A stretch of DNA of 64,000 nucleotides from Kordia zhangzhouensis (GTDB lineage: Bacteria; Bacteroidota; Bacteroidia; Flavobacteriales; Flavobacteriaceae). The notes under the pieces were generated by a model that made no database searches, was not told the origin of the DNA, and saw only the letters and a program-made list of their open reading frames with translations. Position 1 is the first letter of the stretch. Each line of letters starts with the position of its first letter. Of the stretch, positions 1-64,000 are shown in pieces. The translations under genes and the position numbers were made by a program. Location of the stretch: assembly GCF_001005305.1 (NCBI RefSeq), contig NZ_LBMH01000006.1, positions 124,001 through 188,000 on the forward strand. The letters are read 5' to 3'.

Positions 1-1532
1 CTGATAGTGGCGTAAAAACATTTATGAACTCGTTCAACGAACTAAATGGTGTTCCTGTTACTGGAAGTGAATTTTTACAAAGAGACATTTTAAAAGGCGC
101 ATGGGACTTTGATGGATTTGTAGTATCTGATTGGGCATCGATTAATGAAATTATTTTTTGGGGACACGCGAAAGACAAGCGTCAAGCAGCCATTATTGCA
201 GCTCGAGCAGGCTCTGATCTTGATATGGAAGGACATGTTTACATACAAGAATTGGTACAATTAGTACAAGAAGGTGTAGTACAAGAAAGTATTATAGATG
301 ATGCCGTTCGCAGAATCTTAAAAGTAAAATTCGAATTAGGTCTTTTTGACAATCCATATACGTATTGCGACGAAACCAACGAAAAAGAAAATATCGGCCA
401 CACAAAGCATCATGAGGCGGTACTTGATGTTGCTAAAAAATCTATTGTGTTATTAAAAAATCAGGGGAATCTTCTCCCATTACAAAAAGAAGGACAAAAA
501 ATAGCACTGATAGGACCGCTTGCTGCCGATAAAAACAGCCCTTTAGGAAGTTGGCGTATAGCTTCAGATGATCATACAGCCGTTTCTGTGTTGGAAGGAA
601 TGCAACAATATACAGGCAACACACTTACGCATCACAAAGGTGTTGAACTCGTTGTTGGAAACACTGCTTTCATAGAAGAAGTGCAAATCAATACAACAAA
701 TCGCACTGGCATTGACGAAGCTGTAGCAGCTGCCCAAACTGTAGATGTTGTTGTTATGGTACTAGGCGAACATGGTTTTCAAAGTGGCGAAGGCAGAAGC
801 AGAACCCATTTAGATCTGCCTGGATTGCAACAAGAACTTCTTGAAGCCGTATATGCCGTAAATCAAAATATTGTATTAGTATTAAACAATGGTAGGCCGC
901 TAGCCATTGAATGGGCTACAGAGCATATTCCTGCCATTGTAGAAGGTTGGCAGCTCGGCACGCAATCTGGTAATGCTATTGCACAAGTGCTATATGGCGA
1001 TTATAACCCTAGCGGAAAATTACCTATGACATTTCCTAGAAATGTAGGACAGATCCCTATTTACTACAACTATAAAAGTACAGGAAGACCTGTAGACACG
1101 AACGACAATGTATTTTGGTCACATTATACAGATGTTGACAACACTCCTTTATACCCTTTTGGACACGGATTGAGTTACACAACGTTCCAATATTCTAACT
1201 TCAAAGTACATGGAACAGAATTTAAGATTGGTGACACCATCAAAGTAACCGTTGACGTAACCAATACAGGCGATTATGATGGCAAAGAAGTAGTGCAATT
1301 GTATATCCGAGACCTTTTTGGAAGTATTACACGCCCCGTGCGAGAACTCAAGGGCTTCGAGTTAGTTTCGCTAAAAAAAGGAGAAACCAAAACTATTGAA
1401 TTCAAATTAAGCAATAAAGAACTTGGATTTTTTAACAACCAAGGGGAGTATATAGTAGAAGCGGGCGACTTTGAAGTTTTTGTGGGAGGAAGTTCAATTA
1501 CTTCATTGCAAAGTAGTTTTACCTTAAAATAA
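1..1532 (+). CDS. Beta-glucosidase, glycoside hydrolase family 3 (5' end outside window)
   Basis: This is the 3' part of a GH3 enzyme that removes terminal beta-linked glucose (or xylose) units from oligosaccharides. The frame is open to the first base: the codons before the Met at 24 read SGVKTF, which continues the family pattern, so that Met is internal. The catalytic nucleophile is the Asp of GFVVSDW (nt 129-131). The (alpha/beta)6 domain follows, with LLKNQGNLLPL, IALIGPLA and a GEGRSR loop that probably carries the acid/base Glu. PLYPFGHGLSYT leads into a C-terminal fibronectin-III-like domain (VVQLYIRD, ELKGFE). About 510 residues are visible of an expected 740-760. The substrate cannot be read from this part, and the signal peptide lies outside the window. 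Confidence 0.93.
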   Translation, partial: DSGVKTFMNSFNELNGVPVTGSEFLQRDILKGAWDFDGFVVSDWASINEIIFWGHAKDKRQAAIIAARAGSDLDMEGHVYIQELVQLVQEGVVQESIIDDAVRRILKVKFELGLFDNPYTYCDETNEKENIGHTKHHEAVLDVAKKSIVLLKNQGNLLPLQKEGQKIALIGPLAADKNSPLGSWRIASDDHTAVSVLEGMQQYTGNTLTHHKGVELVVGNTAFIEEVQINTTNRTGIDEAVAAAQTVDVVVMVLGEHGFQSGEGRSRTHLDLPGLQQELLEAVYAVNQNIVLVLNNGRPLAIEWATEHIPAIVEGWQLGTQSGNAIAQVLYGDYNPSGKLPMTFPRNVGQIPIYYNYKSTGRPVDTNDNVFWSHYTDVDNTPLYPFGHGLSYTTFQYSNFKVHGTEFKIGDTIKVTVDVTNTGDYDGKEVVQLYIRDLFGSITRPVRELKGFELVSLKKGETKTIEFKLSNKELGFFNNQGEYIVEAGDFEVFVGGSSITSLQSSFTLK

Positions 1533-1595
1533 CTATTCAAATATAACTACCTACAAGATTCTATTTATATAGTTTATTTTTTAATTTTATTCACT

Positions 1596-1627
1596 AAAGA
1601 TGCTCTATCGGTTGAGCATCTTTTTTT
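1596..1627 (+). terminator. Rho-independent terminator of the GH3 gene
   Basis: AAAGATGCTC (1596-1605) pairs perfectly with GAGCATCTTT (1614-1623) around an 8-nt loop and runs into a T stretch. It lies 63 nt after the stop codon. Confidence 0.85.
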
Positions 1628-1825
1628 GTTCTTATTGGACGAAAATATTGATAATGTTTACACATCACACTCTTTTTTACAGACAAAATAGCAGCATCCA
1701 TCATTATTGCTTTGTGCAGCAAATCAAATAATTGTTATCACACAACTTCCTAAACTTAACTATTGAGAAGTAGTTAAAAAAATAAATTATAAAGTTTGAT
1801 TAGATTCTTACATGCAATAAACAAC

Positions 1826-2473
1826 TTAAAGTTCTAAGATTGCGTCGTCGGTAAATGCATAATTCTTTAAATCTTCAAAATCAGAACGTGTATTTAAACC
1901 TGTAAATAAGCTAAATGCAGGTAAAATCAATTGTTGTGTTGTAACTTGATAACAAGGTAGTTTCAAATATTGTCTGCCTTTCATTTTGATACGAACACCT
2001 GGATGCGTATGACCTGAAATATAAAACTTGTGGGGTGCAATTACCTCAGCATCATGTACAAAAATGAGTGATTGGCATTCGTATTGCTCCTCAGTTTGAA
2101 AACCCAAATGCTCATAAAATCCTACCGAAAACCGATCGTGATTTCCACGAATCAACACACGATCAAGTTCTTCAAACTGTTGTAACCAATTCGTAAACAT
2201 CTCAAAATTCTGATTGTAATTTGCATGAAACAAATCGCCTACCACAATCATTTTTTTAGGTGTAAAATATTCCAAAAGAAGTCGTAATCGCTCCAAATCT
2301 TCCCTAAAAATAGTATCAGGAATAGCGATACCATGTTGCCTAAAGTGTGCTGTTTTTCCAATATGAATATCTGATAAAATCAACGTTTCTTCAGCTTTCC
2401 AGTAAATTACACGCTGATTTGTTAAGGTAAGCTCTTCTCCTCCAAATTGTATATTTTTTGTAACTATGTTCAC
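1826..2473 (-). CDS. pdeM: Ligase-associated DNA-repair metallophosphoesterase (MPE/PdeM)
   Basis: A calcineurin-like phosphoesterase of 215 aa, the normal size for the ligase-associated DNA endonuclease/phosphodiesterase. All dimetal motifs are present: SDIHIGK (D35, H37), GDLFH, GNHDR and GHTHPG. In Pseudomonas and mycobacterial relatives this protein is a manganese-dependent DNase/phosphodiesterase that works with the Lhr-type helicase, ligase and exonuclease encoded next to it. It is the last gene of the four-gene operon, and its start overlaps the helicase stop by 4 bp (ATGA), which implies translational coupling. The family assignment is firm from motifs and context. Substrate preference in this organism is inferred. 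Confidence 0.92.
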   Translation of the reverse strand: MNIVTKNIQFGGEELTLTNQRVIYWKAEETLILSDIHIGKTAHFRQHGIAIPDTIFREDLERLRLLLEYFTPKKMIVVGDLFHANYNQNFEMFTNWLQQFEELDRVLIRGNHDRFSVGFYEHLGFQTEEQYECQSLIFVHDAEVIAPHKFYISGHTHPGVRIKMKGRQYLKLPCYQVTTQQLILPAFSLFTGLNTRSDFEDLKNYAFTDDAILEL

Positions 2474-4929
2474 GTAATTAATTTGTACTGTTGTTTCTGT
2501 AAGCGAGCTACACGATCGCTCAATTTTTCGTTACTCATGGTGTTGCGCAAACTATCAACTTTTATTGGAAAACTTAAAGGTGTATAGCCTTTTGCTACTT
2601 TTAATATAAGTTTACTGTTCCCGATACGTTCAAATGCTTTTCGCAAACGCACTTCTTCCAACTGCTCATTAAATACTTCTGTATAGGCTTGCCGCAACAA
2701 CAAATTATTCGGTTCGTAATCTTCCAGCACTTTAAAAATTAAGCTCGAAGACGATTGCAAACTTTTATTTGTTTTTCGCGCGCCAGGTTGCGATTGCACC
2801 ACTAATCCTGCAATGACAGCAATATCGCGAAATTTTCGGCTCGCTACCTCCGAAGCATTGATACTAGCAATGACATCATCCATTAAATTTTCTTTGGAAA
2901 GAATCGCAGACAGATCTTCCTCTGTTACAGGAATGTCTTGATCGCTTAAGAGCCCAAACCCATAGTCGTTCATGGCAATTGAAAAAGTAATTGGTTGCAA
3001 CTTACTAATGCGATACGCAATCAACGATGCCATGATTTCATTTACCAAACGACCTTCAAACGGATAAAAAAACAAATGACATCCTTCTTTCGCATAGATT
3101 TTTTCTACCAAAAACTCATTTGATTTTGGAATGTGAGAGTGTGTATTCTGAGTTGCCAACAACGGATTTAAAAATTTCAGTTCGCGTTCTCGCGTAGACG
3201 GTTGCAAGGCATCATCCAATTTTAAGCGCAAATAATGACTTAAATATGACGTTAACGGTAAACGTCCACCATTCCAACTTGGTGTAATTGCTTTCTTTGC
3301 TTTACTTCGTTTTACAAACACAGTCATGTCCTTACTATGCACAATCTCTAACACTTTGCCCGCTAGCACAAACGGCATTCCTACTTTTAGTTTAGAAATA
3401 AAATATTCTTCTACCATTCCAACATAACCACCTTTCATATATTTGACTCGCATCATCGCATCACTAACAATTGCTCCTATGTTCATACGATGCAACATAC
3501 TGATGCGTCTACTTTTTACGACATATAATTGTTTTTCTTCATCAAAAACAACTTTATGAAATTCTTCATACGCATGTAACGTTGCCCCTCCTTTGGTGAT
3601 AAATTGCATTGCCCATTCAAACTCGTCTTTGGTCAAATATGAAAAAGCGTGTGTTTGTTGCAGCATTCGAAAAGTTTCATTTTTCGCAAAACCTTCTCCT
3701 ACTGCCAGTGTTACTAAAAATTGAACCAGTACATCATACGTCATTACCATAGGTTCACGCGCTTCGACGTCACGTTGTTTTACAGCTTCTTTTAAAGCAG
3801 ACACTTCTATTAATTCGAGGGTGTGTGTTGGTACAAAATATATTTTGGACACTTCATATGGTGAATGACCGCTACGTCCGGCTCGCTGAATGAATCGAGC
3901 AATTCCTTTAGATGAACCTACTTGCACCACACAATCTACAGGTTTAAAATCAACACCTAAATCTAAAGACGATGTACATACCACTACTTTCAAAATTCCT
4001 TCGTTGATAGCATTTTCAATCCAATTGCGTAGTTTGGCATCGATAGATCCGTGATGAATCGCTATTTGCCCAGCTAAATCAGCATCGGCATCCAATAGTA
4101 ATTGATACCACAATTCGGCTTGACCGCGTGTATTAGTAAATACCAATGTGGTATTATTTTTATAAATTACTTTGAGTACTTCTTTAGCTAGCTTTCCTCC
4201 TAAGTGTCCAGCCCATGGTAATAATTCAACTTCATCGGGCAGCAACGAAATGATTTTTAGTTTTTTCTTTTCTTTAGAGGTAATAATCGCAGTTTTTACA
4301 TTTTTAAAAGGAATCAGTACATCTTTAGCTTGCTCTAGATTTCCAATTGTTGCAGTAACGCCCCATATTTTAATTTTAGGCGCAATTGCATGTAAGCGAA
4401 CTACAACCAATTCGGTCAATACACCACGCTTTGTTGATAACAACTCATGCCACTCGTCTACCACCACACAACGCATATTTTTAAACCAACGTGAATTCTT
4501 TTTTTGAGAAAATAATAAGTGCATCGTTTCGGGTGTTGTTAACAAAATATCAGGCATCGCATGTTCTTGTTGGCGACGAACTTTGGTAGAGGTATCTCCA
4601 TTGCGAACTGCCGCTTGCCAATCAAGTCCTATTTCATCAATAGCTGTTTGCATGGCTTTTTGCAAGTCTTTTGCCAGCGATCGTAGCGGACTAATCCAAA
4701 GCAGTTTGATACCCTTTTTATATTGAGTAGGATGATTCAAATAATCAATTAATATTGCTAGAAACATTGCATAGGTTTTTCCAAAACCTGTGGGCGCTAC
4801 AACCAATCCATTATAATTTTGCGCATATTTTTTCCATGCTTTTAGCTGAAAATCGAATGGTGCAAAACCTTTTTCTGCCATCCAATTATGAACAATTCGA
4901 TAACCTTCTGTATGTTCTAGTTTGGACAT
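2470..4929 (-). CDS. Ligase-associated DEXH-box DNA helicase (Lhr-core type)
   Basis: A superfamily 2 helicase of 819 aa, the expected length for the Lhr-core protein of this operon. Motif I is APTGFGKT (about residues 45-52), motif II is DEWH, motif III is TATIGN instead of the usual SAT, and motif VI is QRAGRSGHSP. The long C-terminal half is the winged-helix and beta-barrel Lhr region. Characterised relatives are 3'-to-5' ssDNA-dependent translocases that unwind RNA:DNA hybrids. The gene starts 22 nt after the ligase stop and its own stop overlaps the metallophosphoesterase start by 4 bp, so the four proteins are probably made together as a repair module. Confidence 0.93.
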   Translation of the reverse strand: MSKLEHTEGYRIVHNWMAEKGFAPFDFQLKAWKKYAQNYNGLVVAPTGFGKTYAMFLAILIDYLNHPTQYKKGIKLLWISPLRSLAKDLQKAMQTAIDEIGLDWQAAVRNGDTSTKVRRQQEHAMPDILLTTPETMHLLFSQKKNSRWFKNMRCVVVDEWHELLSTKRGVLTELVVVRLHAIAPKIKIWGVTATIGNLEQAKDVLIPFKNVKTAIITSKEKKKLKIISLLPDEVELLPWAGHLGGKLAKEVLKVIYKNNTTLVFTNTRGQAELWYQLLLDADADLAGQIAIHHGSIDAKLRNWIENAINEGILKVVVCTSSLDLGVDFKPVDCVVQVGSSKGIARFIQRAGRSGHSPYEVSKIYFVPTHTLELIEVSALKEAVKQRDVEAREPMVMTYDVLVQFLVTLAVGEGFAKNETFRMLQQTHAFSYLTKDEFEWAMQFITKGGATLHAYEEFHKVVFDEEKQLYVVKSRRISMLHRMNIGAIVSDAMMRVKYMKGGYVGMVEEYFISKLKVGMPFVLAGKVLEIVHSKDMTVFVKRSKAKKAITPSWNGGRLPLTSYLSHYLRLKLDDALQPSTRERELKFLNPLLATQNTHSHIPKSNEFLVEKIYAKEGCHLFFYPFEGRLVNEIMASLIAYRISKLQPITFSIAMNDYGFGLLSDQDIPVTEEDLSAILSKENLMDDVIASINASEVASRKFRDIAVIAGLVVQSQPGARKTNKSLQSSSSLIFKVLEDYEPNNLLLRQAYTEVFNEQLEEVRLRKAFERIGNSKLILKVAKGYTPLSFPIKVDSLRNTMSNEKLSDRVARLQKQQYKLIT

Positions 4930-4951
4930 TGTTTCGTTTTTATTTTATTTT

Positions 4952-6556
4952 TCACAATTCATTATTGTTCGAGTTTGCATAAATCAAATCTTTTACGCTT
5001 TCAATCGTATCAATATCATTAATCGTTTTATCCTTTCTCCAACGTTTAATTCGTGGAAAACGTAATGCAACGCCCGATTTGTGTCGATTGCTTAGAGCAA
5101 TTCCTTCAAAAGCGATTTCAAACACCAATTCTGCCTTTACTGTTCGTACAGGTCCAAATTTTTCGATTGCATTTTTATTTACCCAACGACTAATTTCGGT
5201 AATTTCTGCATCTGTTAGTCCAGAATATGCTTTGGCAACTGTTACCAATCCATCATCTTTTTTAACAGCAAATGTATAATCCGTATACTTTGAACTACGT
5301 CGTCCACTTCCTTTTTGTGCATAAATCATCACAGCATCGATTGTCAACGGATCAACTTTCCACTTCCACCAATCGCCTTTTTTTCGTCCTGTATGGTAAG
5401 GAGAATGTTTCTGTTTCAACATTAATCCTTCTGAATTGACACTACGCGAGTTCTCACGAATTTCGTGTAGCGCATTCCAATTAGTCACCGCTACAGTCTC
5501 TGAAAGCTGAATGTTTTTTGCAGTATTCTGCTTAAAAATTAGCGAAAGTTTCTTGCGGCGTTCTACCAACGATTTTTCTCGAATGTCTTTATTTTCAAAT
5601 TCCAAGATATCATAGGCATAAAATCCTACAGGCACTTCTTCCAGTAGTTTCTTTGAAATATTTTTTCGATTTAATCGCTTTTGTAAGTCATTAAACAGCA
5701 ACACACTGCTATCTTTTATAGCTATAATTTCACCATCAATTACAAAATTGTACTGCCATGTTTCAAATACTTCTACGAGTTCAGGAAATTGCTGCGTTAC
5801 CAATTCTTCTCCTCTACTCCAGATGAAAAGTTCCCCATTACGCTTTACAATTTGTCCACGGATGCCGTCCCATTTGTACTCAACTTGCCAATCATTTACA
5901 TCACCCAATTGGTTCAATTCTTTTTCCAATGCATATGCCAAACAGAATGGATAGGGTTTGGAGTTGTCATAATTAATGTGAGTTCCCAATAATAGTTCAT
6001 CAAATGTAATAGAATTGATATCCCAGTTTCCGATAATACTGTGCATGAGCTGGTTTGCATCCATATTTGTCAACTTTGCCAACGCATTTACTAATGTTTT
6101 TTTAGATACACCAATCCGAAAACTTCCACCGATAAGCTTGTTAAATAATAAACGTTCCTGCACATTCAATCCACTCCATGCATTAAGTACGTACGCTTTC
6201 TTTTCCGATTCTGTTTTTGATTTGAGCTGAATGAGTTCTTGCATCCAAGCATCTAGTGATTTTTCAATATGATGTGTTGGCTGTGGCAAGAGCAATGCAA
6301 TCGTTTCTCCCAAATCGCCTACCGTACTATAACTTTCTAAAAATAACCATTCGGGCAATTCAGTTAGTTCTGCACACCATTGTTTCATGAGTGAAGATTT
6401 TACAGGGCGAGGCGGACGTTTGCCTGTAAACAAAGCAATCAACCACAATTTATCTTTGTCTGCCGCATGTGTAAAATACTGTACCAACGCTTCAATTTTA
6501 GCATTGGTTTTGTTCGTTATTTCAATAGCACTTATGAGTTCGGAGAATCGTTTCAT
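4952..6556 (-). CDS. ATP-dependent DNA ligase (bacterial repair type)
   Basis: An ATP-dependent ligase of 534 aa that seals DNA nicks through a lysyl-AMP intermediate. The adenylated lysine is K228 in EYKWDGIRG (motif I, KxDGxR). IDGEIIA (motif III), EGLMLK (motif IV) and WWKWK (motif V) follow. Residues 1-200 form the N-terminal DNA-binding domain, and the C-terminus is an OB fold. This is the ligase of the exonuclease-ligase-helicase-phosphoesterase operon and is additional to the NAD-dependent replicative LigA, which would lie elsewhere. Its start overlaps the exonuclease stop by 4 bp. Confidence 0.94.
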   Translation of the reverse strand: MKRFSELISAIEITNKTNAKIEALVQYFTHAADKDKLWLIALFTGKRPPRPVKSSLMKQWCAELTELPEWLFLESYSTVGDLGETIALLLPQPTHHIEKSLDAWMQELIQLKSKTESEKKAYVLNAWSGLNVQERLLFNKLIGGSFRIGVSKKTLVNALAKLTNMDANQLMHSIIGNWDINSITFDELLLGTHINYDNSKPYPFCLAYALEKELNQLGDVNDWQVEYKWDGIRGQIVKRNGELFIWSRGEELVTQQFPELVEVFETWQYNFVIDGEIIAIKDSSVLLFNDLQKRLNRKNISKKLLEEVPVGFYAYDILEFENKDIREKSLVERRKKLSLIFKQNTAKNIQLSETVAVTNWNALHEIRENSRSVNSEGLMLKQKHSPYHTGRKKGDWWKWKVDPLTIDAVMIYAQKGSGRRSSKYTDYTFAVKKDDGLVTVAKAYSGLTDAEITEISRWVNKNAIEKFGPVRTVKAELVFEIAFEGIALSNRHKSGVALRFPRIKRWRKDKTINDIDTIESVKDLIYANSNNNEL

Positions 6557-7572
6557 GTTATCGCTTCTTTTTTGGCTTCTGCAGCTTCTAACTCATTGTC
6601 TCCATATTCAGTGATTACCTCTTGCGCTTTTATACCAATTTTATTTAAATACTTGGTAAAAGTTGCTTGCGAACCATGTGTAACATATACTTTTTCTGCT
6701 TCAGACTCTTTCACTGCCTGTAACAGTCCATCCCAATCAGCATGATCACTTACAGCAAAACCTGCATCCACACCACGCCAACGACGATTTCCACGAACCT
6801 GCATCCAACCTGAGCAAATTGCTGTTGCAGCGTTTGGAACACGTGTAAGCATTTTGCTTCCTAGCAATCCAGGAGGCATGATGATGATTTTATTTTGAAC
6901 ATCTGCTTTGTTAAAATATCCGTCTAAACGTGTTGTTTTTGGCAAGACAATTCCTGAACTTTCAATTGCATTGTTGCTATGATAGATAGCATTGTGCACG
7001 AGAATTTCGTCCAACCCTTCTACCAATTTCATAATTCGCTGTGCTTTTCCAAGTGAATATCCAAACAATACACTCGTACGATTATTTGCTTTATTTTGTA
7101 ATATCCAATCATGAAGCTGTTGCTGCAACACTTTTTCTGGCAACCATTTGTAAATAGGCAATCCAAACGTACTTTCGGTAATAAACTCATGACACTTAAC
7201 CGATTCGAACGGAGTTGTTATATAGTCATCTTTTACCTTATAATCACCTGTAAATACTACAACTTTTCCTTTGTGTTCTAGCCGAATTTGCGCCGATCCA
7301 ATGATGTGTCCTGCTGGATGAAAACTTACACGAACACCATTGATTGTTTTAGGCTCATTGTATCCTAAAGTTTCCACCAAAATATCATCACTAATACGAT
7401 GCTTCAAAATGTTTTTGGTATGTGTATGGCAGAGATAGTGTTTCATTCCCCAACGAGCATGGTCGGCATGTCCGTGCGAAATAATTGCATACTCTACAGG
7501 CAACCAAGGATCGAGGTAAAATTTCCCTGGAATGCAGTAAATGCCTTTTTTGGTAAATTTAATCATCTTCAA
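6553..7572 (-). CDS. Ligase-associated DNA exonuclease (metallo-beta-lactamase / beta-CASP fold)
   Basis: A 339-aa metallo-beta-lactamase-fold nuclease. The zinc signature HGHADH lies at residues 33-38, followed by HPAGHIIGSAQI, VFTGDYK and a C-terminal SDHADW, the order expected for the ligase-associated exonuclease (Exo) family related to SNM1/Pso2. It is the promoter-proximal gene of the repair operon. The ligase, helicase and phosphoesterase follow with overlaps or a 22-nt gap. The family role is trimming of damaged or branched DNA ends. No clear -7 box is visible in the 100 bp upstream. Confidence 0.92.
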   Translation of the reverse strand: MKMIKFTKKGIYCIPGKFYLDPWLPVEYAIISHGHADHARWGMKHYLCHTHTKNILKHRISDDILVETLGYNEPKTINGVRVSFHPAGHIIGSAQIRLEHKGKVVVFTGDYKVKDDYITTPFESVKCHEFITESTFGLPIYKWLPEKVLQQQLHDWILQNKANNRTSVLFGYSLGKAQRIMKLVEGLDEILVHNAIYHSNNAIESSGIVLPKTTRLDGYFNKADVQNKIIIMPPGLLGSKMLTRVPNAATAICSGWMQVRGNRRWRGVDAGFAVSDHADWDGLLQAVKESEAEKVYVTHGSQATFTKYLNKIGIKAQEVITEYGDNELEAAEAKKEAIT

Positions 7573-7918
7573 GGTGGCAACTTTTTAGCAAGTTCCGATT
7601 TTTTTTGTATTTGTTGTACTGCAATCGCATAAATTATGAGCGCAAATGCGTTTGTATATCTATTACACCTCAGTTAAATTTCCATAACTATGCTCAGTTG
7701 CTTTAATTAAAAGTTTGTATTGATTTTAATAATATGCATCATGATTCACAACTTCTTTTTAAAGAACAACTCGTATATATTGTCAAAGTAATACATATCA
7801 GACATTGTAAGAAAGCGCAATATCATTTCTTACTTTATTGAATTACCGCATTTTACGGCAAAACCGTAGTTATATATTTTCTTTTCTTAGTATCTTTTTG
7901 TACTAAACTCATAGCATC
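7573..7918. other. Intergenic region between the repair operon and the leader-peptide genes
   Basis: This 346-bp AT-rich region separates divergent transcription units. I find no coding sequence. Its only clear element is the 15-bp palindrome at 7854-7868, listed separately. A TATCTTTT sequence around 7891-7898 is one mismatch from the Bacteroidota -7 box and could be the promoter of the first peptide gene. Confidence 0.5.
7854..7868 (+). promoter_or_regulatory. Palindromic operator candidate TACGG-N5-CCGTA
   Basis: TACGGCAAAACCGTA has perfect 5-bp arms around a 5-bp centre and ends 50 bp before the ATG of the first leader-peptide gene. The same arms with another centre occur at 20718-20732, upstream of another leader-peptide gene. 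A shared regulator site is inferred. The binding protein is unknown. Confidence 0.55.
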
Positions 7919-8173
7919 ATGAAAAAAAGAAATCTTAAAAGTTTACAACTTCAAAAAACAACCATTAGTAGTTTGCACTCTTACTCCGTTTCAGGTGGTA
8001 CTGACGTCATTGTAGATATTGCAACTATTATTATAATTCGTACTACTGATTATGCTACTAAAACCGGGTGTTCACAATTAGCAGTATGTGATTCTGCTGA
8101 AATATGTCCGGAAGGTGTTCGTCCTACAAGGTTTGTAGATACAGATACCAAGCCAGCTTCTCTATGTGCATAG
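7919..8173 (+). CDS. Double-glycine leader peptide, RiPP precursor-like (type A leader), copy 1
   Basis: An 84-aa peptide beginning MKKRNLKSLQLQKTTIS, a leader type common in Bacteroidota natural-product precursors, ending at Gly26-Gly27. The presumed core has an Ile/Val-rich stretch, then KTGCSQL, CDSAE and IC, and ends LCA. Three Ser/Thr-Cys-rich segments resemble lanthipeptide-like cores. It is a tandem paralogue of the next gene: the leader and the TKTGCSQLxxCDSxExC block are conserved, while the stretch after GG differs completely. No lanthionine synthetase, cyclase or peptidase-exporter is encoded within the window, so maturation is unproven. Function unknown. Confidence 0.75.
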   Translation: MKKRNLKSLQLQKTTISSLHSYSVSGGTDVIVDIATIIIIRTTDYATKTGCSQLAVCDSAEICPEGVRPTRFVDTDTKPASLCA

Positions 8174-8214
8174 TACACATACAGTACTTTATTTTTCAAT
8201 TAAAATATAATATC

Positions 8215-8433
8215 ATGAAGAAAAGAAATCTTAAAAGTTTACAGGTAAACAAGTCTACCATTTCAAATTTGAACGAAATGTTTGGCGGCGCACGTATTAC
8301 ACGAATATGTCCCTTACCACAAATAACAAAAACAGGGTGCTCGCAATTAATGGCGTGTGATTCTATTGAAGCATGCACCGCCAACGTTTGTAAGACCAAC
8401 GAATTGGACACAGAGACACGTCCTATTTGCTAA
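8215..8433 (+). CDS. Double-glycine leader peptide, RiPP precursor-like (type A leader), copy 2
   Basis: A 72-aa peptide. The ATG at 8215 is chosen over an upstream in-frame Met because from there the product begins MKKRNLKSLQVNKSTIS, matching the preceding gene almost residue for residue. Leader cleavage would fall after Gly24-Gly25. The core carries TKTGCSQL, CDSIEAC and a final RPIC, so it keeps the Cys-containing block of copy 1 with a different linker. The gap to copy 1 is 41 nt, suggesting one transcript that ends at the hairpin 8465-8508. The role is unknown: a bacteriocin, signal or scaffold peptide are all possible. Confidence 0.78.
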   Translation: MKKRNLKSLQVNKSTISNLNEMFGGARITRICPLPQITKTGCSQLMACDSIEACTANVCKTNELDTETRPIC

Positions 8434-8464
8434 TATTTTAAGGAATAATTTGTTCTAAAAAACT

Positions 8465-8508
8465 AAAATAGAGAACTTCGGACTTCAAAAGCCTTAGTTC
8501 TCTATTTT
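8465..8508 (+). terminator. Terminator after the tandem leader-peptide genes
   Basis: AAAATAGAGAAC (8465-8476) pairs with GTTCTCTATTTT (8497-8508) in a 12-bp stem around a 20-nt loop, followed by AT-rich sequence. It lies 32 nt after the stop of copy 2. Confidence 0.7.
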
Positions 8509-8621
8509 ATTATAATTCTTTCTACTGTACTTTCTTTCGCTTACTCTTCTTTAGTGGTTTTTATAGACGATTGAAAAGTTTTTCACTGTCTTACTTTATT
8601 CTAAGACGTTTGCCATAATAC

Positions 8622-8667
8622 AAAAAAACCACCCAAACCATTTTTTCAAAACGATTTAGGTGGTTTA
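8622..8667 (-). terminator. Terminator of the minus-strand leader-peptide gene
   Basis: On the minus strand AAACCACCTAAA (8666-8655) pairs with TTTGGGTGGTTT (8637-8626). The one non-Watson-Crick position is a G-U pair only in this orientation. A T run follows (complement of the A run 8622-8628). Confidence 0.75.
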
Positions 8668-8685
8668 GTATTGTTAAGTATCTAT

Positions 8686-8943
8686 TTATTGTACAGGTAC
8701 GCACAGAATATCTTGTCCGCCCATACAGGCATCATAGTAATATAACCAAATATCATGACGCTGGGCATGTGTTAAATATCCCTCCGCAGATGGATCTGCA
8801 TAGTTAGGAATAGATTCCATATGAAAATCGGCACTGTTAAAACAGCAAACTCCATCAATTTCTGCTCTACCACCTTTAACTTCTTTTTGTTGTTGTTTGT
8901 CCAATTGTTGAACCCCTTTTAGTTTTAAAATGTTTTGTAACAT
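8686..8943 (-). CDS. Double-glycine leader peptide (type B leader), bacteriocin-like
   Basis: An 85-aa peptide with the leader MLQNILKLKGVQQLDKQQQ ending EVKGG at residues 21-25, the classical GG cleavage form recognised by C39-peptidase ABC exporters. The core contains a CC pair, a region rich in acidic and aromatic residues (WLYYYDAC) and a final Cys (LCVPVQ). It belongs to the same leader family as the short gene at 20529-20660. It is transcribed away from the copy at 9333 and has its own terminator. No exporter or immunity gene is adjacent. It is real by leader homology, terminator and codon structure; activity is unknown. Confidence 0.75.
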   Translation of the reverse strand: MLQNILKLKGVQQLDKQQQKEVKGGRAEIDGVCCFNSADFHMESIPNYADPSAEGYLTHAQRHDIWLYYYDACMGGQDILCVPVQ

Positions 8944-9332
8944 AGTGTAATTATTTACGATGAACTCTGAATTAGATGTGCAAAAAGAGTAGTCAGAGTA
9001 TCTATTCTTTTTGTTTGTAATAGTAAAAACAAGTTAATATAGTAGCCTACACTACTACTAGAAGGTTTTTAAGTTATTGATGTATACTTATGTGTATATG
9101 AAGTAGTTTTTATTGTAACAACTACTTTGGGAGAAATCTAAAGATACTAACTTCTTTGATAAAGAGCATAAGTGATTGTATTTTTTTTATTTGAATATTG
9201 CATTTGTATGTAACACACTATTTTTACCTATTTTTCTTATATGAATTGGATACATAAGAAAAATAGGGTATTCCCATACTACATAGTGACGTACTTTTTC
9301 TAATTTCATACAAATCAAAATTTTAATTTACC
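8944..9332. other. Divergent regulatory region between two leader-peptide genes
   Basis: These 389 bp hold no recognisable gene. They contain a perfect inverted repeat AAGTAGTT (9101-9108) / AACTACTT (9120-9127) and a longer one at 9227-9267, listed separately. Promoters for both flanking peptide genes must lie here. I could not place a convincing TAnnTTTG box. Confidence 0.5.
9227..9267. repeat. Perfect 14-bp inverted repeat upstream of a leader-peptide gene
   Basis: CCTATTTTTCTTAT (9227-9240) and ATAAGAAAAATAGG (9254-9267) are exact inverted copies separated by 13 nt, 66 bp before the ATG at 9333. There is no T run after it, so it is not an ordinary terminator. An operator or a 5'-UTR hairpin is more likely. 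Confidence 0.6.
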
Positions 9333-9482
9333 ATGAAAAAAAGAAATGTATTATCGTTACAACTAAACAAAAAACAAGTGTCTAACCTACAAGCTACTTA
9401 TGTAAAAGGTGGTGGTCCTACTGCTATGACCTGTAATACTGTTCCAAGAGACCAAGGAGGATTGGGCTGTCACTTGAATTAA
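9333..9482 (+). CDS. Short double-glycine leader peptide (type A leader)
   Basis: A 49-aa peptide starting MKKRNVLSLQLNKKQVSNLQ, clearly the same leader family as the tandem pair at 7919 and 8215, with cleavage expected after the Gly run at residues 26-28. The predicted core is only about 21 residues and contains two cysteines (TCNT and GCHLN). A strong terminator begins 24 nt after the stop, so the gene is probably monocistronic. It is short enough to be missed by length-filtered gene calling. Leader similarity and the flanking terminator make it convincing; function is unknown. Confidence 0.78.
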   Translation: MKKRNVLSLQLNKKQVSNLQATYVKGGGPTAMTCNTVPRDQGGLGCHLN

Positions 9483-9505
9483 GATATATGTAATACACTA
9501 TGGAT

Positions 9506-9534
9506 AAGCGAACTCAAAAAGTTCGCTTTTTTTT
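9506..9534 (+). terminator. Terminator of the 49-aa leader-peptide gene
   Basis: AAGCGAAC (9506-9513) pairs with GTTCGCTT (9521-9528), followed by further T residues, giving an uninterrupted T run to 9534. Confidence 0.9.
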
Positions 9535-9571
9535 GCTCTTTCAATACCACATTATAACAAAGTAAACCAAT

Positions 9572-9605
9572 GATAAAAAAGTCCAACAGGGATTGTTGGA
9601 CTTTT
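9572..9605 (-). terminator. Terminator of the M57 metalloprotease gene
   Basis: AAAAGTCCAAC (9577-9587) and GTTGGACTTTT (9595-9605) form an 11-bp perfect stem. On the minus strand it ends in six T residues and lies 45 nt after the metalloprotease stop. Confidence 0.85.
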
Positions 9606-9649
9606 GGTTGCGTAATAAAAACGAGTGTTTTTAAGTGGTGAAGAGAAAT

Positions 9650-10792
9650 TTATAAGATGGAAAAAGCATACGTAATATCTACCTCTTCATAAGTACACGT
9701 TTCTCCTTGGTACGGTGAGCATTGTTCTTCTTCTTCATCTATGTAATAACGGCTACTTCCCGAATTTAGCAAGCGGTTTCGATTATAAGTGTAACTTCCT
9801 GAGGTATGATTGTATTCTTGTATTCTTAATTTGTAGTTGACACGAACATTTCTGTTAAGGGTTGCTGATGTTGTATAACTTCCATCCGTAAATACATCAA
9901 CATACACTTCGTCTAATACATATATTTCTCCGCTGTAATCATAATCATCAATTACATTGACTACATCAACACGTAAAGCTCGTGGAAATAATGCCCTAAA
10001 AGCAGTTAAATCTCCATTGGTGAATGGGTTTCCTCCATTGATGGTATGCCACATAATAGAACCTGAATCATTTTCGCTAGTCCCAGGAATGTTAACTGCA
10101 CTACTTTCTCTATTAGCACGCCAATCTGTATGGCGCAATCCAACACAATGTCCTAGCTCGTGAATGATTGTATTTCTACGAATGTCTGCTCCAAAATCAT
10201 CCAAACGATCAACATTCAAGGTAACTGTATCAAATGGTCGTCCGTTAGAAGGAAAACCCGCTCTTCCTAATACATTGGTTGGCTCTACGCCAAAGTCACT
10301 CCGTACTGTAATATGTGCCTGATTAGCATTGAACACCCTTACAAAGAATAATGCACAGTTGTTAATCCCATTAAGTGCATTCATTGCATTGACAGATTGT
10401 GTTTGAAGATCGGCTCCAAGTGAATTGTCTAAAAATACATTGATACGCATACGCTCCAACGATACCAATTTCCCCGTATTGTATGCCTGTTCTGCACCAT
10501 TATTACCCATATCATTAAGGTCGTAATCATCTATATTTTTACTGTAGAGTAAGTCTGGCGGCGCTAAGAAATGTTCTTCTGTTTCGTAAATAGTGCCTCG
10601 TTCATAACCTCGGCTGTATAGTAATTGCACCACAGGATGTGAATCGGAAGCAAGCCATTTTTCATCTACACGTTCTAAAACAGCTTCGGTAGCTTCTTCT
10701 TCGAGTACTTCTTGCGAATCGTATTGACAGCCTACTAAGGTGAGAAAACCTAGCAAACCGTATACAATAAATTGATTGATACTTTTCTTCAT
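9650..10792 (-). CDS. M57-family (HEIGH-type) zinc metalloprotease lipoprotein
   Basis: A 380-aa predicted lipoprotein. The N-terminal hydrophobic segment ends in LTLVGC, so Cys22 would be lipidated and the protein held at the outer membrane or exported. The metzincin-like zinc motif HELGHCVGLRH lies at residues 211-221 (H211, H215, H221, catalytic E212) and matches the dual-action HEIGH peptidase family (M57). A poorly conserved 100-residue C-terminal domain follows, with a Cys-containing acidic motif near the end. The neighbours are leader peptides, but nothing shows that it processes them. Its own terminator lies at 9572-9605. Confidence 0.88.
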   Translation of the reverse strand: MKKSINQFIVYGLLGFLTLVGCQYDSQEVLEEEATEAVLERVDEKWLASDSHPVVQLLYSRGYERGTIYETEEHFLAPPDLLYSKNIDDYDLNDMGNNGAEQAYNTGKLVSLERMRINVFLDNSLGADLQTQSVNAMNALNGINNCALFFVRVFNANQAHITVRSDFGVEPTNVLGRAGFPSNGRPFDTVTLNVDRLDDFGADIRRNTIIHELGHCVGLRHTDWRANRESSAVNIPGTSENDSGSIMWHTINGGNPFTNGDLTAFRALFPRALRVDVVNVIDDYDYSGEIYVLDEVYVDVFTDGSYTTSATLNRNVRVNYKLRIQEYNHTSGSYTYNRNRLLNSGSSRYYIDEEEEQCSPYQGETCTYEEVDITYAFSIL

Positions 10793-11094
10793 GATTTTTT
10801 GTTTTTTTGGTTTTATACTTTGAAAAATTGCATGTTGTAAAAGTATCTTATCAACCTAAAAAAGGAGTACGGCATCCCCATAAAGAAGCTATGATAAAGA
10901 GTGTCTTGTATCTAATTTATTTTACGTATGAAGCCTTGATAATCTTAATGTTAACTTAATTTTTAGCTAAAATCTATTTCACATAAATAACACTCTGCTT
11001 TTCACAATGGCATCAGCGTTTTCAGATTAGCAAATCGCCACAACTTAATTAAGTATGGAGATTTTTTACATACGTTGATTGGGCCGTTTAATTA
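10793..11094. other. Intergenic region, no feature recognised
   Basis: About 300 bp of AT-rich sequence between two minus-strand genes. It must carry the metalloprotease promoter. I see no convincing -7 box, hairpin or coding sequence. Confidence 0.4.
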
Positions 11095-11412
11095 TTAAGA
11101 GATAGGGTTGGGCGACCACATTTTAAAGAAACGAAATTGTTTAGAGTATTCTGTGCGTGGACAAAATGCAATACAAACTTCTTCATGCGCTAATGCAGAC
11201 TCAGTTAGCACAATATGTTTCCTTTCCCGTAACGCATTTTCAAATTCCTTGGCATTGACTCGACAAACAACTTTTTTGAAAACACTTTGTATCCATTGCT
11301 GCATATCTGCGTCGCTTTCAAATTTTTTGTAACACGCTAAAGAAGCATGAGCAGCGATGACTGGTGCTAATGTATCTGGCACATTATCTTTTATAAGTAT
11401 ATACATTTTCAT
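11095..11412 (-). CDS. Small conserved-looking protein, possibly Pth2/PTRHD1-like fold
   Basis: A 105-aa protein I do not firmly recognise. The start MKMYILIKDNVP, an early APVIAAHASLACYKKF segment, then VVCRVNAKEFENAL and a C-terminal FRFFKMWSPNP resemble the layout of the Pth2-type peptidyl-tRNA hydrolase fold (beta strand, helix with HAS, central strand, helix). The catalytic pattern of true Pth2 is not clearly there. There is no signal peptide or membrane segment, so it is cytosolic. It stands alone between long non-coding stretches. Confidence 0.6.
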   Translation of the reverse strand: MKMYILIKDNVPDTLAPVIAAHASLACYKKFESDADMQQWIQSVFKKVVCRVNAKEFENALRERKHIVLTESALAHEEVCIAFCPRTEYSKQFRFFKMWSPNPIS

Positions 11413-12066
11413 GATTCTCTATTTACAATCATCTTATTCATATGCGTTACAATTTTTATTGAAGTAACAGAAACTAAAAATACAGATTCTTACATACTTA
11501 TAAAACAAACATGTATTCAAAACACCTTATTTTAGAGTTTACTCCTACAAATAATCAACAAAAAGTGCTATTTATCTTCCTTTATTTGCAGTTTATCCGA
11601 TATTTATTTGTGATTTTTTGAAAAAAAAGTTGTTATTTTGTGATAATAATACACGAAGTTCTAACTTTTTTTGGAAAGAATTATGATATAAATTTAGTAA
11701 GTATGGCATATTTTTTCTTCCCCTAAACCAACATGTCTACTTGCCAAGAAGATATCTCTATCCTAAGTTATTGTAGCAAAATAAATGTTACTAAACACTG
11801 TTATTACTATGTGTTATTTAATTTTAAGTTTTTGATTTTTAGTGATTTAATAAGAAATCTACACATATCCAAATGTTGATGAGAAATGAAGGATATGCCG
11901 TAATGGTTTGAAATACTTATGATGAAAATTTTGACAAGCTAATGGTGCTTATGAGTGTAAAATGAGTTATTGTTACCCAATTTTTATTCACAAGAAATCA
12001 ACACTAAAACGCTAATTGTCAATAACTAAAATTATTTTTGTGAGTTTTTTTTTATACTTTTAGACT
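11413..12066. other. Long non-coding stretch (654 bp)
   Basis: Very AT-rich. Only short open frames are present (for example 36 codons from 11510 and about 48 from 11734), with no leader motif or homology I recognise. The last 40 bp hold a -7-like box for the following gene. Confidence 0.45.
12033..12040 (+). promoter_or_regulatory. Candidate -7 box (TATTTTTG)
   Basis: An exact match to the Bacteroidota -7 consensus TAnnTTTG, 26 bp before the GTG start at 12067. The nearest upstream TTG is only 14 bp away, so the -33 element is not convincing. Confidence 0.4.
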
Positions 12067-12402
12067 GTGAAAACATTTTTAACCATCCTACTATTTTCTG
12101 TAAGCACTTGTGTATTACTCGCACACACGTCTAAAAGAAAGAACAGTACTGCGTATGATGCTGAGGTTACTTTTATGAGTGCCAAAAGCACCAATGCAGC
12201 GGTTATTTCATCTCCAACAATTGAGAGTCCTATTGAAAGTGGAGGTTTAAATGCAGATAAAGGTGATTTGAACTCCATTTTAGGGTATTCTATTTTGATT
12301 TTCTTTTCTGTATTGATTATTATATTGATTGATAATAGAAACTTAGAAAAACGTTACAAGAAACTCCTTTCCGATTTTAAGAATAAAGATTCTATTTTAT
12401 AA
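12067..12402 (+). CDS. Small membrane protein of unknown function
   Basis: A 111-aa protein starting at GTG. Residues 1-20 form an N-terminal signal or membrane segment (FLTILLFSVSTCVLLAH). A polar Ser/Thr-rich middle follows, then a transmembrane helix at about residues 75-93 (YSILIFFSVLIIILI), then a short charged tail (NLEKRYKKLLSDFKNKD) that would be cytoplasmic. No family is recognised. It is followed 21 nt later by a strong shared terminator and stands alone, so there is no operon context. Confidence 0.65.
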   Translation: MKTFLTILLFSVSTCVLLAHTSKRKNSTAYDAEVTFMSAKSTNAAVISSPTIESPIESGGLNADKGDLNSILGYSILIFFSVLIIILIDNRNLEKRYKKLLSDFKNKDSIL

Positions 12403-12423
12403 TTTAGATAATGATACTATAAA

Positions 12424-12456
12424 AAAAGTCGAATACTTTAGGGGTATTCGACTTTT
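12424..12456. terminator. Bidirectional terminator
   Basis: AAAAGTCGAATA (12424-12435) pairs with TATTCGACTTTT (12445-12456) around a 9-nt loop, with T runs in both directions. It serves the converging genes at 12067 and 12477. Confidence 0.88.
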
Positions 12457-12476
12457 CTTTTGTTAGCTATTTGAGT

Positions 12477-13838
12477 TTAGCCAATAGCTTTTATAATGTC
12501 ATATTTTGTAATGATATGATGTTCTCCATTGTCAAGATCAACCAATACAGCTTGATTGTCTTTTGTAATTAATTTAGAAATCGCATCAATTGAAGTATTT
12601 TTTTTGACTACCGGAAAAGGTGCTTGCATAATTTCTGAAATGTACACATCTGCAATGTCTTTATTTTCCATAAACTTTGAGAATAATGCCGTTTCGTCAA
12701 CCGAACCTACAATCCCTTCTGTATCCACAACAGGAATTTGAGAGATTTTAAATTTGCGCATACGTTCAATAGCATGTGAAACCAACTCGCCTGTTTTTAC
12801 AGTGACTAAAGGTTTGTCTTGATGATCTTTAATTAAATCTGCCGCAGTAGATATTTCTTCTTCTAAGAAACCACGTTCGCGCATCCAATCGTCATTGAAC
12901 ATTTTCCCTACGTATCTACTTCCATGATCATGAAACAGAACTACAACTACGTCATCCTTTTTGAAATGCTCCTTTAATTGCAACACACCTTTGATTGCTG
13001 CACCCGCAGAGTTTCCTAAAAACATTCCTTCTTCTTTAGCTAAACGTTGTGTGTACACAGCAGCGTCTTTATCAGTTACTTTTGTAAATCCATCAATAAT
13101 GCTAAAGTCTACGTTTTTCGGCAAAATATCCTCTCCAATACCTTCAGTGATATAGGAGTAGATTTCATTTTCATCAAAGATTCCTGTCTCGTGGTATTTT
13201 TTAAACACAGATCCATACGTATCGACTCCCCAAACTTTTACATTCGGATTTTTCTCCTTCAGATATTTTCCAACTCCAGAAATAGTTCCTCCAGTTCCTA
13301 CGCCTACGATGAAATGAGTTACTTTTCCTTCGGTTTGCTCCCAAATTTCAGGACCTGTACTTTCGTAGTGTGCTTTGGCATTGCTTGGATTGTCATATTG
13401 GTTTACGTACCAAGCATTTGGCGTTTCTTCTGCTAAACGTCTAGATACTGAATAGTACGAACGTGGATCATCTGGCTCAACTGCCGTTGGACATACCACT
13501 ACTTCTGCACCAACAGCTCGTAGAATATCTATCTTTTCTTTAGATTGTTTATCGGCCATTACACACACCAACTTGTATCCTTTTACAATGGCAGCTAGAG
13601 CCAATCCCATCCCTGTGTTTCCAGAAGTTCCTTCAATGATAGTTCCTCCAGGCTTTAAACGTCCATCAGCTTCAGCATCTTCAATCATTTTTAACGCCAT
13701 TCTATCCTTTACTGAATTTCCTGGATTGAACGTCTCATATTTTGCCAAAACTAACGCGTCTACGTCTTTTACTAAGGCATTCATTTTTACTAAAGGCGTA
13801 TTCCCAATAGTCTCTAATATATTTTCTGCGTATTTCAT
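12477..13838 (-). CDS. Cystathionine beta-synthase / cysteine synthase with C-terminal CBS pair
   Basis: A 453-aa fold-type II PLP enzyme that condenses serine (or O-acetylserine) with homocysteine or sulfide. The PLP lysine is K44 in GNSVKDR. GTSGNTG and the phosphate-binding VGTGGT loop follow, and residues of about 335-453 form two CBS modules that may sense adenosyl ligands. The ATG at 13838 is chosen over an in-frame TTG at 13859, because the product then starts MKYAENILETIGNTPLVK as the family does, and because a -7 box covers 13857-13864. Whether it makes cystathionine or cysteine cannot be decided from sequence alone. Confidence 0.92.
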   Translation of the reverse strand: MKYAENILETIGNTPLVKMNALVKDVDALVLAKYETFNPGNSVKDRMALKMIEDAEADGRLKPGGTIIEGTSGNTGMGLALAAIVKGYKLVCVMADKQSKEKIDILRAVGAEVVVCPTAVEPDDPRSYYSVSRRLAEETPNAWYVNQYDNPSNAKAHYESTGPEIWEQTEGKVTHFIVGVGTGGTISGVGKYLKEKNPNVKVWGVDTYGSVFKKYHETGIFDENEIYSYITEGIGEDILPKNVDFSIIDGFTKVTDKDAAVYTQRLAKEEGMFLGNSAGAAIKGVLQLKEHFKKDDVVVVLFHDHGSRYVGKMFNDDWMRERGFLEEEISTAADLIKDHQDKPLVTVKTGELVSHAIERMRKFKISQIPVVDTEGIVGSVDETALFSKFMENKDIADVYISEIMQAPFPVVKKNTSIDAISKLITKDNQAVLVDLDNGEHHIITKYDIIKAIG

Positions 13839-13856
13839 CGTTTTCTTTTGAAGCGA

Positions 13857-13864
13857 CAAATATA
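13857..13864 (-). promoter_or_regulatory. Candidate -7 box (TATATTTG) of the CBS gene
   Basis: The minus-strand TATATTTG matches TAnnTTTG and lies 19 bp upstream of the ATG at 13838. It overlaps the alternative TTG start and so argues against it. Confidence 0.5.
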
Positions 13865-14056
13865 CAAAGTCTGTAGCTTTTTTTTGAATTCAAATATTAA
13901 GAGTCTATTAAATGATATGTGTATTTTTTTGAAAGTGATTCTTTTAGCGATTGTTTCCAACTATAAAAGCGATACTTTTAGCTTAAAAAGAAGGCAATCC
14001 ACACATAAAATTTGCGACAAGCTAGAAACTACCTCTTCACAAATCCTTTTTTAAAA

Positions 14057-15304
14057 TTATTGAAATTTTATCGCTTTTACTGGCGATATTTTAGTAATGA
14101 TGTAAGACGGAAGCACAAGCATTAACACGCATAATACTAAGGTTCCTACATTGAGTGCAGCAATTTGCCACAGTTGGATACTCACAGGAATAATGGCTGT
14201 ATGATACTGTTCGGGATTGGGAAATTTTAACCATCCAAATGTGTGTTGTCCCCATAAAAGTCCAACTCCTACGAGATTTCCCCAAAGCAATCCAACTCCA
14301 ATTAAATAGGCTGCATTGTATAAAAATACTTTACGGATGCTCCAATCATTACTTCCTAATGATTTTAAAATTCCAATCATAGGGGTTCTGTCTAAAATCA
14401 ACACCAATAAGGCTGTAATCATATTGATACCTCCTACTATTATAATAATCCCTATAATGAGAAATATATTTACATCAAATAGTGAAATCCATTCAAAAAT
14501 AAATGGAAATTTACTAATTACACTTTGCGTATCGAGTGTGGGAGGTATAACATTGTAGATTTCACTTTCTTTATCTTGTATTAAATCAAAATCGTTGAGA
14601 AAGACTTCAAAATTTCCTACTTCTCCATTTTTCCATTGATTCATTCGTTGAATGTGACGAATGTCTACTATCATCACGTTAGCATCAAATTTTTGGAATC
14701 CTGAATCATAGATTCCTACAATTTCAAATGTTCGTTCATTTGGTATTTCACTAGTGTCTTCTTTTAAAAATAACGTTTTAAAAGTATCTCCTAGTTGTAG
14801 TTCCAAGCGTCTGGCAAGGTATGCTGATAAAAGCACTTCCCTATTTTCTCTTTTTTCAGAAACATTGGGAAATCGTCCTTCTTTTAAAAAATCTCGAAAA
14901 GATTCCCACTGATAATCAGTACCAACTCCTTTAGCTAGTACACCTTCAAATGTTTTTTCCGTACGTATAATACCTGCTTTAGTAGCAACTGCCTGAATAT
15001 GTTCTATCCCTTCTACCTGCGTAAAGTTTGGATAAAAATCCTGTTCAATCGATAAGGGCATTAATGAAACTTCCGAATCGTTATTATCAAAATTTGTAAT
15101 CTGAATGTGCCCGTTGAAAGCAGCTACTTTTTCTTGAATTGTTTTTTGGAGTCCCATTCCTGTAGCTATAGCAACCATCATCATGACAATACCAATTGCA
15201 ATTGCTGCAATTGCAATTTTTATTATTGTTGCCGATACACTACTTTTATACTGTTTTGCCTTTATAATACGTTTGGCAATAAAAAACTCGTAATTCAAAC
15301 TCAA
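14057..15304 (-). CDS. LolC/LolE-family ABC transporter permease
   Basis: A 415-aa membrane protein of the FtsX/MacB permease superfamily. TM1 is at about residues 25-50 (IAIAAIAIGIVMMMVAIATG). A periplasmic MacB-PCD domain follows (about 50-270), then three C-terminal helices in the FtsX region, including the conserved DRTPMIGILKSLGS coupling motif. Relatives release lipoproteins from the inner membrane with a LolD-type ATPase, which is not encoded here. There is no ATG. The start is TTG at 15304, or TTG two codons later (15298, giving MNYEFFIAKR as in orthologues). The start faces the next gene with only 2 bp between the two start codons. Confidence 0.9.
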   Translation of the reverse strand: MSLNYEFFIAKRIIKAKQYKSSVSATIIKIAIAAIAIGIVMMMVAIATGMGLQKTIQEKVAAFNGHIQITNFDNNDSEVSLMPLSIEQDFYPNFTQVEGIEHIQAVATKAGIIRTEKTFEGVLAKGVGTDYQWESFRDFLKEGRFPNVSEKRENREVLLSAYLARRLELQLGDTFKTLFLKEDTSEIPNERTFEIVGIYDSGFQKFDANVMIVDIRHIQRMNQWKNGEVGNFEVFLNDFDLIQDKESEIYNVIPPTLDTQSVISKFPFIFEWISLFDVNIFLIIGIIIIVGGINMITALLVLILDRTPMIGILKSLGSNDWSIRKVFLYNAAYLIGVGLLWGNLVGVGLLWGQHTFGWLKFPNPEQYHTAIIPVSIQLWQIAALNVGTLVLCVLMLVLPSYIITKISPVKAIKFQ

Positions 15305-15306
15305 GA

Positions 15307-16584
15307 ATGGTTTATAGATTTTTCAAAAATACATTTTTATTGTTGTTAATGCTTGCATTTTTTATAAGATGTGGCTCTAGAGAACAACAAAACAATCGAA
15401 CAGTTTCTTCAACATCTGCTGTAGCTGTTTTAACAGATACTACTTTAGAAAAAAAGGATTTTACAAAAAAAATTATTGTAGGAGCTAATAAAATGAATGA
15501 ATGGCTGCCAAAGTTAAGCGGTAAGCGTGTAGGTATTGTGGCTAATCAAACCAGTGTCGTTTTTAAACCCATACATACATACACTCACTTGGTAGACACA
15601 TTGGTTGCATTAAAAGTTGCTGTAAAAACCGTTTTTTCACCCGAGCATGGATTTCGAGGAAACGCTGATGCAGGCGAAATCGTAAAAGATGGAAAAGATG
15701 TGAAAACAGGGTTGCCTATTATTTCTCTCTATGGAAAAAATAAAAAACCATTCCCTAATCAGTTAGAAAACTTAGACGTTGTTATTTTTGACGTGCAAGA
15801 TGTAGGCGTTCGTTTTTATACCTATATTTCTACATTACATTACGTAATGGAAGCTTGCGCAGAAGCAAATATTCCAGTTATTATATTAGATAGACCCAAT
15901 CCAAATGGACATTATGTAGATGGTCCAATTTTGGAAAAAGAGTTTACGAGTTTTGTAGGAATGCATCCTGTACCAATTGTTCATGGAATGACGATTGGCG
16001 AGTACGCACAAATGATTAACGGCGAACAATGGTTGAGTAATGGTATTCAATGTCAATTGAATGTAATCCCTGTTGAAAATTACACCCATCAAACACCTTA
16101 CAGTTTACCAATTAAACCTTCGCCTAATTTACCCAACGATCAAGCAATCAATTTGTATCCAAGCTTGTGCTTGTTTGAAGGAACCGATATCAGCGTTGGA
16201 CGCGGAACCGAGCAACAATTTCAAGTTATTGGAACTCCGCGATTTGATTTAAAACATTTTGATCATTTTACACCCAAACCAAATTTTGGTGCAAAAAATC
16301 CTAAGCATAATGGATTAATGTGTAACGGATATGATCTTTCTAAACACGAAAAATTACAATTTATAAAGCTTACATGGCTTATCGATTTTTATAAAAAATA
16401 TCAAACCAGCCAAGTTGATGTTCCTTTTTTTAATAAAAATAATTTCTTTGCAAAGCTTGCTGGAACAGATAAATTACAACAACAAATTGAAGCAGGTATG
16501 AGCGAAACCGATATTAAAGCAACTTGGCAAAAAGGACTGCAAAGCTTTAAAAAAATAAGAGATTTGTATTTAATATATGAATAA
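15307..16584 (+). CDS. DUF1343 / NamZ-like exo-beta-N-acetylmuramidase (GH171)
   Basis: A 425-aa exported protein. The N-terminal hydrophobic segment ends FFIRCGS, so it may be a lipoprotein at Cys22, though Arg at -1 is atypical. The rest matches DUF1343: GKRVGIVANQT, FSPEHGFRG, SLYGK, FDVQDVGVRFYTY, ILDRPNP, HGMTIGEYA and the SVGRGTEQQF region. The characterised member, Tannerella NamZ, removes terminal N-acetylmuramic acid from peptidoglycan fragments, so a role in cell-wall recycling is inferred. It diverges from the LolE-like gene with essentially no intergenic space, so its promoter must lie inside that coding sequence. Confidence 0.9.
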   Translation: MVYRFFKNTFLLLLMLAFFIRCGSREQQNNRTVSSTSAVAVLTDTTLEKKDFTKKIIVGANKMNEWLPKLSGKRVGIVANQTSVVFKPIHTYTHLVDTLVALKVAVKTVFSPEHGFRGNADAGEIVKDGKDVKTGLPIISLYGKNKKPFPNQLENLDVVIFDVQDVGVRFYTYISTLHYVMEACAEANIPVIILDRPNPNGHYVDGPILEKEFTSFVGMHPVPIVHGMTIGEYAQMINGEQWLSNGIQCQLNVIPVENYTHQTPYSLPIKPSPNLPNDQAINLYPSLCLFEGTDISVGRGTEQQFQVIGTPRFDLKHFDHFTPKPNFGAKNPKHNGLMCNGYDLSKHEKLQFIKLTWLIDFYKKYQTSQVDVPFFNKNNFFAKLAGTDKLQQQIEAGMSETDIKATWQKGLQSFKKIRDLYLIYE

Positions 16585-16631
16585 TTAAATACTCAATATT
16601 CTTGAGTTACCCTTATATAGTAGCAAATATT

Positions 16632-17885
16632 TTAGGATTTATTATTCCCAAGTTTATTTTTCTCTTCAATCCAAAGAGACATGTATTTGGTACTTTTTGA
16701 AGTGTGCAATTGCAACATGCTCCCCAAAAAGTTTTGTGTACGATGTGCTTGTAAATCGTTTTGTAGTGAACGTATTTTCTCCAAGAGTTTTTCTTCGAAA
16801 AGTTCTTTTGCAAATCGTTTTTCTAGAATCGTAAATCCATTCTGTTGTGCTTGCATCCAACGTTGTTTATCTGTATATAAAGCTACAGTTTCTGTAACCA
16901 AGGTTTCTATAGCGTCAGAAACGATTCCGCACCACGGCAAATCTCCATGCATGCCTTCTACACCAACGTTGGTAGTTACACAAGGCGTCCCATTTTGCAT
17001 CGCGTCAATAAATTTTCCTTTAAGTCCTGCACCAAAACGTAGCGGCGCTAGCAAGACTTTTGCTTTTTTTATAACTTCGGAAGCATCTTCTGCACGACCG
17101 TGTACAAAGAATTTTTCTTTCGGTTGATTCCATTGTAAATGTTCTTGCTTTGCGTACGAACCATATACGTGCATTTCTGCTTTGGGCAGTTTTTTTCGCA
17201 GTAATGGCCACACATTTTTTTTAAGATGTAATACCACGTCACGATTAGGCGCATGCAAAAAGTTTCCTATCATTACTAAATGTTGCCGCTCTTCATATGT
17301 AGGTATGTTTTTTTGAACTGCCCTTGATTCTCTATCAAGTAAAAAAGGAAGATATAATAGTAAAGAAGAATCAATATTAAAGTCGTTAATCAATAATTCA
17401 CATTCTACTTCAGAAATTAACAAAGATAAATCGCAACGTAAGATACTCGCCATTTCTCGCTGTGCTAGTTGGTATCTTTTTAGTTGTTCAACATGAAAAT
17501 CTATTCCATCTTTGATTGCCTGATGTCTCGCTTTTCGCAGACTATGTAAGTCTTCCGTATCAAGGATTCGTAAAGCATCGGGACAATTTTCGGCAACACG
17601 CCACCCAAATTGTTCTTCCATCATAAAACGATCAAACAATACAATAGTGGGTTGTGTGTTTTTTAAAAATTCATCAAAACTCGAATCATTAAGCTGAATA
17701 GTTTGGGAAGCAATTTCCAGTTGACGCAAATCCAATGCAAATTCACTTTGAGTTGCAGGAGAAGCAAATGTTACTTTCCATTTTTGAGAACGAAAAAATT
17801 GCAATAACTGTAGCATGCGTGTACCTGCCGCTGATGAATTGGGTTCAGGCCATACATAGCCAATCACGAGAATATGCTGTATCAT
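16632..17885 (-). CDS. Glycosyltransferase, GT1/GT4-like
   Basis: A 417-aa cytosolic glycosyltransferase. The N-terminal Rossmann domain begins HILVIGYVWPEPNSSAAGTRM, with the GTRM acceptor-side loop. The C-terminal nucleotide-sugar domain has VMIGNFLHAPNRD, LLAPLRFGAGLKGKFIDAM (the E/D-x7-E-like region) and GTPCVTTNVGVEGM. The ATG at 17885 is preferred to the longer frame from 17945, because it gives a start directly at the beta strand and an ATGA overlap (17882-17885) with the upstream GDPD gene. It is the last gene of a three-gene operon with GDPD and a hydroxylase. The acceptor is unknown. Confidence 0.87.
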   Translation of the reverse strand: MIQHILVIGYVWPEPNSSAAGTRMLQLLQFFRSQKWKVTFASPATQSEFALDLRQLEIASQTIQLNDSSFDEFLKNTQPTIVLFDRFMMEEQFGWRVAENCPDALRILDTEDLHSLRKARHQAIKDGIDFHVEQLKRYQLAQREMASILRCDLSLLISEVECELLINDFNIDSSLLLYLPFLLDRESRAVQKNIPTYEERQHLVMIGNFLHAPNRDVVLHLKKNVWPLLRKKLPKAEMHVYGSYAKQEHLQWNQPKEKFFVHGRAEDASEVIKKAKVLLAPLRFGAGLKGKFIDAMQNGTPCVTTNVGVEGMHGDLPWCGIVSDAIETLVTETVALYTDKQRWMQAQQNGFTILEKRFAKELFEEKLLEKIRSLQNDLQAHRTQNFLGSMLQLHTSKSTKYMSLWIEEKNKLGNNKS

Positions 17886-18790
17886 TTTGCAAGAAGCTTT
17901 TTGAGTCGGTCCGGATAGTCGGTAATGATTCCATCTACATGCCAATTAATCAACTGTTGCATCTCTTCCGTTTCATTGACTGTCCAAGGAATGACTTTAA
18001 ATCCTTTGTTTTGATAGCTTCGAATAACTTCTTTGGTAAGTAGTTGGTAATATGGACTGATAATAGTAGGAGAAAAACTAAGTTGTTCTAACTTTTTTTC
18101 AATGAATTCGTTTTCATCAACCAATAATGCCGTAGTCATATAAGGCGCTTGTTTGTTGATTTGCTCAAGCATTTCTATATCAAAAGCTTGTAAGTTTACA
18201 CGATTTCCTAGATGAAATTGCTGAATGACCTCCAATACTAATCGAACAAATTCTTCAACTTTTGGTGCGTAAATAGTATCGTAAGAAGATACTCTTTTAA
18301 TCTCAATATTGTAGCGAACTTGTTGTTTAGATTTGTCTTCTGCCATCTGTATAACTTCTTCCAACAAGGGTTTGATCACTTTTACTTTTTCTTGAGAAGG
18401 AAATCGAGGATGTACTCGTGTTCCACAATCATACAGACGAATGCTGTCGTAAGTCATTTGGTATAGATTGTAGTTTTTTTCGCTTTGCTCATCAATCGGT
18501 TTTCCGTCTATATTCAATGCGATTTCATGATTCATAAAAGGTTCATGTGACACTACTACTTTATGATCTTTCGAAATGACCACGTCCAATTCTAGCGTAT
18601 GCACGCCAATTTCAAGAGCTTTTTGGAAACCGATTAGTGAATTTTCAGGCAATAGTCCTCGACAGCCGCGATGTCCTTGAATATCTATCATTTTTTTATG
18701 ATTGGGTGTGTGTGTACAACTTATTAAAAATAAAAAAAGAAGAGTCCAACTACGAAGATATATAGATCTTACAAAGAAAATATTATTCAT
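17882..18790 (-). CDS. Glycerophosphodiester phosphodiesterase (GDPD) lipoprotein
   Basis: A 302-aa enzyme that hydrolyses glycerophosphodiesters to glycerol-3-phosphate and an alcohol. The N-terminus is a lipoprotein signal ending LFLISC (Cys25). The TIM-barrel motifs are QGHRGCRGLLPENS (catalytic His), LELDVVISKDHKVVVSHEP (metal ligands and second His) and the C-terminal IPWTVNE and GIITDYPD. Its 5' end overlaps the hydroxylase 3' end by 8 bp and its stop overlaps the glycosyltransferase start, so the three are cotranscribed. A role in membrane lipid turnover is inferred. Confidence 0.93.
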   Translation of the reverse strand: MNNIFFVRSIYLRSWTLLFLFLISCTHTPNHKKMIDIQGHRGCRGLLPENSLIGFQKALEIGVHTLELDVVISKDHKVVVSHEPFMNHEIALNIDGKPIDEQSEKNYNLYQMTYDSIRLYDCGTRVHPRFPSQEKVKVIKPLLEEVIQMAEDKSKQQVRYNIEIKRVSSYDTIYAPKVEEFVRLVLEVIQQFHLGNRVNLQAFDIEMLEQINKQAPYMTTALLVDENEFIEKKLEQLSFSPTIISPYYQLLTKEVIRSYQNKGFKVIPWTVNETEEMQQLINWHVDGIITDYPDRLKKLLAK

Positions 18791-19634
18791 CAGTTTTAAG
18801 AGTTGTTGGCGGACGGTATTTATTGAAAGGAATTTTGAGTAAGCTTTTCAAATTTGCATTTTCAGAAGCATCTGGATATGTATCAACCCCGTATATCAAA
18901 GTTTCAGGATCTTTTTTTGCAAATGTTTTAAAAATATGATCCCAAATGGAAAAAATGTTCCCATAGTTAGTATCCGTGTATGGTAATACATGATGATGAT
19001 GCACTTTATGCATATTGGGAGAAACAATTACATAACTTAGCCAAGTATCTACTTTGCTTGGAATACGGATGTTGGCGTGGTTAAATTGTGATAGTACAAC
19101 TGACATAGATTGATATAGCATAATAATTGCCACCGGCGCACCAACAATAACAACTCCTAAAAGTGTGAAGGCAAAACGAATGACACTTTCTCCTGGATGA
19201 TGTCTATTTGCCGTAGTTGTATCTACATGAGTATCTGTATGGTGAACTAAGTGAAAACGCCACAATACAGGTATTTTATGTTCAACATAATGTGCTAACC
19301 ACGCTCCAAAAAAATCTAACAATGCAACACCGATGAGCACATACCACCATGCGGATAGCTCAGGAAACTGTAGGTCAATCCATTGCAAAATACCAAATTT
19401 AGAAGCTACCGTCCATTCAGAAGCTTTGAATAATAAAAAAGCTAATACAAAGTTGACTACAATAGTTGTCAGTGTAAAAAAAATATTGATTCCTGCGTGA
19501 TTTATTTTTTTGTAATTGAATCGAAATAAAGGGATTATATATTCAACTAACCAGAAAAATGCAATTCCTCCTACCAATATGGCACTTCTATGGGATGAAG
19601 GAATGGATTCAAAGTATGATAAGATAGTATCCAA
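18783..19634 (-). CDS. Fatty acid hydroxylase / sterol desaturase family membrane protein
   Basis: A 283-aa integral membrane di-iron oxygenase. Hydrophobic helices lie at about 17-36, 48-70, 95-115 and 155-175. The histidine clusters are H115-x3-H119, H128-x2-HH131-132, HH145-146 and, near the C-terminus, MHKVHHHH, the pattern of the fatty acid hydroxylase superfamily (PF04116). The substrate is probably a lipid acyl chain, sterol-like lipid or ether lipid. The start is a TTG, because no ATG exists between the upstream in-frame stop and the first membrane helix. The first gene of the hydroxylase-GDPD-glycosyltransferase operon. Confidence 0.9.
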   Translation of the reverse strand: MDTILSYFESIPSSHRSAILVGGIAFFWLVEYIIPLFRFNYKKINHAGINIFFTLTTIVVNFVLAFLLFKASEWTVASKFGILQWIDLQFPELSAWWYVLIGVALLDFFGAWLAHYVEHKIPVLWRFHLVHHTDTHVDTTTANRHHPGESVIRFAFTLLGVVIVGAPVAIIMLYQSMSVVLSQFNHANIRIPSKVDTWLSYVIVSPNMHKVHHHHVLPYTDTNYGNIFSIWDHIFKTFAKKDPETLIYGVDTYPDASENANLKSLLKIPFNKYRPPTTLKTDE

Positions 19635-19699
19635 AGTTATGTAGATTTCGTAGGTTATGTTAGTTCATAAAGATACGTTTTTCTTAAAATGGTTGCAAA

Positions 19700-20212
19700 C
19701 TAACGTTTAGCTTTCCCTTCCAATACTACTTTGAGTTTTTCTACAATACGGTAGGTTGCTGGACAAATAGCTGTATTATTAATAGTAATATCAGATATTT
19801 TATGAAACTTTTTACGGTCGGTATGCGGATATTCTCTACATGCTTTGGGGCGCACATCATAAATCATACACTCATTGTCTGCTCCTAAAAAATGACACGG
19901 CGCACTTTGTAGCACATAATGATTGTCTTCATCAAAATATAAAAATTGACTAATAAACTGATGCTCTTTCATTCGAAAATGCTTAGAGATACGAGCAATA
20001 TCTGCATTCGTAAAAATAGGACTTGTAGTTTTACAACAATTGGCACAAGCCAAACAATCCGTTTGAGCAAATTCTTCCTCATGCAACTCTTGCATGAGAT
20101 AATCTAAGTTTTTAGGTGTCTTTTTTCGGAGTTTATGAAAAAACTTACGGTTCTCTTTTTCAGCCTCTTTCGCCAATTTTGGCAACTCATTTATAAAATC
20201 CTGCATATGCAT
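19700..20212 (-). CDS. YkgJ-family cysteine-cluster protein
   Basis: A 170-aa protein with the metal-binding cysteine signature of the YkgJ / zinc-iron chelating family: C53-x2-C56-x2-C59-C60 (CLACANCC), then C106, C115 and C125 in APCHFLG, NECMIY and RPKACREYPH. There is no signal peptide. The first 45 residues are a charged helix. The family is thought to bind an Fe-S cluster or zinc; a reaction is not established. Two Met codons (residues 1 and 3) are possible starts. A -7 box lies 15 bp upstream. Confidence 0.88.
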   Translation of the reverse strand: MHMQDFINELPKLAKEAEKENRKFFHKLRKKTPKNLDYLMQELHEEEFAQTDCLACANCCKTTSPIFTNADIARISKHFRMKEHQFISQFLYFDEDNHYVLQSAPCHFLGADNECMIYDVRPKACREYPHTDRKKFHKISDITINNTAICPATYRIVEKLKVVLEGKAKR

Positions 20213-20226
20213 TTCATCATTTGTGA

Positions 20227-20234
20227 CAAAAATA
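20227..20234 (-). promoter_or_regulatory. Candidate -7 box (TATTTTTG) of the YkgJ gene
   Basis: The minus-strand TATTTTTG matches TAnnTTTG exactly, 15 bp upstream of the ATG at 20212. No -33 TTG is found at the usual distance. Confidence 0.45.
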
Positions 20235-20377
20235 CACGATAATTTTTTGATTTACTGGGTAACAAAATCAAAACACTGAAACTAGTCTGTACAATATCTA
20301 ATTTTTAGGTAACTAGAGTCACTAAAATTGGGGGATTTTACGGGTCTAGGTTAATTATTTAGGTTATAGTTAACACC

Positions 20378-20426
20378 AAGCAACGATGAATACCGAAGGT
20401 AGGATTCGTTGCTTTTCTATTTTTTG
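20378..20426 (+). terminator. Orphan terminator-like hairpin on the plus strand
   Basis: AAGCAACGA (20378-20386) pairs with TCGTTGCTT (20406-20414). An inner TACC-GAA-GGTA helix sits at 20391-20401, and TTCTATTTTTT follows. No plus-strand gene precedes it, so it may end an unannotated small RNA. Confidence 0.5.
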
Positions 20427-20493
20427 ATAACTTTCTTTTACAAAAAAAAATTAACTCAAACGCTTAGTATAAAGTTACAAAGTATACATGCTA

Positions 20494-20520
20494 AAAAAAG
20501 AAAAGCGACCCGAAGGTCGC
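20494..20520 (-). terminator. Terminator of the 43-aa leader-peptide gene
   Basis: The minus-strand GCGACC-TTCG-GGTCGC hairpin (20520-20505) is followed by TTTTCTTTTTTT. It lies 9 nt after the stop at 20529. Confidence 0.85.
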
Positions 20521-20528
20521 AAATATGT

Positions 20529-20660
20529 TTAATGGTGATGGCAAAGATCTTCGCAATTACTATATTGAAAGCAACAATAATTACCACCACCTACTAAGTT
20601 TACTTGTTCTTGTTTGTCTAGTACTTGGACATTTTCTAAGTTTAAAATACTTTTTAACAT
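20529..20660 (-). CDS. Short double-glycine leader peptide (type B leader)
   Basis: A 43-aa peptide, MLKSILNLENVQVLDKQEQ followed by VNLVGGG, a near match to the leader at 8686-8943. Cleavage after the Gly run at residues 24-26 would release a core of only about 17 residues, starting NYCCFQYSNC and ending LCHHH. It has four cysteines and three terminal histidines, a composition suited to disulfides or metal binding. It has its own terminator directly downstream and the TACGG-N5-CCGTA palindrome 57 bp upstream of its start. The gene is below common length cut-offs. Function unknown. Confidence 0.78.
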   Translation of the reverse strand: MLKSILNLENVQVLDKQEQVNLVGGGNYCCFQYSNCEDLCHHH

Positions 20661-20717
20661 GATTTATTTTTTAAAATTAATTATAGCGGAAATTATAAAA
20701 ACAATGTAGAAATTACT

Positions 20718-20732
20718 TACGGAAAGACCGTA
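20718..20732 (-). promoter_or_regulatory. Palindromic operator candidate TACGG-N5-CCGTA (second copy)
   Basis: TACGGAAAGACCGTA has perfect 5-bp arms. Its edge is 57 bp upstream of the leader-peptide ATG at 20660, about the same distance as the copy at 7854-7868 from its gene. Confidence 0.55.
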
Positions 20733-20834
20733 ATTAATATCACAAACACCTATAATACATAAAAATGTAGACTTTAAAATTGCTTCTTTTTAAAAGTACA
20801 GCAATCATCATGAGTAAAAGTTAAGGAGTTAATG

Positions 20835-20842
20835 TACTTTTG
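20835..20842 (+). promoter_or_regulatory. Candidate -7 box (TACTTTTG) of the methyltransferase gene
   Basis: An exact TAnnTTTG match 19 bp before the ATG at 20862. The -33 element is not evident. Confidence 0.45.
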
Positions 20843-20861
20843 TAATTTATTTTACATGTAA

Positions 20862-21569
20862 ATGAAAGATTTATTCGGAAAGGCAATTTTAGATTACCAA
20901 CAAGGAAACTATACAGAAGATATAGTTACGGCAACTTCTATTTCTGAAGAAGACAGCTTACCAATTCCCTACCTATTTCGTTCTTATGAAGAAATGCCCG
21001 CTATTGAACAAACAGCGTTGCAAATGGCAAAGGGACATGTATTGGATGTTGGCTGTGGTGCTGGCAGTCATAGTTTGTATTTACAAAATGAACGACAATT
21101 AAAAGTAACTGCCATTGATGTTTCTGAAGCAGCCATTAAAACATGCCTCTTACGTGGAATACGCAATGCACAGCATATTAATGTCATGGATTTTTCAGGT
21201 GAATTTGACACTATTCTCTTGTTGATGAATGGAGCTGGCATGTGCGGTAAGCTAAATCGCATCAGTGATTTTTTACTTCATCTAAAAAGCTTATTAACTG
21301 ATGAAGGACAAATATTAGTTGATTCTTCTGATATCATTTATATGTTTGATGAAGATGAAGATGGAGGCAAATGGATTCCTACTGATAATGAATACTATGG
21401 AGAACTTTTATACTACGTAGGTTATAAAGGTGAGCAAGAAGAACCTTTTCATTGGTTATATATTGATTATAATACATTACAAAATGCAGCTCACGCTTGT
21501 GGTTTACAATGCGAACTCATCGAAGAAGGCACACATTATGACTACTTGGCCAAACTATCCAAGAGATAA
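20862..21569 (+). CDS. Class I SAM-dependent methyltransferase
   Basis: A 235-aa cytosolic methyltransferase. Motif I is VLDVGCGAGSHS (about residues 60-71), the acidic post-I residue is in VTAIDVSEAAI, and motif II lies around FDTILLLMNGAGMCG. The C-terminal half (IPTDNEYYGELLYYVGYKGE, FHWLYIDYNTL) forms the substrate side and is typical of small-molecule enzymes. It stands between two leader-peptide genes, and the second follows on the same strand after 90 nt. Peptide modification is conceivable but unsupported. No substrate can be assigned. Confidence 0.88.
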   Translation: MKDLFGKAILDYQQGNYTEDIVTATSISEEDSLPIPYLFRSYEEMPAIEQTALQMAKGHVLDVGCGAGSHSLYLQNERQLKVTAIDVSEAAIKTCLLRGIRNAQHINVMDFSGEFDTILLLMNGAGMCGKLNRISDFLLHLKSLLTDEGQILVDSSDIIYMFDEDEDGGKWIPTDNEYYGELLYYVGYKGEQEEPFHWLYIDYNTLQNAAHACGLQCELIEEGTHYDYLAKLSKR

Positions 21570-21659
21570 CAAACACAACATATCTAACTGATTTTCAGCT
21601 AAACATATGCTTATTTTTCTTATTTTTAAGTTCAAATGTATAACCAAAAACAAGAAATC

Positions 21660-21842
21660 ATGAAAAAAAGCATTTTACAAATCAAAGGAATGGAAGTTCT
21701 ATCTAAAGAACATCAGAGAAACATCAAAGGAGCTGCTTCTGGTGGAAACACTGATAAATGTGGTTGCGATTGTGCTGGAAATGTAACTGGTCCATATTAT
21801 TGCCAGCTATATTTTGCCTGTCCGCAAATATATACATGCTAA
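21660..21842 (+). CDS. Double-glycine-type leader peptide (type B-related leader)
   Basis: A 60-aa peptide. The Met at 21660 is preferred to one eight codons earlier because MKKSILQIKGMEVLSKEHQ then aligns with the leaders of the genes at 8686 and 20529. The expected GG is degenerate: NIKGAASGG places a Gly-Ala at residues 24-25 and a Gly-Gly at 28-29, so the cleavage site is uncertain. The core is Cys-rich: C-G-C-D-C in the first part and three more cysteines before the end (IYTC). It is followed at once by a terminator. No maturation gene is adjacent apart from the upstream methyltransferase of unknown role. Confidence 0.72.
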   Translation: MKKSILQIKGMEVLSKEHQRNIKGAASGGNTDKCGCDCAGNVTGPYYCQLYFACPQIYTC

Positions 21843-21863
21843 GTAATGTAAAAAACAATCAAA

Positions 21864-21893
21864 AAAAGCGGTTATCAATAAGTAACCGCTTTT
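21864..21893. terminator. Bidirectional terminator
   Basis: AAAAGCGGTTA (21864-21874) pairs with TAACCGCTTTT (21883-21893), with A and T runs on either side. It serves the peptide gene and the converging DUF2059 gene. Confidence 0.85.
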
Positions 21894-21898
21894 CTATT

Positions 21899-22432
21899 TT
21901 AATTCAAACTATATCCTTTTTCTGCTAATTTATTGAGCACGCTTTTATACAATTCTCCACTCCACTGCATAGAAATCTCTCCTTCAATTTGTGCCAAACC
22001 ATCCCTGCTTGCAATCATTTTTTGACCTGTTTCAGAATCGTAAAAATTCCCTATCTGTGCTCGTTGAACTGGTGTCAATCGAGAAGCATCTGCAACTAAT
22101 TGCTTCCCTGCTGCCGATTCATAAAAAACAATCATATTTTGAATATCTTTTCCTGTAAAATACGCTTTGTATGCAGAAACCAAGACCGCTTTTACATCGT
22201 CAACTTGCTGTGCTTTTTTACTTTCCAGTTCTTCCCATATAGTATTAGGAATTTTATATTCCTTGAACTGCTTTTTAAGCATAACATACATCGCATCAAT
22301 GGCAGATTCATACTGTTGTTGTGTCCCATTGATTGTTAAGTAATGTTTTACGTTCTCTACATACGTGTCTGTTTGTGCCGTAATCTGTTGTACAGCACAT
22401 ACAAATAGTACCGCAATAAAAAATGTTCTCAT
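21899..22432 (-). CDS. DUF2059 secreted protein
   Basis: A 177-aa protein with an N-terminal signal peptide (MRTFFIAVLFVCAVQQITAQ, cleavage after about residue 20). The conserved C-terminal half is DUF2059: LVSAYKAYFTGKDIQNMIVFYESAAGKQLV, with the characteristic FYES-x-AGK segment, and MQWSGELYK near the end. Members are exported helical proteins of unknown function. The gene is monocistronic and ends at the shared terminator. The domain call is good; no role can be assigned. Confidence 0.85.
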   Translation of the reverse strand: MRTFFIAVLFVCAVQQITAQTDTYVENVKHYLTINGTQQQYESAIDAMYVMLKKQFKEYKIPNTIWEELESKKAQQVDDVKAVLVSAYKAYFTGKDIQNMIVFYESAAGKQLVADASRLTPVQRAQIGNFYDSETGQKMIASRDGLAQIEGEISMQWSGELYKSVLNKLAEKGYSLN

Positions 22433-22675
22433 AAATACGTAATTATTTATTGGTAGGCTTTACAAGAATATTGCATTTCAAATACTATTCCAAATTTTTC
22501 AATTATAGATTCGACTGAAATAAAGAGTCTCTACCCTATTTAAGACATTTTGAATATTAGAAGAAAAGCAATACACTATTGACGATAAATATGCAAAAAA
22601 TTAGCAATAACTGTTATTTTTTTGTTAATTTTCCAGCAAAAAGTATTGAAAACAAATCAACCACCAACTGTTACT

Positions 22676-25024
22676 ATGAAAAACTTTACACTAATGCTGC
22701 TGCTTTCGTTTATCTTGAATGTATCAGCCCAAAACCTTCAACGACCAGTTCCTGAAAGTTGGAACATTCCAACAATTGAAAAAGTCGTTCCTATTAAATT
22801 TGAAAGACCGAATCTCGCTACATTACATGCTGAAGACGCAATCAATGATCAAGATAAATCCATTCCTTGGCGATTTGGATACGACCATTTTGTAGATTAC
22901 GGAATTAACAATGCTGGACAATGGCACACTTTGCCAAATGGTGACCGTATTTGGCGAATTAACTTTATTTCTCCAGGTGCATTGACGATGAATATTCTTT
23001 TTGATCGTTATAAAATTCCTGTTGGAGGGAAAGTGTACATTTATAACGGTGATCGTTCTCAAATCCTTAATACATTCTCTCATCTTCAAAACAATCCTGA
23101 AGAAATTTTAGGTACTTGGATGATTGATGGAGAAAGTATTATAATCGAATATTATGAGCCTAAAAAAGTACGAGGACAAGCTCGTTTAAACATAGGAAAT
23201 GTAATTCACGGGTATCGTACATTAAGCATGCACAATGTAAATGGCACTCCAGAAGCATTAAACGATTCTGGTCCATGTAATGTAGATGTAAACTGTGATA
23301 TTTCTGCATTCAATTCTACCGCGCACGACATTAAAGAAGATGTGAAAAAATCAGTTGCAATGATTGTGGTAGGCGGAAATGGTTTCTGTACAGGTGCATT
23401 GGTAAACAATACGAATAATGATGGAACACCGTACTTTTTGACTGCCAATCACTGTTTAGGTGGTTCTGTTGGTGGCTGGGCATTTCGTTTCAATTGGGCA
23501 AGTGATGCTTCGGTAGCAGACTGTGCGACCAATGCGCCAAGTATTAACAACTCATTCATTCAAACAGCAAGTGGTGCTGTATTAAGAGCCTCTAGTTCCG
23601 ACTCTGACATGGCATTGCTAGAAATCACAGACGCAGCCTTTTTTGCAGGAAATCCAGACGTAGTTTGGGCAGGTTGGAACCGCTCTACTTCTGCTGTTCC
23701 TTCTTTAAATGTGGGAATTCATCACCCAAGTGGTGATATTCAAAAAGTATGTGTTGATTTACAAAGTTCTTCGAGAGTTACATCCAACGTACTTTCAGGA
23801 GCAGGATTACCATCGTTTCAAGCTTGGCGAATTGCTGATTGGGATTTAGGAGTAACCGAACCAGGTTCTTCAGGTTCTCCACTATTTGATCAAAATGGGT
23901 TAATTATCGGAAAACTTTCAGGTGGAGCTGCTGCGTGTTCTGGGACAAATGACAATAATCAGTTTGATGATTATGGTCGCTTTGGTGTTTCTTGGGATTT
24001 CAACGCTGCTTCTTCACAACAACTTAAATTTTGGCTTGACCCTGCAGGAACCAACCCCGTATCACTACAACAATTTCCTCCATTACAAACATTCGATTTT
24101 GATGCTGCAATTTCTATTTTTAATATTCCAACAAATCTTTGTGACGCAACAATCACTCCTACACTACGTATTACAAATGAAGGAAACACCCAGTTAACAA
24201 GTGTTACTGTTGTATATCAATTAGATAGTGGAGCACAAACTACAATCAACTGGACTGGTAGCTTAGCAAATGGAGAAACAGATGATATTCCATTAAGTCC
24301 TATTGCAGTATCAGGAGTTGGAGCTCATGCATTTACGGCTTCTGTTTCTAATCCTAATGGAAATCCTGATCAAGCTTCATTTAATGATACTGATGTGGAA
24401 AGTTTTTCTATTCCAGATAATTTTGACACCGATACAATCAGAGTTATTATTACACCAGATCGCTATGGGGCTGAAACTACATGGGAGTTAACCAACTCTA
24501 TTGGAACTGTTATTGGAAGTGGCGGGCCATATACAACGGTAGGCACGAATGGAACACAACCAGATGAAATTCAAGATATTACTATTACCGTATTTGATGA
24601 GTGCTATACTTTCACATTGAACGACTCTTACGGTGATGGAATTTGCTGTTTATATGGTGCAGGAACGTACCGAATTGAAGATGGAAATGGCAACATACTC
24701 ATCAATGGTAACGGCTCTTTCTCTACTAGTATTTCAAACTTGTTTAAAGTTTCAGATCCATTAAGTGTTGGGGAAAATGAGCTTGCTAATAATTTACGCA
24801 TCTTCCCAAATCCTTCAGCAAATAACTTTACTGTACATATTGATAAGTTTTCAAACACAACTTATGAAATAAGCAGCATTACAGGGCAACGAATCCAAAC
24901 GGGTACTTTTAATAATGGTTCTAATACACTTTCTATGCAAAATGAAGCCGCAGGTATGTACTTCATTAAAATTACTGATGTAGAAAGTAATGCAAGTGTC
25001 ACAAAAAAGATTGTGAAGTATTAA
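22676..25024 (+). CDS. Secreted trypsin-like serine protease (lysyl endopeptidase type) with T9SS sorting domain
   Basis: A 782-aa exported protease. The ATG at 22676 is chosen because it starts a clean signal peptide (KNFTLMLLLSFILNVSAQ); the frame extends to a TTG at 22622 without signal character. A propeptide of about 200 residues is followed by a chymotrypsin-fold domain with H259 (LTANHC), D311 (SDSDMALLEI) and S401 (GSSGSPLF) as the likely triad, resembling Achromobacter lysyl endopeptidase. A CARDB-like domain comes next, then a region with ECYTFTLNDSYGDGIC. The last 75 residues are a type A T9SS sorting domain (RIFPNPS to KIVKY), so it is exported by type IX secretion. Confidence 0.92.
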   Translation: MKNFTLMLLLSFILNVSAQNLQRPVPESWNIPTIEKVVPIKFERPNLATLHAEDAINDQDKSIPWRFGYDHFVDYGINNAGQWHTLPNGDRIWRINFISPGALTMNILFDRYKIPVGGKVYIYNGDRSQILNTFSHLQNNPEEILGTWMIDGESIIIEYYEPKKVRGQARLNIGNVIHGYRTLSMHNVNGTPEALNDSGPCNVDVNCDISAFNSTAHDIKEDVKKSVAMIVVGGNGFCTGALVNNTNNDGTPYFLTANHCLGGSVGGWAFRFNWASDASVADCATNAPSINNSFIQTASGAVLRASSSDSDMALLEITDAAFFAGNPDVVWAGWNRSTSAVPSLNVGIHHPSGDIQKVCVDLQSSSRVTSNVLSGAGLPSFQAWRIADWDLGVTEPGSSGSPLFDQNGLIIGKLSGGAAACSGTNDNNQFDDYGRFGVSWDFNAASSQQLKFWLDPAGTNPVSLQQFPPLQTFDFDAAISIFNIPTNLCDATITPTLRITNEGNTQLTSVTVVYQLDSGAQTTINWTGSLANGETDDIPLSPIAVSGVGAHAFTASVSNPNGNPDQASFNDTDVESFSIPDNFDTDTIRVIITPDRYGAETTWELTNSIGTVIGSGGPYTTVGTNGTQPDEIQDITITVFDECYTFTLNDSYGDGICCLYGAGTYRIEDGNGNILINGNGSFSTSISNLFKVSDPLSVGENELANNLRIFPNPSANNFTVHIDKFSNTTYEISSITGQRIQTGTFNNGSNTLSMQNEAAGMYFIKITDVESNASVTKKIVKY

Positions 25025-25050
25025 AAAATAAGAATTCAATATACATTAAG

Positions 25051-25083
25051 AACATCTGCTTTTTCCAGCAGATGTTTTTTTTA
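25051..25083 (+). terminator. Terminator of the serine protease gene
   Basis: ACATCTGCT (25052-25060) and AGCAGATGT (25067-25075) form a 9-bp stem with a 6-nt loop, then a T run. It lies 28 nt after the stop. Confidence 0.9.
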
Positions 25084-25174
25084 TATACTTATTCCACGTA
25101 CTTTGATAGAAAACTAAAAGCATTTTTTTTAGACTTCATCAAAATCAATTACTTTTAGACAAATTTTTGAATGT

Positions 25175-26683
25175 ATGAGCAGAAAGGAAGATTTTATTGC
25201 GCACATTGACAATGGATATGCCTCTAAAGGAGATTTTATACAAGTTGGCGCAGCCATGTTAGAAGGAGAAACTATGACAAACTCCTTTATCAAGATTCCA
25301 CTAAAAACCTTAAATAGGCACGGATTGATTGCAGGTGCAACAGGAACAGGAAAAACCAAAACATTACAAGTATTGGCCGAAAATCTATCAGACAAAGGAA
25401 TTCCTGTATTACTGATGGATTTGAAAGGAGACTTAAGTGGTATTGCACAACCTAGTTCTGGACATCCTAAAATTGATGAGCGCCATGCAAAAATTGGTTT
25501 TCCTTTTGAAGCTAAAAGTTTTCCTGTAGAAATTTTATCACTATCTGATCAAGATGGTGTACGCTTACGTGCAACCGTCTCAGAATTTGGTCCAGTGCTT
25601 TTATCTCGTATTCTAGACCTTACTGAAACGCAGGCAGGAATAGTAGCAGTAATTTTTAAATATTGCGACGATCATAAAATGCCGCTACTTGATTTGAAAG
25701 ATTTTAAAAAAGTTTTACAATATGCTACTGATGAAGGAAAAGAAGAATTTAAAGAAGCATATGGACGCGTTTCAACCGCTTCTACAGGAGCTATTTTAAG
25801 AAAGATTATTGAATTAGAACAACAAGGCGCTGACCTATTTTTTGGAGAAACCTCTTTTGATGTGAACGATTTGACACGCATTGATGAAAATGGTCGTGGC
25901 TATATTAACATTATCCGTTTAACAGATATTCAAGACAAACCAAAACTTTTTTCTACATTCATGTTAAGCCTTTTGGCTGAAATTTACGAAACCTTTCCTG
26001 AACAAGGAGATAGTGGACAGCCCGAATTGGTACTATTTATTGATGAAGCGCACTTGATTTTTAAAGAAGCATCAAAAGCATTGCTCAATCAGATAGAAAG
26101 TATTGTAAAGTTAATTCGTTCAAAAGGAATCGGCCTCTATTTTGTAACTCAAGACCCAACCGATATTCCTGATGCTGTATTAGGACAACTAGGATTAAAA
26201 ATACAACATGCTTTACGTGCGTTTACTGCCAAAGATCGAAAAGCAATTAAACTTACGGCAGAAAATTATCCAGACTCTGATTATTATGACACAGCCGAAG
26301 TATTAACTTCGTTAGGAATCGGAGAAGCTTTGGTTTCTGCACTAGATGAAAAAGGCCGTCCAACACCATTAGCTGCTACTATGCTACGTGCGCCAATGAG
26401 CCGTATGGATGTATTAACTGACGCTGAACTGAAAGAACTTATTAATCGTTCAAAGTTAGTTCCAAAATACAATTCTGTAATTGATCGTGAAAGTGCATAT
26501 GAAATGCTAAATGAAAAAATAAAAAAAGCAGAACACTTACATGAAAAAGAATCGGAAGAACGAGTTAATACTTCAAAAAGTACCAGTAGAGCAAGTACTC
26601 GCCAAAACCCAATTGTCAAAGTGCTAACTAGCGCTACCTTTATTCGCAGTGTTTTTGGCATTCTAAAAAAAGTTATCAAATAA
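25175..26683 (+). CDS. HerA-like ATPase / DUF853 family protein
   Basis: A 502-aa P-loop ATPase of the DUF853 (YjgR-like, HerA/FtsK superfamily) group. Walker A is GATGTGKT (about residues 50-57), followed by VLLMDLKGDLSGIAQ, typical of this family. Walker B is LVLFIDEAHLIF, and FVTQDPTDIPDAVLGQLG is sensor-like. The C-terminal 60 residues are charged and variable. The protein is cytosolic, and DNA pumping or unwinding is inferred from the superfamily. It begins a likely three-gene run with a lipoprotein gene (23-nt gap) and a cupin gene (8-bp overlap). Confidence 0.9.
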   Translation: MSRKEDFIAHIDNGYASKGDFIQVGAAMLEGETMTNSFIKIPLKTLNRHGLIAGATGTGKTKTLQVLAENLSDKGIPVLLMDLKGDLSGIAQPSSGHPKIDERHAKIGFPFEAKSFPVEILSLSDQDGVRLRATVSEFGPVLLSRILDLTETQAGIVAVIFKYCDDHKMPLLDLKDFKKVLQYATDEGKEEFKEAYGRVSTASTGAILRKIIELEQQGADLFFGETSFDVNDLTRIDENGRGYINIIRLTDIQDKPKLFSTFMLSLLAEIYETFPEQGDSGQPELVLFIDEAHLIFKEASKALLNQIESIVKLIRSKGIGLYFVTQDPTDIPDAVLGQLGLKIQHALRAFTAKDRKAIKLTAENYPDSDYYDTAEVLTSLGIGEALVSALDEKGRPTPLAATMLRAPMSRMDVLTDAELKELINRSKLVPKYNSVIDRESAYEMLNEKIKKAEHLHEKESEERVNTSKSTSRASTRQNPIVKVLTSATFIRSVFGILKKVIK

Positions 26684-26706
26684 AAAACATTAAAACCCTA
26701 TTCAAC

Positions 26707-27294
26707 GTGAAAAAAAACCTATTTCTAGGAATCATTGCAGCTTCATTGGTAAGTTGCGCCAAAAAAAAGGATCCTTTTTTAATCGAAACGAATCGAATTG
26801 GAAAATTGTATAAAGACATTACTGTAAAACAGCTAGATTCTGTTTTTTCGGCAGATTCTATTGTAAAGCGTATTGGAGAAGGCGACTATGTGCAAGCTGG
26901 AAGCGATACTTATTTGATTTATGAAAAAGGCGGTACTCAATTGCTTACCCTAACACCTACACAGCAACATGATGAAAATGAAAAAATAAAGAATATTCAA
27001 ATTCATGATGCACGCTATAAAACAGCAAAAGGAATATCATTAGAAAGTACATTCAAAGACATTCGTGACAACTTCAAAATTAAATACATCCACAATACAC
27101 TGAAAAATTTAATCATTACTGTTGAAGGAAATGAATATTTTACAATTGATAAAAAGGAATTACCTGAAGATCTTCGGTACAACATGAACTTATCAATTGA
27201 AGCTATACAAATTCCTGACAAAGCAAAAATTAAACACTTTATGATTAATTGGGAACATGAAGAACCTTCTCAAAAAGAGGCAAACAATGAGTAA
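26707..27294 (+). CDS. Hypothetical lipoprotein
   Basis: A 195-aa predicted lipoprotein from a GTG start: LGIIAASLVSC gives lipidation at Cys17. The mature part has no recognised domain. It alternates short beta-like stretches (YLIYEKGGTQLLTLTP, NLIITVEGNEYFTID) and may be a small periplasmic beta-sheet protein. It follows the HerA-like ATPase by 23 nt and overlaps the cupin gene by 8 bp, so it is probably translated from the same message. No function assigned. Confidence 0.8.
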   Translation: MKKNLFLGIIAASLVSCAKKKDPFLIETNRIGKLYKDITVKQLDSVFSADSIVKRIGEGDYVQAGSDTYLIYEKGGTQLLTLTPTQQHDENEKIKNIQIHDARYKTAKGISLESTFKDIRDNFKIKYIHNTLKNLIITVEGNEYFTIDKKELPEDLRYNMNLSIEAIQIPDKAKIKHFMINWEHEEPSQKEANNE

Positions 27295-27661
27295 AAAGAA
27301 ATATCACATACAAAAAAAACCTTTTGTAGTTCCTACCACAGATGGAAAATTGATTGAAGAACATTTTGGAAATGCTACAAACGGTAATTCTCATATAAGC
27401 ATTGCTCATATGATTGCTCCTCCAAAATGGAGTGAACCGTTCCAAACTCCAGAATTTGATGAATACACATACATCATTAAAGGAAAAAAGCAATTCATCA
27501 TTGAAGAAGATACCATTATTTTAGAAGCCGGGCAATCTATTAAAATAGAAAAAAATACACGTATTCAGTATTCCAATCCATTTGATGAACACTGCGAGTA
27601 TATTGCAATATGCTTACCTGCATTTTCTATGGAACTCGTTCATCGTGAAGAACAATACTAA
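27287..27661 (+). CDS. Cupin-domain protein
   Basis: A 124-aa single-domain cupin. The ATG at 27287 overlaps the preceding gene by 8 bp. Motif 1 is degenerate: EPFQTPEFDEYTYIIKGK has the Glu but not the usual His-x-His. Motif 2 appears as ILEAGQSIKIEKNTRIQYSNP, where the metal-binding His is also missing, so metal binding is doubtful. It is a small cytosolic beta-barrel, perhaps ligand-binding. The third gene of the HerA / lipoprotein / cupin run. Confidence 0.83.
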   Translation: MSKKKYHIQKKPFVVPTTDGKLIEEHFGNATNGNSHISIAHMIAPPKWSEPFQTPEFDEYTYIIKGKKQFIIEEDTIILEAGQSIKIEKNTRIQYSNPFDEHCEYIAICLPAFSMELVHREEQY

Positions 27662-27663
27662 TG

Positions 27664-27770
27664 AAAAAGGTGTTTGAAAATACCTTCAGAAACATCTGTA
27701 AAACTGAATTACGCTTTGATTATCTCAATCCAAAAAATTCAGTATAACGGGTTATTCCAAACACCTTTTT
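27664..27770. repeat. Nested inverted repeat between converging genes (possible bidirectional terminator)
   Basis: AAAAAGGTGTTTG (27664-27676) is the exact inverse of CAAACACCTTTTT (27758-27770). Inside lies a second exact pair, ACTGAATT (27703-27710) and AATTCAGT (27736-27743). The whole 107-bp unit fills the gap between the cupin gene and the minus-strand gene at 27783. It can end transcription both ways, but the long interior suggests a small structured element. Confidence 0.6.
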
Positions 27771-27782
27771 ATACAAAGAGAA

Positions 27783-29246
27783 CTATTTAATAATTGTTAC
27801 ATAACGATACGCTGTATTTTTTCCAATATAGCCATATCCATTGGTAGTTCTCGCTCTTGCATACACATTGAAGGAATGTGCACAGGTTACTTTCGGGTTA
27901 AAACTTCCTGCAATATGATGACTTCCCTGCCAATTTCCACTCATCGTTGCAGGATCATACTTTTTATAGACAATATTTTCAGAATCGCCTTCTCCCCAAC
28001 GAGCTGTCAAACTATAATCTAATAAATTACCTTCGGTATCAAACCCTTCAAAATCAATATCGAGAACATCTGTAGGGTTTTGAAGATCTACGATACCGCA
28101 AGCCCCAACTTCTACATTTTTATATTTTATTGAATGAATGCTAACTTCTGGCACATTATTATCAATATACAGAGTTACTATTTGTTCGGGTGACACTGCT
28201 CCTACTTCAACTCCTGCAGCATTGTAAAACTTAACTTTAAACTGATGTACTCCTGTATTTAATTGGGTAGAATTGAATTGAAACAACAAATCATCAATTG
28301 AATAATCAACACCAGCACTTGGCATTTTGTAAAAATTACTACTATCGGGTGAAGCTGCTTCAAGTATATAATCTGAACCATTCCATTTATAATTGTACCA
28401 AGAAGTTACAAACTCAGCAAATGACCCCGAAGTTCCAGAACGATGAAACACTTTATATTTCTTAGCTCCCAATCCTGGTAGTTGATCCATTCTTGAACGA
28501 TTCCCTATAACGTTCAATAGTCCGCCAAAAGCAGAATTTCGTGCATAAATAAAATAATTAGATGCTGTATTAGCGCGTCCAGAAGAATTGATTTTTGTTG
28601 TTGGAATCAATCCAATACTACCAATCACAGGTCCTAAATCAACCGTTGAAATAGCAGGTTTTCTAGAAAAATACAGTGTATGAAGTTTTGAGAAGTCTCT
28701 AAAGAAATTGGTTGGCGTATCATAGTTCAAATTGGGTTTAGACGAGTGTACTCTAAATCCAAACTTTGTATATGAACTAAACCACCACCACAGCAAATTA
28801 ACATTAAGATCACTCAATCGAAATCTGAACTTCCAAATTCGATGAGGGGTTGCCGAGTTTGGCGACACACCAAACGTACTTCTACACGCTGACTTTTGTT
28901 CTTCATTTAACAAACCTGTCCATCGTCCTGCACCTAAATAATATTGTCTTCCTATTTTATTAGGATTACCACGATAGCAACCATAATTAACATCATGATT
29001 TGGGGTAATTGCGCGGTTTCGATTTCTATCAAATGTAAACCAAAAATAATCTTCAGTACCTGGATCATTATGGGTGTCTTTTATAACATCCAACACAACA
29101 TACAAATATTTAGCATCATTTTTTGCCAACATAAAACCTCCGTCAAACGACATTTGATTTTCAATAGCTCCCGACCAAACAGCATCTTCTATTTGATCAT
29201 CTAAAGTAATGGGCGTAGCAGCCCAAAGTGATTTAATTGTTCCCAT
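27783..29246 (-). CDS. Large protein of unknown function with CBM9/DOMON-like N-terminal domain
   Basis: A 487-aa protein. Residues of about 10-200 look like a CBM9-type or DOMON-like beta-sandwich: ITLDDQIEDAVWSGA, FMLAKNDAKYLYVVLDV, YFWFTFDRN and KFRFRLSDLNVNLLWWWF. The remaining 290 residues are beta-rich with no domain I recognise. There are no membrane segments, and the family-typical signal peptide is missing: the sequence begins MGTIKSLWAATPITLDD. Either the protein is cytosolic or exported by another route, or the true start differs (no upstream in-frame ATG is obvious). It stands alone, with a 300-bp regulatory gap upstream. Confidence 0.7.
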   Translation of the reverse strand: MGTIKSLWAATPITLDDQIEDAVWSGAIENQMSFDGGFMLAKNDAKYLYVVLDVIKDTHNDPGTEDYFWFTFDRNRNRAITPNHDVNYGCYRGNPNKIGRQYYLGAGRWTGLLNEEQKSACRSTFGVSPNSATPHRIWKFRFRLSDLNVNLLWWWFSSYTKFGFRVHSSKPNLNYDTPTNFFRDFSKLHTLYFSRKPAISTVDLGPVIGSIGLIPTTKINSSGRANTASNYFIYARNSAFGGLLNVIGNRSRMDQLPGLGAKKYKVFHRSGTSGSFAEFVTSWYNYKWNGSDYILEAASPDSSNFYKMPSAGVDYSIDDLLFQFNSTQLNTGVHQFKVKFYNAAGVEVGAVSPEQIVTLYIDNNVPEVSIHSIKYKNVEVGACGIVDLQNPTDVLDIDFEGFDTEGNLLDYSLTARWGEGDSENIVYKKYDPATMSGNWQGSHHIAGSFNPKVTCAHSFNVYARARTTNGYGYIGKNTAYRYVTIIK

Positions 29247-29440
29247 GATTTTTTTAGTTTTTTGGTTATATTATTTCCATGGGTAAAAATAAACACACCT
29301 AACTACCTGTATAAGAGGCGAAAAACTAATTTAACATAGGAAAAAGACTGTTCATATACAGGTAAAAAAGTACGTGCTTCCTAATTTTTTCCTCTTTCTG
29401 CCTATATACTATGACGTTTTCTATCAATTTTTAGTGTAGA

Positions 29441-29473
29441 TAACGAATTCTAGTTTGGTGCTAACGAATTCTA
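29441..29473 (+). promoter_or_regulatory. Two exact 12-bp direct repeats with 21-bp period (LytTR-type operator candidate)
   Basis: TAACGAATTCTA occurs at 29441-29452 and again at 29462-29473. Two helical turns between same-direction half-sites is the arrangement bound by LytTR-domain regulators. The second copy ends 31 bp before the -7 box at 29505. Confidence 0.6.
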
Positions 29474-29504
29474 AAACCACTTCCTAAAGACAAAATTCAG
29501 CCAC

Positions 29505-29512
29505 TACATTTG
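29505..29512 (+). promoter_or_regulatory. Candidate -7 box (TACATTTG)
   Basis: An exact TAnnTTTG match 38 bp upstream of the ATG at 29551 and just downstream of the direct repeats. No -33 TTG is seen at standard spacing, as expected for an activator-dependent promoter. Confidence 0.5.
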
Positions 29513-29550
29513 AACTGTAATTAAAAAGTAAAACTCAAAAATTAATAGTC

Positions 29551-29766
29551 ATGTGGTACTCAGCAACAACAACGAAAATGATTCAAAAATATTTGAACAT
29601 CTACTCACAGATACAAATGCATTTTGATGTTGAAGGAAATATTCACAGAGTAGATTTATTCCTTGAAGGCAAATGGATTACTAGTCCAACCTTAGCTAAG
29701 CAAATGCAATTGCAACACGTTGTCTTGCCTGTACGACAAAAGGCATCAATACTTTTAAAAAGATAA
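29551..29766 (+). CDS. Small hypothetical protein
   Basis: A 71-aa ORF from an ATG behind a plausible promoter. The sequence is mixed and protein-like (FDVEGNIHRVDLFLEGKWITSP), slightly basic, with no signal peptide, membrane helix or known motif. It ends 20 nt before the structured RNA region at 29787-29920, which could be its 3' UTR and terminator. I do not recognise a family. Coding status rests on length, promoter position and composition, and is moderate. Confidence 0.5.
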   Translation: MWYSATTTKMIQKYLNIYSQIQMHFDVEGNIHRVDLFLEGKWITSPTLAKQMQLQHVVLPVRQKASILLKR

Positions 29767-29786
29767 GTTTAGGTTGGTTAGTTGGG

Positions 29787-29920
29787 AAAAGATCAGCTTG
29801 GCGGCTTTTGATGGCTGTCAAAAGGGACTAGCAAAATGTATTGAAGAGTGGTTTAAAATGCAATACAACTAGTACTATCGATCCGAAAGCAGAGCGATAT
29901 CGCTAAAGCTGATTTTTTTT
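29787..29920 (+). ncRNA. Strongly structured RNA candidate ending in a T run
   Basis: Four helices fit without conflict. P1: AAAAGATCAGCTT (29787-29799) with AAGCTGATTTTT (29906-29918), 13 bp including one G-U. P2: CTTTTGA (29805-29811) with TCAAAAG (29818-29824). P3: ACTAG (29827-29831) with CTAGT (29869-29873), stacked on TGTATTG (29837-29843) with CAATACA (29861-29867). P4: AGCG-ATAT-CGCT (29893-29904). P1 closes the whole unit and its 3' arm is part of an eight-T run. It may be an independent small RNA, the 3' UTR of the 71-aa ORF, or a leader or attenuator for the lipoprotein gene 60 nt downstream. It matches no RNA family I know. Confidence 0.5.
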
Positions 29921-29980
29921 CTAAAAACAAAAATCTAAATCAAATACTCATATAAACAACACATTAAAAACGATTATATT

Positions 29981-31030
29981 ATGAACACAAGAAAAACAAA
30001 AAAGATAGGATTCGTAGGACTTGTATTAGCAATGTGTATTGCATGTTCTCCTAAACAAAATGTAAACGATGTGGCTGAAACTTTTGAAACTGACTCTGTA
30101 GCTACACAACAATCTGTTGTATTTATAGCAGGATATGACGAAGGTTCAAGTACATATTATACAGATGCTAAAAAGCATTTTCAAGAGCAACATTATAAAA
30201 TTGTAGACGATGCTTTCTCTCTTCAAGAAATTATTGCTTGGCTGAATAAAAATCATAATGGACAAGATTATAAAGAGATACATATTATCAATAAAGGAAA
30301 TTCAAAAAAAGGACTCTCCCTTGAAACTACTATACACGGAGAACTACTCTCTGAAACTTCTTTATTGAATTGTTTGAAAGAAGATAAATTGCCTAAGCTT
30401 GAAAATGTATTGGCTGAAGACAGCAAATTAATCTTTCACACATCCGAATTAGGCAAAAACAAACAGCTTTTACAAACGTTAAAGCAAACATTTACCGCCA
30501 ATCATCAGCCCAAAGTATACGCAACACCGCATGCAATGGTATTCAATGGCCAGTTTCAAAAACATTTCCTAGCCAAAGTATTTTATGGGTATTACCCAAC
30601 AGCGCAATCGCCTGGAAACATTGATTTGTCTAAACAATTTATTCGCAAATATCCGTTAGAAAACATTCATTGGTTAGACGCAATTCGCACTCGAGAAGAA
30701 CACGAACCTGGAAAGCCGTTTTCTTATAAATTCAATATTCCGATTCGTTGGGAAGTAACCTTTTCAGATGATGAAGATGTTCCTTCACTAACTGGTAGTA
30801 ACGAAATTATGGATTGGATCGAAGCAAATGAATCCTACAACAATCAATTGAAAGATATGGGAATTGACGTGGAAAAGTTTAGATGGAGCGCATACCAAAA
30901 AGGACAAAAAGTAATTATCAAAGGAAAAACAACTGTTGTTTGTGTATTAAAACCCATCATGCAACGCAACAATCCTTTATCGTACGTACGTACTGAAATT
31001 GACAATGAACGCTACTATACACAACTTTAA
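29981..31030 (+). CDS. Hypothetical lipoprotein
   Basis: A 349-aa predicted lipoprotein: the N-terminus ends VLAMCIACSPK, with Cys22 as the likely lipidated residue. The first domain (VVFIAGYDEGSSTYYTDAKKHF, EIIAWLNKNHNGQDYKEIHIINKG) looks like an alpha/beta fold of the kind that follows a person-of-interest substrate such as a peptide or glycan, but I see no catalytic signature. The C-terminal part is rich in aromatic and charged residues. It lies between the structured RNA and a propeller kinase gene, from which a terminator separates it. Function unknown. Confidence 0.8.
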   Translation: MNTRKTKKIGFVGLVLAMCIACSPKQNVNDVAETFETDSVATQQSVVFIAGYDEGSSTYYTDAKKHFQEQHYKIVDDAFSLQEIIAWLNKNHNGQDYKEIHIINKGNSKKGLSLETTIHGELLSETSLLNCLKEDKLPKLENVLAEDSKLIFHTSELGKNKQLLQTLKQTFTANHQPKVYATPHAMVFNGQFQKHFLAKVFYGYYPTAQSPGNIDLSKQFIRKYPLENIHWLDAIRTREEHEPGKPFSYKFNIPIRWEVTFSDDEDVPSLTGSNEIMDWIEANESYNNQLKDMGIDVEKFRWSAYQKGQKVIIKGKTTVVCVLKPIMQRNNPLSYVRTEIDNERYYTQL

Positions 31031-31066
31031 TGTGAGGAGTTCAACTAGTAAAAGTATACATGCAAA

Positions 31067-31107
31067 GAACAATCTGTACTCAAAATGGCAGATTGTTTCT
31101 TGTTTTT
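31067..31107 (+). terminator. Terminator after the lipoprotein gene
   Basis: AACAATCTG (31068-31076) pairs with CAGATTGTT (31089-31097), extended by a G-U pair, and is followed by TTCTTGTTTTT. Confidence 0.8.
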
Positions 31108-31171
31108 AATCCATGCTTAAGTATTTACTCACTCAATCTTTTATCAAACATAAAAACAACTACTTTTATTC

Positions 31172-31179
31172 TATCTTTG
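31172..31179 (+). promoter_or_regulatory. -7 box (TATCTTTG) abutting the kinase start codon
   Basis: An exact TAnnTTTG match ending only 4 bp before the ATG at 31184. If used, transcription would begin at or beside the ATG, giving a leaderless mRNA. Confidence 0.35.
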
Positions 31180-31183
31180 TTAT

Positions 31184-34100
31184 ATGCAGACATTGAAACC
31201 CACGTACCTTTTCCTTCTATATTGTTTTGTTTTTGTCTCCACATTACGTGCACAAAACGATCAACTTCGTGCGTATACTTTAAAAGATGGTTTACCACAA
31301 TCACAAGTAAATGCCATCACGCAAGATGCGCTAGGTTATTTATGGATTGGTACACAAGGTGGCGGAATTGCTCGTTTTGACGGAATATCTTTTAAGGTTT
31401 GGAATGAAAAAAATGGAATCGGTTCGAACTACATTCACGATTTATTTTTTCAAAAAGACACCTTATATATTGGAACACGTCAAGGCATTTCAATTCGTAC
31501 TAAAAATACTTTTAAAAACTATGCCGCACCGCCAGTATATAACATTGAACACATAAATGGAACTCTATTTCTCGCAACTCGAAAAGGCATTTATCAATTT
31601 ACTCAAAAAGTAACTTCTGTCGATTGTAATGGTGTCATCAACAACACACAAATTAACGATATTCTTTATGATGGAACTTCGTATTGGATTGCTTCGCGTC
31701 GTGGTTTATGGAAAACTGACCGTTTAACCAATGAAGGAAATTTTACAAAACTTATGGATGGTGATTTTAAATCGCTTGTCCAATATAAAGAAAAGGTTAT
31801 TGCTGCGACCTTCTCTGATGGCGTTTTTGCTTTTCCTGCTGAAAAACATACACCCGAACTTCTTTCCTCTCAAACACAAGTCAACACTATCAACTTAATC
31901 AATTCGGATGAGCTTTGGATACAAACAACCAATGCCGGAATACAACGTCTCAACCTATCGGACAATTTGCCCGAAAAACCAATCTCCAAACGAAACGGAC
32001 TCTCGGTATATCACGTTCGTAAAAGTTTTCAAGATCTCCAAAATAATGTATGGATTGGTTCTTCAGGTGGTGGACTGTTCAAGTTTGAAAAAAATAATTT
32101 TAGGCACTATACCAAAGACAACGGACTTACAGCAAATCGTATTTACGCACTTCATTATGCTCAAAATACAATTTGGCTCTCAACAGCAGAAGCTGGTTTA
32201 ATGAAAATTGATTCAACGGGGATTCAACAAGAAAAAGAAACCAGTGAGTATCTTAATGTAAAAGTAAAAACCCTTACAAGTGATTCTCACGGAACCATTT
32301 GGGCAGGAACTGAAGGAAAAGGCATTTATTTATATCAAAAAAAAGTGCGTGACACCATTGTATATGACAGTACTCTTGTAGATGAGATTTCATACGAAAA
32401 GCAACAAATAGAAGATATCTATACAGCAACCATTACCGAAGATGACGGCTTGCCTTCCAATTGGATTCGTACAATTAAAATATATGGTTCTGAAATTTGG
32501 GCAGCTACTTACACCAACGGCATTGTTCGTTTTCAATACGATCATAAAACAAAAAAAATATTTAATCTTACCTCTTATGGCTCTAAGGAAGGCATGAAAG
32601 ACCTCGCTATTCGAGATTTGGCTCGTGATGAAACAGGTCGAATTTGGTATGCGACCAACAAAGGACATTTAGGATATATTAAAAATGGGCAACTTACCCA
32701 CATAGATGCTCAACATGTAACAGGTAGTGAAGTTACAATTGGCACCATCCGTTTTCATAATTATGATATGTATTTAGGAACTTTTGGAAAAGGAATTTGG
32801 TATTCTTATCTATCAAAAGATTTAAAGTTCCAGCCTCTTCAAGGAAAAAAAGAATTATACTCAGACAATATTTATCAATTAATTTTTGATGATAATGGAA
32901 CACTTTGGGCAGGAAGTGAACGAGGTGTAGATCAAATTACTCTTGACACTACAAATGAAATCCAAGAGGTTATCCACTATGGTCGTAATGATGGCTTTTT
33001 GGGAATAGAAACTTGCCATAATGCTATTGAAAAAGACGATAAAGGAAACCTGTGGTTCGGTACTATTTATGGGCTAACACAATACGCTCCTTCTACTTCA
33101 AAAGAAAAAAGCAGCAAACCACAAATTCATTTTGAAGATATTGAAGTGGCATATCAAAGCTTAGATTCAATTGATTTACAACAATGGACAAATTCAAAAA
33201 AGCAGTTGCAACTCACTCAAGATAAAAATCATGTAGCCTTTCAATTTCGTTCAGTTGATTTAGACAATCCCGAAGCAATTTTTTATCGATACAAATTTGA
33301 TGAAGACCAATGGAGTCCGTGGACTAAAGAGAACAAGATTACGTTTGGTGGTTTAGACTTTGGTGATCATACTTTTTTAGCGCAATCGCGCAATAAAGAT
33401 TGGTTGGAAAGCGATCCAATCGGGTTTAAGTTTCATGTAATTCAGCCTTTGTACAAAAAAACGTGGTTCAAAAATGCATTATGGACCATCTTAGGATTAA
33501 TCATAGTTTTTATAGTATATAGTTATATAAAACGTGTTAAAGCTAAAAACCGTGCCATACGAGAACGTTTACAATTGGAAAATCACTTGCTCTCATTAGA
33601 ACAAAAAGCATTGCGACTACAAATGAATCCGCATTTTATCTTTAATGTATTGAACGGTATCAAAGGAATGAGTCGTAATAATATTGAAAAAATGGACAAA
33701 ACAATCAATACGTTTGCGGTACTATTGAGAGAAACTTTAACCAATTCTAGAAAAGACAGTATTACACTTGCGCAAGAAATCAAAACACTTACCAACTACA
33801 TAGAAGTAGAACGCTTAATGGCTAGTAAAGAATTTAAGTACACTATCAATGTGCAATCTGCATTAGATGTAGAAGAAGTATTAATTCCTCCTATGCTCAT
33901 CCAACCTTTTGTAGAAAATGCAATTCGCCATGGTATCATGCCCTTACAGCGAACAGGCGAACTTAACATTGAGTTTACTACAGACAATCAATATTTATAT
34001 GCTACCATTACAGATAATGGTATCGGCATTCAACAATCTAAAGAAAATAAGCCGAAAACCGATCATCAATCTATGGCATTACAAGTAACCAAAGAACGAA

Positions 34101-34213
34101 TCGAATCATTGGCAGGAAGCAATACGTTACAGATAGAAGATCTTTCTCAAAAAGATGCTACCTTAGCGGGTACAAAAATTTCGTTCAAGATTCCATTAGA
34201 AACTGATTACTAA
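31184..34213 (+). CDS. Hybrid-type sensor: two-component propeller, Y_Y_Y domain and LytS-family histidine kinase
   Basis: A 1009-aa inner-membrane sensor. A signal peptide (about 1-24, ending TLRAQ) is followed by a periplasmic beta-propeller of repeated two-component regulator blades (LWIGTQGGGIARFDG, VWIGSSGGGLFKF, IWAGTEGKGIYLY, LWAGSERG). A Y_Y_Y immunoglobulin-like domain follows, then one transmembrane helix at about 767-785. The cytoplasmic kinase has the phospho-acceptor His of QMNPHFIFN (about H816) and the ATP-binding PMLIQPFVENAIRHG and DNGIGI motifs of the LytS/PF06580 class. The partner is the LytTR regulator encoded 219 bp downstream. The ligand is unknown. Confidence 0.93.
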   Translation: MQTLKPTYLFLLYCFVFVSTLRAQNDQLRAYTLKDGLPQSQVNAITQDALGYLWIGTQGGGIARFDGISFKVWNEKNGIGSNYIHDLFFQKDTLYIGTRQGISIRTKNTFKNYAAPPVYNIEHINGTLFLATRKGIYQFTQKVTSVDCNGVINNTQINDILYDGTSYWIASRRGLWKTDRLTNEGNFTKLMDGDFKSLVQYKEKVIAATFSDGVFAFPAEKHTPELLSSQTQVNTINLINSDELWIQTTNAGIQRLNLSDNLPEKPISKRNGLSVYHVRKSFQDLQNNVWIGSSGGGLFKFEKNNFRHYTKDNGLTANRIYALHYAQNTIWLSTAEAGLMKIDSTGIQQEKETSEYLNVKVKTLTSDSHGTIWAGTEGKGIYLYQKKVRDTIVYDSTLVDEISYEKQQIEDIYTATITEDDGLPSNWIRTIKIYGSEIWAATYTNGIVRFQYDHKTKKIFNLTSYGSKEGMKDLAIRDLARDETGRIWYATNKGHLGYIKNGQLTHIDAQHVTGSEVTIGTIRFHNYDMYLGTFGKGIWYSYLSKDLKFQPLQGKKELYSDNIYQLIFDDNGTLWAGSERGVDQITLDTTNEIQEVIHYGRNDGFLGIETCHNAIEKDDKGNLWFGTIYGLTQYAPSTSKEKSSKPQIHFEDIEVAYQSLDSIDLQQWTNSKKQLQLTQDKNHVAFQFRSVDLDNPEAIFYRYKFDEDQWSPWTKENKITFGGLDFGDHTFLAQSRNKDWLESDPIGFKFHVIQPLYKKTWFKNALWTILGLIIVFIVYSYIKRVKAKNRAIRERLQLENHLLSLEQKALRLQMNPHFIFNVLNGIKGMSRNNIEKMDKTINTFAVLLRETLTNSRKDSITLAQEIKTLTNYIEVERLMASKEFKYTINVQSALDVEEVLIPPMLIQPFVENAIRHGIMPLQRTGELNIEFTTDNQYLYATITDNGIGIQQSKENKPKTDHQSMALQVTKERIESLAGSNTLQIEDLSQKDATLAGTKISFKIPLETDY

Positions 34214-34233
34214 ATGTTCTTTGGAGCGATATT

Positions 34234-34262
34234 ACAAAGAAATTTTACACCGATTTCTTTGT
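34234..34262 (+). other. Perfect 10-bp hairpin between kinase and regulator genes
   Basis: ACAAAGAAAT (34234-34243) is the inverse of ATTTCTTTGT (34253-34262), with a 9-nt loop, 20 nt after the kinase stop. There is no T run, so it may be a processing or stability element or a weak terminator. Confidence 0.45.
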
Positions 34263-34278
34263 GTGGTATAATAATAAA

Positions 34279-34347
34279 TGGTCATTTTCACAAAACTCGT
34301 GGTCTTTTACTTTTATAAAGTGAAATACGAAAAATTAAAAATATTTG
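34279..34347 (+). promoter_or_regulatory. Promoter region of the LytTR gene with 21-bp-spaced direct repeats
   Basis: TGGTCATTTT (34279-34288) and TGGTCTTTTA (34300-34309) are imperfect direct repeats exactly 21 bp apart. The box AATATTTG (34340-34347), one mismatch from TAnnTTTG, starts 30 bp further on. Autoregulation by the LytTR protein is inferred. Confidence 0.45.
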
Positions 34348-34432
34348 TATAAACAGAACCTTTTTAACTTTAAAAAGAAAAATAGTAAATTCCTGCCTCA
34401 ACACATAGAATCAGGAACTAAAATCTAAGAAT

Positions 34433-35185
34433 ATGCTCACTACTGTTATTGTTGATGATATCCCTGCGGCATTGCAAATGCTTCAAAGCGACATAGAACG
34501 TTTACACCCTGAATTGAACATTATTGGAACGGCATCAAGCGTAGTGGAAACTGCCAAATTATTACGCAAAAAACAACCAGACATTCTATTCTTAGACATC
34601 ATGCTAGGAGATGGTTCTGGTTTTGATGTATTAGAAATATTTCCAAACCTAACATCAAAAATAATCTTTGTAACTGCAAGTGATGAGTTTGCTATTCGCG
34701 CCTTCAAATTTGCGGCAATCGATTACGTACTAAAACCATATGCCGAAGAAGAACTCACGGCAGCCATTGAAAAAGCAAAAAGTCAAATTCATCCAAATAA
34801 AGAACGTTTGGATATATTAAAAGACACACTCGCTGCCCCAAACGAAAAGCCTACAAAAATATCACTGCACACACTTGACAAGATTATCATTGTAAGTTTA
34901 GATGAAATTATGCGCTGTGAATCGGATAGCAACAATACCATTTTCTATTTACAAGACGGACAAAAGATTTTTGTAACCAAAACCTTAAAATACTTTTCTG
35001 ACATGTTGGGTAACTATGGTTTTTTACGCGTACACCAAAGTCATTTAGTCAACCTACAATTCATCAAAGCGTTTATAAAAACTGATGGCGGTTACTTACT
35101 ATTAAAAGACAAAAGTACAGTCCCTGTTTCTGTCCGAAAAAAAGTAGAAGTCATGGAAGTGCTCAGCAGTATTCATAAAAAATAA
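34433..35185 (+). CDS. LytTR-family response regulator
   Basis: A 250-aa cytosolic transcription factor. The receiver domain (about 1-120) has the acidic pair VDD at residues 7-9, the phospho-acceptor D55 (FLDIML), a switch Thr (VTAS) and Lys109-like KP (YVLKPY). The C-terminal LytTR DNA-binding domain begins around residue 145 (ISLHTLDKIIIVSLDEIMRCES) and contains FLRVHQSHLVNLQFI and VPVSVRKK. It pairs with the propeller kinase just upstream. Direct repeats in its promoter suggest it may regulate itself. Confidence 0.94.
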   Translation: MLTTVIVDDIPAALQMLQSDIERLHPELNIIGTASSVVETAKLLRKKQPDILFLDIMLGDGSGFDVLEIFPNLTSKIIFVTASDEFAIRAFKFAAIDYVLKPYAEEELTAAIEKAKSQIHPNKERLDILKDTLAAPNEKPTKISLHTLDKIIIVSLDEIMRCESDSNNTIFYLQDGQKIFVTKTLKYFSDMLGNYGFLRVHQSHLVNLQFIKAFIKTDGGYLLLKDKSTVPVSVRKKVEVMEVLSSIHKK

Positions 35186-35408
35186 AGAGAATTTCGACAC
35201 TTTTAAAAACCGTTATACTTTTAGATTTACTTATTCGTTATAAGGAAAGACTGCGAAATGAGCTAATCGTACAATCCCTTTTATGTATGTAAAATACATA
35301 GGTTGTTTCCCATCTATTTAGGATTGCCTCAAATACATGTCAAAAAACGAAAGAGGCTACCTTTCTAAAAATTTAGTATCTTCAAAAAAGAATCATAAAT
35401 TCATCAAC

Positions 35409-35981
35409 ATGAAATTACTCGCTACATTTCTCCTCTTTTTATGCCTATTATGTACGCATGCGCAAAGCGAATACGAACCAACTGAAATAGACCCATATGG
35501 TCTTAAAAACCCTATTGCTCCCAAACAACTCGATGATTTTAAACCGATGATTGGTATGTGTGATTGTGACTCGCAACGCAAAAATGCTGATGGAACATGG
35601 GCAGAAGCTATAAAAATGACTTGGAAATTCAAGTACATCATGAATGGAATGGCTATACAAGACGAAACCTTAAAAGCAGATGGAAAGCATTCAGGCAGTA
35701 TTCGCCAATTTAGTAAAGATAGCCTACAGTGGTATGTACATTATTATACATCTGCTTCGCCATCACCAAGTTTAGGCTCTTGGAAAGGTGCAAAAAAAGA
35801 AGATGGCACCATTGTCCTTTACAAACCTCAAAAAGCTCCCAACGGGATGGATGGGTTTTCACGACTTACCTTCTACGATATCACTGAAGAAGGGTATAAA
35901 TGGATAGGCGAATGGGTAGATACCAAAGAAAAAATAAGCTTTCCTTTTTGGCGAATTACCTGTGTTAAAAGAGAAGAATAA
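35409..35981 (+). CDS. Secreted protein of unknown function (DUF1579-like layout)
   Basis: A 190-aa exported protein. The ATG at 35409 is chosen because it begins the signal peptide (KLLATFLLFLCLLCTHAQ); a longer frame from 35337 adds only polar residues. The mature domain (LDDFKPMIGMCDCDSQRKNADGTW, WKFKYIMNGMAIQDE, SFPFWRITCVKRE) resembles the single beta-barrel layout of DUF1579-type proteins of unknown function. A CDC motif and a C-terminal Cys could form disulfides. Stands alone. Confidence 0.78.
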   Translation: MKLLATFLLFLCLLCTHAQSEYEPTEIDPYGLKNPIAPKQLDDFKPMIGMCDCDSQRKNADGTWAEAIKMTWKFKYIMNGMAIQDETLKADGKHSGSIRQFSKDSLQWYVHYYTSASPSPSLGSWKGAKKEDGTIVLYKPQKAPNGMDGFSRLTFYDITEEGYKWIGEWVDTKEKISFPFWRITCVKREE

Positions 35982-36116
35982 AACTTCATGACACACTTCT
36001 AATCAAATCATTACCAAGAAAACATAAATCTTATTTATACATACCATATAAAACATAAATAAAAACATATAAACAATATTCTTCATCTTTGTACTGCAAT
36101 TCTAAAACACATCGAA

Positions 36117-37628
36117 ATGGAGAATATCAAAACGCAAATCTCACAAGTCAAAAACACTGACACCAAAACAAAAATAGCTGTTGCTTATGGTGACGGGATT
36201 GGTCCTGAAATTATGAAAGCAACGCTCAGCATTCTAGAAGCAGCAGGTGCCAATATAGAGCCTGAAGTTATAGAAGTAGGTGAAAAAGTGTACTTATCAG
36301 GAAATTCTGCTGGGATTGAAAAAGAATCTTGGGATATCATCAATAAGAACAAGATTATCTTAAAAGCGCCGATTACTACTCCACAAGGAAAAGGATATAA
36401 AAGTTTAAATGTAACACTTCGCAAATCATTAGGCTTATTTGCCAATGTGCGACCGGTAAATGCATTGCATCCATATGTACACACGCATTTTCCAGCTATG
36501 GATGTGGTTGTTATTCGGGAAAATGAAGAAGATTTGTATGCAGGAATTGAGCACCAACAAACACAAGATGTTGTACAATGTTTAAAATTGATTACACGAC
36601 CAGGTTGTGAAAAGATTATACGATATGCCTTTGAGTATGCCAAATGCTATGGCCGTAAAAAGGTTACATGTATGGTAAAAGATAACATCATGAAGTTGAC
36701 TGATGGATTATTCCACACTGTTTTCAAAGAAGTTGCAGCCGAATATCCAAGCATACAAAGTGAATCGCAAATTATCGACATAGGTTCTGCCCGATTAGCA
36801 GCCCATCCTGAAAAATATGATGTGATTGTTACTTCCAACTTATATGGAGACATTATTTCTGATATTGCTGCAGAAATTGCAGGTTCTGTAGGAATGGCAG
36901 GCTCTGCAAATGTTGGAAAAAACGTAGCCATGTTTGAAGCAATTCACGGGTCAGCTCCAGATATTGCAGGCAAAGCCATTGCCAACCCTTCGGGCTTATT
37001 GAATGCTGCAATCATGATGCTTGTACATATTGGAAAAGTAGCAGTTGCCAACAAAATTAAAAATGCATGGTTAACTACCATCGAACAAGGATATCATACA
37101 GCAGATATATACATAGAAGGACAAAGTATAGCTAAGTTATCTACAGGTGAATTTGCTAAAAAAGTTATCGAAAACTTAGGCAAACAACCCATACAGCTTA
37201 CACCAAGTACCTTACATGAAAATGCAGGAAGTATAACCATTCCAACATATCAACGTCCGCAACAAAAACAAGTCCTTGTAGGAACTGATGTTTTCATTAA
37301 CTGGCAAGGAAACAATCCGGAAGAAATTGGGCAAGCACTTGCCGATTTGGCTTCCTATAAACTTACACTCAAAATGATTACCAACCGAGGAGTTAAAGTA
37401 TATCCCAATGGTTTACCAGAAACATATTGTACCGATCATTGGCGATGCCGATTTGTAGCTAGTGATACCGTAAGCAACGAAGGCAAATCTGTATACGCTC
37501 CTGTTGACTTTGAACAGATTTTAGCCTTATTAGCAAACATCAACGCAATTGGTTACGAAATCATTAAAACAGAAAATTTATATGAATTTGATGGGAAACG
37601 CGGGTTCTCATTAGGTCAAGGAGAATAA
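36117..37628 (+). CDS. icd: NADP-dependent isocitrate dehydrogenase (Thermus/Rickettsia type)
   Basis: A 503-aa TCA-cycle enzyme that oxidatively decarboxylates isocitrate to 2-oxoglutarate. The N-terminus has AVAYGDGIGPEIM, the substrate-binding region is LNVTLRKSLGLFANVRPV, and VVIRENEEDLYAGIEH, VTSNLYGDIISDIAAE (metal-binding Asp) and FEAIHGSAPDIAGK follow. A C-terminal extension of about 130 residues after SLGKQ-type sequence is typical of the longer Thermus-like NADP enzyme. Citrate synthase is also in the window (61.4 kb) but not linked. The box CATCTTTG at 36084-36091 is one mismatch from a -7 element. A terminator follows. Confidence 0.93.
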   Translation: MENIKTQISQVKNTDTKTKIAVAYGDGIGPEIMKATLSILEAAGANIEPEVIEVGEKVYLSGNSAGIEKESWDIINKNKIILKAPITTPQGKGYKSLNVTLRKSLGLFANVRPVNALHPYVHTHFPAMDVVVIRENEEDLYAGIEHQQTQDVVQCLKLITRPGCEKIIRYAFEYAKCYGRKKVTCMVKDNIMKLTDGLFHTVFKEVAAEYPSIQSESQIIDIGSARLAAHPEKYDVIVTSNLYGDIISDIAAEIAGSVGMAGSANVGKNVAMFEAIHGSAPDIAGKAIANPSGLLNAAIMMLVHIGKVAVANKIKNAWLTTIEQGYHTADIYIEGQSIAKLSTGEFAKKVIENLGKQPIQLTPSTLHENAGSITIPTYQRPQQKQVLVGTDVFINWQGNNPEEIGQALADLASYKLTLKMITNRGVKVYPNGLPETYCTDHWRCRFVASDTVSNEGKSVYAPVDFEQILALLANINAIGYEIIKTENLYEFDGKRGFSLGQGE

Positions 37629-37696
37629 ATTAAAAAGCTAGTGTATACATAAAAAAGTGAGTAGTTAGTAAGTGTTATTAGACAGTTAGCTTTAAC

Positions 37697-37736
37697 AACC
37701 GAGCAATAGTAGTGAGAATCTATTGCTCGGTTTTTT
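37697..37736 (+). terminator. Terminator of icd
   Basis: AACCGAGCAATAG (37697-37709) pairs with CTATTGCTCGGTT (37720-37732), a 13-bp perfect stem with a 10-nt loop, then a T run. Confidence 0.93.
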
Positions 37737-37824
37737 ATAATCAACATACTACTATACACATACAATTTTTAATTCCAAAAACCTTGTTAGTGGTCCAGAA
37801 CAAAATCTCACTTACGTATTTCTA

Positions 37825-38256
37825 TTAATTTAAGTACAGAAGCAATTGTTCCTTGATGAAATAATTCCAACCAGCCAAACAACTTTCACGAGCAAATTCT
37901 GGAATCTCTTCTGGAAAATCTTCTACCACAGTAGTCGTAAGGGTTAGTAAACTTCCGTTTTGAGTTTCTTCTAGCTGAAATGTCACCAATGAATCCCCTG
38001 ATAAACCTTCATATTTCCAGTTGTATACTATTTTTTGTTGCGGAATGACTTCTGTGATTGTCCATAGATGTAGAAAATCTCTCGAAGGTGCTTTGACATT
38101 AAACTTAGTTTGAAAACCTACTTGTGCCTTAAAGTCTGGAATATTGTCAAAAAACCATTGGCGCATGTGCGATACATCTGTAATAGCTTTCCAAACAGTT
38201 TCAACAGATTGATTGAAGCGTTGTGTGACAATAACTGGCGGTTCTGAGGTTTTCAT
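37825..38256 (-). CDS. SRPBCC / AHSA1-domain protein
   Basis: A 143-aa single-domain protein of the START-like SRPBCC superfamily, AHSA1 branch. The N-terminal RFNQSVETVWKAITDVSHMRQWF, central TKFNVKAPSRDFLHLWTITEVIPQQKIVYNWKYEG and C-terminal helix (ARESCLAGWNYFIKEQLLLYL) follow the family outline. Such proteins bind hydrophobic ligands in a deep cavity or act as Hsp90 ATPase co-chaperone homologues. No specific ligand can be named. Cytosolic and monocistronic. Confidence 0.9.
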   Translation of the reverse strand: MKTSEPPVIVTQRFNQSVETVWKAITDVSHMRQWFFDNIPDFKAQVGFQTKFNVKAPSRDFLHLWTITEVIPQQKIVYNWKYEGLSGDSLVTFQLEETQNGSLLTLTTTVVEDFPEEIPEFARESCLAGWNYFIKEQLLLYLN

Positions 38257-38300
38257 GTCTATTTTTTCTAAAGATAACCAAATTATCCAATCGTTTTTTT

Positions 38301-38334
38301 AATAAAAAAAGCAACCTTTTTCAAGATTGCTTTT
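38301..38334 (-). terminator. Terminator of folD
   Basis: On the minus strand AAAAGCAATCT (38334-38324) pairs with AGGTTGCTTTT (38317-38307), 11 bp with one G-U, followed by a T run. Confidence 0.8.
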
Positions 38335-38346
38335 ATATGTTTTGGC

Positions 38347-39237
38347 TTATTTTTTCCCTGCTTTGCGGTGACGTTCTCTTGCCAATAATGTATTTTTAAG
38401 AAGCATGGCAATAGTCATTGGTCCTACGCCTCCAGGAACTGGTGTAATGTGACTTGCTTTTTTGCTTACATTGTCAAAATCAACATCTCCCGTAATTACA
38501 TAACCACGTTTTGCCTTCTCATTTGGCACACGTGTAATTCCTACATCAATGATTACAGCATCGTCTTTTACCATTTCTGCTTTAAGAAAATTAGGCTGCC
38601 CTAATGCTGTAATGATAATGTCTGCCTGACATGTAATTTGTGTAATATTTTTGGTATGACTATGGGTAAGTGTTACCGTAGAATTTCCTGGAAAACCACG
38701 TCTACCCATCAAGATACTCATTGGCCTACCCACTATATGACTTCTTCCTATTACTACAGTATGTTTCCCTTTGGTTTCTACATTATAACGCTCTAGAAGT
38801 TCTAATATTCCGAAAGGAGTTGCAGGAATAAAGGTAGACATATCTAACGCCATTTTCCCAAAGTTTTCTGGATGAAAGCCATCTACATCTTTATCTGGAT
38901 TGATTGCCATTAAGACTTCTTGTGTATCAATTTGATCTGGCAGAGGCAATTGTACAATGAATCCGTCAATATCATCATTTTCATTGAGTTCTTCAATTTT
39001 ACGAAGCAGCTCAAACTCAGAAGTAGTGTTAGACATACGAATGAGCGTAGATTTGAATCCTACACGTTCGCAGGCACGAACTTTACTTCCTACATACGTT
39101 AAACTAGCACCATCATCCCCTACTAAAACCGCTGCTAAGTGAGGTACTTTTTCGCCGCGATCTTTCATTTTTTGGACCTCTGCTGCTATTTCATTCTTGA
39201 TATCATTCGATACCTTTTTTCCGTCTAATAAAATCAT
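38347..39237 (-). CDS. folD: Bifunctional methylenetetrahydrofolate dehydrogenase / methenyltetrahydrofolate cyclohydrolase
   Basis: A 296-aa one-carbon enzyme that interconverts 5,10-methylene-, 5,10-methenyl- and 10-formyl-tetrahydrofolate with NADP. The catalytic Lys lies in SLTYVGSKVRACE. Other signatures are QLPLPDQID, DVDGFHPENFGKM, the dinucleotide-binding VVIGRSHIVGRPMS and TPVPGGVGPMTIAML. Normal length. It is transcribed from the region holding a decayed four-helix-bundle gene, whose 3' remains reach almost to its start. It has its own terminator. Confidence 0.96.
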   Translation of the reverse strand: MILLDGKKVSNDIKNEIAAEVQKMKDRGEKVPHLAAVLVGDDGASLTYVGSKVRACERVGFKSTLIRMSNTTSEFELLRKIEELNENDDIDGFIVQLPLPDQIDTQEVLMAINPDKDVDGFHPENFGKMALDMSTFIPATPFGILELLERYNVETKGKHTVVIGRSHIVGRPMSILMGRRGFPGNSTVTLTHSHTKNITQITCQADIIITALGQPNFLKAEMVKDDAVIIDVGITRVPNEKAKRGYVITGDVDFDNVSKKASHITPVPGGVGPMTIAMLLKNTLLARERHRKAGKK

Positions 39238-39299
39238 GTATAGTTGTGTTGTGTGTTGTTTTTGTTGTTTTAATGTTCAGTTGTCGGTTTTCAGTCTTA

Positions 39300-39578
39300 A
39301 CTTCCAATTTGGATATATAATTACAAGATAAAGAAAACTCCAAGCCATACATTCGTTTCTAAATTTTCAGCATCAGTGAGTGTACTAATACAGTGTTTTA
39401 CATACTTTCTCTTTCTATACGCCTACACAATATTTACAGCCACTGATTTTAAAGAACGTCTTATCGGGTTTGTCAAAGAGTATACTTCTTCCTTTGGGAA
39501 TTGGGTACTGATTTCAAAAATATGTATTGCCTGTTCATATGATTTTTGATACGCTACTAATTTCTGAAAACCCATCAT
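39300..39578 (-). pseudogene. Decayed four-helix-bundle protein (S23 / 23S rRNA intervening-sequence protein family)
   Basis: The open part (39426-39578) reads MMGFQKLVAYQKSYEQAI, then FPKEEVYSLTNPIRRS and SVAVNIV, the N-terminal half of the S23 family. An in-frame TAG at 39425-39423 stands where the family has Glu (NIxEAYRKR). After it the same frame continues AYRKRKYVKHCISTLTDAEN and ETNVWL. At about 39340 an extra G shifts the frame; in the new frame EFSLSCNYISKLE follows, again family sequence. The last 30 or so residues of the family are missing. One nonsense change, one frameshift and a lost 3' end make this a pseudogene. Confidence 0.85.
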
Positions 39579-39643
39579 GTTTAATTCCTTGTAATGACCA
39601 TAGGAAGCATACTGAAAAAGCAACTTGAGACTGTTAACTTCAA

Positions 39644-40975
39644 TTAGTGTCCCATTCCTTTCATCATTTGCATCAGCTTTCTTCCGCCGCCGCCTTGCAT
39701 CATCTTCATCATTTTACTCATTTGATCAAACTGTTTTAACAGTTGATTCATTTCTTGAACAGAACGACCTGCACCTTTAGCGATTCGTTTTTTACGACTT
39801 GCGTTAATCATAGAAGGTTTAGAACGTTCCTCTGGTGTCATTGAGTGAATTAATGCTTCAATGTGCTTAAACGCATCGTCTTCAATCTCCATTCCTTTCA
39901 TTGCTTTAGAAGCTCCAGGAATCATTCCAACAAGGTCTTTCATATTTCCCATTTTTTTTACCTGCTGTATTTGCTTCAAGAAATCGTCAAAACCAAATTG
40001 ATTTTTTGCAATTTTCTTTTGAAGTTTTCTCGCTTCTTCTTCATCAAACTGTTCTTGCGCTCTTTCTACTAAGGAAACAACGTCTCCCATTCCTAAGATA
40101 CGATCGGCCATACGAGAAGGATAGAATACATCAATTGCTTCCATCTTTTCTCCTGTACCAATAAACTTAATTGGTTTATTAACTACAGATTTGATTGAGA
40201 TAGCAGCTCCACCACGTGTATCACCATCTAACTTCGTTAAGATTACTCCATCAAAATTCAATACATCGTTGAAGGCTTTTGCCGTATTTACAGCATCTTG
40301 TCCTGTCATGGAATCAACTACAAACAATGTTTCTTGTGGTTCTACTGCCTTGTGAATATTTGCAATTTCGGTCATCATGGCTTCGTCAACAGCCAAACGA
40401 CCTGCGGTATCTATGATAACAACATTATGTCCGTTTTGCTTTGCATGGGCAATTCCTGCTTTGGCAATAGCAACTGGATCATTATTTCCTTTATCAGAGT
40501 ATACATCAACCTTAATTTGCTCTCCTACGACATGCAACTGATCAATAGCGGCAGGACGATAAACATCACAGGCTACTAATAAAGGTTTTTTTGTTTTTTT
40601 ATTTTTTAAATAGTTGGCAAGTTTACCAGAAAAAGTCGTTTTACCCGAACCTTGTAAACCAGACATTAAGATAACCGAAGGTTTTCCTGAAAGGTTGATT
40701 CCTGCAGCATCGCCTCCCATCAATTCCGTTAGTTCATCCTTAACGATTTTTACCATGAGTTGCCCTGGCTGCAAGGTAGTCAGTACATTTTGCCCAATTG
40801 CTTTTTCTTTTACACGATTGGTAAAATCTTTTGCAATTTTAAAGTTAACATCGGCATCCAACAGTGCTCTACGCACTTCTTTGAGGGTTTCTGCAACATT
40901 GACCTCCGTTATGCTTCCATGTCCTTTGAGTACATGTAGCGCTTTATCGAGCTTTTCACTTAAATTATTAAACAT
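39644..40975 (-). CDS. ffh: Signal recognition particle protein Ffh
   Basis: A 443-aa SRP GTPase that binds signal sequences and 4.5S/SRP RNA and delivers ribosomes to FtsY. The N domain contains LLDADVNFK. The G domain has G1 GLQGSGKTT, VACDVYRPAAIDQL, G3 DTAGRL, G4 TKLDGDTRGG and the closing FIGTGEK. The M domain (from about residue 300) ends in a methionine-rich tail (QMSKMMKMMQ, LMQMMKGMGH) that forms the signal-sequence groove. A -7 box lies 28 bp upstream. Confidence 0.97.
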   Translation of the reverse strand: MFNNLSEKLDKALHVLKGHGSITEVNVAETLKEVRRALLDADVNFKIAKDFTNRVKEKAIGQNVLTTLQPGQLMVKIVKDELTELMGGDAAGINLSGKPSVILMSGLQGSGKTTFSGKLANYLKNKKTKKPLLVACDVYRPAAIDQLHVVGEQIKVDVYSDKGNNDPVAIAKAGIAHAKQNGHNVVIIDTAGRLAVDEAMMTEIANIHKAVEPQETLFVVDSMTGQDAVNTAKAFNDVLNFDGVILTKLDGDTRGGAAISIKSVVNKPIKFIGTGEKMEAIDVFYPSRMADRILGMGDVVSLVERAQEQFDEEEARKLQKKIAKNQFGFDDFLKQIQQVKKMGNMKDLVGMIPGASKAMKGMEIEDDAFKHIEALIHSMTPEERSKPSMINASRKKRIAKGAGRSVQEMNQLLKQFDQMSKMMKMMQGGGGRKLMQMMKGMGH

Positions 40976-41003
40976 ACTGGTTGAATTCTTTTTTTAGAAG
41001 TGG

Positions 41004-41011
41004 CAAAGATA
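41004..41011 (-). promoter_or_regulatory. Candidate -7 box (TATCTTTG) of ffh
   Basis: The minus-strand TATCTTTG matches TAnnTTTG exactly, 28 bp upstream of the ffh ATG. No -33 TTG at standard spacing. Confidence 0.5.
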
Positions 41012-41094
41012 AAGGAAACTTCTAACTTTTGAAAGTATAAACTCGCTGGTTTTGATGCTTATTGCTTCTCAAGTGTACGTATTGTATAGCCTAG

Positions 41095-41165
41095 CTTTAG
41101 AAACTTATTCCCTTCTTTAGAATTTAATTTTTAAAAAAGTGAATCAATCCTTGTTTTTTAGAAAG
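41095..41165 (+). promoter_or_regulatory. TTTAGAA repeats upstream of the second kinase gene
   Basis: CTTTAGAAA (41095), CTTTAGAAT (41115) and TTTTAGAAA (41156) are same-direction copies spaced 20 and 41 bp. They resemble the CATTTAGAAAAA repeats at 44891-44923 and may be half-sites for the LytTR regulator of this operon. The motif is AT-rich, so chance is not excluded. Confidence 0.3.
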
Positions 41166-41211
41166 AAATAACCACGCTACAGAAAAAAAAGAAGTTAGAT
41201 GTAATTAGAAA

Positions 41212-44133
41212 ATGATAAGTTTGCTTTTTTTAGTTGGTATGTTTCAAATTATAAGGTATTTACTACTCTTTTGTACATTCTTTATTGGTATGCAGTTCGC
41301 TTTTTCTCAGCGTCCTGTGGCTGATAATTTAACGAATGTAACCCATTTACCGTATAGTGAGTTTTACGATATTTTGGAAGATAGCAATCATTATATTTGG
41401 TTGGCTGCCAATAAGGGATTACTTCGTTATGACGGCTATGCATATACAAATTTTACAAACGCTTCTCAAAAAGGAAAAGCTGTTTTTGGGCTCAAGGAAG
41501 ATACCGAAGGTACAATTTGGTGTAATAACTTATACGGTCAGTTGTTTTATGTGAAGAATAATCAGTTGCATCTTTTTTTAGATTTGAATCATATCACGAA
41601 TGGGCAGTTGGCTACTTTTGAGGTTTCTAAAGATTTTATAGTTGTTTTTACCAATGCAGGTATTTTTAGAATCTCGAAAACGACAAAAGAAATACAACAA
41701 CTAACGTCAAATCCTGTAATTACAAGTTGTGCTTTACAAGATAGTTTTTACTTTTTTCCTATTAATCAAGCACCAACTTTGCAAGTTATTGAGGGAACGA
41801 AAGAACGACAAGTTGCTACCATCAACTCCAATTCTATTGTTGAAACGCCCAAAATTTTTAGCATTAATACAGAGTCGCTTTTGTTTATATACAAAGATGC
41901 ACTAGCATATAGTTTTAGTTTGTATCACGTAAAGAGCCAACATTTGGTCACCATTACAACACCCAAAGAGTTGCTCAAAGAGACTATTTACAATGTGGTA
42001 ACAATTGATGAAAAGGTATGGTTTTGTACTGTTTCTGGTGTATTTGTGTATACGTTTGTTGACAATCAACTGTTACTAACAGATCACTTTTTCAAAGAAG
42101 AATCTATCACAAACATCATTAAAGATTTTAATGCTAATTATTGGTTTACTACTATTGATAACGGTGTATTGGTCTCTCCTAATTTATCTATCAAAACATT
42201 TGAACTGCCTTCTAAAGTTTCTAAAATAACCGCTAGTTGTCCACTAGAAAATAATGCATTTGTGATAGGTACAAATCAAGGCACACTTCTTTTTTATGAT
42301 CATTTCAAATTGATTGAGGAAGTTGTCCTTCCTTCCAAACTTGTCATCAAGTTGATACAGTTTGACAATCATAACAATCAACTCATTATCAGTACTAGTG
42401 ATGCACAATCATATGTGTACAATCTTAAAAGTAAGACGTTGCAAAACACGCATCGCAAATTTGCCGTAGCCAAGAGTGTTCAAATTTTAGATGCAAACCG
42501 TATTTTTTATGGCAATTATAAAGAAGCTATTATTTATGACAACGCACAACAACAAGTGTTACGAGAGAAACGTGTAGTCACTTCGCTTCAATTGCCCAAT
42601 CACAAATTACTAGTGGCTTTTGTAGATGGTTTGTTTTTGTATGATCAAGACGGAAATGAAACCCCTATTTTATACAATAACAAACCCATTTTAGTTAGTG
42701 AAATTACTGCTACCGAAAATCAAGTTTGGATATTAACACAGAACGCCAAAGTACTACGCTACAAAGATACAAGCGTAGTAGCTGTGGAAAACGTTACAAA
42801 TTTAGAAATCAACTCTATCAAAGCAGATAAAAATATTGTATGGATGGCTATTGATAAAGGCTTAGCTAAATTCAACACAACCAACAATACTTTGCATTTT
42901 TTAACAGGTCAAGATGGTTTGGATATCAGTGTAAAAAATATGGTCCTGCTTTCAAATCATGTTGTATTGACAACGCCAAAACATTTTTATACATTCCCAA
43001 AAAATGCTCAATTGGTTTTTAAGAAATACCACACTGCAAAAGTGTATATTAATGCTGTTACTGTAAATAATATAGATACATTAGTTTGTGACAATTATAC
43101 ATTTGATTACGACACGAATAAACTAAAATTTGAGTTCCATTCGGCGGGTTACCAATCAGACAAACACATGAGATATCAATATCGCTTAAAGCCAATTGAT
43201 ACTGAATGGCAAGAGATAGAAAACGGAAATAGCTTTATAACTTTCAATAATTTAGCAAGCAACGAATACACTTTTGAGGTCAAAGCCAAAAATATGGCGG
43301 GCACTAGCTTCTCAGAAATTGCGACTATTAGTTTTATAATAGCAAAACCATTTTGGGAAACGATTTGGTTCTATATTGTATGTAGTGGTATTTGTATTGG
43401 AATTATTGTCTTTTTCTTTATGCGAACACTTAAAAAGAAAGAGAAAAAACGAAATCGGGAAATTGAAAAGATTTTAATGGAAAAGAAAATTGCTAGTTTG
43501 CAGTTAGAGAACTTTCGCTCACAAATGAATCCACATTTTATTTTTAATGCACTAAACTCTATTCAAGACTATATTATCTCTAACGAAAAAGAATTGGCAA
43601 GTTCGTATTTGGTAAAGTTTAGCCGGTTGATTCGAATGTACTTAGAATACAGTCAGCAGAATGAAATTACTTTAGCGGAAGAAATACAAGCGTTAAAACT
43701 GTACTTGCAACTTGAAAAAGTACGTTTTGAAGATGAGTTAACTTACGAAGTTACTATTGACAAAAACCTTAACACACAGCAAATTAAAGTACCTTCACTA
43801 TTTATTCAACCGTATGTTGAAAATGCATTAAAACATGGATTGCTTCACAAAAAAGACAACCGAGTTCTCACTATTACCGTTACAGAAAACAATGAGAAAC
43901 TAATGATAACGATACAAGACAATGGTATAGGGCGAAGCAAAGCAAGAGAAATTTCTTCTCAAAAAAGAACACACAAACCGTTTGCGACCAAAGCCAACGA
44001 AGAACGTGTTCATATTTACAACACTAATTTGAAGTATGATATTAATGTGACTATTGAAGATTTGATAGAAAATGAAGAACCTGCAGGAACCAAAGTACAC
44101 ATTGATATTCCTTTGAATATAAAGTCAAATTGA
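41212..44133 (+). CDS. Propeller-domain sensor histidine kinase, LytS family (second copy)
   Basis: A 973-aa membrane sensor with the same architecture as the kinase at 31184. The N-terminal signal sequence ends QFAFSQ; translation may start at 41212 or at the Met ten codons later. A periplasmic two-component propeller follows (YIWLAANKGLLRYDGYAY, GTIWCNNLYGQ), then a Y_Y_Y domain, one transmembrane helix at about 715-740 and a coiled linker rich in Lys/Glu. The cytoplasmic kinase has MNPHFIFNALNSIQDYI (H at about 775), PSLFIQPYVENALKHG and DNGIGRSKA. The propeller is more diverged than in the first copy. Its stop is 1 nt from the LytTR gene start, so the pair is an operon. Confidence 0.92.
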   Translation: MISLLFLVGMFQIIRYLLLFCTFFIGMQFAFSQRPVADNLTNVTHLPYSEFYDILEDSNHYIWLAANKGLLRYDGYAYTNFTNASQKGKAVFGLKEDTEGTIWCNNLYGQLFYVKNNQLHLFLDLNHITNGQLATFEVSKDFIVVFTNAGIFRISKTTKEIQQLTSNPVITSCALQDSFYFFPINQAPTLQVIEGTKERQVATINSNSIVETPKIFSINTESLLFIYKDALAYSFSLYHVKSQHLVTITTPKELLKETIYNVVTIDEKVWFCTVSGVFVYTFVDNQLLLTDHFFKEESITNIIKDFNANYWFTTIDNGVLVSPNLSIKTFELPSKVSKITASCPLENNAFVIGTNQGTLLFYDHFKLIEEVVLPSKLVIKLIQFDNHNNQLIISTSDAQSYVYNLKSKTLQNTHRKFAVAKSVQILDANRIFYGNYKEAIIYDNAQQQVLREKRVVTSLQLPNHKLLVAFVDGLFLYDQDGNETPILYNNKPILVSEITATENQVWILTQNAKVLRYKDTSVVAVENVTNLEINSIKADKNIVWMAIDKGLAKFNTTNNTLHFLTGQDGLDISVKNMVLLSNHVVLTTPKHFYTFPKNAQLVFKKYHTAKVYINAVTVNNIDTLVCDNYTFDYDTNKLKFEFHSAGYQSDKHMRYQYRLKPIDTEWQEIENGNSFITFNNLASNEYTFEVKAKNMAGTSFSEIATISFIIAKPFWETIWFYIVCSGICIGIIVFFFMRTLKKKEKKRNREIEKILMEKKIASLQLENFRSQMNPHFIFNALNSIQDYIISNEKELASSYLVKFSRLIRMYLEYSQQNEITLAEEIQALKLYLQLEKVRFEDELTYEVTIDKNLNTQQIKVPSLFIQPYVENALKHGLLHKKDNRVLTITVTENNEKLMITIQDNGIGRSKAREISSQKRTHKPFATKANEERVHIYNTNLKYDINVTIEDLIENEEPAGTKVHIDIPLNIKSN

Positions 44134-44134
44134 T

Positions 44135-44887
44135 ATGAAAGCTATAATTATTGATGACGAAAAACGAGCAAGGCATTTATTACTCCAATTAATCAAGCAA
44201 TACTGTCCACAAATTCATCAAACAGAAGAAGCTCCCGATTTAGCTAGCGGCGTTGAGTTGATAAAAAAAACACAACCCGAATTGGTCTTTTTAGATATAG
44301 AAATGCCCAATCAATCTGGATTGGATATTTTAGATTATTTTGAAGAATCGATTGACTTTAAAATCATTTTTGTGACTGCTTATAATCAATATGCGATTGA
44401 AGCTTTTAAAATTTCTGCAATTGATTATCTCCTAAAACCTATTGACACGCAGGAGTTGCAAAGTGCTGTACTAAAAGCTCAAGAAGCCATCGAAGCTAGT
44501 AACTTAACCCAGCAATTTGATAAGTTAAGAGCTTCACTACAACAAATTTCTATCAATAAAATTGCGTTAGAGATTCCCAAGGGAATCATGTTTGCTTCTC
44601 ATGAAGACATTATCTACTTTGAAGCTGATGGCATGTATACCAACGTACAGCTTAAAAATGGAAAAACGAAAATCATTTGCAAACCGTTGAAACATTTTGT
44701 AGCGCAACTAGAAGAAAACGCCATGTTTTTTAAATGTCATCGATCGTATTTAATTAATTTAAAATATGTAGACGAGCTCATTAAAGAAGATGGTGATTTT
44801 TTATTGATGAACAATCATAAACGCATTCCTATTTCTAGATCTAAAAAAGAACAATTCATTACTATTGTCAAAGAAACATTTCTTTAA
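44135..44887 (+). CDS. LytTR-family response regulator (second copy)
   Basis: A 250-aa regulator. The receiver has IDDE at residues 6-9, the phospho-acceptor D54 (FLDIEMP), VTAYN with the switch Thr, and YLLKPI with the conserved Lys. The C-terminal LytTR domain (from about 145) contains IIYFEADGMYTNVQL, FKCHRSYLINLKYV and RIPISRSKKE. It follows the kinase by 1 nt. Exact 21-bp-spaced repeats begin 4 bp after its stop, upstream of the T9SS protein gene, which is therefore a likely target. Confidence 0.95.
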   Translation: MKAIIIDDEKRARHLLLQLIKQYCPQIHQTEEAPDLASGVELIKKTQPELVFLDIEMPNQSGLDILDYFEESIDFKIIFVTAYNQYAIEAFKISAIDYLLKPIDTQELQSAVLKAQEAIEASNLTQQFDKLRASLQQISINKIALEIPKGIMFASHEDIIYFEADGMYTNVQLKNGKTKIICKPLKHFVAQLEENAMFFKCHRSYLINLKYVDELIKEDGDFLLMNNHKRIPISRSKKEQFITIVKETFL

Positions 44888-44890
44888 ATT

Positions 44891-44923
44891 CATTTAGAAA
44901 AAAATTGAACCCATTTAGAAAAA
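44891..44923 (+). promoter_or_regulatory. Two exact 12-bp direct repeats with 21-bp period (LytTR operator candidate)
   Basis: CATTTAGAAAAA occurs at 44891-44902 and 44912-44923. The box TTGTTTTG (44952-44959), one mismatch from TAnnTTTG, starts 28 bp further on, and the ATG of the T9SS protein is at 44991. It sits immediately after a LytTR regulator gene. Confidence 0.6.
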
Positions 44924-44990
44924 TGTAACTTGGAAACAGCCTAGTCATTTGTTGTTTTGCTTCTAAATTAAATGAAGTAAAACAATCATT

Positions 44991-47768
44991 ATGAAAAAAA
45001 TACTACTATTATTTCCCCTTTTGGTATTTGCTGTTTCACATGCACAAACTGTTGTTTATGTAGATATTGATGCTACAGGAAGTAACGACGGAACAAGTTG
45101 GACAAATGCCTACAACTCCTTACACGATGCACTCACCAATACCACCACTGTAGGCGCAGAAATTTGGATTGCCGAAGGAATCTACAAACCCACAAGTGCT
45201 TCTACACCATTTTTAAATCAATATGGAGTGAATATATATGGAGGTTTTGACGGTACCGAAATGACCAGAGCCGACAGAAGTACCGATCCTTGGCTACATC
45301 CTGTATATTTATCTGGCGATATCAATGGTGACGACCTCAACGAAGTTCCAAGTGCAACTTCAGCAAACAAAGCAGATAATGCAACTCGTATTTTACAAAT
45401 TGAACCTACTACGGATGGAGGAACTACACTAAATCACGTAAACGCTGAAATTATTATTGATCGAATTAACTTAGTACATTCCTATGGAGGCAGTGCTTTT
45501 TATAGTTTTCCGCATCCGCAGACAGGATATACTCAGCAAAAAATTACTATTCTTAATTGTCGTTTTTCAAGAAACTATGCGGCTTCTCGTCCTGCTCTAG
45601 ACATGCGTTCTTTAAATAATTCAGGAACTTCCTCAAATCCAACAAAGAATTTTTACTTATTGAATAGCATCATGGATGAAAACGTTTCGCAAGTAGGATA
45701 TGCATTTGAATATCGCAATTTCAGTCAATTCACTGAAATTTATATTGCAAACAATTTATTCATTGCCAACAAAGTTACAGATGCAGGTTACTCTGGTAGT
45801 GTGGCGCGTTTTATTTCAAATGGTGCGCAAGGGCTTACCGTCCGATTTTCTAATAATACCCTTGCATTAAATCAAGAAGGTACTGGCGTAGCCGCTTCAT
45901 TGGCAAGTTGTATTCGCTTAGAACGTACCTCAGGTGCTGTTGATGGTTGGTGGTATAACAATATTTATTACAACAACACAGGAACCAACGAGTTTGTAGG
46001 AACTGCAACGGCGAGTACCGCAAGTATTGATTTTGGAAGTACGAATGCACTCGATTTTACTCCAGTATATACAGTGCCAAATTCAATTTCATTGTCGGAA
46101 AGTCCTTTTGAAGATATTTCTACAGGAAATTTTGCTCCGTTACCAGCATACAGACAAACAGGAACTGCAAGTGGTAGCGCCTACAATACAAACGAATTAC
46201 CTTTTACAGATTGTTTCCAAAACGGACGATTTTACTCTAATGGAACAATCATTGGGTTAGGCGCTATTCAATATGCAAATACAGCAATGTTTACCGGGCC
46301 AGGAAATATTGCAAGCTTATCATTGCCAGCACCAGCAGCAACTATTTATGTGGATGCAGCGGCTACAGGAAACAATGATGGAACGAGTTGGGCAGATGCG
46401 TATACTACTATTTATGATGCCGTAAACTCTACAAGTGTGAGTGCAGGATCAAAAATATTTGTAAAAGCAGGCACATACAAACCAACGACAGGCGCATACA
46501 CAATTGCAGATGCTTCAGTGAAGCTTATTGGCGGTTTTGATGGCACAGAAACTGACGAAAACGACAGAAACCTTTCATTAATACACACTACAAATGCTAC
46601 TATCATATCTGGTGATGTAAATGAGGATGATGTATATGATGATCAATTTACAAATAGAACCGACAACTTATCACAGTTGGTATATGTAGGTGCTAGTTTT
46701 GTAACTATTGATGGTTTCATTATCCAAAATGGGCATTCGGGCAGTAAAAATCCTGCCATCGATTTTCAATCAAACACGACAACTAATTTTACTTTGAAAA
46801 ACTCCATCATCCAAGAACATTTTTCTACTGGCTTGGTAATGGATTATCGAAACTTCAACGGAACAATCAACTTTATCAATGTTTCTGTTAAAAACAACGC
46901 AACGAATGGTACTACAGGAATTTTACTAATGCAATCGTCAAACTCAAATACTATTACAGCAAATTTTGTAAACTTTGAATTCGTAGGAAATCAATGTCCT
47001 TCAGACTTTGGAGCTATTTGGTTTAGAAGAACAGGTTCATCAACTATGAACAGTACAATAGTTAACTCTACTTTTGTCGACAATGTAAACTTGTTCCCTT
47101 CTACAACTTTAAAGCAACTCATAAATATTAGTGCAACAGGTTCTTTAAATAATATTGTCAATGTACATAACTCTATCTTCTATAATAACTTATACAATAC
47201 CTCATCGATAAGTGATATCGTTTTTGACAATTCGAAAACAAGCGAAGGGAATTTTGGAGATTTGAATATTGATAATTGTGTGATGCCTAGTATTTATCCA
47301 TATACTGCAAACGTGGATGCCGATGGTTTTAATATCAACGTTACAAATCCAAATTTGGATGCCAACTATAAACCAACAAGTGCTTCTACTGCTGTGATTG
47401 ACCAAGGAACTAATACTTTTTACGATGCAAATTTGTTTGGAAATGCAGATTTAATCGGAAACCAAAGATTTGCCAATACGACCATTGATCTTGGTGCGTA
47501 CGAGTTTAACTCTACTCCATTGAGTGTAGACGAACTCGATCAGCGCACCCCAAAACTTACAATATACCCAAACCCTACCCATTCAGTAGTACACATTGCA
47601 ACGAAAGAAACTATCATTTCTATTGAAGTTATAAACACTATGGGACAAGTAGTTTTACAAGCTCAGCATACTGATCAGGTAGATGTATCCAACTTTCCTA
47701 CCGGAATGTATATTTTGAATGTAAAAACAGTAAAAGGAATTCAGAGTAGCAAAATCTTAAAAAAGTAA
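44991..47768 (+). CDS. Secreted parallel beta-helix protein with T9SS sorting domain and internal duplication
   Basis: A 925-aa exported protein. The signal peptide is ILLLFPLLVFAVSHAQ. Two long similar halves follow: both begin with VYVDxxATGxNDGTSWxxAY, continue AEIWIAEGIYKPT or SKIFVKAGTYKPT, then GGFDGTE, then repeated short beta strands of a right-handed beta-helix (about residues 20-450 and 450-880). The C-terminal 75 residues are a type A T9SS sorting domain (TIYPNPTHSVV to SKILKK). This type often binds or cleaves surface polysaccharides, but no catalytic residues can be picked out. Probably controlled by the LytTR regulator just upstream. Confidence 0.9.
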   Translation: MKKILLLFPLLVFAVSHAQTVVYVDIDATGSNDGTSWTNAYNSLHDALTNTTTVGAEIWIAEGIYKPTSASTPFLNQYGVNIYGGFDGTEMTRADRSTDPWLHPVYLSGDINGDDLNEVPSATSANKADNATRILQIEPTTDGGTTLNHVNAEIIIDRINLVHSYGGSAFYSFPHPQTGYTQQKITILNCRFSRNYAASRPALDMRSLNNSGTSSNPTKNFYLLNSIMDENVSQVGYAFEYRNFSQFTEIYIANNLFIANKVTDAGYSGSVARFISNGAQGLTVRFSNNTLALNQEGTGVAASLASCIRLERTSGAVDGWWYNNIYYNNTGTNEFVGTATASTASIDFGSTNALDFTPVYTVPNSISLSESPFEDISTGNFAPLPAYRQTGTASGSAYNTNELPFTDCFQNGRFYSNGTIIGLGAIQYANTAMFTGPGNIASLSLPAPAATIYVDAAATGNNDGTSWADAYTTIYDAVNSTSVSAGSKIFVKAGTYKPTTGAYTIADASVKLIGGFDGTETDENDRNLSLIHTTNATIISGDVNEDDVYDDQFTNRTDNLSQLVYVGASFVTIDGFIIQNGHSGSKNPAIDFQSNTTTNFTLKNSIIQEHFSTGLVMDYRNFNGTINFINVSVKNNATNGTTGILLMQSSNSNTITANFVNFEFVGNQCPSDFGAIWFRRTGSSTMNSTIVNSTFVDNVNLFPSTTLKQLINISATGSLNNIVNVHNSIFYNNLYNTSSISDIVFDNSKTSEGNFGDLNIDNCVMPSIYPYTANVDADGFNINVTNPNLDANYKPTSASTAVIDQGTNTFYDANLFGNADLIGNQRFANTTIDLGAYEFNSTPLSVDELDQRTPKLTIYPNPTHSVVHIATKETIISIEVINTMGQVVLQAQHTDQVDVSNFPTGMYILNVKTVKGIQSSKILKK

Positions 47769-47884
47769 GTTCATAATCTATTTCGTTTCAAGAAAAAAAA
47801 TCATTTTTTACTAACAACTTTTCTTGACCACTTTTTTAAGCATATTTCCTCTAATCCTATAGTGTTTTTAATTAGTACTATTGT

Positions 47885-47921
47885 TAAAAAAAGCTGCCTA
47901 GATTGGTCTGAGGCAGCTTTT
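47885..47921. terminator. Bidirectional terminator
   Basis: AAAAGCTGCCT (47889-47899) pairs with AGGCAGCTTTT (47911-47921) around an 11-nt loop. It lies between the converging T9SS and LamG genes. Confidence 0.88.
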
Positions 47922-47967
47922 CAACTAAGTCACTAAACTAACTTAAATAAACACTTACTTTTATTTT

Positions 47968-49980
47968 TTATAAACAAATATTGCAATCGGCTTCCAAAGT
48001 ATAAAGATTGGCTACTTGATTTGGATTTAAAGCCGTTTTGTATACTCTTATATCATCCAGATGACCTTCAAAACCATTTCCGAGTAGGTAATTCATTAAA
48101 GGTGTATTTCCGATATTGATAGTTGCATTTACATCTGCATTACGTTCTATCCCATCACGATACAATCGTACCGTATTACTTGCATCAACTGTAAGTACTA
48201 AATGATGCCAATTTGTTGTGTCTGTTGGTAAGTTAGCATCCATATTCCAAGGATTATCCCACAAACCATACCCAGAATTTGCATCACTAAATACAGGCGT
48301 ATTTAAATCAAATACACTAATTTGGAAACCTTCGCTTACCATGTTGCCTTTTTGGAATAATATTTCATAGTTAGAAGGATTTGTATTTTGCATTTTAAAC
48401 CATAAACTCACTGAAAAAGCATCTCCTTGCACAATTTGATTAACATTTGTTACAGGAATCTCAACCGTTTCATTTCCATTGAAAGCAATGGCACATGATT
48501 GATTTCCAGCTCTGTCAGAAACATACGTATAACTTCCAGAAGCTTCCCAATTACTCACCAAATCTTTTGTTTCATTTGCAAAAGGCATATATAGTACCAA
48601 ATGGTCGGTAATAATTGTATTATTGGCACAACAATCTTCTACTATAATGTTGATTGTATATATTTCAAAGATTCCATTTACATCTTCAATACGCAAGTAT
48701 AATGTTTCTTGTAGTGCGGTATTGGTGTATGAATTGGGTTGTATTGGATTTACATTTGTATCTGCATCTAGTTGTGTTTGATGAAAAGAGAATGTATAGG
48801 GTTGTGTGCAGCTTATAGTATCAATAAATAGAGCTTCGAGATCCATTTCTACAAATCCATCAAACGGATTTTCTTCATCACACATAGTGGTTTGTACATG
48901 ATCAAAACATTCAAAAGGAGTGATGTTTTCACATACTTTTTCTAATCGAATCTCCTGATTCCCATTATGTAGTAACAACTCATCTGTATAGCATTCATCA
49001 AAAATCCAAAAACCTTCAATCGGCACAATATCTGTAGACAGATTACTAATGTTTAAGACTAAGTTTCCTTCATAAATAAGTAACTCCCAACTTCCCGAAT
49101 ATGCTACACTACTAGTTGGATGCTGTGAAAACGAAAAAGTTTGATTGTCATTAAAGTAGAAATCATAATCTGACTGAGTGCCCGTAGCGATATCAGTTAT
49201 TCTCCAAAAACAATTGAGTAAGTTTTCACGAATAAATACTTCTGTACAATTTGCATCATTGTAATTAGTATCATCATCCTCATCGCAAGTGTCTTGTGCA
49301 GCTATAATAGCGGCTTCTAATGAAGCATTATTAGTTACTGTAAGAATGGTTCCATCAGCTTGAACTAATTGAATAGGATAATTAATGCTGGCTACAACAC
49401 CATTTGCTAAAGTAGTAGTAAGAAAATCATGTAAAAGTTGATCTCCAGAGATTGTGATTGTCTCAGTAACTTCAAAGTTAGTATCAAATAGGGCTATACT
49501 AAAAGGATACACAAAGTCAATACATTCAATATCAATATCTGGCTGATTTGTATTGGCGCAACTTGCTATTTGAGAGGCTAACTGCTCTTCATTCTCAATA
49601 GTAATCTCTGTATAGTCGCTCAAAATAATAGTAATTGGAAACATAATACTTACCACATCGGTGTTTTGCTGATTTAGTAATGTTACAATTGATGCATAAT
49701 CATTTACAGAGTTTACCACTATAGAAGTTCCTCCAACGGAAACTGTGACAGGTAGTTCTACAAGAAAACAATTAGCCGTATCAATCATATTGTCTATAGA
49801 ACCATCAAGCAAAGTAATGCGTTCTAGCAATCTAGGCAAAGTAGTATTTGCAACCAATGTTTCTTCTGCATTTGGTGGTGAAACCTGATCATTTTCTTCT
49901 TGACAAGAAATAAACCATATACTGATGATGAGAAGTAAAAAAGGAAGTCTTAGTACGTTGATTCGGTTAATTACATTCAT
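47968..49980 (-). CDS. LamG-domain lipoprotein with repeated N-terminal modules
   Basis: A 670-aa lipoprotein. The ATG at 49980 gives a compact lipoprotein signal ending ISIWFISC; the frame runs 13 codons further up with charged residues. Residues of about 50-230 carry at least two similar modules of the form FPITI, ITIENEEQL / YPIQL, LTVTNNASLEAAI, each ending near a Cys. A middle section has NCFWRITDI and further Cys pairs. The last 200 residues are a concanavalin-like LamG domain (LVLYMPFANETKDLV, GDAFSVSLWFKM, LDDIRVYKTALNPNQV). Probably surface-exposed and glycan- or protein-binding. Divergent from the sigma / FecR / TonB module. Confidence 0.88.
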   Translation of the reverse strand: MNVINRINVLRLPFLLLIISIWFISCQEENDQVSPPNAEETLVANTTLPRLLERITLLDGSIDNMIDTANCFLVELPVTVSVGGTSIVVNSVNDYASIVTLLNQQNTDVVSIMFPITIILSDYTEITIENEEQLASQIASCANTNQPDIDIECIDFVYPFSIALFDTNFEVTETITISGDQLLHDFLTTTLANGVVASINYPIQLVQADGTILTVTNNASLEAAIIAAQDTCDEDDDTNYNDANCTEVFIRENLLNCFWRITDIATGTQSDYDFYFNDNQTFSFSQHPTSSVAYSGSWELLIYEGNLVLNISNLSTDIVPIEGFWIFDECYTDELLLHNGNQEIRLEKVCENITPFECFDHVQTTMCDEENPFDGFVEMDLEALFIDTISCTQPYTFSFHQTQLDADTNVNPIQPNSYTNTALQETLYLRIEDVNGIFEIYTINIIVEDCCANNTIITDHLVLYMPFANETKDLVSNWEASGSYTYVSDRAGNQSCAIAFNGNETVEIPVTNVNQIVQGDAFSVSLWFKMQNTNPSNYEILFQKGNMVSEGFQISVFDLNTPVFSDANSGYGLWDNPWNMDANLPTDTTNWHHLVLTVDASNTVRLYRDGIERNADVNATINIGNTPLMNYLLGNGFEGHLDDIRVYKTALNPNQVANLYTLEADCNICL

Positions 49981-50110
49981 AAGAATTTGGCATAAAAGCA
50001 CACGCAATTTTTTTCGCATACTATGAATAGAACAACTGAAAGCGTAAAATTCCCACCTTTACTTATCAAAAATTTATGTTTACTTTTAACGTCCTATTTA
50101 ATCATGACTA

Positions 50111-50626
50111 ATGCCAAAACCGCTTCAAGAAAATATTTGTAATGAAGGACTTTTTTCGAGTCTTTTTAAAAAACACTACCAAAGTTTGTACTCGTATTTG
50201 TACTATAAATTTGGAGAGTATTTGAATCCAGAAGATAAAGCACAAGAAGCTTTTACCAAATTATGGCAAAACTGCGGAAAAGTATCGCCTGCCAAAGCGA
50301 AAAGCTATGTATTTACTATTGGAAACAATTTAATGTTAAACGAAGTTAAGCATCATAAGGTTGTATTGCAACACCAAAAGATAAAACCGAAATCTCATAC
50401 CAATGAAAGTCCTGAATTTGTTCTACAAGAAAAGCAGTACTTAGAAAAGTTAGAATGTGCTATTGCCAATTTGACCGAATCGGAACGAACGGCTTTTTTA
50501 ATGAATCGGGTTGAAGGTAAAAAACACAAAGAAATCGCAGCAATTTTAGATATATCAACCAAAGCTGTTGAAAAACGAATCTATAGAGCTTTGGCAAAAC
50601 TGCGTGAAGAAATTAAGGAATTATAG
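50111..50626 (+). CDS. ECF RNA polymerase sigma factor
   Basis: A 171-aa sigma-70 family ECF factor. Region 2 is LFSSLFKKHYQSLYSYLYYKF, EDKAQEAFTKLW and YVFTIGNNLMLNEVKHHK. Region 4 is LTESERTAFLMNRVEGKKHKEIAAILDISTKAVEKRIYRALAKLRE, with the helix-turn-helix. It is the first gene of the FecI-like sigma / FecR anti-sigma / TonB receptor set and would direct transcription when the receptor signals. The ATG at 50111 is preferred; another ATG at 50104 is out of frame. A gap of 116 nt precedes the FecR gene. Confidence 0.93.
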   Translation: MPKPLQENICNEGLFSSLFKKHYQSLYSYLYYKFGEYLNPEDKAQEAFTKLWQNCGKVSPAKAKSYVFTIGNNLMLNEVKHHKVVLQHQKIKPKSHTNESPEFVLQEKQYLEKLECAIANLTESERTAFLMNRVEGKKHKEIAAILDISTKAVEKRIYRALAKLREEIKEL

Positions 50627-50742
50627 TTTTTGGGTTGCCAATTTTTGATGTAGAAATCATTCAGCATTCAAAATTTATAATTCAACATTGCTAAAAGGTA
50701 GGAATTTCATATAGTAAGTTGTTATATAGATAAGTAACGATT

Positions 50743-51639
50743 ATGACACGAGAAGAATTAATACAAAAGTGGCTTGACCATTCATTAACCCCTGAAGAAC
50801 TACAAGCATTTCAGCAATTGGACGATTATTCCGAATTGATGAAACTGCAACAGGCATTACAAGGATTCAAAGCACCACGAGTAGATGTTGAAACTGCGTA
50901 CCGCACTATTCAAACTACAAAAAAAGATACATCCAAACCTACTTCATGGTTTAAACCTCTATTAAAAATTGCCGCCATTTTAGTAATTGGTTTTGGTATA
51001 TATATGTTTGCAACGCTCCCAAATCTTACCATTATTGAGACAGTAGCTGCCAATAAAAAAATTGTGGAACTACCTGATGCTTCTACAGCAACACTCAATG
51101 CTGTATCTTCAGTTTCCTTTAACAAAAAAGCCTGGGATAAAAAACGAGAAATCAACCTAGAGGGAGAAGCTTATTTTAAAGTTGCCAAAGGAGCTACTTT
51201 TAGTGTCATCACTGATGAAGGAACTGTTTCAGTTCTTGGAACTCAATTCAATGTTAAACAACGCAATGACCTCCTAGAAGTATTTTGCTATGAAGGTTCT
51301 GTTAAAGTTGCGTATCTACAAAAAGAAATTGTACTAACTCCAGGGCAACGATTCTTATTACTTGATGGGAAAGAATTTCATAACGAAAAAGAAAATGCCA
51401 AAGATCCTTCATGGATTCATAATGAAAGTTCATTTAAAAGTTTACCTTTACAAGAAGTCATTCAAGAATTTGAACGACAATACGATGTTAAAGTTGATGC
51501 CAGCAAAATCGATACTTCTCAAGTATTTACAGGAAGTTTTACGCATACAGATATAAATTTAGCGTTAAAAGCGATTACGTTACCATCACAACTAAAGTAT
51601 CAAAAGAAACAAAATTCCATCATTCTAACACGTGATTAA
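50743..51639 (+). CDS. FecR-family anti-sigma factor
   Basis: A 298-aa inner-membrane regulator. The N-terminal 65 residues (EELIQKWLDHSLTPEELQAF) hold the sigma factor in the cytoplasm. A transmembrane helix follows at about 69-88 (LLKIAAILVIGFGIYMF). The periplasmic FecR domain contains LPDASTATLNAVSSVSF, INLEGEAYFKVAKG, VLGTQFNVKQR and LTPGQRFLL. The C-terminal DUF4974-like domain (about 230-298, PLQEVIQEFERQYDVKVDAS) would contact the receptor plug or STN domain. The stop overlaps the TonB receptor start by 8 bp. Confidence 0.93.
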   Translation: MTREELIQKWLDHSLTPEELQAFQQLDDYSELMKLQQALQGFKAPRVDVETAYRTIQTTKKDTSKPTSWFKPLLKIAAILVIGFGIYMFATLPNLTIIETVAANKKIVELPDASTATLNAVSSVSFNKKAWDKKREINLEGEAYFKVAKGATFSVITDEGTVSVLGTQFNVKQRNDLLEVFCYEGSVKVAYLQKEIVLTPGQRFLLLDGKEFHNEKENAKDPSWIHNESSFKSLPLQEVIQEFERQYDVKVDASKIDTSQVFTGSFTHTDINLALKAITLPSQLKYQKKQNSIILTRD

Positions 51640-53938
51640 TAAACGCGTATTTATTCTTTTTACTTTTTTGAGTTTATTTCTTAGTCTTCAAGCAATTACC
51701 GCACAAGAAGATCAAGAGAAAAAAGTCTTACTGACCAAACTAATCCCAAAAATACAACGACAATTTGATGTCGTTTTTTCGTATGTAGACCACACGTTAG
51801 ATGGTATTTTTGTCACTCCAAATACAAAATCAACAGCACTACAAACCATATTAGACGGTTTTGAATCTGAAACGAATTTGCGATTCACTCTTATCAATAA
51901 GCGCTATATAGCAATTACTGTTTTTAAGGATGAAATACAAGAACTCGATGAAGTGTACTTAACTGAATATATTGCTTCGGGAATTTCAGCAAATAGAAAT
52001 GGGCAAATTTCTATAAAACCTAAAAACTTTGGGATTTTACCTGGAGTTACCGAACCTGACGTTTTATTGACTATACAGGCTTTACCTGGCATTTCGAGCA
52101 TTAATGAAACCATTTCAAATATTAACATTCGCGGCGGCACGAATGACCAAAACATTTTATTGTGGGACGATATTAAAATGTATCAATCTGGACATTTTTT
52201 CGGATTGATTTCTGCTTTTAATCCGTACTTTTTAAAGAAAGTAACTGTTACAAAAAATGGAACAAGTGCCCAATATGGTGATGGCGTTTCTGGAATGGTT
52301 CAAATGGAGCTCGATCAAACACTTAACGATTCGTTGATTGCTGGTGCAGGTATGAACTTAATTCATGTGGATGGTTTTGCGAAAGTACAGCTTTCCAAAA
52401 AAATAGAATTACAAGCCTCTGCTCGACGTTCTATCACCGATTTGGTAGAAACTCCTACGTATGCCATTTATTTTGATCGAATTTTTCAAGATACTGATAT
52501 TACTAACAGTAATCAAGAGTTGAATAATGCAACGTCTACCAATAGAGATTTCTATTTCTACGATATGAGCGCAAAATTAATCTACTCAATATCTAAAACA
52601 GCCAATCTTCAAGTGCGTTTTCTCAACATCTTCAATGATTTAAGCTATACAGAAGAAGCGACAATAAACAATCAACAACTCGTGGTAAATAGTGGTATTA
52701 CCCAGCGAAACTTTGCTGCAGGGTTGAGTTATACGAAAGAATGGACACCTACATTTTTAACTGAATTTCATGCCTATACATCTCAATATAATTTAGAAGC
52801 AACTAATTATAATATAGCCGATAATCAACGTTTGTTTCAAGAAAACGACGTTCAAGATAATTCATTAAAAATACATACCAAGAATAGAATTAATGAGAAC
52901 TTTACAATTGAAAACGGCTATCAATTTACAGAGATTGGAATTACCAATATACAAGATGTAAGCAATCCACAGTTTCGAAGTAATCGTAAAGACGTAATGC
53001 GTAGTCATGCAATATACTCCGAACTTAGTTATTATTCTGATAGTTATCGAACCATGCTTACCTTTGGCATACGTGGCAATCGGTATGAAAAGATTAACCG
53101 CTTCCGTTTTGAACCGAGAATCCATTTTAGACAGCAGTTTTCAGATTATTTGAGTTTATTGGTTTTGGGAGAATATAAAAGTCAAGCGTTTTCACAAGTT
53201 ATCGATCTTCAAAATGATTTTCTAGGCATTGAAAAACGTCGATGGACATTGGCAAATGGCACTTCTGTTCCACTCATTGAAAGCAAACAAGCTTCTATCG
53301 GTATGCAATACACTAAAAATAATTTATTACTCAGTGCCGAAGCCTATTTAAAGGAAGTTGAAGGAATCACCACACGAAGTCAAGGTTTTCAAAATCAGTA
53401 TCAATTTGTGAATGCAGTCGGAAAATATACTACGTTTGGCATGGATGTATTATTCAACAAAAAATGGCACGATTTGAATATTTGGATGAGCTATTCCCTG
53501 AGTAAAAATGAATACAAATTTGAATCCCTTAACAACGGAATGCGATTTCCAAACAATTTAGATATTACACACAACTTAACCTTAGGCGGCACGTATTCGT
53601 GGAAAAAATTTGAATTTTCTTTAGGGACATATTTCCGTTCAGGCAAACCTACTACAGGTGTAAACTCTCCTGCCATTGTAAATAATGAAATCAACTATAA
53701 TACGCCAAATACAGAGAATTTGGAGGATTATTTTAGAACGGATTTTTCATCTACTTATCGTTTGACTCTTTCTAAAAAGAAAAAAATTTATAGTAAGATT
53801 GGGCTATCTGTTTGGAACATTTTTGACCAACAAAATGTATTGAACGAATACTACAATCTAGACAATGAAATCGTTTCTCAAGTGCAGAATCGTGCATTAG
53901 GCATAACACCTAATGTGAGTTTTAGGGTGGATTTTTAA
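51632..53938 (+). CDS. TonB-dependent receptor with STN signalling domain (FecA-like)
   Basis: A 768-aa outer-membrane receptor from a GTG start that overlaps the FecR gene by 8 bp. The signal peptide is VFILFTFLSLFLSLQAITAQ. Residues of about 30-100 form the STN (secretin/TonB short N-terminal) domain, which relays ligand binding to FecR. The plug follows (about 120-230), with SNINIRGGTNDQNILLWDDI and SGMVQMEL, and then a 22-strand-type beta barrel ending RALGITPNVSFRVDF. There is no SusD-like partner or CarboxypepD-reg domain, so it is not a classical SusC. The ligand, an iron complex or oligomer, is unknown. Confidence 0.93.
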   Translation: MINKRVFILFTFLSLFLSLQAITAQEDQEKKVLLTKLIPKIQRQFDVVFSYVDHTLDGIFVTPNTKSTALQTILDGFESETNLRFTLINKRYIAITVFKDEIQELDEVYLTEYIASGISANRNGQISIKPKNFGILPGVTEPDVLLTIQALPGISSINETISNINIRGGTNDQNILLWDDIKMYQSGHFFGLISAFNPYFLKKVTVTKNGTSAQYGDGVSGMVQMELDQTLNDSLIAGAGMNLIHVDGFAKVQLSKKIELQASARRSITDLVETPTYAIYFDRIFQDTDITNSNQELNNATSTNRDFYFYDMSAKLIYSISKTANLQVRFLNIFNDLSYTEEATINNQQLVVNSGITQRNFAAGLSYTKEWTPTFLTEFHAYTSQYNLEATNYNIADNQRLFQENDVQDNSLKIHTKNRINENFTIENGYQFTEIGITNIQDVSNPQFRSNRKDVMRSHAIYSELSYYSDSYRTMLTFGIRGNRYEKINRFRFEPRIHFRQQFSDYLSLLVLGEYKSQAFSQVIDLQNDFLGIEKRRWTLANGTSVPLIESKQASIGMQYTKNNLLLSAEAYLKEVEGITTRSQGFQNQYQFVNAVGKYTTFGMDVLFNKKWHDLNIWMSYSLSKNEYKFESLNNGMRFPNNLDITHNLTLGGTYSWKKFEFSLGTYFRSGKPTTGVNSPAIVNNEINYNTPNTENLEDYFRTDFSSTYRLTLSKKKKIYSKIGLSVWNIFDQQNVLNEYYNLDNEIVSQVQNRALGITPNVSFRVDF

Positions 53939-53956
53939 AAAAATATATTAAAAAAT

Positions 53957-53993
53957 AAAAGCACATGTTCCTTAAAAACACGTGCTTTTGTTT
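53957..53993. terminator. Bidirectional terminator
   Basis: AAAAGCACATGT (53957-53968) pairs with ACACGTGCTTTT (53978-53989), 12 bp with one G-U, with T runs both ways. It separates the TonB receptor and argS. Confidence 0.85.
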
Positions 53994-54041
53994 AGTTTTT
54001 TATTATAATTAAGATACTCAATCAAGTTCAGTAGGACTGTA

Positions 54042-56150
54042 TTACATACGTTCCGGCACTTCAATTCCCAATAAACCAAAGGCTAGTTTTATGGTGTCTC
54101 CTACTTTTTTAGACAATTGTACTCGGAAGATTTTTTTGTCTTCGTCTTCTTCTCCTAAAATGTAAATATTTTGAAAAAATGAGTTGTACAACTTTACCAA
54201 ATCATACGTATAGTTGGCAATAATTGCAGGACTTTGATTATTGGCTGCCAATTGTACCGTATCTGGATATCCTTGCAATTGTTTTAGAATTTCTTTTTCA
54301 CGAATGTCCAATTCAATACCACCGATTTCTTTTGAGTAGTCAAAATCTGCTTTTCGCAAAATTGATTGAATACGTGCATAGGTATATTGAATAAATGGCC
54401 CTGTATTTCCTGCAAAATCAATAGATTCTTTAGGATCAAAAAGGATACGCTTTTTAGGATCTATTTTTAAGATAAAGTACTTCAATGCGCCCATTCCGAT
54501 AATCTTGTACAATGCTTCTTTTTCTGTTTCCGAATAGCCATCCAACTTTCCTAACTCTTGTGAAATCTCTTTCGCTGTTGCAGCCATTTCTACCATTAAA
54601 TCATCTGCATCCACTACAGTTCCTTCACGACTTTTCATTTTTCCGCTTGGCAAATCAACCATTCCATATGACAAGTGATATAGGTTTTTAGACCAATCAA
54701 AACCAAGTTTTTTCAAGATTAAAAACAATACCTTAAAGTGGTAATCTTGCTCGTTTCCAACGGTGTAAATCATTCCACCTACATCTGGATAGTCTTTTAC
54801 ACGCTGAATTGCCGTTCCAATATCTTGTGTCATGTATACTGCAGTTCCATCGGCACGTAACACGATTTTTTCATCCAAGCCTTCATCAGTCAAGTCACAC
54901 CAAACCGAACCGTCTTCTTTTTTATAAAACACCCCTTTTTCTAAGCCTTCTTCAACAAAGTCTTTTCCTAACAAATAAGTGTCACTTTCATAGTATAATG
55001 CGTCAAAATCAACTCCCAGATTTACATATGTTTCAGCAAAACCATCATATACCCATTGATTCATCTGTTCCCATAAGGCAACCACCTCAGGATTTCCTGC
55101 TTCCCACTGGCGTAACATTTCTTGCGCTTCTTGATGAATCGGAGCTATTAATTCTAGCTCCTTCTTTAAAATTCCAAATATTTTTTTAGAATTTTTATTC
55201 GGGAATTCTATTTTCTTATTTTCTATGAAGTTTAAAACATTTATGTTTTGAGCGCTAAATTTTGCTTTTGCCTTATCATATGAATTAAAAGAAAGTGGGT
55301 TCTCTTCCAATAATTTTCTTGTAGAATAACTCTCATTCAATATTTTTGAATAATCATTAATCTCTCTTTTATAATATAAATATTTATATAAAGCTCTATT
55401 ATATGCTTCAGCGATAAGATTTATTTTCAATTCTTTATCTATTGATCTTAAAACCGAAGAATTAATTTTTCTTTTATCTCTAATCTCCTGAAACTCCTTT
55501 ATTGCAATATTAAAAATATGCTTAAGTTCTTTTTTCAATTTATTATTATAAACAACATAGTAGTTCCCTACCAATTTGTCGCCTTTCAATCCTGTAGATT
55601 GTGGCGTTTCACCATTACCAAAACGTTGCCACGCCAACATGGACTTACAAATGTGAATTCCTCGATCGTTGATGATTTGTGTTTTATATACTTTTTTTCC
55701 GGAAGCTTTGATAATTTCTGCAACACTGTATCCTAACAAGTTATTTCGGATATGCCCTAAGTGTAATGGTTTATTGGTATTCGGCGAGGAATATTCTACC
55801 ATAACTGCTTTTTCACCTTCTTTTGGTGTTTTATGCCCAAAGTAATTGTTCTTGAACACCTCTGTAAAAAAATCTAAGTAATAGCTGTCGTCAATCACAA
55901 GATTCAAAAAGCCCTTTACCACATTATATCTTTCTACTGCATCAACATTAGCCATCAAGTATGCTCCAATTTCCTCTCCCATTTGTGCAGGATTCATCTT
56001 TTTAACGCGTAACATTGGAAATATCACAACCGTGATATCCCCTTCAAAATCTTTTCGTGTAGCTTGAAACTCTACCTCATCAAGTGAGGCATTGTATAAG
56101 GATTGAAATGCTTCTTTGACTTTTACTGCTAATACTTCTTGAATATTCAT
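54042..56150 (-). CDS. argS: Arginyl-tRNA synthetase with a large internal insertion
   Basis: A 702-aa class I synthetase that charges tRNA-Arg. The ATG at 56150 is chosen because a -7 box covers 56172-56179 and the product then begins MNIQEVLAVKVKEAF as in relatives. The N-terminal Add-1 domain is followed by the HIGH motif in PLHLGHIRNN and by the Rossmann fold. The KMSK-type motif is LPSGKMKSREGTVVDADDL. The C-terminal anticodon domain ends LLGIEVPERM. Flavobacterial ArgRS is usually about 590 aa. Here about 110 extra residues sit between GDKLVGNYYVVY and the APIHQEAQEMLRQWEAG helix of the catalytic domain. The flanks are normal, so the enzyme is probably functional. Confidence 0.95.
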   Translation of the reverse strand: MNIQEVLAVKVKEAFQSLYNASLDEVEFQATRKDFEGDITVVIFPMLRVKKMNPAQMGEEIGAYLMANVDAVERYNVVKGFLNLVIDDSYYLDFFTEVFKNNYFGHKTPKEGEKAVMVEYSSPNTNKPLHLGHIRNNLLGYSVAEIIKASGKKVYKTQIINDRGIHICKSMLAWQRFGNGETPQSTGLKGDKLVGNYYVVYNNKLKKELKHIFNIAIKEFQEIRDKRKINSSVLRSIDKELKINLIAEAYNRALYKYLYYKREINDYSKILNESYSTRKLLEENPLSFNSYDKAKAKFSAQNINVLNFIENKKIEFPNKNSKKIFGILKKELELIAPIHQEAQEMLRQWEAGNPEVVALWEQMNQWVYDGFAETYVNLGVDFDALYYESDTYLLGKDFVEEGLEKGVFYKKEDGSVWCDLTDEGLDEKIVLRADGTAVYMTQDIGTAIQRVKDYPDVGGMIYTVGNEQDYHFKVLFLILKKLGFDWSKNLYHLSYGMVDLPSGKMKSREGTVVDADDLMVEMAATAKEISQELGKLDGYSETEKEALYKIIGMGALKYFILKIDPKKRILFDPKESIDFAGNTGPFIQYTYARIQSILRKADFDYSKEIGGIELDIREKEILKQLQGYPDTVQLAANNQSPAIIANYTYDLVKLYNSFFQNIYILGEEDEDKKIFRVQLSKKVGDTIKLAFGLLGIEVPERM
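55170..55517 (-). other. In-frame AT-rich insertion within argS
   Basis: Roughly residues 212-327 of ArgRS. By hand count 55201-55500 is about 24% G+C, against about 40% in 54541-54660 of the same gene. The encoded stretch is rich in Lys, Asn, Ile and Tyr (YLYYKREINDYSKILNESYS). It lacks intein splice residues and any nuclease motif I can see. Confidence 0.8.
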
Positions 56151-56171
56151 TACACTTAAAAATTTAAGGTG

Positions 56172-56179
56172 CAAAGATA
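56172..56179 (-). promoter_or_regulatory. Candidate -7 box (TATCTTTG) of argS
   Basis: The minus-strand TATCTTTG is an exact TAnnTTTG match, 22 bp upstream of the ATG at 56150, supporting that start codon. Confidence 0.5.
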
Positions 56180-56227
56180 TTAATTATTAAGAATGTATTA
56201 CGAAAACTTTATGGAGATAATAATGTT

Positions 56228-56641
56228 TTACAATGTAGCCAAATCTTGTAAGGTTTTGTTCTCTAAAACTGCCAACGTATTGTCTCGTACTTCCAACATG
56301 ATATGGTGCAATCCGCATTTGGTCTCGTCTGGACAATCATCACATTTTTCATAAAAGTTCAAACTTACACATGGAAGCATTGCTATAGGACCTTCTAAAA
56401 TCCTAATTAATGCAGCTACCTTAATTTCCTGAGGAGTTTTTATAAGATAGTATCCACCGCCTTTTCCTTTTTTAGAACCTAATAAACCGTTATTTTTAAG
56501 CTGTAATAAAATGGCCTCAAGAAATTTTTTAGAGATGTTTTCTTCCTCGGCAATCTCTGATATTAAAACAGGCGAAGTGTTGCCTTTTTGCGCGATGTAA
56601 CTTAATGCTTTAATTCCGTATTTAGTCTTTTTAGAAAGCAT
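56228..56641 (-). CDS. Rrf2-family transcriptional regulator
   Basis: A 137-aa winged-helix regulator. The N-terminal MLSKKTKYGIKALSYIA and SEIAEEENISKKFLEAILLQLKNNGLL form the DNA-binding domain, with the wing KKGKGGGYYL. The C-terminal half has cysteines in CVSLNFYEKCDDCPDETKC, a pattern like the Fe-S or redox-sensing cysteines of IscR and NsrR, although CGLHH follows instead of the canonical spacing. It probably senses iron-sulfur or redox status; the target genes are not evident. It diverges from the gene at 56968. Confidence 0.92.
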   Translation of the reverse strand: MLSKKTKYGIKALSYIAQKGNTSPVLISEIAEEENISKKFLEAILLQLKNNGLLGSKKGKGGGYYLIKTPQEIKVAALIRILEGPIAMLPCVSLNFYEKCDDCPDETKCGLHHIMLEVRDNTLAVLENKTLQDLATL

Positions 56642-56967
56642 GTAATATCAATTTCTAGTCATGGTACGTTTTCGAGGCATTCCAATCTAGCACGTAAAAA
56701 TAAAGGGTTGTTTATTAAAAACAAAAGTAATTGTTAATTATCTGATTTTTAGTTATAAAATTTACTAATTTTTTAAAATCCTCATGTGTTTTTTACGAGT
56801 TCAATACAATTCTTTTTTATCCATTGAAAGATAAATGCTTACATATTTCTGTGAGTTTCTACTATTTCTGTGAGTATGACTGACGTATAATTTTTCTAAA
56901 ACACTCATTCTGTTAGGTTTATTTTAGTACTTTAGCCACCAATCATATCATAAATTAAAACTTTCTC
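56642..56967. other. Divergent intergenic region
   Basis: 326 bp between the Rrf2 gene and the secreted protein gene, without coding sequence. It holds two 13-bp direct repeats at 56844-56875 and a TACTTTAG box around 56928-56935 that is one mismatch from TAnnTTTG. Confidence 0.5.
56844..56875. repeat. Exact 13-bp direct repeat, 19-bp period
   Basis: TATTTCTGTGAGT lies at 56844-56856 and 56863-56875. A 19-bp period is close to two helical turns, so a tandem operator is possible. It lies 92 bp upstream of the ATG at 56968. Confidence 0.5.
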
Positions 56968-58416
56968 ATGAAAAAAATCGTATTCCTATTACTGCTACTT
57001 CCAGTATTGGCCATTAGCCAAAAAATTAAGATTAAAAAAAATAAGATTCTCTTTGATACTAAAGAAGTAGCGCTAATTGAAGAAGGTAGCGAGCGAAATT
57101 CATATACTTTTAAGTATCTATCTGGCGAAAAAGCTTTTGATGCAACTTATAAAGCCTTCTCAATTTCTTCTATTCAAGATCATCAGTACTTAGAAATGAC
57201 TTCCGCAGAAGGTACTAAAACTGAAATTCCATATGAAATTTTACAAACTTCTTTTAATACAAAGAAAATTATAATTCGCTTATTGAGTGAAAAATATGGT
57301 TTGATAACCTCCGATGGAATCAATAAAGAAGTGGTAGCTAGTTTTTTTGCTGAAAAGCGTGAATCAATTAGTGAAAAGTATATGAAAGTTGCTGCAGAAG
57401 CCAAATTAGAAGCTGACAAACGCAAACAAACTGTAGGACGTTACAAACCATATGTAAAACCTAACGGCACGATTACTTTTGGTGGAGCACAAGGCACTAA
57501 AATTGTTGGAAAAGTGTATTATTCTGCTTCAGAGAAAGCCTATGTGATTACTGATTTAGATGGCATTCGAGTAGCTACTGCCAAAGAAAGTAGTAAAATT
57601 GGTTCAACTGCGGCAGAAGTAAAGACCTATACTGACGAAACTTTTCAATTTGACGAGGGCTCAAAAACTATGTTTACGAATCGTTTTTCAAGAACATTTG
57701 GACAACTTTTTGTAGAAGAAATGGTGGGTCGTGGTTATGTATTTGGTCGTCAAGCCAAACAGTATAAAAGTGAATTACACAAAGAAAAGGTGAAAATAGC
57801 CAAAGAAAATAGTGTAAATCTTTATGGTGTTCCTGGAACCATAACAGATGCGAAAGGACAACAATATACAGGAACTGTGTATGTGATTTTTGAGAAGTTA
57901 GTCTTAGAACCTGGACAGGAAGTTTCTGGATTGCACGACATGAATTCTATTGACAACTACGGAAAGTATATTAGTATTCGCTATGAAAATGAAAAAGGAA
58001 AAACACGTATCAAGAAATTTTCAGCCAAAGATGACATTTCTTTTACAGCGGTTGACGAAGGAGTGACTAAAACTTTCCACGGAATGAAAACTAAAGGAAA
58101 TGCTTTAAAAAAGATGGCGAATGCTTCTAATTTTGGTTTTAACAACTCTTATTTTTATGAAGAAATTTATAAAGAGAACGGAAATATGCTCTTAGCAAAA
58201 CCTGGAGAAGAAGGCACTTATGTTATCAAAGTGGCAGATGAAAAGGTAGGTTTCATGATTGACGATAGAAATAATGAAAAACTTTCTAAAGCATTGGCAA
58301 AATATGTTAAGAATTGCAAACAACTTGCTGACGATTTAAAAGCTGGTGAATTTGATGTAAAGAACGAGGAAAACCTCAAACAGATTATTGAAGAATATAG
58401 CAATTGCGGAAAGTAA
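56968..58416 (+). CDS. Secreted protein of unknown function
   Basis: A 482-aa exported protein with the signal peptide KKIVFLLLLLPVLAISQ. The mature part is lysine-rich and has no recognised domain. Two segments look alike: NGTITFGGAQGTKIVGKVYY at about residues 166-185 and a later GTITDAKGQQYTGTVYV, each followed by aromatic strand-like residues, so it may contain a duplicated beta domain. The C-terminus (KNCKQLADDLKAGEFDVKN) is helical. No sorting domain is seen, so it may be periplasmic. Terminated by the hairpin 58463-58497. Confidence 0.82.
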   Translation: MKKIVFLLLLLPVLAISQKIKIKKNKILFDTKEVALIEEGSERNSYTFKYLSGEKAFDATYKAFSISSIQDHQYLEMTSAEGTKTEIPYEILQTSFNTKKIIIRLLSEKYGLITSDGINKEVVASFFAEKRESISEKYMKVAAEAKLEADKRKQTVGRYKPYVKPNGTITFGGAQGTKIVGKVYYSASEKAYVITDLDGIRVATAKESSKIGSTAAEVKTYTDETFQFDEGSKTMFTNRFSRTFGQLFVEEMVGRGYVFGRQAKQYKSELHKEKVKIAKENSVNLYGVPGTITDAKGQQYTGTVYVIFEKLVLEPGQEVSGLHDMNSIDNYGKYISIRYENEKGKTRIKKFSAKDDISFTAVDEGVTKTFHGMKTKGNALKKMANASNFGFNNSYFYEEIYKENGNMLLAKPGEEGTYVIKVADEKVGFMIDDRNNEKLSKALAKYVKNCKQLADDLKAGEFDVKNEENLKQIIEEYSNCGK

Positions 58417-58462
58417 TTATCTTTTGCCTTTTCTAGTTTTTGAAACTAGACAATATAAAACT

Positions 58463-58497
58463 AAAAGCCTGAGAAACAATTTCTCAGGCTTCTTTAT
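58463..58497. terminator. Bidirectional terminator
   Basis: AAGCCTGAGAAA (58465-58476) pairs with TTTCTCAGGCTT (58480-58491), 12 bp around a 3-nt loop. It lies between the converging genes at 56968 and 58565. Confidence 0.88.
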
Positions 58498-58564
58498 GTC
58501 ATAGCAAGCTTTGTAAGTTGTGTAGCATGTAATACCTGGTACAACGCAAACTTTATTATGCTTC

Positions 58565-59500
58565 TTATTTTTTAGGCAAAAAGACCTCTGCCATCATACA
58601 ACGGGCACTTCCGCCACCACAAGTTTCAATAGTTTCTATATCGCTGTATAAAATGTTGCAATGATTTTCTATTGTTTTGATTTGACTGTCTGTAAGACTT
58701 CCATAAGCAGAAGCACTCATCACTAAATATGCTTGGTTATCATTCCCTTTTACTTGCAGCATATTTCCTGCAAATTTTTCTACTTGTGCTTCGGTAATTG
58801 TAATGATTTCTTTGCCATCTTCTTTGAGGTGTTTTTTAACCGCTTCTCGCTCTTTTTTGTCGTCTATACATTCTAAGCAGATTACCGCAAAAGTTTCTGC
58901 TAAGCACATCATCACATTGGTATGATAAATTTCTTTACGTTGCCCTTCAACGGTTTGATAGGCAGTAAAAACCACAGGTGTATATTCAAAATCTTCACAA
59001 AATTCTATAAATAAAGATTCATCTGCACGAGGTGATAAGGCACAGTAAGCTTTTCTGTGAACTCGATCAAGCGTCATGCTTCCAGTACCTTCCAAAAAAA
59101 CATCTTCTTCTTCAGCCGATGTATAGTCAATTACATCTTTTATATAAAATCCGTGTTCTTCTAATATTTCAAAAACATCTTCTCTTCGCTCTAAACGACG
59201 ATTTTCAGCAAACATTGGATACAAAGCTACGTTTCCTGTTTGATGAAAAGAAACCCAATTGTTAGGAAATATTGAGTCTGGCGTATCTGGTTCTTCAGTA
59301 TCTTGAATAACAATCACATTGACACCAATTCCACGTAGCTTTTCTACATAAGCATCAAACTCTTCTTGTGCTTTTGATTGGATTGTATTGGGTTTAAGAC
59401 TGTCTATTTCTTGTTGGTAATAATTATTTACTGCTGTTTGCTCATTCATACGAAAAGCAACTGGGCGCACCATCAAGATGGTATTGGTAATTTGTCGCAT
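58565..59500 (-). CDS. ctlX: Guanidino-group hydrolase, CtlX (citrulline utilisation) family
   Basis: A 311-aa enzyme of the arginine deiminase / amidinotransferase fold. The N-terminal NTILMVRPVAFRMNEQTAVNNYYQ, DSIFPNNWVSFH, FLEGTGSMTLDR, HTNVMMCL and the C-terminal catalytic-cysteine segment ETCGGGSARCMMAEVF match the CtlX family described from Francisella as hydrolysing citrulline. The five-fold pseudosymmetric core is inferred. It lies in a same-strand cluster with an outer-membrane-like protein, a second guanidino-group enzyme and citrate synthase, suggesting arginine/citrulline catabolism. Confidence 0.87.
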   Translation of the reverse strand: MRQITNTILMVRPVAFRMNEQTAVNNYYQQEIDSLKPNTIQSKAQEEFDAYVEKLRGIGVNVIVIQDTEEPDTPDSIFPNNWVSFHQTGNVALYPMFAENRRLERREDVFEILEEHGFYIKDVIDYTSAEEEDVFLEGTGSMTLDRVHRKAYCALSPRADESLFIEFCEDFEYTPVVFTAYQTVEGQRKEIYHTNVMMCLAETFAVICLECIDDKKEREAVKKHLKEDGKEIITITEAQVEKFAGNMLQVKGNDNQAYLVMSASAYGSLTDSQIKTIENHCNILYSDIETIETCGGGSARCMMAEVFLPKK

Positions 59501-59501
59501 G

Positions 59502-59534
59502 CTACCTAAACTTTTGTAATTACTTTTTAGGTAG
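59502..59534 (-). promoter_or_regulatory. 9-bp inverted repeat at the ctlX start
   Basis: CTACCTAAA (59502-59510) and TTTAGGTAG (59526-59534) are exact inverted copies separated by 15 bp. They begin 2 bp upstream of the ctlX ATG, so they could be an operator or a 5'-UTR hairpin masking the start. Confidence 0.4.
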
Positions 59535-59600
59535 TAAAGCTACGCAAAAAAGTAAAATAGTGTGTGCTTATTTTGAAAAGGATTTTTGCGCTTTTTTGTA

Positions 59601-60413
59601 CTATAATTGATAGGTAAATCCAGCATAGTATGCAACTCCTTGAAATACGTTTCTACCACTAATTACATATGAAGGCGCTATATATAGACCAGAGTTTGTA
59701 GAGATAGAAAAGTGATATGTACCTCCTACTTTATGATAGCCAACTCCCAATTCTCTGAAGTTTTGTGGTGCTGGTGTACCACGGTAATCAATTCCTCCAA
59801 AGGCATATTGAAAGTCATACCAAATATCAAAATAATTGTTGGCACTTGCTTTTCCAATTTTAAACGTTAATGGTAAGCTATTCGGGACTTCTTCCAGTTT
59901 ATATGAGAATCCGCTTTGTAAATTTGCAAACCAACCTGATGGTTGCTGGTAATGTAACAACGCACGTGTTTCGATAATTTTTGCACGTTGCCCGAGATCG
60001 TTGAGTCCACCAACTTCATAGTTACTTATGTTGGTAGAAAAACCCGTAGCCAAAGACAATTCTAACTTGTAAGTTTCTTTTTGTTTTTGATAGATTTGAT
60101 ATTTGAGAAAAAGTTGTAAATCTTGTAATCCGCTTTGGTCATCACTAGACAAATACGGCAATGATGTTTGTATGTTGAACTTATCGGAGATTCCATAGAT
60201 ACCAAAGAGAGAAATACTGTATAGATTTCTTCCCAGATTACTCTTTTCACGACCAATATAATAGTTTTTAGTGTCTTCAAATCCAACTCCAGCTACCAAT
60301 GTAGTCGCTCCTTTTTGGTTGTAAAAACCACTGATTGCTCCTTGTGCAGTTCCTTTATATACAATACACATCAATATAAAAGTATACACAAAGCGTAGTA
60401 CTTGTCTAGACAT
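59601..60413 (-). CDS. Outer-membrane beta-barrel-like protein
   Basis: A 270-aa exported protein. The ATG at 60413 is preferred because it starts a signal peptide (VLRFVYTFILMCIVYKGTAQG); the frame runs 11 codons further up. The mature sequence alternates hydrophobic and polar residues in short strands (YKLELSLATGFSTNIS, GWFANLQSGFSYKLEE) and ends YYAGFTYQL with a C-terminal aromatic pattern, as outer-membrane barrels of the MetA-pathway / transporter type do. It lies between two guanidino-group enzyme genes, so import of their substrate is a reasonable guess only. Confidence 0.8.
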   Translation of the reverse strand: MSRQVLRFVYTFILMCIVYKGTAQGAISGFYNQKGATTLVAGVGFEDTKNYYIGREKSNLGRNLYSISLFGIYGISDKFNIQTSLPYLSSDDQSGLQDLQLFLKYQIYQKQKETYKLELSLATGFSTNISNYEVGGLNDLGQRAKIIETRALLHYQQPSGWFANLQSGFSYKLEEVPNSLPLTFKIGKASANNYFDIWYDFQYAFGGIDYRGTPAPQNFRELGVGYHKVGGTYHFSISTNSGLYIAPSYVISGRNVFQGVAYYAGFTYQL

Positions 60414-60451
60414 AGTTTTTTTTGAACTTAGTCTAATTGAACACATAAAAC

Positions 60452-61369
60452 TTACGCTTCTCGTATGAGTGGCATTGTACTACAACGCAATAAGCCTTCT
60501 TGTTTTGCAATTTCAGCGTAAGGTACTTTTTCTACCGTAAATCCATTTGCTTCCAACCACGTATTTAAACGAGTAAAGTTTTGTTCTGAGATGACCACTT
60601 TAGGAGAAATAGAAAAAATATTGCTGTTCATATTATACATTTCTTCTTTTGTGATTTCAAAAATGTTTTCTTCTCCAAAGAAGTTCACCAACCATTGATA
60701 TTCTTCTTCTATAAGAAACCCATTTTTGTGTAGTATTGCTTTATTTTTTCCTATTGGTTGAAAGCAACAATCTAAGTGCAATGCATTTTCTTTAGGATCG
60801 GTATTGGATTTGCGAAGTTCGAATGATTTGACAGTTTTTTCTGGAAATAGTTCTTGCAATACAATTACGGCATCCATATTAGTACGTGCCGTTATGTAAT
60901 CTGAATAATCTTCTCCAGAATAGGTTCCTACAAAGATATAATCGCCCCAAGGCATTACATCGCCACCTTCTACATGCACTTCTTCGGGAAGAGTTATGAT
61001 GTGAGCTGGATCAATTTGATCTATTACATGCTGAATGGCTTCTATTTCGCGAGCACGATCGGGTAGTATGTTAGATTTGATGAATTTATCTTCAATCACA
61101 AAAGCAATATCTCTAGAAAATATTTGATTGTATTCTTCTATAACTTTTGGACGAAATACTTGAACGCCATATTTTTCAAAGACTTTCGCTACAGCTTCCA
61201 TTTCAGGAATCATATCTTTTTCAAGAGGATAGGTTCCTGCCAAAACATGTTGTTTGGATTTGGGATCGTAACAGTCTTCAGCCTTAGGAGTTGGCCCGCA
61301 ACTTTCAGCTGTTCCTAATACTACTGCTTTTAGTTTTGAAGTTTCATCGTTTACGTGTAGTGCTAACAT
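60452..61369 (-). CDS. DDAH/amidinotransferase-family guanidino-group enzyme
   Basis: A 305-aa member of the arginine deiminase fold, distinct from CtlX. Motifs are FSRDIAFVIEDKF, VEGGDVMPWGDYIFVGTYSG, the catalytic-His region LHLDCCFQPIG and the terminal catalytic Cys in GLLRCSTMPLIRE (about residue 298). This outline fits dimethylarginine dimethylaminohydrolase or amidinotransferase-like enzymes. The substrate could be arginine, methylarginine or another guanidine. The outer-membrane-like gene follows after 38 nt, so the two are probably cotranscribed, and ctlX lies beyond it. Confidence 0.87.
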   Translation of the reverse strand: MLALHVNDETSKLKAVVLGTAESCGPTPKAEDCYDPKSKQHVLAGTYPLEKDMIPEMEAVAKVFEKYGVQVFRPKVIEEYNQIFSRDIAFVIEDKFIKSNILPDRAREIEAIQHVIDQIDPAHIITLPEEVHVEGGDVMPWGDYIFVGTYSGEDYSDYITARTNMDAVIVLQELFPEKTVKSFELRKSNTDPKENALHLDCCFQPIGKNKAILHKNGFLIEEEYQWLVNFFGEENIFEITKEEMYNMNSNIFSISPKVVISEQNFTRLNTWLEANGFTVEKVPYAEIAKQEGLLRCSTMPLIREA

Positions 61370-61387
61370 ACGTATTTGGTATATAGT

Positions 61388-61424
61388 AAAAAAGCTTCAC
61401 AGGTATGAAACCTATGAAGCTTTT
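61388..61424 (-). terminator. Terminator of citrate synthase
   Basis: On the minus strand AAAAGCTTCATAGGT (61424-61410) pairs with ACCTGTGAAGCTTTT (61404-61390), 15 bp with one G-U, then a T run. Confidence 0.88.
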
Positions 61425-61441
61425 ATGTATTGTTTTTAAAA

Positions 61442-62731
61442 TTATCTATCAGCGATATTTTTGAATTCTCTATGGTTTTCTCCAATGTATACTTGACGCG
61501 GACGACCAATTGGCTCTTTGCGCAAACGCATTTCTCTCCATTGTGCTATCCATCCTGGCAATCGACCAAGCGCAAACATTACAGTAAACATTTCTGTTGG
61601 AATTCCCATAGCTCTGTAGATGATTCCTGAATAGAAATCAACGTTTGGATAAAGTTTTCTATCTACAAAATAAGAATCTTCCAAGGCTTCTTTTTCTAAT
61701 CCCTTAGCAATATCTAGAATTGGATCTTCCACTCCTAAGTCTCCCAATACTTCATCAGCAGCTTTTTTGATAATTGTAGCTCTTGGATCAAAGTTTTTAT
61801 ACACTCTATGCCCAAATCCCATCAAACGGAACGGATCATCTTTGTCTTTAGCTTTAGCCATGTACTTTTTCGTGTCGCCACCATCTTCCTTGATTGCTTC
61901 TAACATTTCCAATACAGCTTGATTTGCTCCTCCATGCAATGGTCCCCACAATGCAGAGATTCCTGCAGCTAATGACGCAAATAAACCTGCGTGAGACGAA
62001 CCTACAATACGAACTGTAGATGTAGAACAGTTTTGCTCGTGGTCGGCATGTAGAATTAATAACTTATCTAAAGCATTAACGATGATTGGATTTAATTTAT
62101 ACTCTTCATTAGGTTGCTTGAACATCATTTTTAAAACGTTTTCAACATAGCCTAAAGAAGAATCACCATAATCTAACGGAAGTCCTCGTTTTTTTCGCAT
62201 TGTCCACGCAACTAACACTGGGAATTTTCCTAGTATTTTTACGATTGCTTTGTACATATCTTCTTCAGAATCAACATTTACAGAAGAAGGATTGAATGCT
62301 GTCAATGCGTTTGTTAATGATGCTAACACACCCATAGGATGTGCACTTTTAGGGAACGCATCTAATATTTTCTTTACATCGTCATCAACTACAGATTGTG
62401 CTTTTATGTCTTTATAAAACTTAGTTAGTTGCTCACTTGTTGGCAATTCACCAAAAATTAATAGATACGCAACTTCCAAAAAGTCTGCTTTTTCTGCTAG
62501 AGCTTCAATGGCATATCCTCTGTATCGAAGTATTCCTTTTTCACCATTTAAAAACGTAATAGCACTTTCACAAGAACCTGTGTTTTTGTACCCTGGATCA
62601 ATAGTAATAATTCCACCTGTAGATCCTCTTAAACTTTTGATATCAATGGCAGTTTCATTTTCTGTTCCATGGATTAGAGGGAACTCATATTTCTCACCTT
62701 TGATTTCTAACGTAGCTATATTATCTGACAT
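61442..62731 (-). CDS. gltA: Citrate synthase
   Basis: A 429-aa type II citrate synthase that condenses acetyl-CoA and oxaloacetate. The catalytic histidines lie in ADHEQNCSTSTVRIVGSS and GPLHGGANQAVLEML, and the catalytic Asp region is FGHRVYKNFDPRA. The N-terminal lid has ITIDPGYKNTGSCESAITF. The C-terminus ends PRQVYIGENHREF. Normal family length, in one frame. It is monocistronic with its own terminator, and a 21-bp palindrome lies 72 bp upstream. It may act with the isocitrate dehydrogenase encoded at 36-37 kb. Confidence 0.97.
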   Translation of the reverse strand: MSDNIATLEIKGEKYEFPLIHGTENETAIDIKSLRGSTGGIITIDPGYKNTGSCESAITFLNGEKGILRYRGYAIEALAEKADFLEVAYLLIFGELPTSEQLTKFYKDIKAQSVVDDDVKKILDAFPKSAHPMGVLASLTNALTAFNPSSVNVDSEEDMYKAIVKILGKFPVLVAWTMRKKRGLPLDYGDSSLGYVENVLKMMFKQPNEEYKLNPIIVNALDKLLILHADHEQNCSTSTVRIVGSSHAGLFASLAAGISALWGPLHGGANQAVLEMLEAIKEDGGDTKKYMAKAKDKDDPFRLMGFGHRVYKNFDPRATIIKKAADEVLGDLGVEDPILDIAKGLEKEALEDSYFVDRKLYPNVDFYSGIIYRAMGIPTEMFTVMFALGRLPGWIAQWREMRLRKEPIGRPRQVYIGENHREFKNIADR

Positions 62732-62802
62732 ATTTATGTTTGAATTAATGTAATTTTAGAAAGTATGCGAATTTACTAAATATCGCGCTAATTATAAAGT
62801 TT

Positions 62803-62823
62803 ATAACCAAATGATTTGGTTAT
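62803..62823 (-). promoter_or_regulatory. 21-bp palindrome upstream of gltA
   Basis: ATAACCAAA (62803-62811) and TTTGGTTAT (62815-62823) are exact inverted copies around TGA. The spacing of half-sites fits a dimeric repressor or activator. No second copy was seen in the window. Confidence 0.5.
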
Positions 62824-62959
62824 TGTATTATTAATAAAATTGATTTAATCCATAAACAATAATTAACGATTTCTCATTTCTAATAAACGAATAGACTACA
62901 CCCCTTTTTTGTAGCAGTACAAAGGTCTTTTTTCTTTATAGCTGAATGTTTTTATTTCC

Positions 62960-63484
62960 TTACATCGCTGTGTATTCAACTACAGTAGGTTGTGGTAAAA
63001 ATAACTCTATTAAGAATACTAAACTATCTCTAGAAATGATTGTTATAGAGATCAGAATTGTAGCCAATAGAATAGCAACCGCCAAATTATTTTTCTTTAA
63101 CTCTCCTACTTCGTCAACGTGTTTTGTTAATGATTTTGCTAGCATAAAAGAACTAAAGTGAATTACACCTGCCAATAAAAATCCAACGAATAGTGATAAA
63201 GAAGAGTATTTAAGAATTTCCATGAACAGGTTTTCTTTTGCATGAATTTTAAGCATCTCTATAGCACTAATAATGGAAGGAATAATTCCACTTAGTAAGT
63301 AGCCTGTACTAAAAATAATCCCCGAAAAGAAGATGCTCAAGGCTAAGTTGGAATCATTTAGGTTTTCTTCTTTAAGTTTAAATATTCGAATTAATATTTT
63401 ATAAGAGATAAAGAAGATTACTATTGCCAAAATGATGGAAAGTATCATTTGACTTAACGCTAAATAGAATAGATCGGTTCTCAT
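62960..63484 (-). CDS. DUF350-family membrane protein
   Basis: A 174-aa integral membrane protein with four predicted helices at about residues 12-34, 50-70, 88-112 and 136-158. The sequence alternates hydrophobic stretches with short charged turns. The general shape fits DUF350, small membrane proteins of unknown function. Its start is 12 bp from the stop of the partial gene on the same strand, so the two form an operon. No catalytic motif seen. Confidence 0.7.
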   Translation of the reverse strand: MRTDLFYLALSQMILSIILAIVIFFISYKILIRIFKLKEENLNDSNLALSIFFSGIIFSTGYLLSGIIPSIISAIEMLKIHAKENLFMEILKYSSLSLFVGFLLAGVIHFSSFMLAKSLTKHVDEVGELKKNNLAVAILLATILISITIISRDSLVFLIELFLPQPTVVEYTAM

Positions 63485-63496
63485 GTCTTTGTTTTT

Positions 63497-64000
63497 TTAG
63501 TTGACTAATACGAAGTTCCAATAGCTCAATGTAGATACATTGTTAGGCAGGTATCCTATCGGACATCCTGTTGCTGTTGTTTCTACAAAGTAGTATTTTT
63601 TTCGATTGTAAGTTTTATATTTTCCTCGTGCGTGCACATTAATCCCTAATACAGAGTGTTTGTATTGATCACTGTTCAGAATAGCCACCTCATAGTTGAA
63701 TTTTGCCAACAAGACAAATAGCAATACTGTACGTGAATCACAGTCGCCTTTAAGATTGGCACTGAATTCTACCGGAGCAAAGATTCCTAAGCGCACATTT
63801 CCAACACATGGATAATCTTCAGTTCCGTCACATGGTGTCGATTTGATATAGTTGTACTGAATATTTTGAATACTCGTAATAATGAACTCAGCAAATTTTG
63901 TACGATTCATTTTTCTTTGTTTTTGAATCTTACTAAATTCAGTATATAGATGCTCTAATAATGGCTGATCATGATCTGCCATGTGTTTATAGAATTGTCC
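63497..64000 (-). CDS. Transglutaminase-like protein, C-terminal part (5' end outside window)
   Basis: The visible 167 residues are the C-terminal part of a longer protein: the frame runs open past the window end (GQFYKH precedes the Met at 63982). A transglutaminase-like core is suggested by Cys in GDCDSRT, His in YKHSVLGI and an acidic VETTATG segment, in the order Cys-His-Glu/Asp. An upstream helix with FIITSIQNIQYNYI fits the same fold. The protein may be a peptidase or a crosslinking enzyme, and the role is unknown. It precedes the DUF350 gene by 12 bp. Confidence 0.65.
   Translation of the reverse strand, partial: GQFYKHMADHDQPLLEHLYTEFSKIQKQRKMNRTKFAEFIITSIQNIQYNYIKSTPCDGTEDYPCVGNVRLGIFAPVEFSANLKGDCDSRTVLLFVLLAKFNYEVAILNSDQYKHSVLGINVHARGKYKTYNRKKYYFVETTATGCPIGYLPNNVSTLSYWNFVLVN

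What the first reader, a model, noticed from the sequence alone, without database searches (positions are those of the whole stretch)
55170..55517. ArgRS carries a 110-residue AT-rich insertion in its catalytic domain
The synthetase is 702 aa instead of the usual 590 or so. The extra stretch sits at one point of the catalytic domain between normal family sequence, is open in frame over more than 110 codons, is Lys/Asn/Ile/Tyr-rich, and is about 24% G+C against about 40% nearby. It has no intein termini. It could be a recent gain of an expressed insert, a tRNA- or partner-binding domain, or a decayed mobile element kept in frame.
Basis: partly seen in the sequence, partly recalled or inferred. 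Interest (0 to 1): 0.75.

Follow-up and report, generated by a model that had tools for sequence, protein, structure and literature searches.

The report
Swappable insert in arginyl-tRNA synthetase
An essential protein-making enzyme carries, at one fixed spot on its surface, an extra helical piece that differs completely between close relatives and recurs in distant ones, as if that surface were repeatedly swapped, perhaps to dodge something that attacks the enzyme.

Summary
argS (54042-56150, minus strand, 702 aa) has 149 residues (window 55107-55553; 24.4% G+C against 36.3% in the rest of the gene) where most fetched relatives have a conserved 39-residue hairpin. Related inserts evolve as protein under relaxed purifying selection.

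It is more than one odd insert. Among 11 genomes of the genus this site holds four kinds of sequence: the ordinary hairpin (5), an 83-residue form (2), a 146-residue form (3) and the window's form (1). Relatives of each long form occur in other genera, yet the rest of each ArgRS groups with its own genus; holding the flanks of each form together as one clade is rejected. So a segment is gained, lost or swapped inside a vertically inherited essential gene, at least 11 changes on the tree. Models predict helices; in Hufsiella's insert confidently, in the window's only partly. One IleRS of the genus shows the same pattern.

What drives it is not shown. I favour escape from an ArgRS-directed antagonist (0.35), with tolerated drift of a surface hairpin close behind (0.3). 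No antagonist was found.

The parts
54042..56150 (-). argS, arginyl-tRNA synthetase, 702 aa plus stop codon
   Evidence: Pfam tRNA-synt_1d, DALR_1 and Arg_tRNA_synt_N; NCBIfam TIGR00456 argS 402.7 bits against cut-off 261.65
55107..55553 (-). variable segment, residues 200-348 (149 aa in place of the ordinary 39)
   Evidence: alignment boundaries; coordinates and G+C
55554..56150 (-). N-terminal flank, residues 1-199 (N-terminal domain and first part of the catalytic domain)
54045..55106 (-). C-terminal flank, residues 349-702 (second part of the catalytic domain and DALR anticodon-binding domain)
55752..55763 (-). HLGH signature of class I synthetases, residues 130-133
   Evidence: the name of the motif is recalled
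54627..54641 (-). KMKSR, KMSKS-like signature, residues 504-508
   Evidence: the name of the motif is recalled
56228..56641 (-). Rrf2-family regulator next to argS, beside argS in 11 of 11 genus loci; context only, not part of the insert
   Evidence: for the neighbourhood; for the family

Best explanation
Shown: one surface hairpin of the ArgRS catalytic domain is a site at which whole segments of 39 to 163 residues replace one another, while the rest of the enzyme is inherited vertically. Shown by prediction only: the long forms are helical extensions of that hairpin. Inferred: the segments spread by recombination between argS alleles, the conserved stretches on both sides serving as the recombination arms. 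Inferred and least certain: the variants are kept because they change a surface that some antagonist of ArgRS (a phage protein, an interbacterial toxin or an inhibitor) has to recognise, so a rare form escapes. Catalysis is left to the untouched core.
For: Four kinds of sequence at one site in 11 genomes of one genus. Each long form has relatives in another genus above a shuffled control (ends trimmed, 18 inserts, best of 6120 shuffled comparisons 10.6 bits): window with G162 14.6 bits; G427, L043 and G087 27-43; G003, G004, G006 with G744 22-32; G001, G005 with Winogradskyella L044 13-16. Flanks follow taxonomy, and one clade per form is rejected: p-AU 1.9e-5, 1.4e-3, 5.5e-5 and 2.0e-61. At least 11 changes of state over 109 rows, 4 of them inside the genus. 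Insert dN is 3-9 times flank dN in G006/G004 and dN/dS stays near 0.05-0.24 in four same-genus pairs, so it is translated and constrained. A second essential synthetase of the genus, IleRS of G008, shows the same pattern: flanks 96% and 94% identical to G007, segment unrelated to G007 but 56% identical to that of another genus. MetRS and AlaRS of the same 11 genomes show no such change.
Against: No antagonist was found: no partner gene is shared beside argS, no phage match, no PHROGs family better than E 0.0017. Pairwise dN/dS is below 1, so positive selection is not shown. Outside this genus the long forms are rare, which fits a costly or nearly neutral trait as well. Monophyly of the three 146-residue forms within the genus is not rejected (p-AU 0.208), so exchange inside the genus is less certain than between genera. 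I know of no ArgRS-directed phage protein or toxin, and none came up.
Confidence: 0.35

Rival explanations
1. Tolerated structural drift. The hairpin tip is a lightly constrained surface loop that accepts helical extensions, which arise, diverge fast and are lost, with little effect on fitness.
For: Relaxed constraint of the inserts against the flanks; low confidence of the window's insert, residues 261-317 under pLDDT 50; third-position G+C below expectation in 13 of 16 long forms, by 2 or more standard deviations in 7; rarity outside the genus.
Against: Random extensions would not recur as recognisable relatives in other genera. The ordinary tip is itself conserved over 95 rows. The Hufsiella insert is a confident fold, pLDDT 83-95. 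Drift would produce gradual length change, whereas here the forms differ wholesale.
Confidence: 0.3
2. Accessory working domain. The helical extension binds tRNA, another protein or a membrane and adjusts ArgRS to its host.
For: It extends an existing helical hairpin; inserted and appended domains with such roles are common in synthetases (recalled); purifying selection is present.
Against: Closest relatives do without it or use unrelated forms, although tRNA-Arg and the translation machinery hardly differ between them (inference, not tested). No partner gene is conserved beside it.
Confidence: 0.2
3. A mobile or decayed genetic element kept in frame.
For: AT-rich and scattered; it sits at one exact site.
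Against: Several unrelated forms share the site; all 18 long forms are open in frame; no mobile-element family, no phage match, no strong second copy in the genome; protein-level constraint in relatives.
Confidence: 0.05

Closest known systems
Bacterial arginyl-tRNA synthetase (TIGR00456; Pfam PF00750, PF05746, PF03485)
   Same: All three Pfam domains present, signatures intact, the 20 best Foldseek matches in the PDB are ArgRS chains
   Different: 149 residues instead of 39 at one hairpin; no matching insert sequence in PDB chains (weak hits only, E 0.042 and 0.2)
Lineage-specific insertions in RNA polymerase beta subunits (BEAN and HABAS, PMC11515920, passages seen)
   Same: Insert domains in an essential universal enzyme, gained more than once
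   Different: There the insertions are described as few, old and typical of whole lineages; here forms change within one genus and relatives recur in distant genera
Conserved signature indels in Bacteroidetes and Chlorobi (PMC1887533, passages seen)
   Same: Indels in synthetases; that paper describes a 12-14 aa AlaRS insert of Chlorobi and used ArgRS for its tree
   Different: Signature indels mark clades by descent; this site does not follow clades
Antibiotic-resistant second synthetases such as MupA and MupB IleRS
   Same: Synthetase variants under antagonistic selection (recalled)
   Different: Whole extra genes rather than a swapped segment; here argS is single-copy in the window's genome

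Membership tests
Arginyl-tRNA synthetase | ArgRS family model above its curated cut-off | tested here: met
   TIGR00456 402.7 bits, cut-off 261.65
Arginyl-tRNA synthetase | class I signatures HLGH and KMSKS-like | tested here: met
   HLGH at 130, KMKSR at 504
Arginyl-tRNA synthetase | fold | tested here: met
   model mean pLDDT 82.5, best PDB matches 2zue and 1f7u
Arginyl-tRNA synthetase | aminoacylation activity | not testable with these tools
   needs a bench assay
Intein or other mobile element | element domains (endonuclease, splicing, transposase) | tested here: not met
   no family in Pfam at E up to 1 for the window insert; nothing named in PHROGs
Conserved signature indel (clade marker) | present in all members of a clade and inherited with it | tested here: not met
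   4 kinds in 11 genomes of one genus; one clade per form rejected
Antagonist-driven variable surface | several unrelated alternatives at one surface site with vertical flanks | tested here: met
Antagonist-driven variable surface | dN/dS above 1 at the variable site | tested here: not met
   0.05-0.24 (NG86) in four same-genus pairs; dS near saturation, whole-segment averages only
Antagonist-driven variable surface | a known antagonist that contacts the site | tested here: inconclusive
   none found in phage, viral-contig and family searches; no such search can exclude one

The most novel reading that the evidence does not exclude
Essential aminoacyl-tRNA synthetases of Flavobacteriaceae, ArgRS and at least IleRS, carry multi-allelic surface modules that are exchanged across species like variable surface antigens, which points to an undescribed class of phage proteins, toxins or inhibitors that act by recognising synthetases.
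Probability: 0.28. Interest if true: 0.85.

Novelty: new variant of a known kind. Interest (0 to 1): 0.58.

Why it matters
Insert domains in synthetases are familiar, but they usually mark lineages. A site where an essential enzyme takes unrelated modules within one genus, while the rest of the gene is vertical, would be a natural pointer to whatever attacks that enzyme, and a tested set of interchangeable surface modules. It also warns that argS, often used as a phylogenetic marker, contains a stretch that must be cut out first.

Tried and rejected
Intein or mobile element: rejected. Whole-gene transfer of argS with its insert: rejected by the flank tree and the AU tests. Second argS copy: one search gives one match in G000, G003, G004, G006 and, in the others, two matches that are the two halves of one gene. 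Partner gene beside argS: none shared. One single family for all long forms: I first pooled seven inserts as family A; with ends trimmed and a shuffled control only four groups stand, window with G162; G427, L043, G087; G003, G004, G006, G744; G001, G005, L044. L041, L042, L046, L047 and L048 stay unassigned; the link of L045 to the third group is at the level of the control (11.4 against 10.6 bits). The 11 changes were counted with the pooled labels, so splitting them cannot lower the count.

Homologues by profile: one search gave 40 of 299 genomes at E up to 0.01, of which 3 are strong argS hits (G162, G000, G087); the other 37 are weak. I looked at 9 of those 37 loci; they read as one ~600-aa protein family and the one I scanned, L139, is BatD. 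I take that as a short helix resemblance, not homology. Phylum samples: 1 of 345 (the window itself), 1 of 345 (G744). A length frequency was given up because its listing was cut.

Structure: the pdb_via library was not available, so Foldseek alone was used; the insert was not searched apart from the enzyme. Distance of the insert from bound tRNA could not be measured.

Papers: searches showed listings only, and none described such a site in ArgRS; passages were seen of PMC1887533, PMC11515920 and PMC7916415. Most subscription papers are not in this library.

Full report
Observation. The window holds argS on the minus strand at 54042-56150, 702 aa from its conserved ATG. Residues 200-348 (window 55107-55553) stand where ordinary relatives have 39 residues. 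G+C is 24.4% there against 36.3% in the rest of the gene. Pfam sees ArgRS on both sides and nothing in the stretch.

Relatives. Of 60 related genomes, 7 have an open frame over 640 aa; one of these, G031, is ordinary at the site, so 6 are long, all in the window's genus. For 30 of the other rows no locus was read and the site is inferred from length. All 11 genomes of the genus were read: five ordinary (G002, G007, G008, G009, G010), two with 83 residues (G001, G005), three with 146 (G003, G004, G006), and the window with 149. Of 113 distinct ArgRS rows fetched in all, 95 have exactly 39 residues and 18 have 75 to 163; this set was picked by similarity and by length, so it gives no frequency. 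Samples give one: strong profile hits to the pooled window-type inserts in 3 of 299 genomes of the family and 1 of 345 of the phylum, the window itself; the 146-type in 1 of 345.

Same site, different sequences. With the shared ends trimmed and 6120 shuffled comparisons as control (best 10.6 bits), four groups of inserts stand: the window with G162 (14.6 bits); G427, L043 and G087 (27-43 bits); G003, G004, G006 with G744 (22-32 bits across genera); G001 and G005 with a Winogradskyella, L044 (13.0-15.8 bits). The first and the last are only modestly above control. L041, L042, L046, L047 and L048 stay unassigned, and L045 is borderline.

Vertical flanks. A tree of 111 ArgRS without the segment follows taxonomy: long and ordinary rows mix within Flavobacterium, Winogradskyella and the window's genus (36 of 108 inner branches well supported). 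L041, filed as a Limnohabitans bin, falls in Flavobacterium, so that contig is probably misbinned. Holding the flanks of each insert group together is rejected: p-AU 1.9e-5 and 1.4e-3, 5.5e-5 and 2.0e-61. These tests used 41 of 113 rows. The three 146-residue rows of the genus alone are not rejected as a clade (0.208). With L045-L048 left out, 109 rows need at least 11 changes of state, 4 of them within the genus.

Selection and composition. In G006/G004, insert dN is 0.230 against 0.072 and 0.025 in the flanks; in four same-genus pairs insert dN/dS is 0.05 to 0.24 by NG86. YN00 failed for several pairs and dS is near saturation, so only the direction is safe: translated, constrained, faster than the flanks, not shown to be under positive selection. 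Third-position G+C of the insert is below that expected from the flanks' codon usage in 13 of 16 long forms, by 2 standard deviations or more in 7, the window among them (z -2.1), while the 83-residue forms are not depressed. Low G+C is thus partly composition (48% K, N, I, F, Y in the window's insert against 31% in its flanks) and partly codon choice.

Structure. The window model (40 sequences) has mean pLDDT 82.5; the insert is all-helical, its first helix (190-227) prolonging the ordinary hairpin, but residues 261-317 are under 50. The ArgRS of Hufsiella, whose insert is unassigned or borderline to the 146 type, gives mean 87.3 with the insert region at 83-95 and long helices 211-244 and 276-306. 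The first 20 Foldseek hits for the window model are ArgRS chains.

Surroundings. argS has an Rrf2-family gene beside it in 11 of 11 genus loci; no other gene goes with the long forms. G003 has a restriction-modification methylase next to argS, the other long forms in the genus do not show one in the stretch read.

A second synthetase. As controls I looked at other synthetases of the 11 genomes. MetRS core length is identical in 11 of 11 and AlaRS frames are 870-894 aa. In PF00133 the shorter enzyme is constant, but one IleRS, that of G008, spans 2319 bp against 2103-2109 in the other ten (NCBIfam ileS). Its segment replaces about 17 residues by 88; flanks are 96% and 94% identical to G007; the segment is 56% identical to that of G166, another genus, and 25% to G158 (2 of 299 genomes). 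So the pattern is not confined to ArgRS. G008's own ArgRS is ordinary.

Mechanism. Shown: segment replacement at one hairpin with vertical flanks. Inferred: recombination between alleles, because conserved sequence surrounds the site and whole-gene transfer is rejected. Not shown: why. Escape from an antagonist explains several unrelated alternatives, recurrence in distant genera, fast change and a second essential synthetase; it lacks an antagonist and a dN/dS signal. Tolerated drift explains rarity, weak constraint and poor model confidence; it does not explain recurrence of related modules. An accessory domain explains constraint; it does not explain why sister species do without it.

Known. 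ArgRS activates arginine only with tRNA present (PMC7916415, passage), so a bulky module near the catalytic domain could matter, but its place relative to tRNA was not measured. Lineage-specific insertions in RNA polymerase (PMC11515920, passages) and signature indels (PMC1887533, passages) are the nearest described kinds and differ by following lineages. Searches listed no paper on such a site; the library lacks most subscription journals.

Noticed in passing
L177 1062-4682 (IleRS of G008): IleRS with an 88-residue segment in place of about 17, shared at 56% with IleRS of another genus (G166), flanks vertical; same pattern as ArgRS.
   Followed up: partly
L167 (IleRS of the window's genome): A 15-residue extra stretch in IleRS, absent from the other ten genomes of the genus.
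   Followed up: no
G005:C34, G007:C1, G006:C6, G004:C1: 4 of 11 genomes carry an additional MetRS-like gene (503-707 aa frames) beside the ordinary MetRS.
   Followed up: no
L125 3511-5217: Eco57I-type DNA methylase gene directly beside argS in G003, with an unassigned 400-aa ORF next to it.
   Followed up: partly
L139 4-1785 and similar loci: The pooled insert profile weakly matches the C-terminal helix of BatD-like proteins in many Flavobacteriaceae; 9 of 37 weak loci looked at.
   Followed up: partly
L134 (ArgRS of G009): The C-terminal 160 residues of ArgRS are far more diverged (56-66%) than the rest, unlike the other genus members; a possible separate recombination of the anticodon-binding domain.
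   Followed up: no
L041, L072, L103: ArgRS contigs filed under Limnohabitans, Klebsiella and Nitrotoga bins fall inside Flavobacterium in the tree: probably misbinned.
   Followed up: no
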